Shown: piece after piece, positions 1 through 64,000 of the stretch
Numbering within the stretch: the stretch's first letter is position 1
Layout of the letters: the number at the start of each line of letters is the position of its first letter
From: Bryoerythrophyllum caledonicum
Taxonomy: Eukaryota > Streptophyta > Bryopsida > Pottiales > Pottiaceae
Length of the DNA stretch: 64,000 bases
Direction of reading: 5' to 3'
Assembly: GCA_963971425.1 (NCBI GenBank)
Contig: OZ020524.1
Span: forward strand, 14,635,845 to 14,699,844
Made by a program: the position numbers and the translations under genes
Notes under the pieces: model-generated
Databases searched by the model: none
Seen by the model: only the letters and a program-made list of their open reading frames with translations
Told to the model about the DNA's origin: nothing

Positions 1-600
1 CATGTTTTCAAAAATTTCTGTGATGCTTGAAAACCACGTTCGGATTCGAAGGTGGTTTTCATGGGTCACAGAAATTTTTGAAAACATGGAAATCCATGGC
101 AGCCCACATTCGACTCTCGAGCTCCGTGGAGTTCCACGTTTTCTAAAAATTTAGTGACCCATGAAAACCACCTTCGGATCCGAAGGTGGTTCTCAAGGGT
201 CACTGAATTTTTAGAAAACACGGAGATCCTTGGCAGCCCACATTCGAGCTCCGCGGAATTCCATGTTTCAAAATTTTTTAGTGACCCTTGGAAACCACCT
301 TCGGATCCGAAGGTGGTTTTATGGGTCATAGAAATTTTTGAAAACATGGAAATCCACGGCAGCCTACATTCAAGCTCTGTGGAGTTCCACGTTTTCAAAA
401 AATTATTTGACCCTTGAAAACCACCTTCGGATCCGAAGGTGGTTTATATGGGTCACATGATTTTTTGAAAACGTGGAAATCCATGGCCGCCTACATTCAA
501 GCTCCGTGGAGTTCCACGTTTTCATAAAATTATGTGACCCTTGAAAACCACCTTCGGATCCGAAGGTGGTTCTAAGGGGTCGCTGAATTTTTTGAAAACA
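1..600. repeat. Hairpin (foldback) array, partial copy
   Basis: Perfect or near-perfect palindromes with the core CACCTTCGGATCCGAAGGTG recur about every 125 bp, the first clean one at 168-189. The DNA between them is itself an inverted repeat bounded by GGTCAC and GTGACC, so two kinds of hairpin alternate. The short ORFs here are by-products of the repetition. The array runs off the left edge of the window. Confidence 0.85.
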
Positions 601-1564
601 CGCAAATCATCCATGCTAAGTAATATACCGTGTAATATACCGTTGGATGCGTGTTTTCAAGACGCTTTCAACGGTATATTACACGTCCAAAAACTCCCAA
701 AAATGAGGGAGTTATGGCCAGAAACCCCGGGACAACCCGATTTAGGAACAATGTTGACTGTTTCGATAGTGTGGTCCAAATCGAGTGTGGTTTTTTTTTC
801 GAGTTTTGTACTAGTGTTAGGATGTGCAGCCTTGAACCTCTCGTACAAGGACGTCTGCCAAAGACAATGCCCAAATCTCATGTCAGCAATGTGCAAAATA
901 TACCTCACGAGTATGTACAACGACTATAGAAGTATAACATCATACTACAAAGGTATGTCAATAAACTAAAAGTATACATCCTGACTTAGACATGTGAAAA
1001 TATACCTTGTCTTTTTATACTGTGCAAATGAGTAGATAAGTATTACAACTACTTATACAAAGTATATTAGAGTATTTTAGCAAAGTAAACTGTGTTCCAG
1101 GATTCCATAGTCCAGTGTCACAAGTATAGCTATAGACTATGTGGGGACATTGAATAACCTCAATAGTATTCACAAAGTGTCTATAATTCTACTTGAAGGG
1201 TGTGTTGTGGAATAATCGAAGCCTATTGCAGAGGACTACTTTGGTATGATAACATACTGTAGGTGATGAGGCCGTACTTTACAATTATATCACATACTAA
1301 CAGAGACTATGTACGTGGACAAGTTTAGCAAATTGGAGTCTACCCCAGTATCAACAAGGACCACCCATGTATTCCATTGAACTACTGCTGTTAATTATGC
1401 ACCAAAAAGTACCATATAATTATAACCTAGGGTACATAAAGATACAAGGAATGTGTATCAAAGGACTATTGGAATGTTTAACGACGACAACAACGGGACG
1501 TTGAAGATACTAAAAATGCATACTATGATAGTGGTCAAATTACAAATGGGACCACCTTGAATAT

Positions 1565-1906
1565 TCACATATAACCAGAGAGGGTGCGGTGAAGTACATG
1601 ACTTTCAAACAGCAAGTGCGTTGGATGACTTTCATACACTCTCTTTTCTACCCATTTTCTCCTGACATCCTTCGTATTGGAACTGATACGAGTCTTCTTA
1701 AACCACCATTCCTTCATAAACTCCCTTGTATGATTCAACAATCCAGCCCTCTTTCTCCGCTCAACAAGCTTGAAAACCGACGATCCAGTGGATTGTAGGC
1801 TTTGCTGTCGATGCATGGCTGCAACAATGTTCCATTTTTTTGTACGAAGGACCCTTGATAATGCACATACTCATGTGCCATCAACATTAAAAGCAGCATC
1901 AAATAG
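1565..1906 (-). pseudogene. 3' fragment of the unrecognised transposon ORF
   Basis: The minus-strand reading matches the C-terminal half of the ORF at 8078-8859. It includes the same in-frame TGA after the '...NVDGT' residues and the 'WWFKKTRIS' segment. It is cut at the rearrangement breakpoint near 1907. Upstream of the shared TGA there are a few extra substitutions relative to the copy at 8078-8859. Confidence 0.7.
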
Positions 1907-1959
1907 TGCTTGAAAACCTATTCTGTAAGCCTTTTCTTTCCAAGGTGGCCGTTTCCTAC

Positions 1960-3723
1960 TGGATCTTTTGTTCTTTTGTTTCTCCGGTTGATGCCGTCGT
2001 GGTTTGTGCAAAAGCACGGCGAGAAGTTCCACCAAACGGTGATCCTGCAATCCGGAATGTCCACGATGCCATGCCGGTGCGCCTCACCGTCGTCTACACA
2101 TCGTCAGGCATTCCAGAGATCAAACTCGGACGAGGATGGCGAGAGTTCGCCATGTAGAAGGGCGGTATTTTTATAATAGGTGCGCCAAGTGCGCAAGTTT
2201 CCATATATGTGCACGTAAGTCCACTCTTGAAAACAGGAAGGATAAGCTGTAAGTTTACAACTTGCAGGTGTGGAGTCATAAAAGTCAATTCAAATGAATA
2301 TCACCCAACAGGTTTTATAGGAACTCAAAAGTCAAACCCTGTCTTAATCGAGCTCAGGGCACGCTATTCACTACCGTCTTATCTTTTTTTTCTTTGTGAC
2401 ACAAGCAAAGGAAAACTTTACTGCAATGGAACAAGGACAGGGCGAGCCCCCGCCAGGGCCGGCGAGGCCAGGCCGAAGCCCGGGCCGGGTCAGAGGTCTA
2501 CCGTCTTATCTTCGAAATGGGACTTCATTATCGTTTGCTATATTGCGCAAACATAGTTCTAATTATAATCTAAATGATATATTTAAAAGATTCGACCAAT
2601 TCCTGGGGCGCCTATCCGAGTTGGTGATTTAAGTTTACTAGTCACCCACCGATTAGGACCTTGATCAGTGGTCACGAACCAACTTGTGTATAAGGCAGAT
2701 GTTTGCCACTACTTCACATTGTCCAGAGTAAGAATTTACGTGACGAAACGGTTAGATACATAATTCTTTAGTAGGTAATGTGCAAGCAGCCCAGGGTCAA
2801 GTAAGAACTAATCTTTGCATTCTAGCTATGGGCTTGGCCTGTTGCTTTCAAACTAGCTTTCAAACTAGTGGCTGCTTCGGCAACTGACGTGAATAGTTGG
2901 CACTTCCTCAACGATGACCAATCAAGAGTCACGAATGAAGGCCTTCTAAGCATCAAAGCAGCCCTTGGTTACAGGAAATAACGTTGTCCTTCCTACCCAA
3001 TCGGTTGTCCTGCCACCTCTTCAAGCATGGGATGCTCTACACGAGCGAAAGGCAGTGAAAGTGACGTGACTGGACTCGTGGTAATAGGATTTTCTCTAGT
3101 GATTAATCAACATGCCCACGATCCTGGTTGGAGATAAGTACTAACTCTGGAGGAGCCAGAATAACTGAGACTTCCTGGTCGAATTGGCTGTCGAGGTCAA
3201 CGACCTGCACGTAGTCACAGAGCTACTTTTACAAAATCATGTCACTAGATTGTCAACACTGGCCAAGTCAACGAGTCTCACAATGTTCGGCATGGGTTCC
3301 AAGCGACGGCTCGGATTGCAAATTTCTTGTTAGATGGAGGGAGACCTTAAATGGACGGGCGTCGGGACTCAAATACCAAAGCAAGTCATACGGAAAATAT
3401 CACCACCACTTTCATTTGCTGCAGCGCGCTCCTCGAAATTATTGAGTTGATTTCTTGTGAGTCGTACACGAGCCAGCGGATGACGCAGATGCTGGGTCTA
3501 AATTTAACTTCCATCGCACGGGCACGGGCATGGGCAGCGGACACGGTCCATGGCCACAGTTCTGAACCAAACCAACTTCACGTCGTTGACTTAATTGCCG
3601 TGACGGTGTGTGAAGATCGGCAGCCACGAGGTGGATGACGTGCTATTTATACTTATAGAAAGTCAACGAATTTCGACTATACAACGCCGGGGGGTTCGCT
3701 TTGCTTACACGGATGATCTTCAT
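1960..3723. other. Gene-poor stretch of the unit, left side
   Basis: No ORF here is convincing. A GC-rich patch at about 2437-2500 is the only strong compositional feature. From about 3190 to 3665 several GTCAAC/TTGAC cores (W-box-like) occur, ending near a TATA-like CTATTTATA at about 3643, but no coding sequence follows before the first MITE. The same stretch recurs at about 21813-23577 and 53294-55057. Confidence 0.5.
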
Positions 3724-3725
3724 TA

Positions 3726-3942
3726 CACTGATTTTGATGTTTAGTGTCATGGGCAGTAAATGACTTGTAAATGTTGTAAGTTTTTACTTTTGATATAAAT
3801 TTTTACAAAGAGCACAACAATCTATACTACTCAAAGAGGGGGATCATAGTGGACATGGTCGGTAAAAATATTCATCCAGAGTGAAAACTTATAGCATTTA
3901 CAAGTCATTTGCTGCCCATGACACTAAACATCAAAATCAGTG
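3726..3942. mobile_element. 217-bp MITE, TA-flanked (copy a, unit 1)
   Basis: The element starts CACTGATTTTGATG and ends with its exact reverse complement. The inverted ends run about 40 bp with few mismatches and include GTCATGGGCAGTAAATGAC. It is flanked by TA on both sides, the target duplication expected of Tc1/mariner-type elements. No coding capacity. Confidence 0.8.
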
Positions 3943-4100
3943 TACTACCAAGGGCATCGCTTTTAATTCCAAATGTGTCGCATTTCACTGACTGAAAATC
4001 TGGAAAAACATCACTTTTTTGTTTCTCTTATGACGAACTTCACTCACCTTTACCTACCCTCAGAATAGCAAGTGAAAAACTAATACGTCCGCTAAGTCTA

Positions 4101-4317
4101 CACTGATTTTGATGTTTGGTGTCATGGGCAGTAAATGACTTATAAATGCTATAAGCTTTCACTCTTAATGAATATTTTCACCAACCATGTCCACTATGAT
4201 CCCCCTCTTTGAGTAGTGTAGATTGTTGTGCTCTTAGTAAAAAGTTATATAAAAAACTAAAACTTACAGCATTTACAAGTGATTTACTGCTCATGACACT
4301 AAACATCAAAATCAGTG
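4101..4317. mobile_element. 217-bp MITE, TA-flanked (copy b, unit 1)
   Basis: Same length, ends and TA flanks as the MITE at 3726-3942, but inserted in the opposite orientation: the internal 'GATCCCCCTCTTTGAGTAGT' strand is reversed between the two. The pair therefore also forms a long inverted repeat. Confidence 0.8.
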
Positions 4318-4782
4318 TAGTGATGTGGGGAGACTTTGAGCGCTGAGAAGCTTATTTCTGCCTTCGCTTATCTTGTTGTTGTCTTTTGGTGTTCATCATT
4401 TCATCCAAACTTTTGTGGGTGATTCTTCATCCATTGAATTACCGAGAATAAGAACTTTTCTCTTCCCTGATAATAGGATTGAGAAGAGGGTTCATGTCTG
4501 CCATCCAAACATCATGATGGGCTGACATTTCAGAGGCGGATGCACCACTTGAGTCTTTCTATGACCACATTAAGGTAGAGGCACCCAATTCCGATCACTT
4601 AAGCCAGTTGGGGACTCAAATGACATTGTATGTTAAACATTTATGTAGGAAGATGCGGAATTAGGAATGAAACTCAACAAATATTCTTTCAAACATAATC
4701 CCAAAGATTTGGAATTGATATAGAATTTAAAAGCCGAGTGAGTGAGTAAACAAGAGAAGACATGCCATGGATAACCAGCAAC

Positions 4783-4827
4783 GCTATCTTGTGAGCGGTG
4801 AGCGGTGAGCGGCGAGCGGTGAGCATA
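4783..4827. repeat. MULE left terminal inverted repeat with 7-bp tandem repeats
   Basis: GCTATCTTGTGAGC is followed by GGTGAGC/GGCGAGC units. The right end at about 16098-16140 reads the same in reverse complement. In unit 3 the run has two units fewer (about 56117-56148), so the repeat number is unstable. Confidence 0.75.
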
Positions 4828-5150
4828 CAAAACTCTAAAAATTGGAAATAAATCACAGTTTTTTTTTAAAATGTGAAATTGTCGGCAATTTGGGCAAAAC
4901 TATGAATTTTGGAGCATTTTCCTTTTCTAATTGCTAAATTAAGTAAATAGCCTATAACCGTGGTCATTTGTGGAACAATTTTTTTGGACTATTGGGCCTT
5001 CTTCTCTTCTCGTGCTTTGGTTATAACGTACATCTAATATCTTTAAATTTAGAATGATCACATTCAAATCTTGTACATCAGGTTTAAACTTTTTGTTTGG
5101 ACACGACAAAATATATTATTTATAAATATCCACTAATTTGGACACAAGGT

Positions 5151-5275
5151 ATACTGCAGGGTATCACATAGGTATCAAAAGGATATTGCCTAGGTTTATA
5201 ACGGGTATCACATAGGCATTACTTGGCTATCATCCATGTGGCATGTATTACAAGGTCATCACATGGGCAGTAAAT
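5151..5275. repeat. Left subterminal GGTATCAC-type repeats of the MULE
   Basis: Several degenerate copies of GGTATCACATAGG occur in about 120 bp. A related cluster (GGTATCACCTAGGTAT) lies near the other end at about 15668-15775. Subterminal repeats of this kind are often transposase-binding regions; that role is inferred. Confidence 0.5.
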
Positions 5276-5517
5276 GGGATCACTTACATAAATCCAAAGG
5301 GATTTTTGGAAAAGGTTGATAGCCTCCACTTTGAATTCTACTAGTACAACACTCCATTGCGTACGGTAGTATATGTGAAGTACGCCAATTAACAAATCAT
5401 AACAAACTCAATAAGTACATGAACTAAATTCACATCCACGTCTACGACTCTGCAACTCTACATCTTAGCAATCTAAGATCGTAGATCTTTTTGAGAAATA
5501 CGACATCATTGCCTTTT

Positions 5518-7695
5518 TCACTCTTGTTTGGCAATGTTCCCAAGCTCTAGAATTTGCATGACTTCGTTGAAGCTGTAGCTTGGAGCATGTATGAATAAGT
5601 CCTCTTTGTAATCCATTTTACAAAGGTAACGTAAGATATAATAGACATGCTTGCAATACTTCCATTGTCCCTTCTTTCCCAACGCCTCCGATTGCATCTT
5701 CAAAAAATCAGGGCATGAACACCCCCGAAGGTCCGTGAAGGTGATGCAATATGACTTGTTCTTTCATGTATGAAGAGTGATAACGCATCCATATCCGGGA
5801 TACGGTATGACATAGAGGTTGGAGACGTAACAATTATTCATAAGAGTGGCGCTTGACCACTTGTTGCGTTGCTCAGTCGTTGGAACATCTATTGTTCTAC
5901 AAATCGCATAGCCATTTCGAAAGGTGTGGTAAGAATTCAGGTTCACTGGAACAAGGAAGTGTGACCGCGGAAGGGGCATGTCCATAGACACTTGGAATTG
6001 TCTTCGTGGTAAAAGAACTCCATGCTGCTGCAACTGGAAACTAATTCTTCCAATGCTAGTACCTCTTGCACTATTAAATTAGTGCCAAATTTCACAGGCC
6101 ACGTCATTGGAATTGCTGGCCAATCAGCCACAAATGGTTTTTTCGACCCCTTCACACAACGACTAATGTCATTGGAACAAAACAAGAATTTAGCTGAGAC
6201 ATGCTGTGGTGATCTGTAATCTTTCTTCATACCGGCATATGTGGGGGCTAGAGTCCCATGACTGCCATGCCCAACCTTAGTATTATACTCTTAACTAGTG
6301 TGAGCTTGCAAGGCTTGGCATTTTTTAGCAGACTTTTTGAGAGGCGGGCTATGTGCCACTTCGATGGATCACAATCTGATTCCAAAACGGATGTTGTATG
6401 CTCGACTCCAAAGTCTTGTCTGGTGAAGGCTTCTTCAATACGCGCTCGAGTCACCCTTCGGCCATCACGACGGATAGAGTAATTTACCGTATCAGATCTG
6501 TGGTAATCATGGGCAGACCCAGGTGGCATGTCAAGCTTGCGCTTGGTGGACCCAAAAATTTCTGCTCCTTCTAAGCCGTCCGTCTTGGTTAGTAGATCCT
6601 CAGCCCTAGGAAAGTTCCTAACAGCCTCAGCAATGAGTTTAGGGTCACTTGAACATTACGCAGATCGCAAACAAAGCGTACCTTTGTCCGGACCTTTTCC
6701 AAACGTGCCACCCTTCAACCGTGTCTGATTCATGGTGATCTGCATGAAAGCACGGATGAGGTCGTCCACGGTTGCCGCGTACAAACATGTCATTGTATTT
6801 TTAGATTGTTGCAGCCACCGGTTGTAGACTGTTTCTGCAAGGTTGCAGGAAGGCATGTCGGCTCTCTCGTCAAGCGTGAGATCCTGAGAAGGTACAATAA
6901 ATGTCATAAAAATGATCAGAAGTCTCTCTTATATTGAACATGGGAGTTTTTTAAAGTAATGGGTGATGAGGGCTTACAAGTTGCACAACAGCGTCCCATT
7001 GTCGATATTGGAAGTGTCAGAATGCCATCCAATCCTCTAGAGCACAACGGCCAATTTCGGTTGTGGCACAGGAAGACATCCACCATGCACAAATTACGTT
7101 GTATTGCGCTTCAGCCTCCTCTTGAGTCTTTGCGTTCTTCCAGATTTTGCAAAGGGCGATGTGTTGCTCTCTGAAGCTGGGTAGAATGCTTCTAGTAGTG
7201 GCTCCTTGAAGACATTTGGTCCAATGAAATAAGCAAGTCCGTTCTTTGTTATCCATAGGTTTCTCCTTGTCACCGGAGGCATAAACTCGCCGGACGGCGT
7301 GCCAATTCGCTCCAGAGCTATCTACTATAAAGCCTTTGAAGTTTGTCTCATGTAGGCCGTGGTTCTTCATTGTGCCATTCAAATTCTCCTAGGACAGTTG
7401 TTGGGCTTTAGCGTCCTCCGATTGCATGATGCACATGGCGATTGTCATGACTCTACAATACTTACTATCATACACATGGCATGCCATGGTAGTCCAATCC
7501 TTCACTCGCTTTACATGATCAAACATCAACCAACAATCTTGGAGATCCCCCCGGCTTGCATACGCTTTACAAGGTCGATACCACTACCTAGACGATCAAT
7601 AGACATCTTAAAAACAAAAACTTTACCTTCAGATTGACCCGGAAACTTGTTTTCGTGGATAAACTCAAACTTGGACAATTCTTTCAGATCCATGA
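5518..7695 (-). pseudogene. MULE transposase with C-terminal SWIM zinc finger, decayed (unit 1)
   Basis: The minus-strand gene starts at ATG 7695 (MDLKELSKFEF). A 94-bp intron (6884-6977) has GTAAGC and TTCTCAG ends. Recognisable segments in order are 'FKGFIVDSSGANWHAV' with 'ERTCLFHW', part of the DDE transposase core; 'ADMPSCNLAETVYNRWL'; 'KKPFVADWPAIP'; and a SWIM-type zinc finger CSCPDF...YCKH near 5630-5715. Stops interrupt the frame at 7389-7391, 7017-7019, 6656-6658 and 5764-5766. Frame breaks occur at the G run near 7553, near 6280 and near 6040. The protein would cut and paste the MULE; this copy cannot be functional. DDE with SWIM is the known layout of Mutator-type transposases; the exact subfamily is inferred. 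Confidence 0.8.
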
Positions 7696-8077
7696 TGTCC
7701 AATTCCCTTCATTGACTTTCTCCGTATTTTAATTAATGCGTGCAGATATAATGTTGATTGTGGAAATCCTGTAGGTCGTGGAGACAAGGTCAGTTCGAGG
7801 GGACTCCAAAGTTAGGATGGCGACTAGCGCAGGGAGTGACGACAATCATGTATGTCATACTCCACTTTGTTGTGAACAATTCTCTTGATTTTGATTCAGC
7901 GAACTTCGGAACTGGACTGCTGTGGATTTCCATGTTTTCAAAAAAAATCCTGGTAGCCCGTATACACGCTTATTCAGGTAATGGAGTTATTGACACTTTC
8001 ATATCCGTTGGGGTGTTGTATATTATCCCTACATCTATCCTCTGAAGTTCATACTTTTGTTATGTTAGCTTTATAGG

Positions 8078-8859
8078 ATGGATAGGAGGCGTGCAGATAG
8101 GCCTGAATCTAGTGGGCTATCCAATGAAGAGGTTGCTCTAGCTAAGGAGAAAGCAGTTGAACGTCAAAGACGTTGAAGAGCATGAAAGAGGGATTGGCGG
8201 AGCAGTTGCTGCAATTGGCTGTTGCCGGTGAGGACTTTAGTGAGAACAATTCTGGACGTAGGGATGTGAATAGAGTCTGTGCACGAATTTCTGAATTCAT
8301 TTTGAAGGAATTCGAAGCTATTGGCAAGGGTTTAGGGTTCCGACAGGCTGTCCTTGAGTCGGTTTTGTCTAACAAAATTATAGTTCCCAACTTGCTCAAA
8401 TGTTGCCCTGACCAGGATGATGCGAAAACTAACCATGCCATCATTCAATCCTATAGGAACAAATTGCAGCTTCTCAGATACCCATGCTCTAGAGAAAAAT
8501 TAGTGAGGAGGAAGGCACTATTTGATGCTGCTATTAATGTTGATGGCACATGAGTACGTGCAATATCAAGGGTCCTTCGTACAAAAAAATGGAACATTGT
8601 TGCAGCCATGCATCGACAGCAAAGCCTACAATCCACTGGATCGTCGGTTTTCAAGCTTGTTGAGCGGAGAAAGAGGGCTGGATTGTTGAATCATACAAGG
8701 GAGTTTATGAAGGAATGGTGGTTTAAGAAGACTCGTATCAGTTCCAATACGAAGGATGTCAGGAGAAAATGGGTAGAAAAGAGAGTGTATGAAAGTCATC
8801 CAACGCACTTGCTGTTTGAAAGTCATGTACTTCACCGCACCCTCTCTGGTTATATGTGA
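8078..8859 (+). pseudogene. Unrecognised transposon-type protein, broken (unit 1)
   Basis: The ATG at 8078 follows a splice-acceptor-like TTTATAG. About 30 residues (MDRRRADRPESSGLS...) run to a frame break near 8172. The reading then continues in another frame to a TGA at 8551-8553 and, in that same frame, on to the stop at 8859. The second half is basic and contains 'EWWFKKTRISSNTKDVRRKWV' and 'ESHPTHLLFESH'. I recall W-W-x-x-T-R-x-S-x-N motifs from eukaryotic transposon proteins but cannot name the family. It lies head to head with the transposase (5' ends about 380 bp apart), as a second MULE gene would. Confidence 0.5.
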
Positions 8860-9501
8860 ATATTCAAGGTGGTCCCATTTGTAATTTGACCACTATCATA
8901 GTATGCATTTTTAGTATCTTCAACGTCCCGTTTGTTGTCGTCGTTAAACATTCCAATAGTCCTTTGATACACATTCCTTGTATCTTTATGTACCCTAGGT
9001 TATAATTATATGGTACTTTTTGGTGCATAATTAACAGCAGTAGTTCAATGGAATACATGGGTGGTCCTTGTTGATACTGGGGTAGACTCCAATTTGCTAA
9101 ACTTGTCCGCGTACATAGTCTCTGTTAGTATGTGATATAATTGTAAAGTACGGCCTCATCACCTACAGTATGTTATCATACCAAAGTAGTCCTCTGCAAT
9201 AGGCTTCGATTATTCCACAACACACCCTTCAAGTAGAATTATAGACACTTTGTGAATACTATTGAGGTTATTCAATGTCCCCACATAGTCTATAGCTATA
9301 CTTGTGACACTGGACTATGGAATCCTGGAACACAGTTTACTTTGCTAAAATACTCTAATATACTTTGTATAAGTAGTTGTAATATTTATCTACTCATTTG
9401 CACAGTATAAAAAGACAAGGTATATTTTCACATGTCTAAGTCAGGATGTATACTTTTAGTTTATTGACATACCTTTGTAGTATGATGTTATACTTCTATA
9501 G

Positions 9502-9845
9502 TCGTTGTTCATACTCGTGAGGTATATTTTGCACATTGCTGACATGAGATTTGGGCATTGTCTTTGGCAGACGTCCTTGTACGAGAGGTTCAAGGCTGCA
9601 CATCCTAACACTAGTACAAAACTCGGAAGAAAAAACCACACTCGAATTGGACCACGCTGTCGAAACAGTCAGCATTGTTCCTAAATCGGGTTGTCCCGGG
9701 GTTTCTGGCCATAACTCCCTCATTTTTGGGAGTTTTTGGACGTGTAATATACCGTTGAAAGCGTCTTGAAAACACGCATCCAACGGTATATTACACGGTA
9801 TATTACTTAGCATGGATGATTTGCGTGTTTTCAAAAAATTCAGCG
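9502..9845 (-). repeat. Left arm of the inverted pair around the hairpin array (unit 1)
   Basis: Reverse complement of 11563-11906. It contains GGTATATTACACGGTATATTAC, itself partly symmetric, and inverted pairs such as GTAATATACCGTTG...CAACGGTATATTAC. The ORFs here are symmetric by-products. In the window-start copy the equivalent arm (605-960) continues for about 950 bp more than the right arm does. Confidence 0.75.
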
Positions 9846-11600
9846 ACCCCTTAGAACCACCTTCGGATCCGAAGGTGGTTTTCAAGGGTCACATAATTTT
9901 ATGAAAACGTGGAACTCCACGGAGCTTGAATGTAGGCGGCCATGGATTTCCACGTTTTCAAAAAATCATGTGACCCATATAAACCACCTTCGGATCCGAA
10001 GGTGGTTTTCAAGGGTCAAATAATTTTTTGAAAACGTGGAACTCCGCAGAGCTTGAATGTAGGCTGCCGTGGATTTCCATGTTTTCAAAAATTTCTATGA
10101 CCCATAAAACCACCTTCGGATCCGAAGGTGGTTTCCAAGGGTCACTAAAAAATTTTGAAACATGGAATTCCGCGGAGCTCGAATGTGGGTTGCCAAGGAT
10201 CTCCGTGTTTTCTAAAAATTCAGTGACCCTTGAGAACCACCTTCGGATCCGAAGGTGATTTTCATGGGTCACTAAATTTTTAGAAAACGTGGAACTCCAC
10301 GGAGCTCGAGAGTCGAATGTGGGCTGCCGTGGATTCCCATGTTTTCAAAAATTTCTGTGACCCATGAAAACCACCTTCGGATCCGAAGGTGGTTTTCAAG
10401 CATCACAGAAATTTTTGAAAACATGGAAATCCACGGCAGCCCACATTCGAGCTCCGCGGAGTTCCATGTTTCCAATTTTTTTGGTGACCCTTCAAAACCA
10501 CCTTCGGATCCGAAGGTGGTTTTTATGGGTCACAGAAATTTTTGAAAACATGAAAATCCATGGCAGCCCACATTCGACTCTCGAGCTCCGTGGAGTTTCA
10601 CATTTTCAAAAAATTCAGTGAACCTTAAAAACCACCTTCGGATCTGAAGGTGGTTCTTAAGGGTCACTAAATTTTTGAAAACACNNNNNNNNNNNNNNNN
10701 NNNNNNNNNNNNNNNNNNNNNNNNNNNNNNNNNNNNNNNNNNNNNNNNNNNNNNNNNNNNNNNNNNNNNNNNNNNNNNNNNNNNNNNNNNNNNNNNNNNN
10801 NNNNNNNNNNNNNNNNNNNNNNNNNNNNNNNNNNNNNNNNNNNNNNNNNNNNNNNNNNNNNNNNNNNNNNNNNNNNNNNNNNNNCTTCGGATCCGAAGGT
10901 GATTTTCATGGGTCACTAAATTTTTAGAAAACGTGGAACTCCACGGAGCTCGAGAGTCGAATGTGGGCTGCCGTGGATTCCCATGTTTTCAAAAATTTCT
11001 GTGACCCATGAAAACCACCTTCGGATCCGAAGGTGGTTTTCAAGCATCACAGAAATTTTTGAAAACATGGAAATCCACGGCAGCCCACATTCGAGCTCCG
11101 CGGAGTTCCATGTTTCCAATTTTTTTGGTGACCCTTCAAAACCACCTTCGGATCCGAAGGTGGTTTTTATGGGTCACAGAAATTTTTGAAAACATGAAAA
11201 TCCATGGCAGCCCACATTCGACTCTCGAGCTCCGTGGAGTTTCACATTTTCAAAAAATTCAGTGAACCTTAAAAACCACCTTCGGATCTGAAGGTGGTTC
11301 TTAAGGGTCACTAAATTTTTTGAAAACACGGAAATCCTTGGCAGCCAACATTTGAGCTCCGCGGAGTTCCATGTTTCAAAATTTTTTGGTGATCGTTGGA
11401 AACCACCTTCGGATCCGAAGGTGGTTTTTATGGGTCACAGAAATTTTTGAAAACATGGAAATCCACGGCAGCCTACATTCAAGCTCCGCGGGGTTCCACG
11501 TTTTCATAAAATTATGTGACCCTTGAAAACCACCTTCGGATCCGAAGGTGGTTCTAAGGGGTCGCTGAATTTTTTGAAAACACGCAAATCATCCATGCTA
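9835..11600. repeat. Hairpin (foldback) array (unit 1)
   Basis: An array of palindromes with core CACCTTCGGATCCGAAGGTG, about every 125-130 bp from 9857. They alternate with longer imperfect inverted repeats bounded by GGTCAC/GTGACC and centred on a GCTCCGCGGAGC-like core. Both strands of every monomer can fold. Its apparent extra length over unit 2 comes from the assembly gap at 10685-10884. Confidence 0.85.
10685..10884. other. Assembly gap of exactly 200 N, probably artefactual
   Basis: The 444 bp before the gap (10241-10684) and after it (10885-11329) are the same sequence apart from one T. They share the unusual variant GAAGGTGATTTT in a palindrome arm that reads GAAGGTGGTTTT in unit 2. 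Unit 2 has this stretch only once. The two contig ends therefore probably overlap, and the gap plus one copy (644 bp) should collapse. Confidence 0.85.
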
Positions 11601-11906
11601 AGTAATATACCGTGTAATATACCGTTGGATGCGTGTTTTCAAGACGCTTTCAACGGTATATTACACGTCCAAAAACTCCCAAAAATGAGGGAGTTATGGC
11701 CAGAAACCCCGGGACAACCCGATTTAGGAACAATGCTGACTGTTTCGACAGCGTGGTCCAATTCGAGTGTGGTTTTTTCTTCCGAGTTTTGTACTAGTGT
11801 TAGGATGTGCAGCCTTGAACCTCTCGTACAAGGACGTCTGCCAAAGACAATGCCCAAATCTCATGTCAGCAATGTGCAAAATATACCTCACGAGTATGAA
11901 CAACAA
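11563..11906 (+). repeat. Right arm of the inverted pair around the hairpin array (unit 1)
   Basis: Plus-strand counterpart of 9502-9845. Beyond it a single decayed array monomer (about 11918-11970) precedes unique sequence. Another solitary half-monomer sits at about 7915-7950. Confidence 0.75.
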
Positions 11907-12197
11907 CTATAGAATCTGATGGTGGTTTTCAAAGGACACTGAAATTTTTCAAAACTCGGAAATAACCATTCCTTGTATAAATTTGGTTGCAAGGGCATTT
12001 TTCTTTCTCGTACCTTAGCTCTTCTAAGAAGCACCCAGTTCGTCCTGATTAATCCTTGCATTTCCATGCATAGATCATATTCTTTGGAAGCGTGGAAATA
12101 TGCATGATTTCAATCCTTGCGTTTTGATAGCTTCACTGATTATCACCTTGGTGTTCATAGACTTGAGAGGGAGAGTTTCTAATATTCTATTAAACCG

Positions 12198-13269
12198 ATG
12201 GAGACTAGAGACGTGCATATGGGCTCCTCCTCAAGGGGTGATGGTAACTATATGGCTCTTCAAGTTTTGGAATTTGGGGAAGATCCAGGGTTGAAGACGA
12301 CCGCACTGGCATTACGGAGGTCCTTGCGTGGGACTTCTTACGTCGTCCTACAGAAGTCCACTTACAAGGACACTCTCGTTACTGGCAATGGTGAGGACCG
12401 CAAAGAGAGTTTTGCTGAGTTGGTGAGTAAGTGCACAGACGCGGTACAGAAGAAGAAGGTCTCATGTCAGACCAATTTCAATCGACTATTGGCAGTTGCC
12501 AATCCGGCCAATGGCAAAGGCTTCTTCAAAGAGGTTTGATCTTTTAAGTTTTCTTATTGACCAGAGTCCAATTCGTTGTTTCTTATATTTTTTATTTCCA
12601 AATTAATTTGAATATATACCAAATTGACACAAGACTTTGTGTGTCTTTTGTTTAGGTGTTGCACCATTTTGACATTTACCAGTTGAAGCCGGAGATGACA
12701 TCGGAGAAGTTACAACTCTTTTGTACCGCTACGGTGCCATTAAAGTTCAAGGCGCGTTGGTGCAAGTGGTGGAACATGAGCAAGTTGAGCAGGGAGGAGT
12801 ATCACTTCCCAAAATCTCCAGCTTCGGACAGAAGTCTTTGGGGGTAGATCGATAGAGCTGCCTTCTGGGCTGGGGTAAGTTTCCCATATCATCGGATTTT
12901 AGTTAATGTAGATTTTCATTGCTAATATTTTCTTTGTCTAACTTGTTGTTTGGTTGGTTTCAGCTGGAAGACGAATGTGAGAAGAAATTTGTGGAGATTG
13001 TCCAGGAGGACAATATTGTCATCCAGACGGAAGGACTTCCCAATCCCGTGAAAGGGATTGGAGCATGGATCAAATCGTGGTGCATCAGGCTATGGGACAT
13101 AGCGTTTTCTGCCCAATGTATGGAGAAGAAGATTGGATTCACGAAGACCGAGGAGTTCCTAACACAGCCCGAGTGTGAGAGATCAATGAAGAGGGCATTG
13201 CTTTGCTACTTCTGGAGAGAGCTTGTTGCCAAAAGAGCCATGCTCCCGAACAACTTCCGATTCGTTTGA
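12198..13269 (+). pseudogene. Three-exon MULE passenger ORF, unrecognised (unit 1)
   Basis: The proposed exons 12198-12533, 12656-12874 and 12964-13269 are joined by GT-AG introns (exon ends GAG|GTTTGA, GGG|GTAAGT; acceptors TTTGTTTAG and GTTTCAG). All are in phase 0, giving about 286 codons. A TAG at 12845-12847 interrupts exon 2, while the reading on both sides stays in frame. The predicted protein is charged, begins METRDVHMGSSSRGDG, and has Trp- and Cys-containing stretches such as 'WCKWWNMSKLSREEY'. I see no catalytic motif. It lies just upstream of the methyltransferase-like gene on the same strand and may be its 5' part, since the intervening 190 bp look like decayed coding sequence. 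Confidence 0.6.
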
Positions 13270-13455
13270 ATATGTAGACGGATCCCACTGATGTCCAATG
13301 CATCTTCACGGAGGCGTAGTTGCGACGCTTCTCATCACCACTTGAAGTAGTGCCCTTGGTTCTTGGAGTTGAAGGATTCTGATCCTACCCCAGGCAAGGA
13401 GATGTAGCTAAGGTCTCGTTGTGACTCCTTACCCGTCTAAGATGGTGATGACGGG

Positions 13456-15274
13456 ATGCTTCCTGCATCGGTCCCCTCAATGGCTGCGCAATTGGATGTA
13501 GAGTTGTCTCAAAAGGAGAAAGAGGCAGCACCTGCAAAGGCGGCGAAGGTGGCGGCTAAGGCGGCGGAGAAGGAAGCCCTCAGGGTAGAGAAAGAGACCG
13601 CCAAGACACTGAAGAAGGAAGTCAAGGAGAGGAACAAAGAGTTGGCAGCGTTGGTGTTGAGGGAGGGGCCCGAGAAGCTCATGGCTCAATTTAGGGTGGG
13701 TGCATCGCTTGCCATTCCTGTTGCGGTCGCACCATTACAAGGAATTTTGCCCTCAGCCAGTAGCTGGCCCTCAGCACTCATTACAAAAGCCTTTGCAGAT
13801 AGTGTACATGATCCTAGTGATCGAACAAGTTGATTCTTCTGTTGAAGTGTGGGTGATGTGTGAAAGTGCCTTCTCCCTGATGCCTCTCTTTGACGATATC
13901 TCCGAAGATGCTGACTACCCCCCGGTTTGGACCGAGTTGCGACTGTTTGCGAAGGCGCATGCTCGCTCTAGGCTCCGAACCTTGCGTGGAGATCCTTGTG
14001 ATCTTGGTTTGGTGGACATGGTGATCATAGATGTGCTGGAGGGGTTGCCGGTCCCAAGGATTCATTGTGGCACTAAAGTGCCCAGTTGGAACAAGCATCC
14101 AACTCAACTGAATGAGAGAGGCAAGAAGGAATCTCCTTTCATTTACCGTTGTTTTGAGATGGCCAGGGAGCTGCTTCGTGACGGAGCGCTGCTCATTGTG
14201 TTTTATCCGGACTTAAAGTTCATTTTCAATGAACTGTTTCGTTGGGCGATTGGGCAGAGTTCGTCCAGGAGACAAAGTGATTAGCCATTAATGGCTTGCC
14301 ACTCTCGCGCGATGGGCAGCCCACACGCACTTACAAGTGCTTCATGGTGAAGTGTTTTGTAAGAAAGTCCAAGTCAACATCCCATTTTTCTTTCTATGAC
14401 AGGGTGAAGCTAATTCGCGAAGGGATTCAGCTGTCCTCGGATGGTCACTTGACCAATCTTATTACACAATACCCGCCGACAATGAGAAGAACCACCATGG
14501 AGCCATGGCGGAAAGCGCCGGAGAAGTCTTCGAACCTCATGGAGGCTTTGATTGACCTGTGCACCTAGGAGGACGACGTAGTTTTTGATTTGACAACATC
14601 TATCGGTAAGTATTCTTACTAAGGCGAATTGTATTATCCTTCATTGTATTACAACTCTAGTACTAATTATTTTGTTTATCTTGTAAAGGAGCATCAATCA
14701 AGGCTTGCAAGGCTCTAAAGCGCCACATCTTGGCATTGGAGTCTAATCCGGATTTGGTTGAGGGGGTCCTCCGACCCTTCATTCCGAGATCGGTGGAGGT
14801 GGAGTCAACAATGGCACCAGCGCTGCAGGAGGAGTCTCGTAAGCGCTCATTGAAGCTCGATGACGATGAGCAAGAGGTGAGGACGGCTTGCAAGAGAACT
14901 TGTAAGTAAGTTCTCTACTTCTTTGGTGAATTTGTAATTTTATTTCTGACTTTAACAACACAATTGCTTTGGTTTTTTGCAGTTGGTCGAGGTCATTGAT
15001 GGCTTCACCATCAACAACGCGGGCGGGGATGTTGTTAAGGTTGTCAAAGCTGGTTAATAGCCGGCCGCGGACATATGATTTGGCTCCTTGGGATGGTGGT
15101 GTTGCAAATGCGATGGCAACACAATCATCCCTTCCAAGTGTTCCTCGGGCACCCTGTCATAGGTCCATCGCAAGGCAGTTTGTAGACGATGAGGATGATG
15201 GTAGTGGGTCAAACAATAGTGCCCCTTGTTTGGACGAGGATGACTTTGTTGACTTTCCGGCGGAGGACTTGTAA
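13456..15274 (+). pseudogene. Beta-class amino (N4C/N6A) DNA methyltransferase-like gene, broken (unit 1)
   Basis: An N-terminal Lys/Ala/Glu-rich helical segment (13480-13690) precedes a domain with three methyltransferase-like blocks. 'VDMVIIDVLEGLP' at about 14013-14051 resembles motif IV. 'EPWRKAPEKSSNLMEALIDLC' at about 14500-14565 resembles motif X, the usual W-R-K-P-E region. Across the intron 14606-14688 the phase-matched reading 'DDVVFDLTTSIG' plus 'ASIKACKALKRHILALES' resembles motif I. The order IV, then X, then I is that of the beta class. The last exon ends acidic (DEDDFVDFPAEDL). Frame breaks near 13830 and 14290 and a TAG at 14566-14568 inactivate it. Motif IV lacks a clear (D/S)PP(Y/W). 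The family call is inference; substrate is unknown. Confidence 0.6.
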
Positions 15275-15667
15275 TTCTTCTATTTGGATTGTTTTAAAAA
15301 ATTTCTATGGGGCCTACTTTTGTTTGATATCATCTTTGTAATTGTTGGAGTCTTTTTGTGCATATGTCGATGTCCCATCTTATATTAATTAAAACACATC
15401 ATTGGAATGATTTAACACATTACCGAACAACTCTATTCCATTATTCGATCCATCCATAAACCAAGGTATTGTTGTGTACTACATGTAGACAAAACTGAGT
15501 ACTGTATGAAATTCAAAAGAAAATTGTAGTAATTTAGAGAATTCACCACGTCTTTTATAGTACGCTGTCCAACATGAACGTGTTTATGTGCTTCGTACCA
15601 TAGACAATTGTCGGTATTAAACGCTTTTTATTGAAGTATGTCAAATTCTCAATTAAAGGTGGTTCCT

Positions 15668-15775
15668 ACACCACGGGTATCACCTAGGTATGATATGGAT
15701 ATCACCTAGGTATTATATGGATATCGCCATGATATTATATGGGTATCATCTATGTATTGTAAGGGTATGGCCTTC
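15668..15775. repeat. Right subterminal GGTATCAC-type repeats of the MULE
   Basis: Four degenerate copies of GGTATCACCTAGGTAT are interleaved with GATATTATATGG. The LINE right junction (47056/47057) corresponds to position 15740/15741 inside this cluster. Confidence 0.55.
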
Positions 15776-16097
15776 CATTAATCCTTTTAATTTTGAAATT
15801 ATTGGGAGAGTTCCATTCTCAATGAAATAAATACAAATACGACCAATGAGTAATTCAAACCTGTTTCGTTACCCTAACCTAAATACCAAACTCATAAGTG
15901 CCCCTTTCATTTTGAAGAAAAATTGTTGCTCTAAGACCATCAAGTTGTCAACAATTCAGACTTTAATATGTCCAAATATTGTAGAATTTTACATGATTTT
16001 TTACATATGTCAAGATAGACTAAATATAACCTACGGCCATAGGCGTTGCTTTCAAATTTTGTAAAAAAATTGTGGAAAAAAAAACAATAAAATTCAG

Positions 16098-16140
16098 TGC
16101 TCACCGCTCGCCGCTCGCCGCTCACGGCTCACAAGATAGC
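16098..16140. repeat. MULE right terminal inverted repeat
   Basis: Reverse complement of the left terminus: CTCACCGCTCGCCGCTC repeats followed by GCTCACAAGATAGC. The last 8 bp before the target duplication (AATCCTGC) resemble the left end only loosely. Copies are at about 35309-35351 and 47414-47456. Confidence 0.75.
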
Positions 16141-16687
16141 AATCCTGCATGGATAACCAACTCTGGGAGGGTACCCAATGCTGATCGGCCTTGTTCAACT
16201 TTTGAGGTGATGCCACCAATGAAAGGTCAATTGAGGTGGAGCAACCCAAAATTGCATACATCGTGACCCGATGCCAATAATAAGTGGTGTTCTCAAATTT
16301 TGAGTTATTGGTTTTGGGATCACTTCATGCACCATTTCATGCATGTGCCATTTTCATGCACCCTGACATGCACACTCTAGATCGGAATTGGGTGGCCCAT
16401 CGGAATTGGGTGCCTCTACCTTAATCTTAAACCAAGAGAAGTCAAAGTCTGCTGATCTACTCAACGCATGGAAGAAAATGAACTAGTTGATGGACTTCAA
16501 ATAATATAATCTTTCAATCCGTGCGGTCAAATTTTATGAAATTTCGTGAGAATATTACTTAATAAGTCTTAATTGAAATCCTACAATAAAAACTAGAAAT
16601 GAATTTTTTTTGTTTCCTTCTTCATTTATTCCACTAGAATGCAACAATTTGGAAGTGTTTTTGGTGTGAAACAGATATGGTACCTTA

Positions 16688-17169
16688 GAGCATCTGCACG
16701 CCGCTACAGCATCCCGCAAGATGGGGTGGAATTGCTGTGGCGAGGTGGAGGGGAACCCCCACGGCATGCCCAAGAACGGGGGAGCGGGGCGGGGTTTCCC
16801 CGGGATAGGGCCTCGTCGACAGGGAACTGCGGCAGTTCCCCGGGGCCCCGTTTTAATGCCGGCAGCTGGCCACCCACTCACAGCATGCCACGTGGCATGC
16901 CGTGAGTGGCCCGGTCTTTTTTTAAAATTTTTAAATTTAATTTTTTTTGAAAACCAAAAAAAGACACTGGAAAAAAATTTAAAAATTTAAAAATAAAATA
17001 AGATTGAGTTTTATTTTAAAAATCTTTTTAAATTTTAAAAAAAAGAATTGGTGCTCGCCGCACCCTGGCCGCGGGTGCGGGGAGGGGAGGATAACTCCTC
17101 CCCCGTCCTCCTCCCATGGGGTAATCTCCACCTGGCGTGGGAGTTTCCCGGCCAGGGGTGGAGATGCTC
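16688..17169. mobile_element. Harbinger/Tourist-type MITE, 482 bp (unit 1)
   Basis: The ends are GAGCATCTGCAC and GTGGAGATGCTC, near-perfect inverted repeats, with TTA duplicated on both sides (16685-16687, 17170-17172). That is the 3-bp TWA target of PIF/Harbinger elements. The body has GC-rich outer parts with internal palindromes, for example CATGCCACGTGGCATG near 16884-16899, around an A/T-only core. ORFs inside it are accidental. Confidence 0.8.
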
Positions 17170-17172
17170 TTA

Positions 17173-18030
17173 GGGGTTAATCTGGAACTCAAGGCCCTAA
17201 AAATTGCAGTTTTTACAGAATGCACATGATTTGCACCAGAGTTGACAATCGGGTACAGCGCCTTAAAATAGACAAGTAAATAGTCAGACTCTGAAAAGTT
17301 GGGTTGACTAGAGTGCTGATCTGACATGGAATGCCACTCCGGATGGATATGCGGAAAATCGAGGCCGCATCTGGCTGCCATCACTGTCCGTTGCAGTGTC
17401 TTTTATCGACCAAAAGCCACATGAGCTTCAATAATGCTACTTACTGTTGCAAAAAGCTTTCTAGCAATCCAGGATCTACAATACTTAGGGTCTATTAATG
17501 ATGTCGTCATAATGATACGCACATTAAACTCTATGGTTGGTACTGTAAATTTGTAATGGGCAGGTTTACTTCAGTTCAAGGACAGGACAAGTCTGGAAAG
17601 AACATCATCCAAGTTTATCTGTCGGTACTAAATCTAGAACCATCATATGCAATGTCTACTGCAAAGCTAGTGCTCGTGTGCTTTGGAAAATCGAGACCTA
17701 AAAGTCAAACGTGATGAGTTGCTTCGGAATATGAAGCCTCCAGCTGACAGTAGGCCGATCTTCCATCTCGCCACAGTGAATTTGTCTCAACCGTCGATAG
17801 AAGGTTACACAGGCCCTGATTGGACTAATCTGTACGTTACCTGATCCCGCTCCGAAACCCTGGGTTGACCCCAGTGGTGAATGGAATGGTCGCTCATACA
17901 TGCAGAAATTCGGACTTCCGTTGAAGAAATGGCAACCCGAAACGTAAATATCATGACTATTATTTTAGCCTCGGAAAAGGTCAACGGTGGCTCCTGATAA
18001 GCGTGAGTGTGGACCAGTAACAACACGATC
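17173..18030. other. Region upstream of the cysteine-rich gene
   Basis: No supported gene. It is expected to hold the upstream regulatory DNA of the cysteine-rich gene and is duplicated at about 36384-37241 and 48489-49346. Confidence 0.4.
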
Positions 18031-18036
18031 ACTGAT

Positions 18037-18044
18037 CTATTTAA
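18037..18044 (+). promoter_or_regulatory. TATA-like box of the cysteine-rich gene (unit 1)
   Basis: CTATTTAA lies about 105 bp upstream of the ATG and is followed about 30 bp later by a CT-rich leader (CATTCTCATCTCTGCAG), a usual plant core-promoter layout. Copies are at 37248-37255 and 49353-49360. Confidence 0.5.
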
Positions 18045-18147
18045 CGTCGACCCCGGTTCATTGCATTCTCATCTCTGCAGCTCTGCAGCTCAGCAGCATT
18101 CCTGCCTCTCCATCTTCACCGGTTACCTGCGTTCCGAACCAGTAGCG

Positions 18148-19161
18148 ATGGCGAGCTCGCGACGTGTGATGCTCATGGTGGTAGCCACTTTGGTGGTGCT
18201 CTTCGTCGGTAATGTCCCATCTCTAGTCACCAGCTCAACTTGCTCCATTTCTTAGATGTAGTGATATATTGTTCGGAAGCGTCGAAGAAACTAGAGATCA
18301 ACGAGGATTGAATTATGATATACAGTTGATGTTCGCGAGCATGTCTGCATGATTGGGTGCATACTGAAGTGATCACGTGACTAGTCTGTTGTTGAGACCC
18401 TAATGTTTGCTGGTCTCATGGTTTTAGGGAACGCCGATGCGTGGGGATGCCCGTCCGGGTACAAGAACTGCGACCCTCACAAGGAAGGCTGCGAGACCTG
18501 CGTCCTGTACGACGTCAAGAACTGCGGCGACTGCGGCAACGTGTGCAAGGTGGAGTGGAAGGGTGGCGAGGTGACGTGCAAGGATGGCCAGTGCAAGCAG
18601 CAGTGCAAGTACGGTTTCGAGTACGACTGGGCGAAGAAATGCTGCGTCCCAAAGTGCAAAGCCGACACCAAGACCGACGTGAACAACTGCGGCAAGTGCG
18701 GCAACGTGTGCAAGGTGGAGTGGAAGGGTGGCGAGGTGACTTGCAAGGATGGCCAGTGCAAGCAGCAGTGCAAGTACGGTTTCGAGTACGACTGGAATAA
18801 GAAATGCTGCGTCCCCAAGTGCAAAGCCGACACCAAGACCGACGTGAACAACTGCGGCAAGTGCGGCAACGTGTGCAAGGTGGAGTGGAAGGGTGGCGAG
18901 GTGACTTGCAAGGATGGCCAGTGCAAGCAGCAGTGCAAGTACGGTTTCGAGTACGACTGGAATAAGAAATGCTGCGTCCCCAAGTGCAAAGCCGACACCA
19001 AGACCGACGTGAACAACTGCGGCAAGTGCGGCAACGTGTGCAAGGTGGAGTGGAAGGGTGGCGAGGTGACGTGCAAGGATGGCCAGTGCAAGCAGCAGTG
19101 CAAGTACGGTTTCGAGTACGACTGGAAGAAGAAATGCTGCGTCCCCAAGAAGAGGTACTGA
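18148..19161 (+). CDS. Secreted cysteine-rich tandem-repeat protein, STIG1-like, 4 repeats (unit 1)
   Basis: Two exons, 18148-18208 and 18428-19161, are joined by a GT-AG intron (G|GTAATG ... TTTTAG) that restores a Gly codon. The predicted protein is 264 residues. Residues 1-25 are a signal peptide with a strongly hydrophobic core, probably cut after NADA. A short cap (WGCPSGYKNCDP...) precedes four 55-residue repeats, each with nine cysteines in the pattern NCGxCGxVC, TCxxGQC, QQC, KCC, PKC. NCGxCGxxC followed by CxxGxC resembles plant STIG1-type and other secreted Cys-rich modules. The repeats are nearly identical in DNA. The protein is probably extracellular; binding partner or activity unknown. 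The ATG inside the intron at 18403 is rejected as start. Confidence 0.85.
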
Positions 19162-19290
19162 AGATCAGAGATCTAACTGCCTGATGAAATCTTGTCATCT
19201 GTCCCTCGTGAGTTGTTCCTACCAGTAATGTTTACTTCGTTGTGGAGCTTGGTTCTGGCGGTCACGCCCAAGTTCGAAAATAGCAGAGCT

Positions 19291-19410
19291 TCTGATCTTG
19301 TTCTGGGAACATCTTGTTTCCACCTCTTCTGCTCAGTGCTCTTGTTCTGGGAACATCTCGTTTCCACCTCTTCTGCTCTTGTTCTGGAAACATCTTGTTT
19401 CCACCTTCTG
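19291..19410 (+). repeat. Triplicated 3' UTR motif of the cysteine-rich gene
   Basis: Three tandem copies of about 36-45 bp read CTTGTTCTGGGAACATCTTG followed by TTTCCACCTCTTCTG. Each can form a small stem (GGAAACA...TGTTTCC in the third). Copies are at 38337-38456 and 50772-50891. No known RNA element is recognised. Confidence 0.6.
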
Positions 19411-19528
19411 TAGATTATACCACAACAGTGGCGATTGGATGGTCGGAGATGTTTTCATGTGGTAAACACCTAATGGTTTTCTAGAGAGGACCCTGGGTAA
19501 ATCACATGGCTTTGTATCTGGAATTGCA

Positions 19529-19534
19529 AATAAA
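19529..19534 (+). terminator. Candidate polyadenylation signal of the cysteine-rich gene
   Basis: AATAAA lies 368 bp after the stop codon, downstream of the triplicated 3' UTR motif. Equivalent sites are at 38575-38580 and 51010-51015. Confidence 0.4.
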
Positions 19535-19619
19535 GAGCGGTGGTGTGTAATTCGTTGTTTAAGTGCTACATTTGTCAATGTATGATTCCTTCCTTTCATT
19601 CTGATCACGTTTTCATTTC

Positions 19620-20350
19620 AAGAGAATTCATTACCTATGTCACCTTCTTAAATCACTCATCAGATTGTGTTTTTCTGGATTTATTGATTTTTATGTCCCA
19701 CATGATGTTTGTTTGGATGGGTATTATATCCTTTGTAGAAGGTGTCACATCCTCACATTGATTTCCTATCAGAGTATTCGTAAGATGGTATTCGTGAGAT
19801 GGGAAAACGTCATGACTGTGCCAACTTCGAGCCTGCTTGTACCCTGTTCATAAACAAGTTGGCTGGTTGAAAAGTTGGATCGCTTCTTGTGTATGTTTTG
19901 GTATTTGTTGAACTCTTGGGGCAAACCATGCGTTACTTCAGGGCCAAGTTGAACAGTAACTTATGGAGTTTTGTGGTCACCCTCTCATGGCTTGCGTACT
20001 GAAATGCGAAGCCACAGCCATCAGATGGATATCCTCAGAATATTCAACAGTTGCCATTGCTGAAGTCCAAGCTGTCGTTACCTCAGATAATACTTCGAGG
20101 ATGGTTGGGTCCCGGCAAAAGCGATGCCAAAGAGAATGAAATTACAGGTAGACAATTCAGTTGAAAAGAATTTTATTTTATTTTTTTGACACAAGCAAAG
20201 GTAACCTTTACTGCTTGTTGAAAAGAAATTCAGAAGTCCTCTTGAGTGCATAATACCGAAATCTCCCGACAAACTGTTTCCATGCCAGGCTGAGAAGTGT
20301 GTGGACCACCGAGTGATGTTTATAAACTACATAAATAGACAAGAATTCGA
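19620..20350. other. Gene-poor stretch between the cysteine-rich gene and the minus-strand remnant
   Basis: No supported gene. It contains GACACAAGCAAAGGTAACCT at about 20188, a motif also present near 2399. It is duplicated at about 51101-51831. Confidence 0.4.
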
Positions 20351-20356
20351 AATGGG

Positions 20357-21057
20357 TTACACATAGGGCAGAGGATCTGACGGGAACCGGCCAAGGGGGC
20401 TCTTGTTGGTGGACGGCGTTGGCTCTTGAGGACCACGTCCCTCGGCGAACGACACATTCCGGCTATAGTCCAACGGACCCGAGAAGCGGTCGGCCTTCCG
20501 CCGCGGCTTGCCATCTGCACCCAACTCACCCGACGGTTCCACTTCCGGCCGCTTGTGCTGCCCTGTAAACTTAATGGGACCTGAAAAGATGGAGCCTCTG
20601 GAGGCTATTGAGGGTGATGGTGCGTTACTTCACTCGGCTCCCCGAATGTGTCACCCGGTTCCCTTCGTCATGCCACCGTTGCGAAGCGCTGAACCTGAAT
20701 GCTGCCGTGTCGAGGGATGCACCTGGACCAGGCTCGAAACAGAACTCTCGTGGTAAATCTGGTAGGTGGAGCGCATGATCGTGTGCGGGACGTAGCTTTC
20801 AAGTGTGCTCCGGGGCAAATAATCTGTCAGCTCGCAAAGCTGGTCGAGTAATACCAGCTATGCAACCAGAGGACTCCAGCAACAAAATAATATATTCACA
20901 ACCAAGAAATGATCAAGCAGAGAGAAGATCAGTGAAAGACTTGAACACTTTCGTCCCAGGCTTCCAGCACCGTGACCACCGCGCACTGCAGAAAGGTCTC
21001 CATCGATTCCTTGATACTGATGTCCACATCATCCGGTACATCACAGAATAATATCCT
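20357..21057 (-). pseudogene. 3' exons of an unrecognised multi-exon gene (unit 1)
   Basis: Three minus-strand exons fit together in phase: 21057-20949 (after TTTTCACAG), 20823-20695 (after GAGCTGACAG) and 20562-20357 (after TTTACAG), ending at a TAA. The joined reading, about 147 residues, runs from 'RILFCDVPDDVDISIKESME' through 'AWDENYLPRSTLESYVPHT' to a Pro/Ser-rich end 'NKSPLGRFPSDPLPYV'. Codon choice and splice phase argue for a real gene. I do not recognise the product and find no 5' exons before the unit boundary, so it is probably a truncated duplicate. Confidence 0.6.
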
Positions 21058-21189
21058 CTGTGAAAATATAGGCTTGGAACTTTTTTCCAGATAGATCATC
21101 GATATGATATCTGTCGATATTTCTTAAGGGAAGGGTTTAGTGTTTATCAGATCTTTTCACAAACAAGGCGCTTAGCATTTAACAATAAA

Positions 21190-21687
21190 ATGGCTCATGT
21201 GAGGCATTTTTCATCTTATGCTGACCAGATGCAACGGGAAGCAGGCCTTCCCGTCTTGAACTATGGTGAAGTCACACCCAGTGAAATCCTAGATCTAATC
21301 ATCAGGCGCTTTCCATCGAAGAGTCAGATATTTGGAGAGCAGATCTGTCAAGCATCTGAAGTGCCTTTTTCATATCCCTGCCTGTCCGGGAAACTGAGCT
21401 TGAATGACATGCTACATAGTTGTCTTCAAACTCTAGCCAGACAGTATGGTACGAGAATCTTCTTCTTGACAAGTTACAGGTGCGAGAATGGCAGGGAAGT
21501 GGAGACGGGTTTGGATGATTCTGGCGACGTGACCAAAACGCTTCAGAGCCTCGCCTTGCAAGGGAGCGTTCACTTTGCGATCACGAAGCTCAGAAAGTCG
21601 CAAGTGCCGGAGCAGACATTGAGCAGATCGTGTCGATTGGCAGCTCACAGATCTCTGCTGTCAATTCCACTTAGCGAGTCATTGTGA
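21190..21687 (+). CDS. Hypothetical protein, 165 residues (unit 1)
   Basis: Intact ORF with a favourable start context (AAAATGGCT), beginning MAHVRHFSSYADQMQREAG. No signal peptide, membrane segment or known motif is visible. It is retained in the second copy with one residue change. It lies just upstream of the minus-strand remnant and ends about 80 bp before the unit boundary. It could be a non-coding by-product. Confidence 0.35.
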   Translation: MAHVRHFSSYADQMQREAGLPVLNYGEVTPSEILDLIIRRFPSKSQIFGEQICQASEVPFSYPCLSGKLSLNDMLHSCLQTLARQYGTRIFFLTSYRCENGREVETGLDDSGDVTKTLQSLALQGSVHFAITKLRKSQVPEQTLSRSCRLAAHRSLLSIPLSESL

Positions 21688-23579
21688 GTTGCATGCTGTG
21701 ATCCCTGTTGCAGCTGCTGCAACGTAGACAAATGCACTTCGCAGTCTGTCTCCGAGGCTCATTTCTGAACCTATTCTGTAAGCCTTTTCTTTCCAAGGTG
21801 GCCGTTTCCTACTGGATCTTTTGTTCTTTTGTTTCTCCGGTTGATGCCGTCGTGGTTTGTGCAAAAGCACGGCGAGAAGTTCCACCAAACGGTGATCCTG
21901 CAATCCGGAATGTCCACGATGCCATGCCGGTGCGCCTCACCGTCGTCTACACATCGTCAGGCATTCCAGAGATCAAACTCGGACGAGGATGGCGAGAGTT
22001 CGCCATGTAGAAGGGCGGTATTTTTATAATAGGTGCGCCAAGTGCGCAAGTTTCCATATATGTGCACGTAAGTCCACTCTTGAAAACAGGAAGGATAAGC
22101 TGTAAGTTTACAACTTGCAGGTGTGGAGTCATAAAAGTCAACTCAAATGAATATCACCCAACAGGTTTTATAGGAACTCAAAAGTCAAACCCTGTCTTAA
22201 TCGAGCTCAGGGCACGCTATTCACTACCGTCTTATCTTTCTTTTCCTTTGTGACACAAGCAAAGGAAAACTTTACTGCAATGGAACAAGGACAGGGCGAG
22301 CCCCCGCCAGGGCCGGCGAGGCCAGGCCGAAGCCCGGGCCGGGTCAGAGGTCCACCGTCTTATCTTCGAAATGGGACTTCATTATCGTTTGCTATATTGC
22401 GCAAACATAGTTCTTATTATAATCTAAATGATATATTTAAAAGATTCGACCAATTCCTGGGGCGCCTATCCGAGTTGGTGATTTAAGTTTACTAGTCACC
22501 GACCGATTAGGACCTTGATCAGTGGTCACGAACCAACTTGTGTATAAGGCAGATGTTTGCCACTACTTCACATTGTCCAGAGTAAGAATTTACGTGACGA
22601 AACGGTTAGATACATAATTCTTTAGTAGGTAATGTGCAAGCAGCCCAGGGTCAAGTAAGAACTAATCTTTGCATTCTAGCTATGGGCTTGGCCTGTTGCT
22701 TTCAAACTAGCTTTCAAACTAGTGGCTGCTTCGGCAACTGACGTGAATAGTTGGCACTTCCTCAACGATGACCAATCAAGAGTCACGAATGAAGGCCTTC
22801 TAAGCATCAAAGCAGCCCTTGGTTACAGGAAATAACGTTGTCCTTCCTACCCAATCGGTTGTCCTGCCACCTCTTCAAGCATGGGATGCTCTACACGAGC
22901 GAAAGGCAGTGAAAGTGACGTGACTGGACTCGTGGTAATAGGATTTTCTCTAGTGATTAATCAACATGCCCACGATCCTGGTTGGAGATAAGTACTAACT
23001 CTGGAGGAGCCAGAATAACTGAGACTTCCTGGTCGAATTGGCTGTCGAGGTCAACGACCTGCACGTAGTCACAGAGCTACTTTTACAAAATCATGTCACT
23101 AGATTGTCAACACTGGCCAAGTCAACGAGTCTCACAATGTTCGGCATGGGTTCTAAGCGACGGCTCGGATTGCAAATTTCTTGTTAGATGGAGGGAGACC
23201 TTAAATGGACGGGCGTCGGGACTCAAATACCAAAGCAAGTCATACGGAAAATATCACCACCACTTTCATTTGCTGCAGCGCGCTCCTCGAAATTATTGAG
23301 TTGATTTCTTGTGAGTCGTACACGAGCCAGCGGATGACGCAGATGCTGGGTCTAAATTTAACTTCCATCGCACGGGCACGGGCATGGGCAGCGGACACGG
23401 TCCATGGCCACAGTTCTGAACCAAACCAACTTCACGTCGTTGACTTAATTGCCGTGACGGTGTGTGAAGATCGGCAGCCACGAGGTGGATGACGTGCTAT
23501 TTATACTTATAGAAAGTCAACGAATTTCGACTATACAACGCCGGGGGGTTCGCTTTGCTTACACGGATGATCTTCATTA

Positions 23580-23796
23580 CACTGATTTTGATGTTTAGTG
23601 TCATGGGCAGTAAATGACTTGTAAATGTTGTAAGTTTTTACTTTTGATATAAATTTTTACAAAGAGCACAACAATCTATACTACTCAAAGAGGGGGATCA
23701 TAGTGGACATGGTCGGTAAAAATATTCATCCAGAGTGAAAACTTATAGCATTTACAAGTCATTTGCTGCCCATGACACTAAACATCAAAATCAGTG
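23580..23796. mobile_element. 217-bp MITE (copy a, unit 2)
   Basis: Duplicate of the element at 3726-3942, carried along with the unit and not a new insertion. TA flanks retained. Confidence 0.75.
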
Positions 23797-23954
23797 TACT
23801 ACCAAGGGCATCGCTTTTAATTCCAAATGTGTCGCATTTCACTGACTGAAAATCTGGAAAAACATCACTTTTTTGTTTCTCTTATGACGAACTTCACTCA
23901 CCTTTACCTACCCTCAGAATAGCAAGTGAAAAACTAATACGTCCGCTAAGTCTA

Positions 23955-24171
23955 CACTGATTTTGATGTTTGGTGTCATGGGCAGTAAATGACTTATAAA
24001 TGCTATAAGCTTTCACTCTTAATGAATATTTTCACCAACCATGTCCACTATGATCCCCCTCTTTGAGTAGTGTAGATTGTTGTGCTCTTAGTAAAAAGTT
24101 ATATAAAAAACTAAAACTTACAGCATTTACAAGTGATTTACTGCTCATGACACTAAACATCAAAATCAGTG
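23955..24171. mobile_element. 217-bp MITE (copy b, unit 2)
   Basis: Duplicate of the element at 4101-4317 in unit 2. Confidence 0.75.
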
Positions 24172-25371
24172 TAGTGATGTGGGGAGACTTTGAGCGCTGA
24201 GAAGCTTATTTCTGCCTTCGCTTATCTTGTTGTTGTCTTTTGGTGTTCATCATTTCATCCAAACTTTTGTGGGTGATTCTTCATCCATTGAATTACCGAG
24301 AATAAGAACTTTTCTCTTCCCTGATAATAGGATTGAGAAGAGGGTTCATGTCTGCCATCCAAACATCATGATGGGCTGACATTTCAGAGGCGGATGCACC
24401 ACTTGAGTCTTTCTATGACCACATTAAGGTAGAGGCACCCAATTCCGATCACTTAAGCCAGTTGGGGACTCAAATGACATTGTATGTTAAACATTTATGT
24501 AGGAAGATGCGGAATTAGGAATGAAACTCAACAAATATTCTTTCAAACATAATCCCAAAGATTTGGAATTGATATAGAATTTAAAAGCCGAGTGAGTGAG
24601 TAAACAAGAGAAGACATGCCATGGATAACCAGCAACGCTATCTTGTGAGCGGTGAGCGGTGAGCGGCGAGCGGTGAGCATACAAAACTCTAAAAATTGGA
24701 AATAAATCACAGTTTTTTTTTAAAATGTGAAATTGTCGGCAATTTGGGCAAAACTATGAATTTTGGAGCATTTTCCTTTTCTAATTGCTAAATTAAGGAA
24801 ATAGCCTATAACCGTGGTCACTTGTGGAACAATTTTTTTGGACTATTGGGCCTTCTTCTCTTCTCGTGCTTTGGTTATAACGTACATCTAATATCTTTAA
24901 ATTTAGAATGATCACATTCAAATCTTGTACATCAGGTTTAAACTTTTTGTTTGGACACGACAAAATATATTATTTATAAATATCCACTAATTTGGACACA
25001 AGGTATACTGCAGGGTATCACATAGGTATCAAAAGGATATTGCCTAGGTTTATAACGGGTATCACATAGGCATTACTTGGCTATCATCCATGTGGCATGT
25101 ATTACAAGGTCATCACATGGGCAGTAAATGGGATCACTTACATAAATCCAAAGGGATTTTTGGAAAAGGTTGATAGCCTCCACTTTGAATTCTACTAGTA
25201 CAACACTCCATTGCGTACGGTAGTATATGTGAAGTACGCCAATTAACAAATCATAACAAACTCAATAAGTACATGAACTAAATTCACATCCACGTCTACG
25301 ACTCTGCAACTCTACATCTTAGCAATCTAAGATCGTAGATCTTTTTGAGAAATACGACATCATTGCCTTTT

Positions 25372-27549
25372 TCACTCTTGTTTGGCAATGTTCCCAAGCT
25401 CTAGAATTTGCATGACTTCGTTGAAGCTGTAGCTTGGAGCATGTATGAATAAGTCCTCTTTGTAATCCATTTTACAAAGGTAACGTAAGATATAATAGAC
25501 ATGCTTGCAATACTTCCATTGTCCCTTCTTTCCCAACGCCTCCGATTGCATCTTCAAAAAATCAGGGCATGAACACCCCCGAAGGTCCGTGAAGGTGATG
25601 CAATATGACTTGTTCTTTCATGTATGAAGAGTGATAACGCATCCATATCCGGGATACGGTATGACATAGAGGTTGGAGACGTAACAATTATTCATAAGAG
25701 TGGCGCTTGACCACTTGTTGCGTTGCTCAGTCGTTGGAACATCTATTGTTCTACAAATCGCATAGCCATTTCGAAAGGTGTGGTAAGAATTCAGGTTCAC
25801 TGGAACAAGGAAGTGTGACCGCGGAAGGGGCATGTCCATAGACACTTGGAATTGTCTTCGTGGTAAAAGAACTCCATGCTGCTGCAACTGGAAACTAATT
25901 CTTCCAATGCTAGTACCTCTTGCACTATTAAATTAGTGCCAAATTTCACAGGCCACGTCATTGGAATTGCTGGCCAATCAGCCACAAATGGTTTTTTCGA
26001 CCCCTTCACACAACGACTAATGTCATTGGAACAAAACAAGAATTTAGCTGAGACATGCTGTGGTGATCTGTAATCTTTCTTCATACCGGCATATGTGGGG
26101 GCTAGAGTCCCATGACTGCCATGCCCAACCTTAGTATTATACTCTTAACTAGTGTGAGCTTGCAAGGCTTGGCATTTTTTAGCAGACTTTTTGAGAGGCG
26201 GGCTATGTGCCACTTCGATGGATCACAATCTGATTCCAAAACGGATGTTGTATGCTCGACTCCAAAGTCTTGTCTGGTGAAGGCTTCTTCAATACGCGCT
26301 CGAGTCACCCTTCGGCCATCACGACGGATAGAGTAATTTACCGTATCAGATCTGTGGTAATCATGGGCAGACCCAGGTGGCATGTCAAGCTTGCGCTTGG
26401 TGGACCCAAAAATTTCTGCTCCTTCTAAGCCGTCCGTCTTGGTTAGTAGATCCTCAGCCCTAGGAAAGTTCCTAACAGCCTCAGCAATGAGTTTAGGGTC
26501 ACTTGAACATTACGCAGATCGCAAACAAAGCGTACCTTTGTCCGGACCTTTTCCAAACGTGCCACCCTTCAACCGTGTCTGATTCATGGTGATCTGCATG
26601 AAAGCACGGATGAGGTCGTCCACGGTTGCCGCGTACAAACATGTCATTGTATTTTTAGATTGTTGCAGCCACCGGTTGTAGACTGTTTCTGCAAGGTTGC
26701 AGGAAGGCATGTCGGCTCTCTCGTCAAGCGTGAGATCCTGAGAAGGTACAATAAATGTCATAAAAATGATCAGAAGTCTCTCTTATATTGAACATGGGAG
26801 TTTTTTAAAGTAATGGGTGATGAGGGCTTACAAGTTGCACAACAGCGTCCCATTGTCGATATTGGAAGTGTCAGAATGCCATCCAATCCTCTAGAGCACA
26901 ACGGCCAATTTCGGTTGTGGCACAGGAAGACATCCACCATGCACAAATTACGTTGTATTGCGCTTCAGCCTCCTCTTGAGTCTTTGCGTTCTTCCAGATT
27001 TTGCAAAGGGCGATGTGTTGCTCTCTGAAGCTGGGTAGAATGCTTCTAGTAGTGGCTCCTTGAAGACATTTGGTCCAATGAAATAAGCAAGTCCGTTCTT
27101 TGTTATCCATAGGTTTCTCCTTGTCACCGGAGGCATAAACTCGCCGGACGGCGTGCCAATTCGCTCCAGAGCTATCTACTATAAAGCCTTTGAAGTTTGT
27201 CTCATGTAGGCCGTGGTTCTTCATTGTGCCATTCAAATTCTCCTAGGACAGTTGTTGGGCTTTAGCGTCCTCCGATTGCATGATGCACATGGCGATTGTC
27301 ATGACTCTACAATACTTACTATCATACACATGGCATGCCATGGTAGTCCAATCCTTCACTCGCTTTACATGATCAAACATCAACCAACAATCTTGGAGAT
27401 CCCCCCGGCTTGCATACGCTTTACAAGGTCGATACCACTACCTAGACGATCAATAGACATCTTAAAAACAAAAACTTTACCTTCAGATTGACCCGGAAAC
27501 TTGTTTTCGTGGATAAACTCAAACTTGGACAATTCTTTCAGATCCATGA
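25372..27549 (-). pseudogene. MULE transposase pseudogene (unit 2)
   Basis: Segmental copy of the gene at 5518-7695. The ORF segments are the same and end at the same stops, and the frame breaks recur. Confidence 0.8.
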
Positions 27550-27931
27550 TGTCCAATTCCCTTCATTGACTTTCTCCGTATTTTAATTAATGCGTGCAGA
27601 TATAATGTTGATTGTGGAAATCCTGTAGGTCGTGGAGACAAGGTCAGTTCGAGGGGACTCCAAAGTTAGGATGGCGACTAGCGCAGGGAGTGACGACAAT
27701 CATGTATGTCATACTCCACTTTGTTGTGAACAATTCTCTTGATTTTGATTCAGCGAACTTCGGAACTGGACTGCTGTGGATTTCCATGTTTTCAAAAAAA
27801 ATCCTGGTAGCCCGTATACACGCTTATTCAGGTAATGGAGTTATTGACACTTTCATATCCGTTGGGGTGTTGTATATTATCCCTACATCTATCCTCTGAA
27901 GTTCATACTTTTGTTATGTTAGCTTTATAGG

Positions 27932-28713
27932 ATGGATAGGAGGCGTGCAGATAGGCCTGAATCTAGTGGGCTATCCAATGAAGAGGTTGCTCTAGCTAAG
28001 GAGAAAGCAGTTGAACGTCAAAGACGTTGAAGAGCATGAAAGAGGGATTGGCGGAGCAGTTGCTGCAATTGGCTGTTGCCGGTGAGGACTTTAGTGAGAA
28101 CAATTCTGGACGTAGGGATGTGAATAGAGTCTGTGCACGAATTTCTGAATTCATTTTGAAGGAATTCGAAGCTGTTGGCAAGGGTTTAGGGTTCCGACAG
28201 GCTGTCCTTGAGTCGGTTTTGTCTAACAAAATTATAGTTCCCAACTTGCTCAAATGTTGCCCTGACCAGGATGATGCGAAAACTAACCATGCCATCATTC
28301 AATCCTATAGGAACAAATTGCAGCTTCTCAGATACCCATGCTCTAGAGAAAAATTAGTGAGGAGGAAGGCACTATTTGATGCTGCTATTAATGTTGATGG
28401 CACATGAGTACGTGCAATATCAAGGGTCCTTCGTACAAAAAAATGGAACATTGTTGCAGCCATGGATCGACAGCAAAGCCTACAATCCACTGGATCGTCG
28501 GTTTTCAAGCTTGTTGAGCGGAGAAAGAGGGCTGGATTGTTGAATCATACAAGGGAGTTTATGAAGGAATGGTGGTTTAAGAAGACTCGTATCAGTTCCA
28601 ATACGAAGGATGTCAGGAGAAAATGGGTAGAAAAGAGAGTGTATGAAAGTCATCCAACGCACTTGCTGTTTGAAAGTCATGTACTTAACCGCACCCTCTC
28701 TGGTTATATGTGA
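27932..28713 (+). pseudogene. Unrecognised transposon-type protein, broken (unit 2)
   Basis: Copy of 8078-8859 with the same frame break and TGA. Differences include I to V in 'FEAIGKG' and H to D and H to N changes in the last segment. Confidence 0.5.
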
Positions 28714-29354
28714 ATATTCAAGGTGGTCCCATTTGTAATTTGACCACTATCATAGTATGCATTTTTAGTATCTTCAACGTCCCGTTGTTGTCGTCGTTAA
28801 ACATTCCAATAGTCCTTTGATACACATTCCTTGTATCTTTATGTACCCTAGGTTATAATTATATGGTACTTTTTGGTGCATAATTAACAGCAGTAGTTCA
28901 ATGGAATACATGGGTGGTCCTTGTTGATACTGGGGTAGACTCCAATTTGCTAAACTTGTCCGCGTACATAGTCTCTGTTAGTATGTGATATAATTGTAAA
29001 GTACGGCCTCATCACCTACAGTATGTTATCATACCAAAGTAGTCCTCTGCAATAGGCTTCGATTATTCCACAACACACCCTTCAAGTAGAATTATAGACA
29101 CTTTGTGAATACTATTGAGGTTATTCAATGTCCCCACATAGTCTATAGCTATACTTGTGACACTGGACTATGGAATCCTGGAACACAGTTTACTTTGCTA
29201 AAATACTCTAATATACTTTGTATAAGTAGTTGTAATAGTTATCTACTCATTTGCACAGTATAAAAAGACAAGGTATATTTTCACATGTCTAAGTCAGGAT
29301 GTATACTTTTAGTTTATTGACATACCTTTGTAGTATGATGTTATACTTCTATAG

Positions 29355-29698
29355 TCGTTGTTCATACTCGTGAGGTATATTTTGCACATTGCTGACATGA
29401 GATTTGGGCATTGTCTTTGGCAGACGTCCTTGTACGAGAGGTTCAAGGCTGCACATCCTAACACTAGTACAAAACTCGGAAGAAAAAACCACACTCGAAT
29501 TGGACCACGCTGTCGAAACAGTCAGCATTGTTCCTAAATCGGGTTGTCCCGGGGTTTCTGGCCATAACTCCCTCATTTTTGGGAGTTTTTGGACGTGTAA
29601 TATACCGTTGAAAGCGTCTTGAAAACACGCATCCAACGGTATATTACACGGTATATTACTTAGCATGGATGATTTGCGTGTTTTCAAAAAATTCAGCG
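29355..29698 (-). repeat. Left inverted arm (unit 2)
   Basis: Copy of 9502-9845, inverted relative to 30772-31115. Confidence 0.75.
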
Positions 29699-30790
29699 AC
29701 CCCTTAGAACCACCTTCGGATCCGAAGGTGGTTTTCAAGGGTCACATAATTTTATGAAAACGTGGAACTCCACGGAGCTTGAATGTAGGCGGCCATGGAT
29801 TTCCACGTTTTCAAAAAATCATGTGACCCATATAAACCACCTTCGGATCCGAAGGTGGTTTTCAAGGGTCAAATAATTTTTTGAAAACGTGGAACTCCGC
29901 AGAGCTTGAATGTAGGCTGCCGTGGATTTCCATGTTTTCAAAAATTTCTATGACCCATAAAACCACCTTCGGATCCGAAGGTGGTTTCCAAGGGTCACTA
30001 AAAAATTTTGAAACATGGAATTCCGCGGAGCTCGAATGTGGGCTGCCATGGATCTCCGTGTTTTCTAAAAATTCAGTGACCCTTGAGAACCACCTTCGGA
30101 TCCGAAGGTGGTTTTCATGGGTCACTAAATTTTTAGAAAACGTGGAACTCCACGGAGCTCGAGAGTCGAATGTGGGCTGCCATGGATTTCCATGTTTTCA
30201 AAAATTTCTGTGACCCATGAAAACCACTTTCAGATCCGAAGGTGGTTTTCAAGCATCACAGAAATTTTTGAAAACATGGAAATCCACGGCAGCCCACATT
30301 CGAGCTCCGCGGAGTTCCATGTTTCCAATTTTTTTGGTGACCCTTCAAAACCACCTTCGGATCCGAAGGTGGTTTTTATGGGTCACAGAAATTTTTGAAA
30401 ACATGAAAATCCATGGCAGCCCACATTCGACTCTCGAGCTCCGTGGAGTTTCACATTTTCAAAAAATTCAGTGAACCTTAAAAACCACCTTCGGATCCGA
30501 AGGTGGTTCTTAAGGGTCACTAAATTTTTTGAAAACACGGAAATCCTTGGCAGCCAACATTTGAGCTCCGCGGAGTTCCATGTTTCAAAATTTTTTGGTG
30601 ATCGTTGGAAACCACCTTCGGATCCGAAGGTGGTTTTTATGGGTCACAGAAATTTTTGAAAACATGGAAATCCACGGCAGCCTACATTCAAGCTCCGCGG
30701 AGTTCCACGTTTTCATAAAATTATGTGACCCTTGAAAACCACCTTCGGATCCGAAGGTGGTTCTAAGGGGTCGCTGAATTTTTTGAAAAC
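29690..30790. repeat. Hairpin (foldback) array, gap-free copy (unit 2)
   Basis: Nine palindromes lie at about 29710, 29837, 29960, 30088, 30222 (degenerate), 30352, 30485, 30610 and 30739. Between them are the GGTCAC...GTGACC inverted spacers. This is the best reference for the true structure of the array. Confidence 0.85.
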
Positions 30791-31115
30791 ACGCAAATCA
30801 TCCATGCTAAGTAATATACCGTGTAATATACCGTTGGATGCGTGTTTTCAAGACGCTTTCAACGGTATATTACACGTCCAAAAACTCCCAAAAATGAGGG
30901 AGTTATGGCCAGAAACCCCGGGACAACCCGATTTAGGAACAATGCTGACTGTTTCGACAGCGTGGTCCAATTCGAGTGTGGTTTTTTCTTCCGAGTTTTG
31001 TACTAGTGTTAGGATGTGCAGCCTTGAACCTCTCGTACAAGGACGTCTGCCAAAGACAATGCCCAAATCTCATGTCAGCAATGTGCAAAATATACCTCAC
31101 GAGTATGAACAACAA
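30772..31115 (+). repeat. Right inverted arm (unit 2)
   Basis: Copy of 11563-11906. Confidence 0.75.
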
Positions 31116-31406
31116 CTATAGAATCTGATGGTGGTTTTCAAAGGACACTGAAATTTTTCAAAACTCGGAAATAACCATTCCTTGTATAAATTTGGTTGCA
31201 AGGGCATTTTTCTTTCTCGTACCTTAGCTCTTCTAAGAAGCACCCAGTTCGTCCTGATTAATCCTTGCATTTCCATGCATAGATCATATTCTTTGGAAGC
31301 GTGGAAATATGCATGATTTCAATCCTTGCGTTTTGATAGCTTCACTGATTATCACCTTGGTGTTCATAGACTTGAGAGGGAGAGTTTCTAATATTCTATT
31401 AAACCG

Positions 31407-32478
31407 ATGGAGACTAGAGACGTGCATATGGGCTCCTCCTCAAGGGGTGATGGTAACTATATGGCTCTTCAAGTTTTGGAATTTGGGGAAGATCCAGGGT
31501 TGAAGACGACCGCACTGGCATTACGGAGGTCCTTGCGTGGGACTTCTTACGTCGTCCTACAGAAGTCCACTTACAAGGACACTCTCGTTACTGGCAATGG
31601 TGAGGACCGCAAAGAGAGTTTTGCTGAGTTGGTGAGTAAGTGCACAGACGCGGTACAGAAGAAGAAGGTCTCATGTCAGACCAATTTCAATCGACTATTG
31701 GCAGTTGCCAATCCGGCCAATGGCAAAGGCTTCTTCAAAGAGGTTTGATCTTTTAAGTTTTCTTATTGACCAGAGTCCAATTCGTTGTTTCTTATATTTT
31801 TTATTTCCAAATTAGTTTGAATATATACCAAATTGACACAAGACTTTGTGTGTCTTTTGTTTAGGTGTTGCACCATTTTGACATTTACCAGTTGAAGCCG
31901 GAGATGACATCGGAGAAGTTACAACTCTTTTGTACCGCTACGGTGCCATTAAAGTTCAAGGCGCGTTGGTGCAAGTGGTGGAACATGAGCAAGTTGAGCA
32001 GGGAGGAGTATCACTTCCCAAAATCTCCAGCTTCGGACAGAAGTCTTTGGGGGTAGATCGATAGAGCTGCCTTCTGGGCTGGGGTAAGTTTCCCATATCA
32101 TCGGATTTTAGTTAATGTAGATTTTCATTGCTAATAATTTCTTTGTCTAACTTGTTGTTTGGTTGGTTTCAGCTGGAAGACGAATGTGAGAAGAAATTTG
32201 TGGAGATTGTCCAGGAGGACAATATTGTCATCCAGACGGAAGGACTTCCCAATCCCGTGAAAGGGATTGGAGCATGGATCAAATCGTGGTGCATCAGGCT
32301 ATGGGACATAGCGTTTTCTGCCCAATGTATGGAGAAGAAGATTGGATTCACGAAGACCGAGGAGTTCCTAACACAGCCCGAGTGTGAGAGATCAATGAAG
32401 AGGGCATTGCTTTGCTACTTCTGGAGAGAGCTTGTTGCCAAAAGAGCCATGCTCCCGAACAACTTCCGATTCGTTTGA
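31407..32478 (+). pseudogene. Three-exon MULE passenger ORF (unit 2)
   Basis: Copy of 12198-13269: exons 31407-31742, 31865-32083 and 32173-32478 with the same in-frame TAG in exon 2. Confidence 0.6.
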
Positions 32479-32666
32479 ATATGTAGACGGATCCCACTGA
32501 TGTCCAATGCATCTTCACGGAGGCGTAGTTGCGACGCTTCTCTCATCACCACTTGAAGTAGTGCCCTTGGTTCTTGGAGTTGAAGGATTCTGATCCTACC
32601 CCAGGCAAGGAGATGTAGCTAAGGTCTCGTTGTGACTCCTTACCCGTCTCAGATGGTGATGACGGG

Positions 32667-34485
32667 ATGCTTCCTGCATCGGTCCCCTCAATGGCTGCGC
32701 AATTGGATGTAGAGTTGTCTCAAAAGGAGAAAGAGGCAGCACCTGCAAAGGCGGCGAAGGTGGCGGCTAAGGCGGCGGAGAAGGAAGCCCTCAGGGTAGA
32801 GAAAGAGACCGCCAAGACACTGAAGAAGGAAGTCAAGGAGAGGAACAAAGAGTTGGCAGCGTTGGTGTTGAGGGAGGGGCCCGAGAAGCTCATGGCTCAA
32901 TTTAGGGTGGGTGCATCGCTTGCCATTCCTGTTGCGGTCGCACCATTACAAGGAATTTTGCCCTCAGCCAGTAGCTGGCCCTCAGCACTCATTACAAAAG
33001 CCTTTGCAGATAGTGTACATGATCCTAGTGATCGAACAAGTTGATTCTTCTGTTGAAGTGTGGGTGATGTGTGAAAGTGCCTTCTCCCTGATGCCTCTCT
33101 TTGACGATATCTCCGAAGATGCTGACTACCCCCCGGTTTGGACCGAGTTGCGACTGTTTGCGAAGGCGCATGCTCGCTCTAGGCTCCGAACCTTGCGTGG
33201 AGATCCTTGTGATCTTGGTTTGGTGGACATGGTGATCATAGATGTGCTGGAGGGGTTGCCGGTCCCAAGGATTCATTGTGGCACTAAAGTGCCCAGTTGG
33301 AACAAGCATCCAACTCAACTGAATGAGAGAGGCAAGAAGGAATCTCCTTTCATTTACCGTTGTTTTGAGATGGCCAGGGAGCTGCTTCGTGACGGAGCGC
33401 TGCTCATTGTGTTTTATCCGGACTTAAAGTTCATTTTCAATGAACTGTTTCGTTGGGCGATTGGGCAGAGTTCGTCCAGGAGACAAAGTGATTAGCCATT
33501 AATGGCTTGCCACTCTCGCGCGATGGGCAGCCCACACGCACTTACAAGTGCTTCATGGTGAAGTGTTTTGTAAGAAAGTCCAAGTCAACATCCCATTTTT
33601 CTTTCTATGACAGGGTGAAGCTAATTCGCGAAGGGATTCAGCTGTCCTCGGATGGTCACTTGACCAATCTTATTACACAATACCCGCCGACAATGAGAAG
33701 AACCACCATGGAGCCATGGCGGAAAGCGCCGGAGAAGTCTTCGAACCTCATGGAGGCTTTGATTGACCTGTGCACCTAGGAGGACGACGTAGTTTTTGAT
33801 TTGACAACATCTATCGGTAAGTATTCTTACTAAGGCGAATTGTATTATCCTTCATTGTATTACAACTCTAGTACTAATTATTTTGTTTATCTTGTAAAGG
33901 AGCATCAATCAAGGCTTGCAAGGCTCTAAAGCGCCACATCTTGGCATTGGAGTCTAATCCGGATTTGGTTGAGGGGGTCCTCCGACCCTTCATTCCGAGA
34001 TCGGTGGAGGTGGAGTCAACAATGGCACCAGCGCTGCAGGAGGAGTCTCGTAAGCGCTCGTTGAAGCTCGATGACGATGAGCAAGAGGTGAGGACGGCTT
34101 GCAAGAGAACTTGTAAGTAAGTTCTCTACTTCTTTGGTGAATTTGTAATTTTATTTCTGACTTTAACAACACAATTGCTTTGGTTTTTTGCAGTTGGTCG
34201 AGGTCATTGATGGCTTCACCATCAACAACGCGGGCGGGGATGTTGTTAAGGTTGTCAAAGCTGGTTAATAGCCGGCCGCGGACATATGATTTGGCTCCTT
34301 GGGATGGTGGTGTTGCAAATGCGATGGCAACACAATCATCCCTTCCAAGTGTTCCTCGGGCACCCTGTCATAGGTCCATCGCAAGGCAGTTTGTAGACGA
34401 TGAGGATGATGGTAGTGGGTCAAACAATAGTGCCCCTTGTTTGGACGAGGATGACTTTGTTGACTTTCCGGCGGAGGACTTGTAA
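32667..34485 (+). pseudogene. Amino methyltransferase-like gene, broken (unit 2)
   Basis: Copy of 13456-15274 with the same frame breaks and TAG. Two extra bases lie just upstream (CTCTCATC instead of CTCATC near 32541), and a substitution (TCTCAG for TCTAAG near 32650) removes an upstream TAA. Confidence 0.6.
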
Positions 34486-35898
34486 TTCTTCTATTTGGAT
34501 TGTTTTAAAAAATTTCTATGGGGCCTACTTTTGTTTGATATCATCTTTGTAATTGTTGGAGTCTTTTTGTGCATATGTCGATGTCCCATCTTATATTAAT
34601 TAAAACACATCATTGGAATGATTTAACACATTACCGAACAACTCTATTCCATTATTCGATCCATCCATAAACCAAGGTATTGTTGTGTACTACATGTAGA
34701 CAAAACTGAGTACTGTATGAAATTCAAAAGAAAATTGTAGTAATTTAGAGAATTCACCACGTCTTTTATAGTACGCTGTCCAACATGAACGTGTTTATGT
34801 GCTTCGTACCATAGACAATTGTCGGTATTAAACGCTTTTTATTGAAGTATGTCAAATTCTCAATTAAAGGTGGTTCCTACACCACGGGTATCACCTAGGT
34901 ATGATATGGATATCACCTAGGTATTATATGGATATCGCCATGATATTATATGGGTATCATCTATGTATTGTAAGGGTATGGCCTTCCATTAATCCTTTTA
35001 ATTTTGAAATTATTGGGAGAGTTCCATTCTCAATGAAATAAATACAAATACGACCAATGAGTAATTCAAACCTGTTTCGTTACCCTAACCTAAATACCAA
35101 ACTCATAAGTGCCCCTTTCATTTTGAAGAAAAATTGTTGCTCTAAGACCATCAAGTTGTCAACAATTCAGACTTTAATATGTCCAAATATTGTAGAATTT
35201 TACATGATTTTTTACATATGTCAAGATAGACTAAATATAACCTACGGCCATAGGCGTTGCTTTCAAATTTTGTAAAAAAATTGTGGAAAAAAAAACAATA
35301 AAATTCAGTGCTCACCGCTCGCCGCTCGCCGCTCACGGCTCACAAGATAGCAATCCTGCATGGATAACCAACTCTGGGAGGGTACCCAATGCTGATCGGC
35401 CTTGTTCAACTTTTGAGGTGATGCCACCAATGAAAGGTCAATTGAGGTGGAGCAACCCAAAATTGCATACATCGTGACCCGATGCCAATAATAAGTGGTG
35501 TTCTCAAATTTTGAGTTATTGGTTTTGGGATCACTTCATGCACCATTTCATGCATGTGCCATTTTCATGCACCCTGACATGCACACTCTAGATCGGAATT
35601 GGGTGGCCCATCGGAATTGGGTGCCTCTACCTTAATCTTAAACCAAGAGAAGTCAAAGTCTGCTGATCTACTCAACGCATGGAAGAAAATGAACTAGTTG
35701 ATGGACTTCAAATAATATAATCTTTCAATCCGTGCGGTCAAATTTTATGAAATTTCGTGAGAATATTACTTAATAAGTCTTAATTGAAATCCTACAATAA
35801 AAACTAGAAATGAATTTTTTTTGTTTCCTTCTTCATTTATTCCACTAGAATGCAACAATTTGGAAGTGTTTTTGGTGTGAAACAGATATGGTACCTTA

Positions 35899-36380
35899 GA
35901 GCATCTGCACGCCGCTACAGCATCCCGCAAGATGGGGTGGAATTGCTGTGGCGAGGTGGAGGGGAACCCCCACGGCATGCCCAAGAACGGGGGAGCGGGG
36001 CGGGGTTTCCCCGGGATAGGGCCTCGTCGACAGGGAACTGCGGCAGTTCCCCGGGGCCCCGTTTTAATGCCGGCAGCTGGCCACCCACTCACAGCATGCC
36101 ACGTGGCATGCCGTGAGTGGCCCGGTCTTTTTTTAAAATTTTTAAATTTAATTTTTTTTGAAAACCAAAAAAAGACACTGGAAAAAAATTTAAAAATTTA
36201 AAAATAAAATAAGATTGAGTTTTATTTTAAAAATCTTTTTAAATTTTAAAAAAAAGAATTGGTGCTCGCCGCACCCTGGCCGCGGGTGCGGGGAGGGGAG
36301 GATAACTCCTCCCCCGTCCTCCTCCCATGGGGTAATCTCCACCTGGCGTGGGAGTTTCCCGGCCAGGGGTGGAGATGCTC
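35899..36380. mobile_element. Harbinger/Tourist-type MITE (unit 2, left of LINE)
   Basis: Copy of 16688-17169 with TTA flanks. Confidence 0.8.
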
Positions 36381-37358
36381 TTAGGGGTTAATCTGGAACT
36401 CAAGGCCCTAAAAATTGCAGTTTTTACAGAATGCACATGATTTGCACCAGAGTTGACAATCGGGTACAGCGCCTTAAAATAGACAAGTAAATAGTCAGAC
36501 TCTGAAAAGTTGGGTTGACTAGAGTGCTGATCTGACATGGAATGCCACTCCGGATGGATATGCGGAAAATCGAGGCCGCATCTGGCTGCCATCACTGTCC
36601 GTTGCAGTGTCTTTTATCGACCAAAAGCCACATGAGCTTCAATAATGCTACTTACTGTTGCAAAAAGCTTTCTAGCAATCCAGGATCTACAATACTTAGG
36701 GTCTATTAATGATGTCGTCATAATGATACGCACATTAAACTCTATGGTTGGTACTGTAAATTTGTAATGGGCAGGTTTACTTCAGTTCAAGGACAGGACA
36801 AGTCTGGAAAGAACATCATCCAAGTTTATCTGTCGGTACTAAATCTAGAACCATCATATGCAATGTCTACTGCAAAGCTAGTGCTCGTGTGCTTTGGAAA
36901 ATCGAGACCTAAAAGTCAAACGTGATGAGTTGCTTCGGAATATGAAGCCTCCAGCTGACAGTAGGCCGATCTTCCATCTCGCCACAGTGAATTTGTCTCA
37001 ACCGTCGATAGAAGGTTACACAGGCCCTGATTGGACTAATCTGTACGTTACCTGATCCCGCTCCGAAACCCTGGGTTGACCCCAGTGGTGAATGGAATGG
37101 TCGCTCATACATGCAGAAATTCGGACTTCCGTTGAAGAAATGGCAACCCGAAACGTAAATATCATGACTATTATTTTAGCCTCGGAAAAGGTCAACGGTG
37201 GCTCCTGATAAGCGTGAGTGTGGACCAGTAACAACACGATCACTGATCTATTTAACGTCGACCCCGGTTCATTGCATTCTCATCTCTGCAGCTCTGCAGC
37301 TCAGCAGCATTCCTGCCTCTCCATCTTCACCGGTTACCTGCGTTCCGAACCAGTAGCG

Positions 37359-38207
37359 ATGGCGAGCTCGCGACGTGTGATGCTCATGGTGGTAGCCACT
37401 TTGGTGGTGCTCTTCGTCGGTAATGTCCCATCTCTAGTCACCAGCTCAACTTGCTCCATTTCTTAGATGTAGTGATATATTGTTCGGAAGCGTCGAAGAA
37501 ACTAGAGATCAACGAGGATTGAATTATGATATACAGTTGATGTTCGCGAGCATGTCTGCATGATTGGGTGCATACTGAAGTGATCACGTGACTAGTCTGT
37601 TGTTGAGACCCTAATGTTTGCTGGTCTCATGGTTTTAGGGAACGCCGATGCGTGGGGATGCCCGTCCGGGTACAAGAACTGCGACCCTCACAAGGAAGGC
37701 TGCGAGACCTGCGTCCTGTACGACGTCAAGAACTGCGGCGACTGCGGCAACGTGTGCAAGGTGGAGTGGAAGGGTGGCGAGGTGACGTGCAAGGATGGCC
37801 AGTGCAAGCAGCAGTGCAAGTACGGTTTCGAGTACGACTGGGCGAAGAAATGCTGCGTCCCAAAGTGCAAAGCCGACACCAAGACCGACGTGAACAACTG
37901 CGGCAAGTGCGGCAACGTGTGCAAGGTGGAGTGGAAGGGTGGCGAGGTGACGTGCAAGGATGGCCAGTGCAAGCAGCAGTGCAAGTACGGTTTCGAGTAC
38001 GACTGGAATAAGAAATGCTGCGTCCCCAAGTGCAAAGCCGACACCAAGACCGACGTGAACAACTGCGGCAAGTGCGGCAACGTGTGCAAGGTGGAGTGGA
38101 AGGGTGGCGAGGTGACGTGCAAGGATGGCCAGTGCAAGCAGCAGTGCAAGTACGGTTTCGAGTACGACTGGAAGAAGAAATGCTGCGTCCCCAAGAAGAG
38201 GTACTGA
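37359..38207 (+). CDS. Secreted cysteine-rich tandem-repeat protein, 3 repeats (unit 2, left of LINE)
   Basis: Exons are 37359-37419 and 37639-38207, about 209 residues. Signal peptide, cap and tail are identical to the copy at 18148-19161, but there are only three 55-residue repeats. The middle repeat has the GTGACG codon variant found only in first and last repeats elsewhere, as expected from unequal crossing-over inside the repeats. Confidence 0.85.
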
Positions 38208-38663
38208 AGATCAGAGATCTAACTGCCTGATGAAATCTTGTCATCTGTCCCTCGTGAGTTGTTCCTACCAGTAATGTTTACTTCGTTGTGGAGCTTGGTT
38301 CTGGCGGTCACGCCCAAGTTCGAAAATAGCAGAGCTTCTGATCTTGTTCTGGGAACATCTTGTTTCCACCTCTTCTGCTCAGTGCTCTTGTTCTGGGAAC
38401 ATCTCGTTTCCACCTCTTCTGCTCTTGTTCTGGAAACATCTTGTTTCCACCTTCTGTAGATTATACCACAACAGTGGCGATTGGATGGTCGGAGATGTTT
38501 TCATGTGGTAAACACCTAATGGTTTTCTAGAGAGGACCCTGGGTAAATCACATGGCTTTGTATCTGGAATTGCAAATAAAGAGCGGTGGTGTGTAATTCG
38601 TTGTTTAAGTGCTACATTTGTCAATGTATGATTCCTTCCTTTCATTCTGATCACGTTTTCATT

Positions 38664-39050
38664 AGAAATAGAATTACTAAAAATAGAATTACTAAAAATT
38701 GAAATTCTAATGATAGTAAGAATATATACGAATCTGATTGAAATAAATATCAATATATTTTTTCCGTATACTAGTACGTATCTGTATAAATATCTGTATA
38801 ATGGTACGTATATATATACATATACTGTTACGTATACTAATACAAATACTGATACTGATACTTACACTAATACAAATACTAATATCAATATTGGCCCGTA
38901 TACTAGTACAAATTATAACACGAATACTAACAAGGATACTGATACAAACACCGAGACAAAAACCGAGGCATATACTAATACGAACATACGAATAAATACT
39001 AATATAAAAACAAATAAAAATACATATACACACACAAAGACAACAACACA
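38664..39050 (+). repeat. Low-complexity 5' region of the LINE
   Basis: Degenerate short repeats (AATACAAATACTGATACT and similar) read as runs of Thr-Asn/Asp in the ORF frame. Open frames exist on both strands here, so this part is more likely 5' UTR than protein. Confidence 0.6.
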
Positions 39051-42000
39051 CCATCAACGTAACACATACAAAGAAGAACGCCGGTCTCCAAAGAAGGTCG
39101 GCGGGAATCATAACACATACATAGACATACACACACACAAAAACAAATACATACAATCAAAAATCCACCAAAGTCACATTCAAAAACAAAAAATACTAAA
39201 ACAAAACAAAAATCCCATCTACTACAAACTTCTAATATTAATTGGAGGAGACATGAAGACTTACCCAAGACCCATGCCGAACATATTAAAAAGACACCCC
39301 ACTTCGCACAAAAAGAATGCCAAAACATATTTCATACCAAATACTAATACAAACACCAAAACAAACAATTGTACAAACCACAAAATATATAATAACACCG
39401 CATATGAAAAAAAGGACTTTAAAACCACTTTAAAAACCAACATAAACCCACATACAAATAGTCTTAAACATAACAGTTACATATACACACGGACAAAAAC
39501 AACCAAGATAAAATACAACCAATCATACATACATCCATACACCACTAAAACAAAAACAACCACAAAAAACACATGGACAAATAATAAACTAAAGACAAAA
39601 ACAACTACACCTACTATAAAAATAAATAAACCCACAACTCACACACAAAATACAAACATCCACCTACCCCCAAACCAACAAGCCATTAATAACACAACAA
39701 AGCCTATAAAATACACCACTAAACATATATACCACAAACTTCTACTACTTCTAGGAGGAGACATTGAAACCAACCCGGGACCCATGCCCAATATACTAAA
39801 AAGACATCCTACATCACATAAGAAAAATGCCAAAATCTACTTTATACCTAATACCATAAAACTCCAACCAGAATATGAACACATTGCAAAACCCTTCGCA
39901 CCATTTCTAAAAAACACACACACATTACACCACATACACAACACTTCCCACCCAAACATTGCCCAATACATACAACAAAAAAATACGCATCCACCACCCC
40001 ACATCTTATATGCACTAATAATCACCACTCATCCAAGCATAGATGAATGTAACCAACTTCTAAATCCACAAAATTTGAACACAATTACATGGACTAATTC
40101 ACTCCTACAAACCTTATTAACCTTACAAAACCCACCAGAACGACACATTTACACTCCACACCCCTATACTCAATTCCTAGTAGACAGCCAAAATATTATA
40201 AATCATGAAAACTCAATACATCAAAGACTATACGACTTCTTACATAGTCAAGTCATACTACCCTCAAATGATATAATAAAACTAAAATTCCCTTACCTCC
40301 CTAACAACCTCATAAATGAATCACTAAAATGCCTAGACCCTATACCAGAATACACCCACCCACCCCCACCTCTTCCCTACATCCCTCCTCAAAATCAAAA
40401 CATTAGACCAAACCAAGAAAATACATACATAATCACATGGAATGCCTCCTCACTAAACACTGCCCTCCCTAGCTTACAAACTCTAGTCGCAAACACAGAC
40501 ACACCACCGGCTCTTATAGTTATACAAGAAACAAAACTATCCGCCACAAAATCTACAAAATATATACAAAATATATTTCAAAACTATAAACTCATCTTTA
40601 ACAACACACATGCACTTACAAGATGCATACAACAAAGGAGACCATACACACCGGGCCGCGGTGGCCTCCTTACATTAATACACAAAAAATATACATTCCC
40701 CGGCAACATCAACAAAATCCCTACCCCAATGCACATATCACCATACATTCAAATAATTAAAATCACTAATCACCCACTACAACCGTGGTTAATCTTTCAC
40801 ATGTATATGCCATCCCATCCCGAAGATACTAGATTTCTCTTAGATATACAAAACACTATTACAACCCATATTAATAATCATCCCAATCATACATACCTAT
40901 TATGTGGAGACTTCAATAGAGACATAGCGCTAATTGGCCGCCAAAATAGAAACCATCACACTCCCCCTCAAAACATTGATTACCAATGGCGTCGCTTCAC
41001 AGAAAACTTAAACTTCACCTACATCAATACCGATACTCAATTCTCTAGACAAGGTGGCTACAATTATAGTGATTGGAGTCTAATAGATGGTTTCTATATA
41101 AATACAAACAACAACACACAATACACCTCTACAACAAACAAAGATATTATTCTCAATTCGGACCACTCACCCATACAACTGCACATCCCAAATAACACAC
41201 TAATTAGTAGAACTCCTACAATCCCAAACAAAGACACTATACGCATACTCAACCCCATCCCAAAAACCAATATAGAAAAATTCAACACAAAATTCTTCGA
41301 AGAAAACTCCGTACAAATAGACTACCTCATAAACATTCTTGAAAACAATAACCAATTAACACAAACTCAATGGCAAGAAGCATGCCACTCTCTAGACAAA
41401 CTCATCAATAAAATCTCTGATACACTAGAACAAACTTGTAGAGCACACCCAATACCCCAAATGACAAACAGAACCTCTCAACAAGGCGGGTATCTACCCC
41501 GCAAACTTTCTAAAACTTGGAAACAACACTTAACCACATACCATACCATACGTAAAACCATCAGAATTGTAAAAAACAACCCTCAATGGCGTAACCACCC
41601 CATAAACAACGAACTACTAACTATACAACACACCCAAATCCCTACCCCGCCGCCTCCGGACCTTCCCCACGATACATGGATAAAAGATATCGCGATAATT
41701 GCAAAAAATGCCAACATACAAGCCCGGAAAATAATCACAAAATACGCAAAAGAAAACATTAAAAAAGCCATCTCAAAATATAGACAACTATACGAAATCA
41801 GCCCCAAAAAAATTAACAAAAAAATCTTTAAAAACCTCGAATCCCCACCAATGGATTGTATCAAAGATCAATATAATAATATTCTAACTAGCCCCGAAGA
41901 CATTGCGAATGAAATATTTAACCAACAAACAAAAACCAATAGACCAACAATACTAACATGTAATTACCAGCCACAACATACAATAGAATGCACATGTGCA

Positions 42001-45000
42001 ATACGCCAATACCCTTGGCACGACCTAGACGGATATACCCTTGACAAACGGGGCGAACCAGAAATTCCACTTCATAAATACCTCAACAGAGCCACATACG
42101 ACACATGCCTTCAAAATCTTGGAAATAATAAAGCCCCAGGCCCAGACCGTATACCAAACTCAATACTAAAAAACATGCCTCCAAGATTTCACAAGCTATT
42201 ATTTCTGTTCTTCTCCCACTGTTATAAACAAAAACAGATACCAAACTCATGGAAATTAAGTACAACAATTCTACTATACAAAAAAGGCGACCCGTCCATA
42301 CTACCCAACCATAGACCAATTGCACTAGCTAACACAATATACAAACTCTTTACCAGTACACTCACCTCCATACTATCCTCATACGGTGAAAAATTCAAAA
42401 TCCTACATGATAGTCAAGAAGGATTTAGAGCAGAGAGAAGTACCGCACGACAAATACAAACTATAATAGCCGCACTAGAAGACGCAAAGTTTACTAACCA
42501 AGATATATACATACTATACGTGGACTTCAAAAATGCCTTTGGCTCAATTGACCATGCCCGACTTCTAGCAATAATGTTGGACCTTGGTTACCCAAAAGAT
42601 GCAACTACACTTGTTGGAAACATCTATTCTAAATCAGCTACATGCTATACCGGCGAACACTTTGGGAAAACAAAACCTATACCCATCCAAAGAGGAACTA
42701 TACAAGGGGATACCCTCAGCCCATACCTATTCATCATATTTCTAGAACCACTACTCAGATGGCTAGAAAGAGGAAATTACGGATACACTTTTGGCACATC
42801 ACAGGTCATAATAAACTCTGCCGCATACGCGGATGACCTAGCCACCATAACTAACAAAATCAAATCAATCCAAATACAACTAAACAAAATTGATAGATAT
42901 TGTAAATGGGCCGGTATGGACGTAGGTGTCCCAAAATGTGCCGCTACCGGTTGCCCAAACAAATCCAAATTGAATCCTACCGCTTTCAAAGCCCTAATAC
43001 AAGCCTCGAACATCAATTACCGCAATCAACCGATCCCCATACTACACCAAAATGAACCATACATATACTTAGGCACAAACCTTGTTCCCTCACTAAAATG
43101 GAAAATCCAAATCCACACCACAACGACAAAACTCATCAAACAATGCAAAGAACTAACAACATGCCCAGCCACCATGAAACAAAAAATAAAAATGGTTGAT
43201 ACCGTACTACGCCCAGGTGTGGCATACAGTTTCTACGGTGTACCATACTCTATGCCAGCTATCAAAAAACTTGATAAAAAAATAATAGCCATACAAAAAA
43301 CCATATGCGGATTACCAAAATGTATGTCAAACGCAATAACCCAACTACCACATAACCTATTTGGACTTGAAGCTTTCTCCCTCCAAAACGCATACCTCCG
43401 ATGTATAGGCGAACAACTGCAAAATGCTCTAAACGATAAAGGAAGACTTGGGAAAATATATAATGGATTAACTCACTATGTCCTTGCCCAATATGGTGGC
43501 GCTGAAAACATACCGAGAATTAAAAAAAGTGACTGCATAAGATCACCAATAACACGAACATTCTTCTTATTAAAACATACAGCTAAAGCCCACCTTAAAA
43601 GTACGCTCCCGAACTTCCTCACTAATCCCACAACACTAGAAATACTATGGCGCCAAGAAACATTAAATCATAACACACTCAATGCCCAACTCTCCCAAAA
43701 GCTTCTACAAAAACTCCTCTCAAAAAATATTTTTGAACTAAACCAAATTACCTTACCTAACGGTACACACATCATGAACAATGAGGACTTCAAAACCTAC
43801 CACTTCACCCCATCTAAACTAATAAAGAGTGCCCTAAGTGTTGCTAAACAACTATTTTGCCACATAACATGCCCCACTATATGTCATACTCCTTGCAACA
43901 TACACCCATACTCTCATACACTTAAAGATCCATTCATCACCCTCAACAATAACATCATTCCAAGAAATATTCTCACACCAACCAATCCCCCTAACCCTCC
44001 ACATACATACCACCCCCGCCCCCCAACATACATCCCCAAAAACCCTACCACATACCCCATTAATAATATCATAAACCATAAACATATCCAACACACAGAC
44101 ACAAATAACATACAAAATACCTACACAAAATATCTATGCCAATGGCAACACAATGATAATACATACAATAAATGGCTCCCCCAAAGAGACCTTTTTCCAC
44201 GGCATGACACCAATACCTCCACACATAACACTGAAAAATTAAAACAATACTACCAAAAGATCCAAAACAAAATATACTCAGATATCATCCTTGCCCACCA
44301 TCCACAAGAACAATCCTCAGACTCAAGGTCCGTAACGCCACCCATAATTATCCCACTCTTAAACATCTACACAACAGAATGCAACCCCGAAAATGATATC
44401 CTTACATCCTCAAACACAATTCAAATAGATAACAATCAAGCACATCTATATGAAGAAAACGGCCGACATTTACACACCATACCCATTACCCGGCTCCAAT
44501 GGTTATGGAACCAATATCATACAAAATTACAAACCCCTACAAACATTGAACCAACAACCCAACCCTTTGAAACCGAACTAATATGGCTTTACCAAAGATA
44601 TAAATATCGAATACCAAAAACTGACCCCCTCAAAAATGCGCAATACACAATACCCACCCCCATTTTAGACTCACTAATATCATCCTTTAACATCGAACAC
44701 TCATACTTTTCCTCCCCGATCACATGTCTTACCAAACTAAATAAATTTTACTCACCGTATGAAAGAGACAAAATATTTGGATCCCTAGGCAAGGCCTTTG
44801 AACACAAATGGATCGGAAATGGAATAGCTCACCCTCACAACGAGAAAGACATAGAACAAGCCATACATTGGGCTAGACTTGCCGCCAAACACGATCCAAA
44901 TAACACAAAAACAATCATCGTCACACCGAACAATAATTGGTACCAAAACAACAACCAACATTCAAACCCATTCCCAGATTCCCACATCATTGCATTATTC

Positions 45001-46071
45001 GAAGCAGACACAATACCATACGAAGAACCTAATATCCCACCCGAGCTAAAAAAACCCCGAATAGAGCCATCTACATTACAAATACTATGCGTCCATCATC
45101 AAAATCAAAACCTGGGCTTCCTAGAACAACTTGCGGAACTTACCTCCATAACAGACAATCTAGACATACAACGACCATACACAAAACCGGCCCCACCAAC
45201 ACCCATACAAACCCCCGTAAACAAAAGTAAAAATTGGTCAAAATTAAACTATGACAACAACACATTAAACTACTCCGTCATACCTCCCCCTCTCCCAGAC
45301 TACCCAACTCATACCACACCAAAATTTAACCCCGCATACAGTTATTACACCGACGGCTCCTTTAAACCACCGGAACAAATTAGCCCGGGCTCTTGGCGGA
45401 GAGAAAAAGCTGGCTATGGCATATATAATTCTACCAAAGAAATTAAACTAGCCAAAAGACTCCATGGACTACAAAATATCCTTAGAGCAGAACTCATGGC
45501 CATTCACAAAACACTACAAATCATCACAACAAAATACAAAAATGAACCTGCACATATATTCACCGATTGTATAAATGCACTCTACCTACTAAACACTCAA
45601 ATAACACACCCAACCCTTCACAACAGTCATCCCGACCAAACCATACTAACATCAATGGTACAAATGTTACAAAAACGTATACAAATCACAACCCTTCACA
45701 AAGTCAGAGCCCATGCCAACATTGATGGCAACGAACAAGCAGACAAACTTGCAAAAGAAGGCCGAGAAAAAACACACAAAAACGCCATAGACCCTCACGA
45801 ACATGCTCATGCCACCCCATACTACTTTCAAAAAGAAGACTGGCCTTCCAAAGAAGATACCCCCGACAAAGGCCCAATTAGATTTCTGGGCAAATATCTC
45901 AAAAAACAAGACCTCTACAACAACCTGGATACAATTTCAGAAAATATTCCTAACATAGAAAAATGGACTAACAATAACGACATAGACAATGAACTCTCTA
46001 CAAACTTTTGGAAAAACCCCATCATCTCGGACTCACAAATAACGTGCCTCATCAAATTCCGTACGGGTTAG
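38710..46071 (+). CDS. LINE polyprotein: 2A, APE endonuclease, reverse transcriptase, RNase H
   Basis: The open frame is 2453 codons; its first 150 or so codons are low complexity, so the real start is probably later. In ORF numbering: degenerate 2A motif at 181-188; intact DIETNPGP at 351-358. APE-type endonuclease spans about 570-830, with N578 (ITWN), E607 (IQETK), GDFN around D734 and SDH at 817-819. Reverse transcriptase spans about 1130-1460, with D1272 in 'VDFKNAFGSID' and YADD at 1373-1376. RNase H spans about 2210-2360, with D2215, E2261, D2286 and D2345. It would nick target DNA and copy the element RNA in place. The frame ends at TAG 46069-46071 and continues in the same frame at 46075. 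Confidence 0.85.
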   Translation: MIVRIYTNLIEININIFFPYTSTYLYKYLYNGTYIYTYTVTYTNTNTDTDTYTNTNTNINIGPYTSTNYNTNTNKDTDTNTETKTEAYTNTNIRINTNIKTNKNTYTHTKTTTHHQRNTYKEERRSPKKVGGNHNTYIDIHTHKNKYIQSKIHQSHIQKQKILKQNKNPIYYKLLILIGGDMKTYPRPMPNILKRHPTSHKKNAKTYFIPNTNTNTKTNNCTNHKIYNNTAYEKKDFKTTLKTNINPHTNSLKHNSYIYTRTKTTKIKYNQSYIHPYTTKTKTTTKNTWTNNKLKTKTTTPTIKINKPTTHTQNTNIHLPPNQQAINNTTKPIKYTTKHIYHKLLLLLGGDIETNPGPMPNILKRHPTSHKKNAKIYFIPNTIKLQPEYEHIAKPFAPFLKNTHTLHHIHNTSHPNIAQYIQQKNTHPPPHILYALIITTHPSIDECNQLLNPQNLNTITWTNSLLQTLLTLQNPPERHIYTPHPYTQFLVDSQNIINHENSIHQRLYDFLHSQVILPSNDIIKLKFPYLPNNLINESLKCLDPIPEYTHPPPPLPYIPPQNQNIRPNQENTYIITWNASSLNTALPSLQTLVANTDTPPALIVIQETKLSATKSTKYIQNIFQNYKLIFNNTHALTRCIQQRRPYTPGRGGLLTLIHKKYTFPGNINKIPTPMHISPYIQIIKITNHPLQPWLIFHMYMPSHPEDTRFLLDIQNTITTHINNHPNHTYLLCGDFNRDIALIGRQNRNHHTPPQNIDYQWRRFTENLNFTYINTDTQFSRQGGYNYSDWSLIDGFYINTNNNTQYTSTTNKDIILNSDHSPIQLHIPNNTLISRTPTIPNKDTIRILNPIPKTNIEKFNTKFFEENSVQIDYLINILENNNQLTQTQWQEACHSLDKLINKISDTLEQTCRAHPIPQMTNRTSQQGGYLPRKLSKTWKQHLTTYHTIRKTIRIVKNNPQWRNHPINNELLTIQHTQIPTPPPPDLPHDTWIKDIAIIAKNANIQARKIITKYAKENIKKAISKYRQLYEISPKKINKKIFKNLESPPMDCIKDQYNNILTSPEDIANEIFNQQTKTNRPTILTCNYQPQHTIECTCAIRQYPWHDLDGYTLDKRGEPEIPLHKYLNRATYDTCLQNLGNNKAPGPDRIPNSILKNMPPRFHKLLFLFFSHCYKQKQIPNSWKLSTTILLYKKGDPSILPNHRPIALANTIYKLFTSTLTSILSSYGEKFKILHDSQEGFRAERSTARQIQTIIAALEDAKFTNQDIYILYVDFKNAFGSIDHARLLAIMLDLGYPKDATTLVGNIYSKSATCYTGEHFGKTKPIPIQRGTIQGDTLSPYLFIIFLEPLLRWLERGNYGYTFGTSQVIINSAAYADDLATITNKIKSIQIQLNKIDRYCKWAGMDVGVPKCAATGCPNKSKLNPTAFKALIQASNINYRNQPIPILHQNEPYIYLGTNLVPSLKWKIQIHTTTTKLIKQCKELTTCPATMKQKIKMVDTVLRPGVAYSFYGVPYSMPAIKKLDKKIIAIQKTICGLPKCMSNAITQLPHNLFGLEAFSLQNAYLRCIGEQLQNALNDKGRLGKIYNGLTHYVLAQYGGAENIPRIKKSDCIRSPITRTFFLLKHTAKAHLKSTLPNFLTNPTTLEILWRQETLNHNTLNAQLSQKLLQKLLSKNIFELNQITLPNGTHIMNNEDFKTYHFTPSKLIKSALSVAKQLFCHITCPTICHTPCNIHPYSHTLKDPFITLNNNIIPRNILTPTNPPNPPHTYHPRPPTYIPKNPTTYPINNIINHKHIQHTDTNNIQNTYTKYLCQWQHNDNTYNKWLPQRDLFPRHDTNTSTHNTEKLKQYYQKIQNKIYSDIILAHHPQEQSSDSRSVTPPIIIPLLNIYTTECNPENDILTSSNTIQIDNNQAHLYEENGRHLHTIPITRLQWLWNQYHTKLQTPTNIEPTTQPFETELIWLYQRYKYRIPKTDPLKNAQYTIPTPILDSLISSFNIEHSYFSSPITCLTKLNKFYSPYERDKIFGSLGKAFEHKWIGNGIAHPHNEKDIEQAIHWARLAAKHDPNNTKTIIVTPNNNWYQNNNQHSNPFPDSHIIALFEADTIPYEEPNIPPELKKPRIEPSTLQILCVHHQNQNLGFLEQLAELTSITDNLDIQRPYTKPAPPTPIQTPVNKSKNWSKLNYDNNTLNYSVIPPPLPDYPTHTTPKFNPAYSYYTDGSFKPPEQISPGSWRREKAGYGIYNSTKEIKLAKRLHGLQNILRAELMAIHKTLQIITTKYKNEPAHIFTDCINALYLLNTQITHPTLHNSHPDQTILTSMVQMLQKRIQITTLHKVRAHANIDGNEQADKLAKEGREKTHKNAIDPHEHAHATPYYFQKEDWPSKEDTPDKGPIRFLGKYLKKQDLYNNLDTISENIPNIEKWTNNNDIDNELSTNFWKNPIISDSQITCLIKFRTG
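39250..39273 (+). other. Degenerate 2A-like motif, upstream copy
   Basis: Reads DMKTYPRP after KLLILIGG. The surrounding 33 or so residues (KLL...GGD...MPNILKRHPTSHKKNAK) match the intact 2A copy 510 bp downstream. The Asn and Gly of the NPGP core are replaced, so skipping activity is not expected. Confidence 0.75.
39760..39783 (+). other. 2A-type ribosome-skipping motif DIETNPGP
   Basis: The sequence LLLLLGGDIETNPGP matches the 2A consensus D(V/I)ExNPGP, which makes ribosomes skip the Gly-Pro bond during translation. The preceding Leu run is hydrophobic, as in 2A sequences reported at the N-terminus of some non-LTR retrotransposon proteins, where they can also act as signal sequences. The predicted downstream product starts with Pro before MPNILKRHP. 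Activity is inferred from the motif. Confidence 0.85.
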
Positions 46072-46074
46072 TAC

Positions 46075-46806
46075 ATGGGAAACGCTCGCAAACAACTCTT
46101 CTTTGGAATAGAAAGGTTCCCATCCATAACATGCCCCATATGCCCCTCAACGGACCCCGACACATGGCTTCATGTGCTACTCAAATGCCAAAACCACCAC
46201 ATACACTCCCTAATTGTTAAAAGACATAACAAAGCGGTATGGGAAGTCCAAAAACTAATCACCTCCTACAATAAATCGAGATGTTTCATACTTATGAACG
46301 CCGGCACTTTTAATAGCAATCCACAAGAAAACACGGTTCCCCCATGGCTACTTCCATGCTCATGTATGACCCAAAGATGTCATTGCAACGCTAGGCTCAA
46401 ACCGGACATTCTTTGTGTCAAAGGTTTACCATACAACGACCCACCACCCGAGAACATCAACCAAGACTACACCATTCAATTCATCGAATTTACATATTGC
46501 AACGATAGATTCTCCCCGGAAACAATACAAAACAAAATAGATAAATACCAACCCCTCATAGACGACATCATTGCCCTCGGCTGGAATGTGGACCCCCTTA
46601 TTGTTATCACATCCGGCGCTCGTGCCACCACCTTTATCCCATCTATGAAAACTCTCGAAGATACCTTCAAGATACCCATTGATACAATTAAAACTACCTT
46701 TAAAAATATCAACACCATCGCTATTCAACATGCCATGTCTATTTTACTGCATAAACGCAAAATCGAAAACAACCAAGTCCTTCCTGATAGGCAAGACCCC
46801 CCTTAG
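46075..46806 (+). CDS. LINE C-terminal part: CCHC knuckle and restriction-like endonuclease
   Basis: In the same frame as the polyprotein, separated by one TAG. The knuckle is C-x2-C-x9-H-x4-C (46132-46188, CPICPSTDPDTWLHVLLKC). It is followed by a basic and Cys-rich stretch (CSCMTQRCHCNARLKPD). The endonuclease core is KPD (Asp at 46405) ... IEFTY (Glu at 46486) ... KIDKY near 46537-46548, ending in 'VDPLIVITSGARA'. The same order, knuckle then PD..(D/E), is known from R2/CRE-type and Dualen endonucleases that cut target DNA. The usual Lys of (D/E)xK is Thr here. Whether this part is translated depends on read-through of the TAG or an internal start at 46075. Confidence 0.75.
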   Translation: MGNARKQLFFGIERFPSITCPICPSTDPDTWLHVLLKCQNHHIHSLIVKRHNKAVWEVQKLITSYNKSRCFILMNAGTFNSNPQENTVPPWLLPCSCMTQRCHCNARLKPDILCVKGLPYNDPPPENINQDYTIQFIEFTYCNDRFSPETIQNKIDKYQPLIDDIIALGWNVDPLIVITSGARATTFIPSMKTLEDTFKIPIDTIKTTFKNINTIAIQHAMSILLHKRKIENNQVLPDRQDPP

Positions 46807-47018
46807 GAACTTTGCCACTCTGTCTCTTCCTGATTGACTGCCTGTTTGGTTTTGCTTTTTGTTGATTAGTTAGTTTGGTCGTGGTTGATCGTTGTTGGTT
46901 GGTTACTGGCTACTCGTTACATAGTGTCTACCCTCGAAAGGGGGAAGTAGTTCCAGTTCGCTAATTCCTTGTCCGGTGGGCATGGTCTTAGCAATGGAAC
47001 GAACAAACACTTTATTCA

Positions 47019-47043
47019 CGCCGGTTCCCTTCGGGTACCGGCG
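47019..47043 (+). other. 3'-terminal hairpin of the LINE
   Basis: CGCCGGTTCCC and GGGTACCGGCG form an 11-bp stem with one mismatch around a TTC loop, directly before the terminal repeats. 3'-end hairpins are recognition sites for the reverse transcriptase in several LINE families; that role is inferred here. Confidence 0.65.
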
Positions 47044-47056
47044 TTCTTCTTCTTCT
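47044..47056 (+). repeat. (TTC)n tail of the LINE
   Basis: Four TTC units form the 3' end in place of a poly(A) tail, and unit sequence resumes at 47057. Short 3' microsatellite tails are typical of several LINE clades. Confidence 0.7.
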
Positions 47057-47464
47057 GGGTATCATCTATGTATTGTAAGGGTATGGCCTTCCATTAATCC
47101 TTTTAATTTTGAAATTATTGGGAGAGTTCCATTCTCAATGAAATAAATACAAATACGACCAATGAGTAATTCAAACCTGTTTCGTTACCCTAACCTAAAT
47201 ACCAAACTCATAAGTGCCCCTTTCATTTTGAAGAAAAATTGTTGCTCTAAGACCATCAAGTTGTCAACAATTCAGACTTTAATATGTCCAAATATTGTAG
47301 AATTTTACATGATTTTTTACATATGTCAAGATAGACTAAATATAACCTACGGCCATAGGCGTTGCTTTCAAATTTTGTAAAAAAATTGTGGAAAAAAAAA
47401 CAATAAAATTCAGTGCTCACCGCTCGCCGCTCGCCGCTCACGGCTCACAAGATAGCAATCCTGC
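47057..47464. mobile_element. MULE right-end fragment beyond the LINE
   Basis: The rightmost 408 bp of the MULE follows directly on the LINE tail, starting inside the subterminal GGTATCA repeats and ending at the 7-bp-repeat terminus and the ATGGATAACCA target copy. Confidence 0.8.
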
Positions 47465-48003
47465 ATGGATAACCAACTCTGGGAGGGTACCCAATGCTGA
47501 TCGGCCTTGTTCAACTTTTGAGGTGATGCCACCAATGAAAGGTCAATTGAGGTGGAGCAACCCAAAATTGCATACATCGTGACCCGATGCCAATAATAAG
47601 TGGTGTTCTCAAATTTTGAGTTATTGGTTTTGGGATCACTTCATGCACCATTTCATGCATGTGCCATTTTCATGCACCCTGACATGCACACTCTAGATCG
47701 GAATTGGGTGGCCCATCGGAATTGGGTGCCTCTACCTTAATCTTAAACCAAGAGAAGTCAAAGTCTGCTGATCTACTCAACGCATGGAAGAAAATGAACT
47801 AGTTGATGGACTTCAAATAATATAATCTTTCAATCCGTGCGGTCAAATTTTATGAAATTTCGTGAGAATATTACTTAATAAGTCTTAATTGAAATCCTAC
47901 AATAAAAACTAGAAATGAATTTTTTTTGTTTCCTTCTTCATTTATTCCACTAGAATGCAACAATTTGGAAGTGTTTTTGGTGTGAAACAGATATGGTACC
48001 TTA

Positions 48004-48485
48004 GAGCATCTGCACGCCGCTATAGCATCCCGCAAGATGGGGTGGAATTGCTGTGGCGAGGTGGAGGGGAACCCCCACGGCATGCCCAAGAACGGGGGAG
48101 CGGGGCGGGGTTTCCCCGGGATAGGGCCTCGTCGACAGGGAACTGCGGCAGTTCCCCGGGGCCCCGTTTTAATGCCGGCAGCTGGCCACCCACTCACAGC
48201 ATGCCACGTGGCATGCCGTGAGTGGCCCGGTCTTTTTTTAAAATTTTTAAATTTAATTTTTTTTGAAAACCAAAAAAAGACACTGGAAAAAAATTTAAAA
48301 ATTTAAAAATAAAATAAGATTGAGTTTTATTTTAAAAATCTTTTTAAATTTTAAAAAAAAGAATTGGTGCTCGCCGCACCCTGGCCGCGGGTGCGGGGAG
48401 GGGAGGATAACTCCTCCCCTGTCCTCCTCCCATGGGGTAATCTCCACCTGGCGTGGGAGTTTCCCGGCCAGGGGTGGAGATGCTC
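48004..48485. mobile_element. Harbinger/Tourist-type MITE (right of LINE)
   Basis: Third copy, with private substitutions near 48023 and 48420 relative to the other two. Confidence 0.8.
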
Positions 48486-49463
48486 TTAGGGGTTAATCTG
48501 GAACTCAAGGCCCTAAAAATTGCAGTTTTTACAGAATGCACATGATTTGCACCAGAGTTGACAATCGGGTACAGCGCCTTAAAATAGACAAGTAAATAGT
48601 CAGACTCTGAAAAGTTGGGTTGACTAGAGTGCTGATCTGACATGGAATGCCACTCCGGATGGATATGCGGAAAATCGAGGCCGCATCTGGCTGCCATCAC
48701 TGTCCGTTGCAGTGTCTTTTATCGACCAAAAGCCACATGAGCTTCAATAATGCTACTTACTGTTGCAAAAAGCTTTCTAGCAATCCAGGATCTACAATAC
48801 TTAGGGTCTATTAATGATGTCGTCATAATGATACGCACATTAAACTCTATGGTTGGTACTGTAAATTTGTAATGGGCAGGTTTACTTCAGTTCAAGGACA
48901 GGACAAGTCTGGAAAGAACATCATCCAAGTTTATCTGTCGGTACTAAATCTAGAACCATCATATGCAATGTCTACTGCAAAGCTAGTGCTCGTGTGCTTT
49001 GGAAAATCGAGACCTAAAAGTCAAACGTGATGAGTTGCTTCGGAATATGAAGCCTCCAGCTGACAGTAGGCCGATCTTCCATCTCGCCACAGTGAATTTG
49101 TCTCAACCGTCGATAGAAGGTTACACAGGCCCTGATTGGACTAATCTGTACGTTACCTGATCCCGCTCCGAAACCCTGGGTTGACCCCAGTGGTGAATGG
49201 AATGGTCGCTCATACATGCAGAAATTCGGACTTCCGTTGAAGAAATGGCAACCCGAAACGTAAATATCATGACTATTATTTTAGCCTCGGAAAAGGTCAA
49301 CGGTGGCTCCTGATAAGCGTGAGTGTGGACCAGTAACAACACGATCACTGATCTATTTAACGTCGACCCCGGTTCATTGCATTCTCATCTCTGCAGCTCT
49401 GCAGCTCAGCAGCATTCCTGCCTCTCCATCTTCACCGGTTACCTGCGTTCCGAACCAGTAGCG

Positions 49464-50642
49464 ATGGCGAGCTCGCGACGTGTGATGCTCATGGTGGTAG
49501 CCACTTTGGTGGTGCTCTTCGTCGGTAATGTCCCATCTCTAGTCACCAGCTCAACTTGCTCCATTTCTTAGATGTAGTGATATATTGTTCGGAAGCGTCG
49601 AAGAAACTAGAGATCAACGAGGATTGAATTATGATATACAGTTGATGTTCGCGAGCATGTCTGCATGATTGGGTGCATACTGAAGTGATCACGTGACTAG
49701 TCTGTTGTTGAGACCCTAATGTTTGCTGGTCTCATGGTTTTAGGGAACGCCGATGCGTGGGGATGCCCGTCCGGGTACAAGAACTGCGACCCTCACAAGG
49801 AAGGCTGCGAGACCTGCGTCCTGTACGACGTCAAGAACTGCGGCGACTGCGGCAACGTGTGCAAGGTGGAGTGGAAGGGTGGCGAGGTGACGTGCAAGGA
49901 TGGCCAGTGCAAGCAGCAGTGCAAGTACGGTTTCGAGTACGACTATGCGAAGAAATGCTGCGTCCCAAAGTGCAAAGCCGACACCAAGACCGACGTGAAC
50001 AACTGCGGCAAGTGCGGCAACGTGTGCAAGGTGGAGTGGAAGGGTGGCGAGGTGACTTGCAAGGATGGCCAGTGCAAGCAGCAGTGCAAGTACGGTTTCG
50101 AGTACGACTGGAATAAGAAATGCTGCGTCCCCAAGTGCAAAGCCGACACCAAGACCGACGTGAACAACTGCGGCAAGTGCGGCAACGTGTGCAAGGTGGA
50201 GTGGAAGGGTGGCGAGGTGACTTGCAAGGATGGCCAGTGCAAGCAGCAGTGCAAGTACGGTTTCGAGTACGACTGGAATAAGAAATGCTGCGTCCCCAAG
50301 TGCAAAGCCGACACCAAGACCGACGTGAACAACTGCGGCAAGTGCGGCAACGTGTGCAAGGTGGAGTGGAAGGGTGGCGAGGTGACTTGCAAGGATGGCC
50401 AGTGCAAGCAGCAGTGCAAGTACGGTTTCGAGTACGACTGGAATAAGAAATGCTGCGTCCCCAAGTGCAAAGCCGACACCAAGACCGACGTGAACAACTG
50501 CGGCAAGTGCGGCAACGTGTGCAAGGTGGAGTGGAAGGGTGGCGAGGTGACGTGCAAGGATGGCCAGTGCAAGCAGCAGTGCAAGTACGGTTTCGAGTAC
50601 GACTGGAAGAAGAAATGCTGCGTCCCCAAGAAGAGGTACTGA
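49464..50642 (+). CDS. Secreted cysteine-rich tandem-repeat protein, 5 repeats (right of LINE)
   Basis: Exons are 49464-49524 and 49744-50642, about 319 residues. Signal peptide and cap are as in the other copies. There are five 55-residue repeats, and the first has DYAKK where the others have DWAKK. Intron, TATA-like box and 3' UTR are retained, so it is potentially expressed. Confidence 0.85.
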
Positions 50643-51837
50643 AGATCAGAGATCTAACTGCCTGATGAAATCTTGTCATCTGTCCCTCGTGAGTTGTTCC
50701 TACCAGTAATGTTTACTTCGTTGTGGAGCTTGGTTCTGGCGGTCACGCCCAAGTTCGAAAATAGCAGAGCTTCTGATCTTGTTCTGGGAACATCTTGTTT
50801 CCACCTCTTCTGCTCAGTGCTCTTGTTCTGGGAACATCTCGTTTCCACCTCTTCTGCTCTTGTTCTGGAAACATCTTGTTTCCACCTTCTGTAGATTATA
50901 CCACAACAGTGGCGATTGGATGGTCGGAGATGTTTTCATGTGGTAAACACCTAATGGTTTTCTAGAGAGGACCCTGGGTAAATCACATGGCTTTGTATCT
51001 GGAATTGCAAATAAAGAGCGGTGGTGTGTAATTCGTTGTTTAAGTGCTACATTTGTCAATGTATGATTCCTTCCTTTCATTCTGATCACGTTTTCATTTC
51101 AAGAGAATTCATTACCTATGTCACCTTCTTAAATCACTCATCAGATTGTGTTTTTCTGGATTTATTGATTTTTATGTCCCACATGATGTTTGTTTGGATG
51201 GGTATTATATCCTTTGTAGAAGGTGTCACATCCTCACATTGATTTCCTATCAGAGTATTCGTAAGATGGTATTCGTGAGATGGGAAAACGTCATGACTGT
51301 GCCAACTTCGAGCCTGTTTGTACCCTGTTCATAAACAAGTTGGCTGGTTGAAAAGTTGGATCGCTTCTTGTGTATGTTTTGGTATTTGTTGAACTCTTGG
51401 GGCAAACCATGCGTTACTTCAGGGCCAAGTTGAACAGTAACTTATGGAGTTTTGTGGTCACCCTCTCATGGCTTGCGTACTGAAATGCGAAGCCACAGCC
51501 ATCAGATGGATATCCTCAGAATATTCAACAGTTGCCATTGCTGAAGTCCAAGCTGTCGTTACCTCAGATAATACTTCGAGGATGGTTGGGTCCCGGCAAA
51601 AGCGATGCCAAAGAGAATGAAATTACAGGTAGACAATTCAGTTGAAAAGAATTTTATTTTATTTTTTTGACACAAGCAAAGGTAACCTTTACTGCTTGTT
51701 GAAAAGAAATTCAGAAGTCCTCTTGAGTGCATAATACCGAAATCTCCCGACAAACTGTTTCCATGCCAGGCTGAGAAGTGTGTGGACCACCGAGTGATGT
51801 TTATAAACTACATAAATAGACAAGAATTCGAAATGGG

Positions 51838-52538
51838 TTACACATAGGGCAGAGGATCTGACGGGAACCGGCCAAGGGGGCTCTTGTTGGTGGACGGCGT
51901 TGGCTCTTGAGGACCACGTCCCTCGGCGAACGACACATTCCGGCTATAGTCCAACGGACCCGAGAAGCGGTCGGCCTTCCGCCGCGGCTTGCCATCTGCA
52001 CCCAACTCACCCGACGGTTCCACTTCCGGCCGCTTGTGCTGCCCTGTAAACTTAATGGGACCTGAAAAGATGGAGCCTCTGGAGGCTATTGAGGGTGATG
52101 GTGCGTTACTTCACTCGGCTCCCCGAATGTGTCACCCGGTTCCCTTCGTCATGCCACCGTTGCGAAGCGCTGAACCTGAATGCTGCCGTGTCGAGGGATG
52201 CACCTGGACCAGGCTCGAAACAGAACTCTCGTGGTAAATCTGGTAGGTGGAGCGCATGATCGTGTGCGGGACGTAGCTTTCAAGTGTGCTCCGGGGCAAA
52301 TAATCTGTCAGCTCGCAAAGCTGGTCGAGTAATACCAGCTATGCAACCAGAGGACTCCAGCAACAAAATAATATATTCACAACCAAGAAATGATCAAGCA
52401 GAGAGAAGATCAGTGAAAGACTTGAACACTTTTGTCCCAGGCTTCCAGCACCGTGACCACCGCGCACTGCAGAAAGGTCTCCATCGATTCCTTGATACTG
52501 ATGTCCACATCATCCGGTACATCACAGAATAATATCCT
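51838..52538 (-). pseudogene. 3' exons of an unrecognised multi-exon gene (second copy)
   Basis: Copy of 20357-21057 with the same three exons and one substitution near 52432. Confidence 0.6.
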
Positions 52539-52670
52539 CTGTGAAAATATAGGCTTGGAACTTTTTTCCAGATAGATCATCGATATGATATCTGTCGATA
52601 TTTCTTAAGGGAAGGGTTTAGTGTTTATCAGATCTTTTCACAAACAAGGCGCTTAGCATTTAACAACAAA

Positions 52671-53168
52671 ATGGCTCATGTGAGGCATTTTTCATCTTAT
52701 GCTGACCAGATGCAACGGGAAGCAGGCCTTCCCGTCTTGAACTATGGTGAAGTCACACCCAGTGAAATCCTAGATCTAATCACCAGGCGCTTTCCATCGA
52801 AGAGTCAGATATTTGGAGAGCAGATCTGTCAAGCATCTGAAGTGCCTTTTTCATATCCCTGCCTGTCCGGGAAACTGAGCTTGAATGACATGCTACATAG
52901 TTGTCTTCAAACTCTAGCCAGACAGTATGGTACGAGAATCTTCTTCTTGACAAGTTACAGGTGCGAGAATGGCAGGGAAGTGGAGACGGGTTTGGATGAT
53001 TCTGGCGACGTGACCAAAACGCTTCAGAGCCTCGCCTTGCAAGGGAGCGTTCACTTTGCGATCACGAAGCTCAGAAAGTCGCAAGTGCCGGAGCAGACAT
53101 TGAGCAGATCGTGTCGATTGGCAGCTCACAGATCTCTGCTGTCAATTCCACTTAGCGAGTCATTGTGA
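52671..53168 (+). CDS. Hypothetical protein, 165 residues (second copy)
   Basis: Copy of 21190-21687 with an I to T change in 'LDLIIRR'; otherwise the same protein. Confidence 0.35.
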   Translation: MAHVRHFSSYADQMQREAGLPVLNYGEVTPSEILDLITRRFPSKSQIFGEQICQASEVPFSYPCLSGKLSLNDMLHSCLQTLARQYGTRIFFLTSYRCENGREVETGLDDSGDVTKTLQSLALQGSVHFAITKLRKSQVPEQTLSRSCRLAAHRSLLSIPLSESL

Positions 53169-55059
53169 GTTGCATGCTGTGATCCCTGTTGCAGCTGCTG
53201 CAACGTAGACAAATGCACTTCGCAGTCTGTCTCCGAGGCTCATTTCTGAACCTATTCTGTAAGCCTTTTCTTTCCAAGGTGGCCGTTTCCTACTGGATCT
53301 TTTGTTCTTTTGTTTCTCCGGTTGATGCCGTCGTGGTTTGTGCAAAAGCACGGCGAGAAGTTCCACCAAACGGTGATCCTGCAATCCGGAATGTCCACGA
53401 TGCCATGCCGGTGCGCCTCACCGTCGTCTACACATCGTCAGGCATTCCAGAGATCAAACTCGGACGAGGATGGCGAGAGTTCGCCATGTAGAAGGGCGGT
53501 ATTTTTATAATAGGTGCGCCAAGTGCGCAAGTTTCCATATATGTGCACGTAAGTCCACTCTTGAAAACAGGAAGGATAAGCTGTAAGTTTACAACTTGCA
53601 GGTGTGGAGTCATAAAAGTCAATTCAAATGAATATCACCCAACAGGTTTTATAGGAACTCAAAAGTCAAACCCTGTCTTAATCGAGCTCAGGGCACGCTA
53701 TTCACTACCGTCTTATCTTTTTTTTCTTTGTGACACAAGCAAAGGAAAACTTTACTGCAATGGAACAAGGACAGGGCGAGCCCCCGCCAGGGCCGGCGAG
53801 GCCAGGCCGAAGCCCGGGCCGGGTCAGAGGTCTACCGTCTTATCTTCGAAATGGGACTTCATTATCGTTTGCTATATTGCGCAAACATAGTTCTAATTAT
53901 AATCTAAATGATATATTTAAAAGATTCGACCAATTCCTGGGGCGCCTATCCGAGTTGGTGATTTAAGTTTACTAGTCACCCACCGATTAGGACCTTGATC
54001 AGTGGTCACGAACCAACTTGTGTATAAGGCAGATGTTTGCCACTACTTCACATTGTCCAGAGTAAGAATTTACGTGACGAAACGGTTAGATACATAATTC
54101 TTTAGTAGGTAATGTGCAAGCAGCCCAGGGTCAAGTAAGAACTAATCTTTGCATTCTAGCTATGGGCTTGGCCTGTTGCTTTCAAACTAGCTTTCAAACT
54201 AGTGGCTGCTTCGGCAACTGACGTGAATAGTTGGCACTTCCTCAACGATGACCAATCAAGAGTCACGAATGAAGGCCTTCTAAGCATCAAAGCAGCCCTT
54301 GGTTACAGGAAATAACGTTGTCCTTCCTACCCAATCGGTTGTCCTGCCACCTCTTCAAGCATGGGATGCTCTACACGAGCGAAAGGCAGTGAAAGTGACG
54401 TGACTGGACTCGTGGTAATAGGATTTTCTCTAGTGATTAATCAACATGCCCACGATCCTGGTTGGAGATAAGTACTAACTCTGGAGGAGCCAGAATAACT
54501 GAGACTTCCTGGTCGAATTGGCTGTCGAGGTCAACGACCTGCACGTAGTCACAGAGCTACTTTTACAAAATCATGTCACTAGATTGTCAACACTGGCCAA
54601 GTCAACGAGTCTCACAATGTTCGGCATGGGTTCCAAGCGACGGCTCGGATTGCAAATTTCTTGTTAGATGGAGGGAGACCTTAAATGGACGGGCGTCGGG
54701 ACTCAAATACCAAAGCAAGTCATACGGAAAATATCACCACCACTTTCATTTGCTGCAGCGCGCTCCTCGAAATTATTGAGTTGATTTCTTGTGAGTCGTA
54801 CACGAGCCAGCGGATGACGCAGATGCTGGGTCTAAATTTAACTTCCATCGCACGGGCACGGGCATGGGCAGCGGACACGGTCCATGGCCACAGTTCTGAA
54901 CCAAACCAACTTCACGTCGTTGACTTAATTGCCGTGACGGTGTGTGAAGATCGGCAGCCACGAGGTGGATGACGTGCTATTTATACTTATAGAAAGTCAA
55001 CGAATTTCGACTATACAACGCCGGGGGGTTCGCTTTGCTTACACGGATGATCTTCATTA

Positions 55060-55276
55060 CACTGATTTTGATGTTTAGTGTCATGGGCAGTAAATGACTT
55101 GTAAATGTTGTAAGTTTTTACTTTTGATATAAATTTTTACAAAGAGCACAACAATCTATACTACTCAAAGAGGGGGATCATAGTGGACATGGTCGGTAAA
55201 AATATTCATCCAGAGTGAAAACTTATAGCATTTACAAGTCATTTGCTGCCCATGACACTAAACATCAAAATCAGTG
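55060..55276. mobile_element. 217-bp MITE (copy a, unit 3)
   Basis: Duplicate of the element at 3726-3942 in unit 3. Confidence 0.75.
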
Positions 55277-55434
55277 TACTACCAAGGGCATCGCTTTTAA
55301 TTCCAAATGTGTCGCATTTCACTGACTGAAAATCTGGAAAAACATCACTTTTTTGTTTCTCTTATGACGAACTTCACTCACCTTTACCTACCCTCAGAAT
55401 AGCAAGTGAAAAACTAATACGTCCGCTAAGTCTA

Positions 55435-55651
55435 CACTGATTTTGATGTTTGGTGTCATGGGCAGTAAATGACTTATAAATGCTATAAGTTTTCACTCTT
55501 AATGAATATTTTCACCAACCATGTCCACTATGATCCCCCTCTTTGAGTAGTGTAGATTGTTGTGCTCTTAGTAAAAAGTTATATAAAAAACTAAAACTTA
55601 CAGCATTTACAAGTGATTTACTGCTCATGACACTAAACATCAAAATCAGTG
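55435..55651. mobile_element. 217-bp MITE (copy b, unit 3)
   Basis: Duplicate of the element at 4101-4317 in unit 3, with a private substitution near 55490. Confidence 0.75.
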
Positions 55652-56111
55652 TAGTGATGTGGGGAGACTTTGAGCGCTGAGAAGCTTATTTCTGCCTTCG
55701 CTTATCTTGTTGTTGTCTTTTGGTGTTCATCATTTCATCCAAACTTTTGTGGGTGATTCTTCATCCATTGAATTACCGAGAATAAGAACTTTTCTCTTCC
55801 CTGATAATAGGATTGAGAAGAGGGTTCATGTCTGCCATCCAAACATCATGATGGGCTGACATTTCAGAGGCGGATGCACCACTTGAGTCTTTCTATGACC
55901 ACATTAAGGTAGAGGCACCCAATTCCGATCACTTAAGCCAGTTGGGGACTCAAATGACATTGTATGTTAAACATTTATGTAGGAAGATGCAGAATTAGGA
56001 ATGAAACTCAACAAATATTCTTTCAAACATAATCCCAAAGATTTGGAATTGATATAGAATTTAAAAGCCGAGTGAGTGAGTAAACAAGAGAAGACATGCC
56101 ATGGATAACCA

Positions 56112-59100
56112 GCGACGCTATCTTGTGAGCGGCGAGCGGTGAGCATACAAAACTCTAAAAATTGGAAATAAATCACAGTTTTTTTTTAAAATGTGAAATT
56201 GTCGGCAATTTGGGCAAAACTATGAATTTTGGAGCATTTTCCTTTTCTAATTGCTAAATTAAGGAAATAGCCTATAACCGTGGTCACTTGTGGAACAATT
56301 TTTTTGGACTATTGGGCCTTCTTCTCTTCTCGTGCTTTGGTTATAACGTACATCTAATATCTTTAAATTTAGAATGATCACATTCAAATCTTGTACATCA
56401 GGTTTAAACTTTTTGTTTGGACACGACAAAATATATTATTTATAAATATCCACTAATTTGGACACAAGGTATACTGCAGGGTATCACATAGGTATCAAAA
56501 GGATATTGCCTAGGTTTATAACGGGTATCACATAGGCATTACTTGGCTATCATCCATGTGGCATGTATTACAAGGTCATCACATGGGCAGTAAATGGGAT
56601 CACTTACATAAATCCAAAGGGATTTTTGGAAAAGGTTGATAGCCTCCACTTTGAATTCTACTAGTACAACACTCCATTGCGTACGGTAGTATATGTGAAG
56701 TACGCCAATTAACAAATCATAACAAACTCAATAAGTACATGAACTAAATTCACATCCACGTCTACGACTCTGCAACTCTACATCTTAGCAATCTAAGATC
56801 GTAGATCTTTTTGAGAAATACGACATCATTGCCTTTTTCACTCTTGTTTGGCAATGTTCCCAAGCTCTAGAATTTGCATGACTTCGTTGAAGCTGTAGCT
56901 TGGAGCATGTATGAATAAGTCCTCTTTGTAATCCATTTTACAAAGGTAACGTAAGATATAATAGACATGCTTGCAATACTTCCATTGTCCCTTCTTTCCC
57001 AACGCCTCCGATTGCATCTTCAAAAAATCAGGGCATGAACACCCCCGAAGGTCCGTGAAGGTGATGCAATATGACTTGTTCTTTCATGTATGAAGAGTGA
57101 TAACGCATCCATATCCGGGATACGGTATGACATAGAGGTTGGAGACGTAACAATTATTCATAAGAGTGGCGCTTGACCACTTGTTGCGTTGCTCAGTCGT
57201 TGGAACATCTATTGTTCTACAAATCGCATAGCCATTTCGAAAGGTGTGGTAAGAATTCAGGTTCACTGGAACAAGGAAGTGTGACCGCGGAAGGGGCATG
57301 TCCATAGACACTTGGAATTGTCTTCGTGGTAAAAGAACTCCATGCTGCTGCAACTGGAAACTAATTCTTCCAATGCTAGTACCTCTTGCACTATTAAATT
57401 AGTGCCAAATTTCACAGGCCACGTCATTGGAATTGCTGGCCAATCAGCCACAAATGGTTTTTTCGACCCCTTCACACAACGACTAATGTCATTGGAACAA
57501 AACAAGAATTTAGCTGAGACATGCTGTGGTGATCTGTAATCTTTCTTCATACCGGCATATGTGGGGGCTAGAGTCCCATGACTGCCATGCCCAACCTTAG
57601 TATTATACTCTTAACTAGTGTGAGCTTGCAAGGCTTGGCATTTTTTAGCAGACTTTTTGAGAGGCGGGCTATGTGCCACTTCGATGGATCACAATCTGAT
57701 TCCAAAACGGATGTTGTATGCTCGACTCCAAAGTCTTGTCTGGTGAAGGCTTCTTCAATACGCGCTCGAGTCACCCTTCGGCCATCACGACGGATAGAGT
57801 AATTTACCGTATCAGATCTGTGGTAATCATGGGCAGACCCAGGTGGCATGTCAAGCTTGCGCTTGGTGGACCCAAAAATTTCTGCTCCTTCTAAGCCGTC
57901 CGTCTTGGTTAGTAGATCCTCAGCCCTAGGAAAGTTCCTAACAGCCTCAGCAATGAGTTTAGGGTCACTTGAACATTACGCAGATCGCAAACAAAGCGTA
58001 CCTTTGTCCGGACCTTTTCCAAACGTGCCACCCTTCAACCGTGTCTGATTCATGGTGATCTGCATGAAAGCACGGATGAGGTCGTCCACGGTTGCCGCGT
58101 ACAAACATGTCATTGTATTTTTAGATTGTTGCAGCCACCGGTTGTAGACTGTTTCTGCAAGGTTGCAGGAAGGCATGTCGGCTCTCTCGTCAAGCGTGAG
58201 ATCCTGAGAAGGTACAATAAATGTCATAAAAATGATCAGAAGTCTCTCTTATATTGAACATGGGAGTTTTTTAAAGTAATGGATGATGAGGGCTTACAAG
58301 TTGCACAACAGCGTCCCATTGTCGATATTGGAAGTGTCAGAATGCCATCCAATCCTCTGGAGCACAACGGCCAATTTCGGTTGTGGCACAGGAAGACATC
58401 CACCATGCACGAATTACGTTGTATTGCGCTTCAGCCTCCTCTTGAGTCTTTGCGTTCTTCTAGATTTTGCAAAGGGCGATGTGTTGCTCTCTGAAGCTGG
58501 GTAGAATGCTTCTAGTAGTGGCTCCTTGAAGACATTTGGTCCAATGAAATAAGCAAGTCCGTTCTTTGTTATCCATAGGCTTCTCCTTGTCGCCGGAGGC
58601 ATAAACTCGCCGGACGGCGTGCCAATTCGCTCCAGAGCTATCTACTATAAAGCCTTTGAAGTTTGTCTCCTGTAGGCCGTGGTTCTTGATTGTGCCATTC
58701 AAATTCTCCTAGGACAGTTGTTGGGCTTTAGCGTCCTCCGATTGCATGATGCACATGGCGATTGTCATGACTCTACAATACTTACTATCATACACATGGC
58801 ATGCCATGGTAGTCCAATCCTTCACTCGCTTTACATGATCAAACATCAACCAACAATCTTGGAGATCCCCCCGGCTTGCATACGCTTTACAAGGTCGATA
58901 CCACTACCTAGACGATCAATAGACATCTTAAAAACAAAAACTTTACCTTCAGATTGACCCGGAAACTTGTTTTCGTGGATAAACTCAAACTTGGACGATT
59001 CTTTCAGATCCATGATGTCCAATTGCCTTCATTGACTTTCTCCGTATTTTAATTAATGCGTGCAGATATAATGTTGATTGTGGAAATCCTCTAGGTCGTG

Positions 59101-59120
59101 GAGACAAGGTCAGTTCGAGG
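56112..59120. mobile_element. MULE left part, unit 3, truncated
   Basis: Begins after ATGGATAACCA (56101-56111). The terminal 7-bp repeat run is 14 bp shorter than in units 1 and 2. It contains the transposase pseudogene and stops at 59120 at the junction with copia sequence. Confidence 0.8.
56838..59015 (-). pseudogene. MULE transposase pseudogene (unit 3)
   Basis: Third copy of the gene at 5518-7695. The first-exon half (58279-59015) has about ten extra substitutions, some changing residues (for example H to Q in 'HETNFKGF'), while the stop in 'CTCCTAGG' is shared. Confidence 0.8.
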
Positions 59121-60550
59121 AGTCTGGAAGCTGCAACCAAGATTAAAAGCTTAGATCACGCCATAGTTGGTGTTGAGTGATTGTTTACGAGTGTTCAGTG
59201 AAGTAAAAGAATCACGTTTCAATAGGTTATGGGCCTACATTGTGCTGAGTCCGTTCCGCCAAAGTCTGCTGAGTTTTGGTGTGTTCTTGATTCCAACTAG
59301 GGTTTGAAGCTGAGAATAGATATCGTGTCGATTCTGCTTTTTTTCATCTGGTATATTGTAACTTTACTTCGTCATGGCTGAAGGTGGTGAGGCTAGGGAT
59401 ACATTTTCTATGGAAAAGTATGATGGCTCAAATATCAGCTATGACGCTTGCACATGCAATTTCTATTCAAGTCGAAGAATGTCTTTGATGTGGTAACGGG
59501 AACGAAGTCATGGGAGATGGTGGATGACGTTGTTGCCTGGGAGCAAAAAGACAAGACTGTCGAGCTTGCTATTTTAAATTCGGTGAGTACTTCCTACAAG
59601 CATGAAGCCATTCATTGCTCTACTTCGGCCGAAATGTGGTCTCACCATGCTGGAAGAGAAATTCTATAAGTGCAAGCTAGAAGAGCGAGTTTCTATCATT
59701 CCTTCTTTCAGTCAAATTCAAAGTTTGGCTAGACAGCTGAACGATCATGGAGAGCATATTTCAGAACAACAGATATTGAGTAAAATAAAATGTAGCCTTC
59801 CTCCACGTTTTGAACCTCTTCTCCTCACTTGGGATAGTGTTCATGTTCATGAGCAAACCTTGCGCTCCTTCCAGTCTCGACTTATAAGAGAGAAATATCA
59901 CTTCGCCAGAGAGATGGTCAAACTGATTCCCAATTAGATTCTGTTTTTTTCTCTTCGACTCAATCCTCTAGAGCTCCTCGCCGATCCTCTACTCGTGATA
60001 CAAAAGATCTTCAAAGAGAGCCTAAGTCTAGCAGTTCAATATCCCATCGAGACTCCAAGGATTCACGAGATATATCACGGTAGAAGCATGTTGCTCATGT
60101 TCTTAAGCTGAAATCTCAATCAGTCTGTTTCAATTGTGGAGAGCGCGGACATTGGCGAGGAGATTGTCCGCATGAGACTGTAAGCGACATTGACAGTGAT
60201 GCCTCTCCTCTTGTTGTTTCTCGACGAGCTTCGTGTCGACACCTGGTGCAGAAATCAAAGAAGTTTCTCAAACCTCGAAGCCAGGCACATGTCTCTCGGA
60301 GTGAACCTTTTAGTGATCCCTCTGACTCTAGTTCTTCTTCTAAACTTGTTAGTGAAGCATATTACACCATATCTGCTTATCCTAATGATCAAGATTCACT
60401 TGGAGGAGATTTCGGTTGGTTTGCAGATAGTGCTGCTACGGAACATATGTGTATCAGACGTTGTCGTGGAGAGAGAATTTGTTTTGGGAAAACACTGGAT
60501 TCTTGGCTGCTACCAACTATAGTAAAAAGAGAAGAGATGTGCTACTAATG
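59121..60550 (+). pseudogene. Copia (Ty1-type) retrotransposon gag-protease fragment, decayed
   Basis: From ATG 59374 the reading MAEGGEARDTFSMEKYDGSN starts a gag of the plant copia type. It continues with frame breaks near 59445 and 59640 through 'KSWEMVDD' and 'SLPPRFEPLLLTW'. It then reaches a CCHC zinc knuckle (CFNCGERGHWRGDC, 60126-60167) and the protease signature WFADSAATEHM (60417-60449). Integrase, reverse transcriptase and LTRs are not seen. It abuts array unit 3 at 59120. Confidence 0.8.
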
Positions 60551-61807
60551 TAAACTTCTTTAGTAGATAATGATAGGTAAAGCACTGATCTTAATCAAAA
60601 TTTCAAAATCTTGGCTCATCTTGATAAACTCTCGCAAGTAGTTAACATAAAAGATGTGTAAATTTGGGGCAGCAGAACCCCTCTTCACTAAACTGAGCTC
60701 TTCTACTTCATAAATAACTTTATACAGACATGTTATAGCTTTCTAGAAATCTAATACAGTAAAGCTCATACATGCTAAGTTTCAATATGAAACAAACTTT
60801 CCAACTATTTCTATGAAGAGTCAAAGTTACTGCTCTAAATTGTTCAAGTCACCCAACCCTTTCCCACTCCAAGTAGTATAACTCTTGCAATACGACTTGA
60901 AATAGAGCTTATAATATCTTTCTGTAAAGTTAAAAATAAAATAAACAAGTGGTTAAAGTTTCAACTCTAATGGCTTTATATATAATGATCTATGATTGCT
61001 CAAAGTCACTGCTTAAAACTTTTGGAATAATAACCGCTCCTCTGAGAACACCCCTTCAATGGATCAAGTGCCATGGCTCCATAACAGCTCGGATTTGAGC
61101 TTGTGATAGCTCATTGAGAAGCTAATTCAATGACCTTAATAAACACACAAATTTCTAGATGGAATCAAGGTTACTACTCTCAAAAATTCATGGCACTAGT
61201 ACCTTCTTTTATTCAAATCCTCACCACAACTTTTACATAACTCCAATTGGAGCGTGTGATAGCTTGTTGAAAAGCTATTAACAAATTCTACAACACTTTA
61301 AAAACTGACATCAAAACTCAAAAAATTGTACCTGTCACACTAGAAATCCTGAGCATCTTTTTATACTAAAGGGAGGAGGCTTTGATGCCATATTTATGTA
61401 AATCCGGACTTTAGGGTTAAATCTGGACTCTGGCACAATAACATGTGTCAGAAGGTAAACGGGAAATCTCCCGATCCTAAAGGTAAATAAGGAAATATTT
61501 AGAAGAATTGTGAATTTCTGAGGTAAATATGGGAGCTTTCAAAGGAAAATCATTTGAGAATCAAATTTAAATTGTAGTTTGATGAGAACCAATGTCTAAA
61601 GACCAGAGGATCACCCGATCTATGTCAAAGAGACAAATCACTCAATTCAACAACGGTAACACAGAGGGATCCAACAACACATAACGTCTCCATCAAACAA
61701 ATAGGCAGTTACTCAAACACAACGTATGAGAAAAATATTGACGAATCGTAATTTTATTCATAGAAATTAGCACCTCTACGTAAATAACTATCCTATGTAG
61801 GAACCAT
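60551..61807. other. AT-rich intergenic region
   Basis: No ORF, repeat or RNA gene could be supported. It lies between the copia remnant and the 3' end of the FCP1-like pair, and includes the presumed 3' UTR of the latter. Confidence 0.5.
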
Positions 61808-62497
61808 CTACAAAGTCCGTAGTACTCGGTCAATATGCCATGGTTTAAGCAGTCTACGTCTAAACTTTCCATCTATCTCATGCTGACGAAGATATTTCTT
61901 CATCGAGCGATAAGATCGGAGGGGAAAAATGAACGGAAGCAACGCTGTTGCAATGTCTGGTATGACATTGGATGCATTGGGTAATTCGATTTCACCAAGC
62001 CAGGACTTCGGAAAGTAACAAGCGTCATTTCCGTTGAAAACATGCCGCATTGGTTGGTCATCAACCATTAATACTCTGTCGGATAGACAGAGGTTCATAG
62101 TCTTCGGATCCGTTGAGAGTCTCTGGAGAACCTTGTCGCATAGAGGATAATCTCCAGGCCCAGAGCACTTGTTCCACCCATAGACGAAAAGAAGCCGAGT
62201 CCGTATCTCTTCGGGGAGAATGACTTCAAGAACCTTCTTTAGTTGCAATGGTACCATGCAAGACCAAATGCCGACATGGAAGGATCTTAGAAGGATTCTA
62301 AATGACTCCAAGAGTCCAGGCCGAACTAAAATATTCTTCGGATTGAAGCGTCGAGGGGTGGAATGATTGTATTGCTCGAAGCAAAACAGTCCGTTTACAG
62401 AGCAGAGGATAACTTTCTTTGGGACGTCAAGTCGTTGTAAACATAACAAATGAGAGAGGTTATGAAGACGACCGGAGGATCCTTCGGTCGTAAACAA
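61808..62497 (-). CDS. FCP1-like (HAD/NIF) phosphatase relative B, partial or degenerate
   Basis: A 229-codon open frame without an ATG near its beginning, so the coding part probably starts at a splice acceptor. It shows the HAD/FCP1-like layout: 'VILCSVNGLF' where the D-x-D nucleophile motif is expected, 'FHVGIWSCM' (motif II region), and 'DRVLMVDDQPMRHVF' (late acidic motif), with 'LFVYGWNKCSGPGDYPLCDKVL' between. The catalytic Asp appears replaced by Ser, so it may be catalytically dead. It lies 140 bp downstream of a homologous gene on the same strand, suggesting tandem duplication. Confidence 0.6.
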   Translation of the reverse strand: MFTTEGSSGRLHNLSHLLCLQRLDVPKKVILCSVNGLFCFEQYNHSTPRRFNPKNILVRPGLLESFRILLRSFHVGIWSCMVPLQLKKVLEVILPEEIRTRLLFVYGWNKCSGPGDYPLCDKVLQRLSTDPKTMNLCLSDRVLMVDDQPMRHVFNGNDACYFPKSWLGEIELPNASNVIPDIATALLPFIFPLRSYRSMKKYLRQHEIDGKFRRRLLKPWHIDRVLRTL

Positions 62498-62636
62498 TCA
62501 ATAGACAAGAATACAAAAGGACGAATGAAGGTAAAAATTTTGCAAAAAATTTAAAAGGAATGTACCATGCAACCTTCAAATTTACTATATGAAAACCAAA
62601 GTACAAGATATGACACAAACTATCGCCGAGATACAA

Positions 62637-63326
62637 TTAATCATTTGAATCGATTGTTTTTGAGATCCAGGTCCGAGAACACCCGGTAATGATATTTCTC
62701 GCTTCTTCGGTAGACCTAAAGCGACTGCCACGCACACATTCAGGAGGAACATTTTTCTGAACAAACTTTGCTACAGAGAGGTTGGACGAAAACATCCTCA
62801 TTAGCCAGGGCTTTAGGTGGTAATGAGAAACTTATCTGTCATTACACCAGCCCAAGGGAGAGGATGAATAGCATCATACTCGCCATTGAGGAGGTTTTTC
62901 TCAGGACTGTCGTCAATTAGCAACATCAATTCACATGCCACGTGATCATGTAGTTTAACGAGTACCAAGAGATCCTTCAATATGTATGCTTTGTCTCTAT
63001 TCACGGCTCTGGGAAAAGATGACTTCGTAACATTTGATTGGGTAAGAACTATGAGCTCCGATTTGGCATCCACAGTAGAACCTCGCAAAGCATCCTGTAA
63101 CATGGTATCGACATTCTTCTTTGTGGCGCAACTCCATATCACAACATTAGCCTGTTGATGCAACCACGCCAGCAAGAGGGGACAGTCGGGTCTAACAAGA
63201 TTTTCCCTCATCGGGCCAGCGATCCTATGAATAAAAAATCCATTCAAGTCGAGACAACAGTGTATCTTGGCATCCTTACCTTCAACACAGTGGGCGCAAG
63301 TGGGACTGCGGCACCAAGTACATTTC
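62637..63326 (-). CDS. FCP1-like (HAD/NIF) phosphatase relative A, 3' exons
   Basis: The exon opens at 63326 after CTTGTACAG. It reads CxxC-rich 'KCTWCRSPTCAHC', then 'IHCCLDLNGFF' (nucleophile Asp kept, second Asp replaced by Asn), 'ANVVIWSCATKKNV' and 'ELMLLIDDSPEKNLL'. The end 'KPWLMRMFSSNLSVAKF' up to TAA 62637-62639 lies in another frame from about 62815, which implies a one-base frame break or an unrecognised tiny intron. The same 'LLKPW' region is in frame in relative B. The family dephosphorylates Ser/Thr or acts as a pseudo-enzyme; role here unknown. Confidence 0.6.
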
Positions 63327-63526
63327 CTGTACAAGAGCAAGGTATGAAGGATGAGTGCGGTGCCAGGTGACCGGAGGATCCCTCGATCAGATAACAAGGT
63401 GGACAACGAAGGCAAGAGTGGTGAAGTGGAAGAAAAAAGGATGTGTGAGGTGCAGGGTGACCGGAGGATCCTTCGGTCAGATAACAAAGTGGACAATGAA
63501 GGCAAAAGAGGTGAGGTGGAACTGAC
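63327..63526 (-). repeat. Intron-like segment with two 91-bp tandem repeats
   Basis: Two copies (from about 63368 and 63459) contain the near-palindrome GACCGAAGGATCCTCCGGTC or a variant, plus TATCTGACCG and a TTGTCCAC-type stretch. A third copy of the near-palindrome lies at 62470-62489 at the start of relative B. Confidence 0.6.
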
Positions 63527-63995
63527 CCTGTGAAGAAGCTGCCGGACCATCACGAGGACGTGATGATTCACCCCTTTCACCAACATTAGCATCAGAAAAC
63601 CTGGGCACTTTCCTAGGAGGGCTGAATGGCACTAGATCGGCACTTGCGTCCTCGAAAATGCCTTGCAACATAGGCTCGTCGGTGCCCCCGACACCTGTAG
63701 AATCTGTAATCCGTACATGAAGTTTAGGAGGAACAATAGGATGCAAGATCTGCAGATTCGCTAGTGTGGCGGCTGCTGCCAATGTCGCCGTGCCATTAAG
63801 CTGTTGCGCAGCCTCCATTGGGAGGTTGGTGGAGGGTAGAGAAGAAGGATCAACCTGCAATGCTGTAGGTTGATCATCGGTTGGTGGTACAACCCTTGGT
63901 ACGACCCTACGGGATTTCATAGTTCTAGGACCAGTGGGTACACTAGGTACACCGATTGACGGCAGAGAATGGACATGATCTTCATTTTGTTGCAT
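63527..63995 (-). CDS. 5' exon, probably of FCP1-like gene A (partial at window edge)
   Basis: An open frame of about 156 codons read from ATG 63995 (MQQNEDHVHSLPSIGVP). It is rich in Pro, Ser, Thr and Ala, with 'PFSPPRKVPRF' and an apparent donor GTCAGT at about 63526. It looks like a disordered N-terminal region. Linking it to the phosphatase-like exon is inference from strand and spacing; the splice phase I tested does not match cleanly. More 5' sequence may lie beyond 64000. Confidence 0.45.
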
Positions 63996-64000
63996 CTCGT

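Follow-up and report, generated by a model that had tools for sequence, protein, structure and literature searches.

A Bryoerythrophyllum caledonicum LINE encoding an APE-type endonuclease, a PCIF1-like domain and an RLE-like C-terminal domain

LINEs normally use either an APE-type endonuclease or a restriction-like endonuclease (RLE), one of the two. The window, the whole 64,000-nt stretch of contig OZ020524.1 that was analysed, contains a 5'-truncated LINE insertion on the + strand whose extent was set by alignment to sibling copies and by host repeat units. The features at this locus are:

34952-38663, +, left copy of a 3.7-kb direct duplication flanking the LINE
38664-47056, +, LINE insertion (38664-38678, a 15-nt filler; 38679-47056, alignable to siblings)
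39250-39273, +, degenerate 2A copy, DMKTYPRP, within a duplicated module
39760-39783, +, intact 2A-like motif, DIETNPGP (sequence motif only)
40432-41172, +, APE-type endonuclease (Pfam match 40432-40953; end placed by the SDH motif)
42289-43074, +, reverse transcriptase (RT), RVT_1, with YADD
44065-44196, +, chromodomain-like stretch, YLCQW...NKWLP (weak)
44530-44934, +, PCIF1-like domain (HPHN at 44830-44841 aligned with NPPF)
45337-45765, +, RNase H with D-E-D-H-D motifs
46069-46071, +, in-frame TAG stop of the window copy, between RNase H and CCHC
46132-46188, +, CCHC zinc knuckle, C-x2-C-x9-H-x4-C
46222-46803, +, RLE-like domain (RH 46222-46227, KPD 46399-46407, E 46486-46488, KIDKY 46534-46548)
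47044-47056, +, 3' terminal (TTC)n-type tail, whose repeat number differs between copies
47057-51098, +, right copy of the flanking duplication, 330 nt (two 165-bp units) longer than the left

Host repeat units back both the left junction (38663/38664) and the right junction (47056/47057), and the right ends of the sibling alignments fall at 47053-47057; the extent of 38664-47056 given by the first-pass annotation is nearly exact. The 15-nt filler is similar to the adjoining element sequence. The main frame of the window copy starts at 38710 and encodes 2453 aa. The TAG stop splits the CCHC/RLE part, encoded by a separate frame at 46072-46803, from RNase H. This stop is not a private mutation, since one of 20 siblings (L028) has it as well; the other 19 have a sense codon at this position.

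The element belongs to a family with many copies in the genome. An RT probe found 98-100% DNA identity at 40 scored loci (out of 3107 candidates), and a 3087-aa frame is present at 33 of 150 loci scored among 2614 first-look candidates. The example of this frame that was read, L039, contains 2A, APE, RT, RNase H, CCHC, and RLE. In 6 of 20 siblings a single frame contains tags for APE, RT, RNase H, CCHC, and RLE; in three of these six it also includes the 2A motif. Two full-length relatives (L013 and L014) are about 12.2 kb long, include an upstream ORF1, and are flanked by target-site duplications (TSDs) of 13 bp and 11 bp, respectively, which rules out a 3.7-kb target duplication as the family norm. 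ORF2 of the family is a single frame carrying 2A, APE, RT, PCIF1-like, RNase H, CCHC, and RLE-like parts, with ORF1 upstream.

Profile searches with the window frames place APE (Exo_endo_phos, 5e-6), RT (RVT_1, 1.4e-25), and RNase H (RNase_H, 3e-12) above the Pfam cut-offs. The APE motifs (N, E, GDFN, LID, and SDH) are intact, with N578, E607, GDFN at 733, and SDH at 817 of the 2453-aa frame, bearing out the earlier claim of an APE domain before the RT. Among PDB entries the best solved relatives of the RT are R2 (5.7e-29), followed by L1 (1.3e-18). The motif DIETNPGP fits the pattern D-x-E-x-N-P-G-P and is a putative ribosome-skipping 2A motif, in line with the 2A motif mentioned in the first-pass annotation. 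The CCHC knuckle and PD..E residues (KPD, then IEF with the E at 46486-46488) likewise lie after RNase H, as had been described. All the features that were assigned to one element are present, although the stop at 46069-46071 breaks the set in the window copy. The stop itself, the 5' truncation, a PCIF1-like domain, and a possible chromodomain had been overlooked.

Comparison of the window copy, L039, and L040 gives dN/dS values of 0.06-0.26 across the APE, RT, chromodomain-like, PCIF1-like, RNase H, CCHC, and RLE regions, with 0.07-0.11 for the RLE and 0.07 for the RT. Sense-shifted frames give 0.78-4.18. Low values (0.09-0.44) are also obtained for the antisense frame with which third codon positions are shared, and for one pair this value all but matches that of the RLE coding frame (0.09 vs 0.08). 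The ratios of the coding regions indicate purifying selection on these domains, the two endonucleases among them, when subfamilies are compared. The near-identical pairs L009-L018 and L022-L018 have higher values (for example, 0.31-0.36 for the RT; thumb region, 0.75-1.52), the pattern that decaying copies would show. In a motif census, APE motifs are retained in 22-23 of 23 copies, YADD in 21 of 23, KPD in 27 of 28, and both the E and K-x2-K-Y in 23 of 23. Motif conservation together with purifying selection rules out the C-terminal frame as spurious.

The (D/E)XK position in the core of the C-terminal domain reads E-F-T, without the K, and a displaced KIDKY follows downstream. The GXW motif of R2 RLEs was not seen in this domain. 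PDB searches with the C-terminal domain did not link it to a solved RLE: one had no match up to 5, and the best matches of two others (0.21 and 0.69) are taken as chance. A scan of viral contigs with the C-terminal piece gave two 63-nt matches, also taken as chance. A relative on a sediment-MAG contig, L051, has the canonical RPD...ELK core, and hhalign links its domain to that of the window LINE at 97.4% (E 1.5e-11). Motifs and this homology support an RLE-like C-terminal domain. The alternative is that the element works as an APE LINE of the usual kind that also has RNase H; the CCHC and PD...E domain would then be a DNA or RNA binder that has lost its nuclease, and APE alone would cut. The missing K at the canonical position, the lack of a match to known RLE profiles, and the short TSDs, with a fixed target not evident in the flanks seen, are consistent with such a loss. 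However, the KPD, E, and K-x2-K-Y residues are kept almost without exception, and the K-x2-K-Y helix is where the catalytic lysine of LINE RLEs is described to lie (PMC5678591). In addition, the RLE core has a dN/dS near that of the RT, and the L051 relative bears the canonical core. A binder that is no longer a nuclease is considered unlikely.

The most unusual part of the LINE is the PCIF1-like domain located between RT and RNase H. PCIF1/CAPAM is an mRNA-cap m6Am methyltransferase. The window domain matches PF12237 at 40.2 bits (E 3.5e-10), compared with a cut-off of 31.1, and the domain scores above the Pfam cut-off at 150 scored genomic loci (out of 2614 first-look candidates); because so many loci carry it, the match is far from chance. 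Alignments with PDB PCIF1 scored 0.0014 (6irx) and 0.1, of which the weaker (0.1) covers NPPF. Literature searches combining PCIF1 with retrotransposons found, among the matches listed, no paper on a PCIF1-like domain in a LINE and none that connects retrotransposition with the mRNA cap. Although Pfam and PDB profiles indicate homology to PCIF1/CAPAM, the LINE domain differs in being part of a retrotransposon polyprotein and in having NPPF replaced. In 29 copies this site reads HPHN (25), HPHT (2), HPHS (1), or HPYN (1), and NPPF in none. A domain that has lost NPPF would most probably serve to bind RNA or the region next to the cap; a role as a standard N6-adenosine methyltransferase is less likely. 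Alternatively, it could be a methyltransferase with altered chemistry, acting on the RNA of the element or the host to provide a protection or packaging mark. Several observations fit this idea: the host family and the sediment relatives invariably have H-P where NPPF would lie, and the sediment relatives retain an aromatic residue at this site (HPIY); FGS is retained in 28 of 29 copies; and the dN/dS of the region is 0.11-0.18. Yet changes in NPPF are reported to lower PCIF1 activity (PMC6318281), and alignment with PDB PCIF1 shows that the N of NPPF is H in the 29 host-family copies examined and in the sediment relatives L045 and L051. Altered chemistry is considered unlikely.

The RTs of three sediment-MAG LINEs (L045, L046, and L051) are 36-38% identical to the window family. 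L051 alone shows the full order of APE, RT, PCIF1-like, RNase H, CCHC, and RLE-like parts; L046 shows APE and RT, and L045 shows RT and the PCIF1-like domain. The PCIF1-like region of L051 is absent at E values up to 1 when the whole protein is scanned and scores 0.00069, below the curated cut-off, when scanned alone. Since a relative with an RT that is about 37% identical has the same domain order, including the PCIF1-like part, this order looks like a lineage trait. In an RT tree the window family and the sediment relatives form one clade (100/99) apart from R2 and L1, which were the references. Scans of viral contigs with the RT (A1), PCIF1-like (A2), and A7 queries yielded no lead, and query A5 yielded only L044, whose RT is 73% identical to L1 chain 8c8j.

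The two groups differ in other segments. The chromodomain-like stretch of the window family is suggestive only, with a Chromo match of 15.9 bits (E 0.012) against a cut-off of 25.1 and a score of 0.25 with CBX4. An hhalign comparison of this stretch with the pre-PHD segment of the sediment relatives gives a probability of 0.2 and no link between the two, and an identification of that segment as the same chromodomain was rejected. L045 and L051 have a PHD-finger-like C4HC3 segment (Pfam PHD 0.03 and 0.02, below the cut-off), which, together with HPIY and the RPD...ELK core of L051, sets the relatives apart from the window family.

A further alternative, that this LINE is a dead relic and its apparent set of domains a chimera formed from decayed elements, is very improbable: the window copy does have a stop and a truncated 5' end, and 14 of 20 siblings lack the five tags in one frame, but siblings with a single open frame exist and 33 loci carry the 3087-aa frame, so the description is true only for the window copy and other broken copies and is contradicted for the family.

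R2 LINEs, which have only an RLE, carry CCHC followed by the RLE and K-x2-K-Y (PMC5678591), an arrangement resembled by the CCHC and RLE-like part of the window element. They differ in that RT identity is about 25% and the flanks of the window LINE contain no evident fixed target. Dualen/RandI elements share with it an APE N-terminal to the RT, RNase H, and a short non-A 3' repeat tail, here (TTC)n. Dualen is also said, in its 2005 description, to contain a cysteine protease domain; Pfam searches of P0001, P0002, and a single ORF1 gave no match to such a protease at E values up to 1. R2 elements are not known to carry an APE, an RNase H, or a PCIF1-like domain. Dualen/RandI is described as having APE and RLE in a single element (PMC4640811, PMC3636483), RNase H is reported for it as well, and non-A 3' repeats are given for 8 of 8 tabulated green-algal RandI families (PMC3747384). 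Unlike those tabulated hosts, the host of the window LINE appears, from its plastid gene order, to be a streptophyte, a broader placement than the land plant named in the first-pass annotation. The passages on Dualen that were consulted do not mention a PCIF1-like domain, a chromodomain-like stretch, or a 2A motif. The comparison with Dualen/RandI made in the first-pass annotation is upheld by Pfam for APE and RNase H; for the C-terminal part it depends on motifs and L051 homology, since profile searches matched no known RLE. Overall, the element is probably (roughly 0.75) a non-LTR retrotransposon of Dualen/RandI-like architecture that was recently active in its host genome.

For such an element, 2A skipping would separate an N-terminal leader from the enzymatic part, and the polyprotein would bind the mRNA that encodes it. 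Target-primed reverse transcription would begin with a nick by one endonuclease, probably APE; the RLE-like domain may make or position the second nick, and RNase H would remove the template RNA. The chromodomain-like stretch, if real, might steer integration to marked chromatin. A broader and quite speculative proposal, which we regard as improbable, is that a deep dual-endonuclease LINE lineage captured a PCIF1-family cap-methyltransferase domain before the streptophyte/sediment-eukaryote split and rebuilt NPPF (HPHN-type vs HPIY). The domain would recognise the capped 5' end of the element's own mRNA, resulting in cis selection of full-length RNA, and chromatin readers (chromodomain-like vs PHD-like) would choose the target.

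Since this family is young, has many copies, and keeps both nucleases under purifying selection, it becomes testable whether the two divide first- and second-strand cleavage between them. A conserved domain derived from PCIF1 inside a LINE would connect retrotransposition with the mRNA cap.

Host DNA ends at position 38663 of the window and resumes at 47057, in agreement with the extent that the first-pass annotation had given the LINE. The element lies on the + strand and its coding strand is A/C-rich. Residues N578 and E607, previously assigned to the APE endonuclease, are exact in the window frame. Profile searches also matched the proposed endonuclease, reverse transcriptase (RT) and RNase H; the C-terminal piece, which had been read as a restriction-like endonuclease (RLE), gave sub-threshold matches only (Pfam DUF3501 at 0.11, best solved structure at 0.21).

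Features of the LINE in the window (Pfam E-values)
38664..47056, + strand: LINE
38710 to 46069-46071, + strand: frame ending in TAG
46072-46806, + strand: continuation in the same frame
within the LINE, + strand: APE endonuclease (Exo_endo_phos), 5e-6
within the LINE, + strand: RT (RVT_1), 1.4e-25
within the LINE, + strand: PCIF1-like region (PCIF1_WW), 3.5e-10, 40.2 bits (cut-off 31.1)
within the LINE, + strand: RNase H (RNase_H), 3e-12
within the LINE, + strand: chromodomain-like stretch (Chromo, whole-protein scan), 0.08, below cut-off

On either side of the LINE, 3.7 kb of the host array is directly duplicated (34952-38663 and 47057-51098), and the right copy of this duplication is longer by 330 nt, or two 165-bp units. 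Unlike the 13- and 11-bp target-site duplications of sibling copies L013 and L014, respectively, it looks like either a target-site duplication of giant size or a tandem duplication linked to the insertion. The host array has units of about 19 kb and contains a repeated cysteine-rich gene (18403-19161, 37614-38207 and 49719-50642) whose 165-bp units vary in number; the third copy has a weak Stig1 match (23.8 bits, cut-off 24.1), and its other matches look like repeat artefacts. The surrounding assembly comprises 437 Mb in 894 contigs. It has rbcL on three contigs (C590, C821, C894) at two slightly different scores; plastids of several types, or several organisms, may be represented. On an rbcL contig, which is linked to the window through their shared assembly, rbcL is followed by accD and preceded by atpB in the opposite orientation, a gene order that suggests a streptophyte.

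The family has many recent copies. Of 3107 candidates for a 1.5-kb RT probe, the 40 copies that were scored are 98-100% identical to it, and alignments of the 20 siblings fetched extend to window positions 47053-47057, where there is a (TTC)n tail of variable length. L013 and L014 are each about 12.2 kb long, and by comparison the window copy lacks its 5' end; in L013, ~20 extra bases separate the target-site duplication from the shared 5' end. In L009 and L010, homology continues over almost all of the 14.9 kb fetched, and no 5' end is reached. An upstream ORF1 (66% identity over 493 aa between two subfamilies) overlaps ORF2 by 22-25 nt in a different frame; the L014 ORF1, the only one searched, has no above-cut-off Pfam match. 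In six of the 20 siblings (L009, L012, L018, L021, L022 and L024), the APE, RT, RNase H, CCHC and RLE tags, matched as exact strings, all fall in a single frame without stops, at most 2739 aa long. The window's stop is a sense codon in 19, being present in L028. A genome search with PF12237, the PCIF1_WW profile, scored 150 loci of 2614 candidates, all exceeding the cut-off, with a 3087-aa open frame at 33. The two long-frame copies read were L039, one of these 33, and L040 (listed at 2881 aa); they are open from the 2A region through the whole RLE-like domain, over 2467 and 2464 aa of their fetched stretches, respectively.

The 5' regions of L009 and L010, in the long subfamily, contain tandem repeats with a period of ~123 bp (about 4701-5437 of the joined stretches). 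The 5' end of L015 (1-480) adjoins sequence akin to the 5' repeats of the element but in inverted orientation, as 5' inversion would produce. The 3' flank of L039 (7655-7733), an intact-frame copy, resembles L024 5'-side sequence (90% over 80 nt) and, inverted, sequence 3' of L021. Certain copies are spaced at about 10 kb, so tandem LINE copies are possible.

The domains of the frame are under purifying selection between subfamilies. Among the window copy, L039 and L040, dN/dS is 0.08-0.14 for APE, 0.07 for RT, 0.09-0.26 for the chromodomain-like region, 0.11-0.18 for the PCIF1-like region, 0.10-0.13 for RNase H, 0.06-0.12 for CCHC and 0.07-0.11 for the RLE core (comparisons with <40 shared codons were excluded, and no value resulted where dS was saturated). 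As controls, sense frames +1 and +2 gave 0.78-4.18; the antisense frame sharing third codon positions gave 0.09-0.44, one pair coming close to the low value of the RLE coding frame. Ratios are raised in the near-identical pairs L009-L018 and L022-L018, reaching 1.52 in the thumb; post-insertion decay would have this effect. A census of the window copy, 20 siblings, L039, L040 and, where covered, L033-L038 (L001-L008 were excluded as duplicates) found the APE motifs, including QETKL followed by S or T, in 22-23 of 23 copies, YADD in 21 of 23, KPD in 27 of 28, and FIEF and K-x2-K-Y in 23 of 23. Between L018 and L009, dS is 0.66 in APE and 0.02 in RT; the subfamilies thus look chimeric, which suggests that LINE lineages have exchanged sequence by template switching or recombination.

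Scanning prokaryote assemblies with an RT alignment revealed relatives: two of 44 pattern matches were confirmed (L045, 38%; L046, 36%). Together with L051, a second contig in the MAG of L046, these lie in sediment MAGs labelled Clostridiales and Mollicutes and are presumably eukaryotic contamination. In a ten-row RT tree, drawn midpoint-rooted and with a program warning that long branches meet, the window family and the three relatives group in a single clade (100/99) that excludes R2 and L1. L046 encodes APE and RT; L045 encodes RT and a PCIF1_WW match under the curated cut-off (9.4e-6, 25.8 bits). The 3038-aa frame of L051 contains APE (2.5e-11), RT (5.9e-24), RNase H (1.4e-15), CCHC and RPD...ELK. 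Its PCIF1-like region scores 0.00069 when scanned alone, is absent from the whole-protein listing, and aligns with the host family in hhalign at 92.3% (E 5.5e-7). A C4HC3 segment is present as well in L045 and in L051, and its PHD match stays below threshold in both (0.03 and 0.02, respectively).

The PCIF1_WW match covers the PCIF1-like region, the WW domain being in the Pfam name only. A seven-member profile, with identities as low as 55%, matched PCIF1 structures 6irx (0.0014) and 6irv (0.1); with two relatives added, the values were 0.0037 and 0.14. The structure alignments pair F-S-S-P-x-T-C of the LINE with F-A-S-P-L-N-C of PCIF1, and D-x-x-F-G-S with D-x-x-F-G-S. Disruption of the catalytic NPPF is reported to lower PCIF1 activity (PMC6318281). 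At this site, reached only by the weaker 6irv alignment, 29 copies have HPHN (25), HPHT (2), HPHS (1) or HPYN (1), and L045 and L051 have HPIY; H-P is therefore invariant across both lineages. The chromodomain-like stretch scores 0.012 (Chromo) in the excised region and 0.25 (CBX4), with Chromo listed for six of seven members at E up to 1.

The window's C-terminal piece reads C-x2-C-x9-H-x4-C, RH, KPD, IEF, KIDKY. No GXW motif was seen in this domain, which has PD, E, K-x2-K-Y and RH. The aligned L051 core, RPD...VELKY, has the canonical order, and hhalign joins the two domains at 97.4% (E 1.5e-11). On this sequence evidence, the C-terminal domain has a homologue whose PD-(D/E)XK signature is of the textbook kind; the host family's lysine seems to be displaced, as in R2. 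We give the RLE about three chances in five of being an active nuclease.

Dualen (RandI) is described as encoding both APE and RLE (PMC4640811, PMC3636483); RNase H is reported from it as well, and green-algal RandI has non-A 3' repeats in 8/8 tabulated families (PMC3747384). Since the window LINE likewise combines APE and an RLE-like domain with RNase H and non-A 3' repeats, it would work like, and is most probably related to, Dualen/RandI, as compared by descriptions. It differs in its PCIF1-like domain and, less surely, in its chromodomain-like stretch. In such an element the 2A motif would act in release, APE and RLE would share the two nicks of target-primed reverse transcription, RNase H would clear RNA, and the PCIF1-like domain would bind RNA near the cap.
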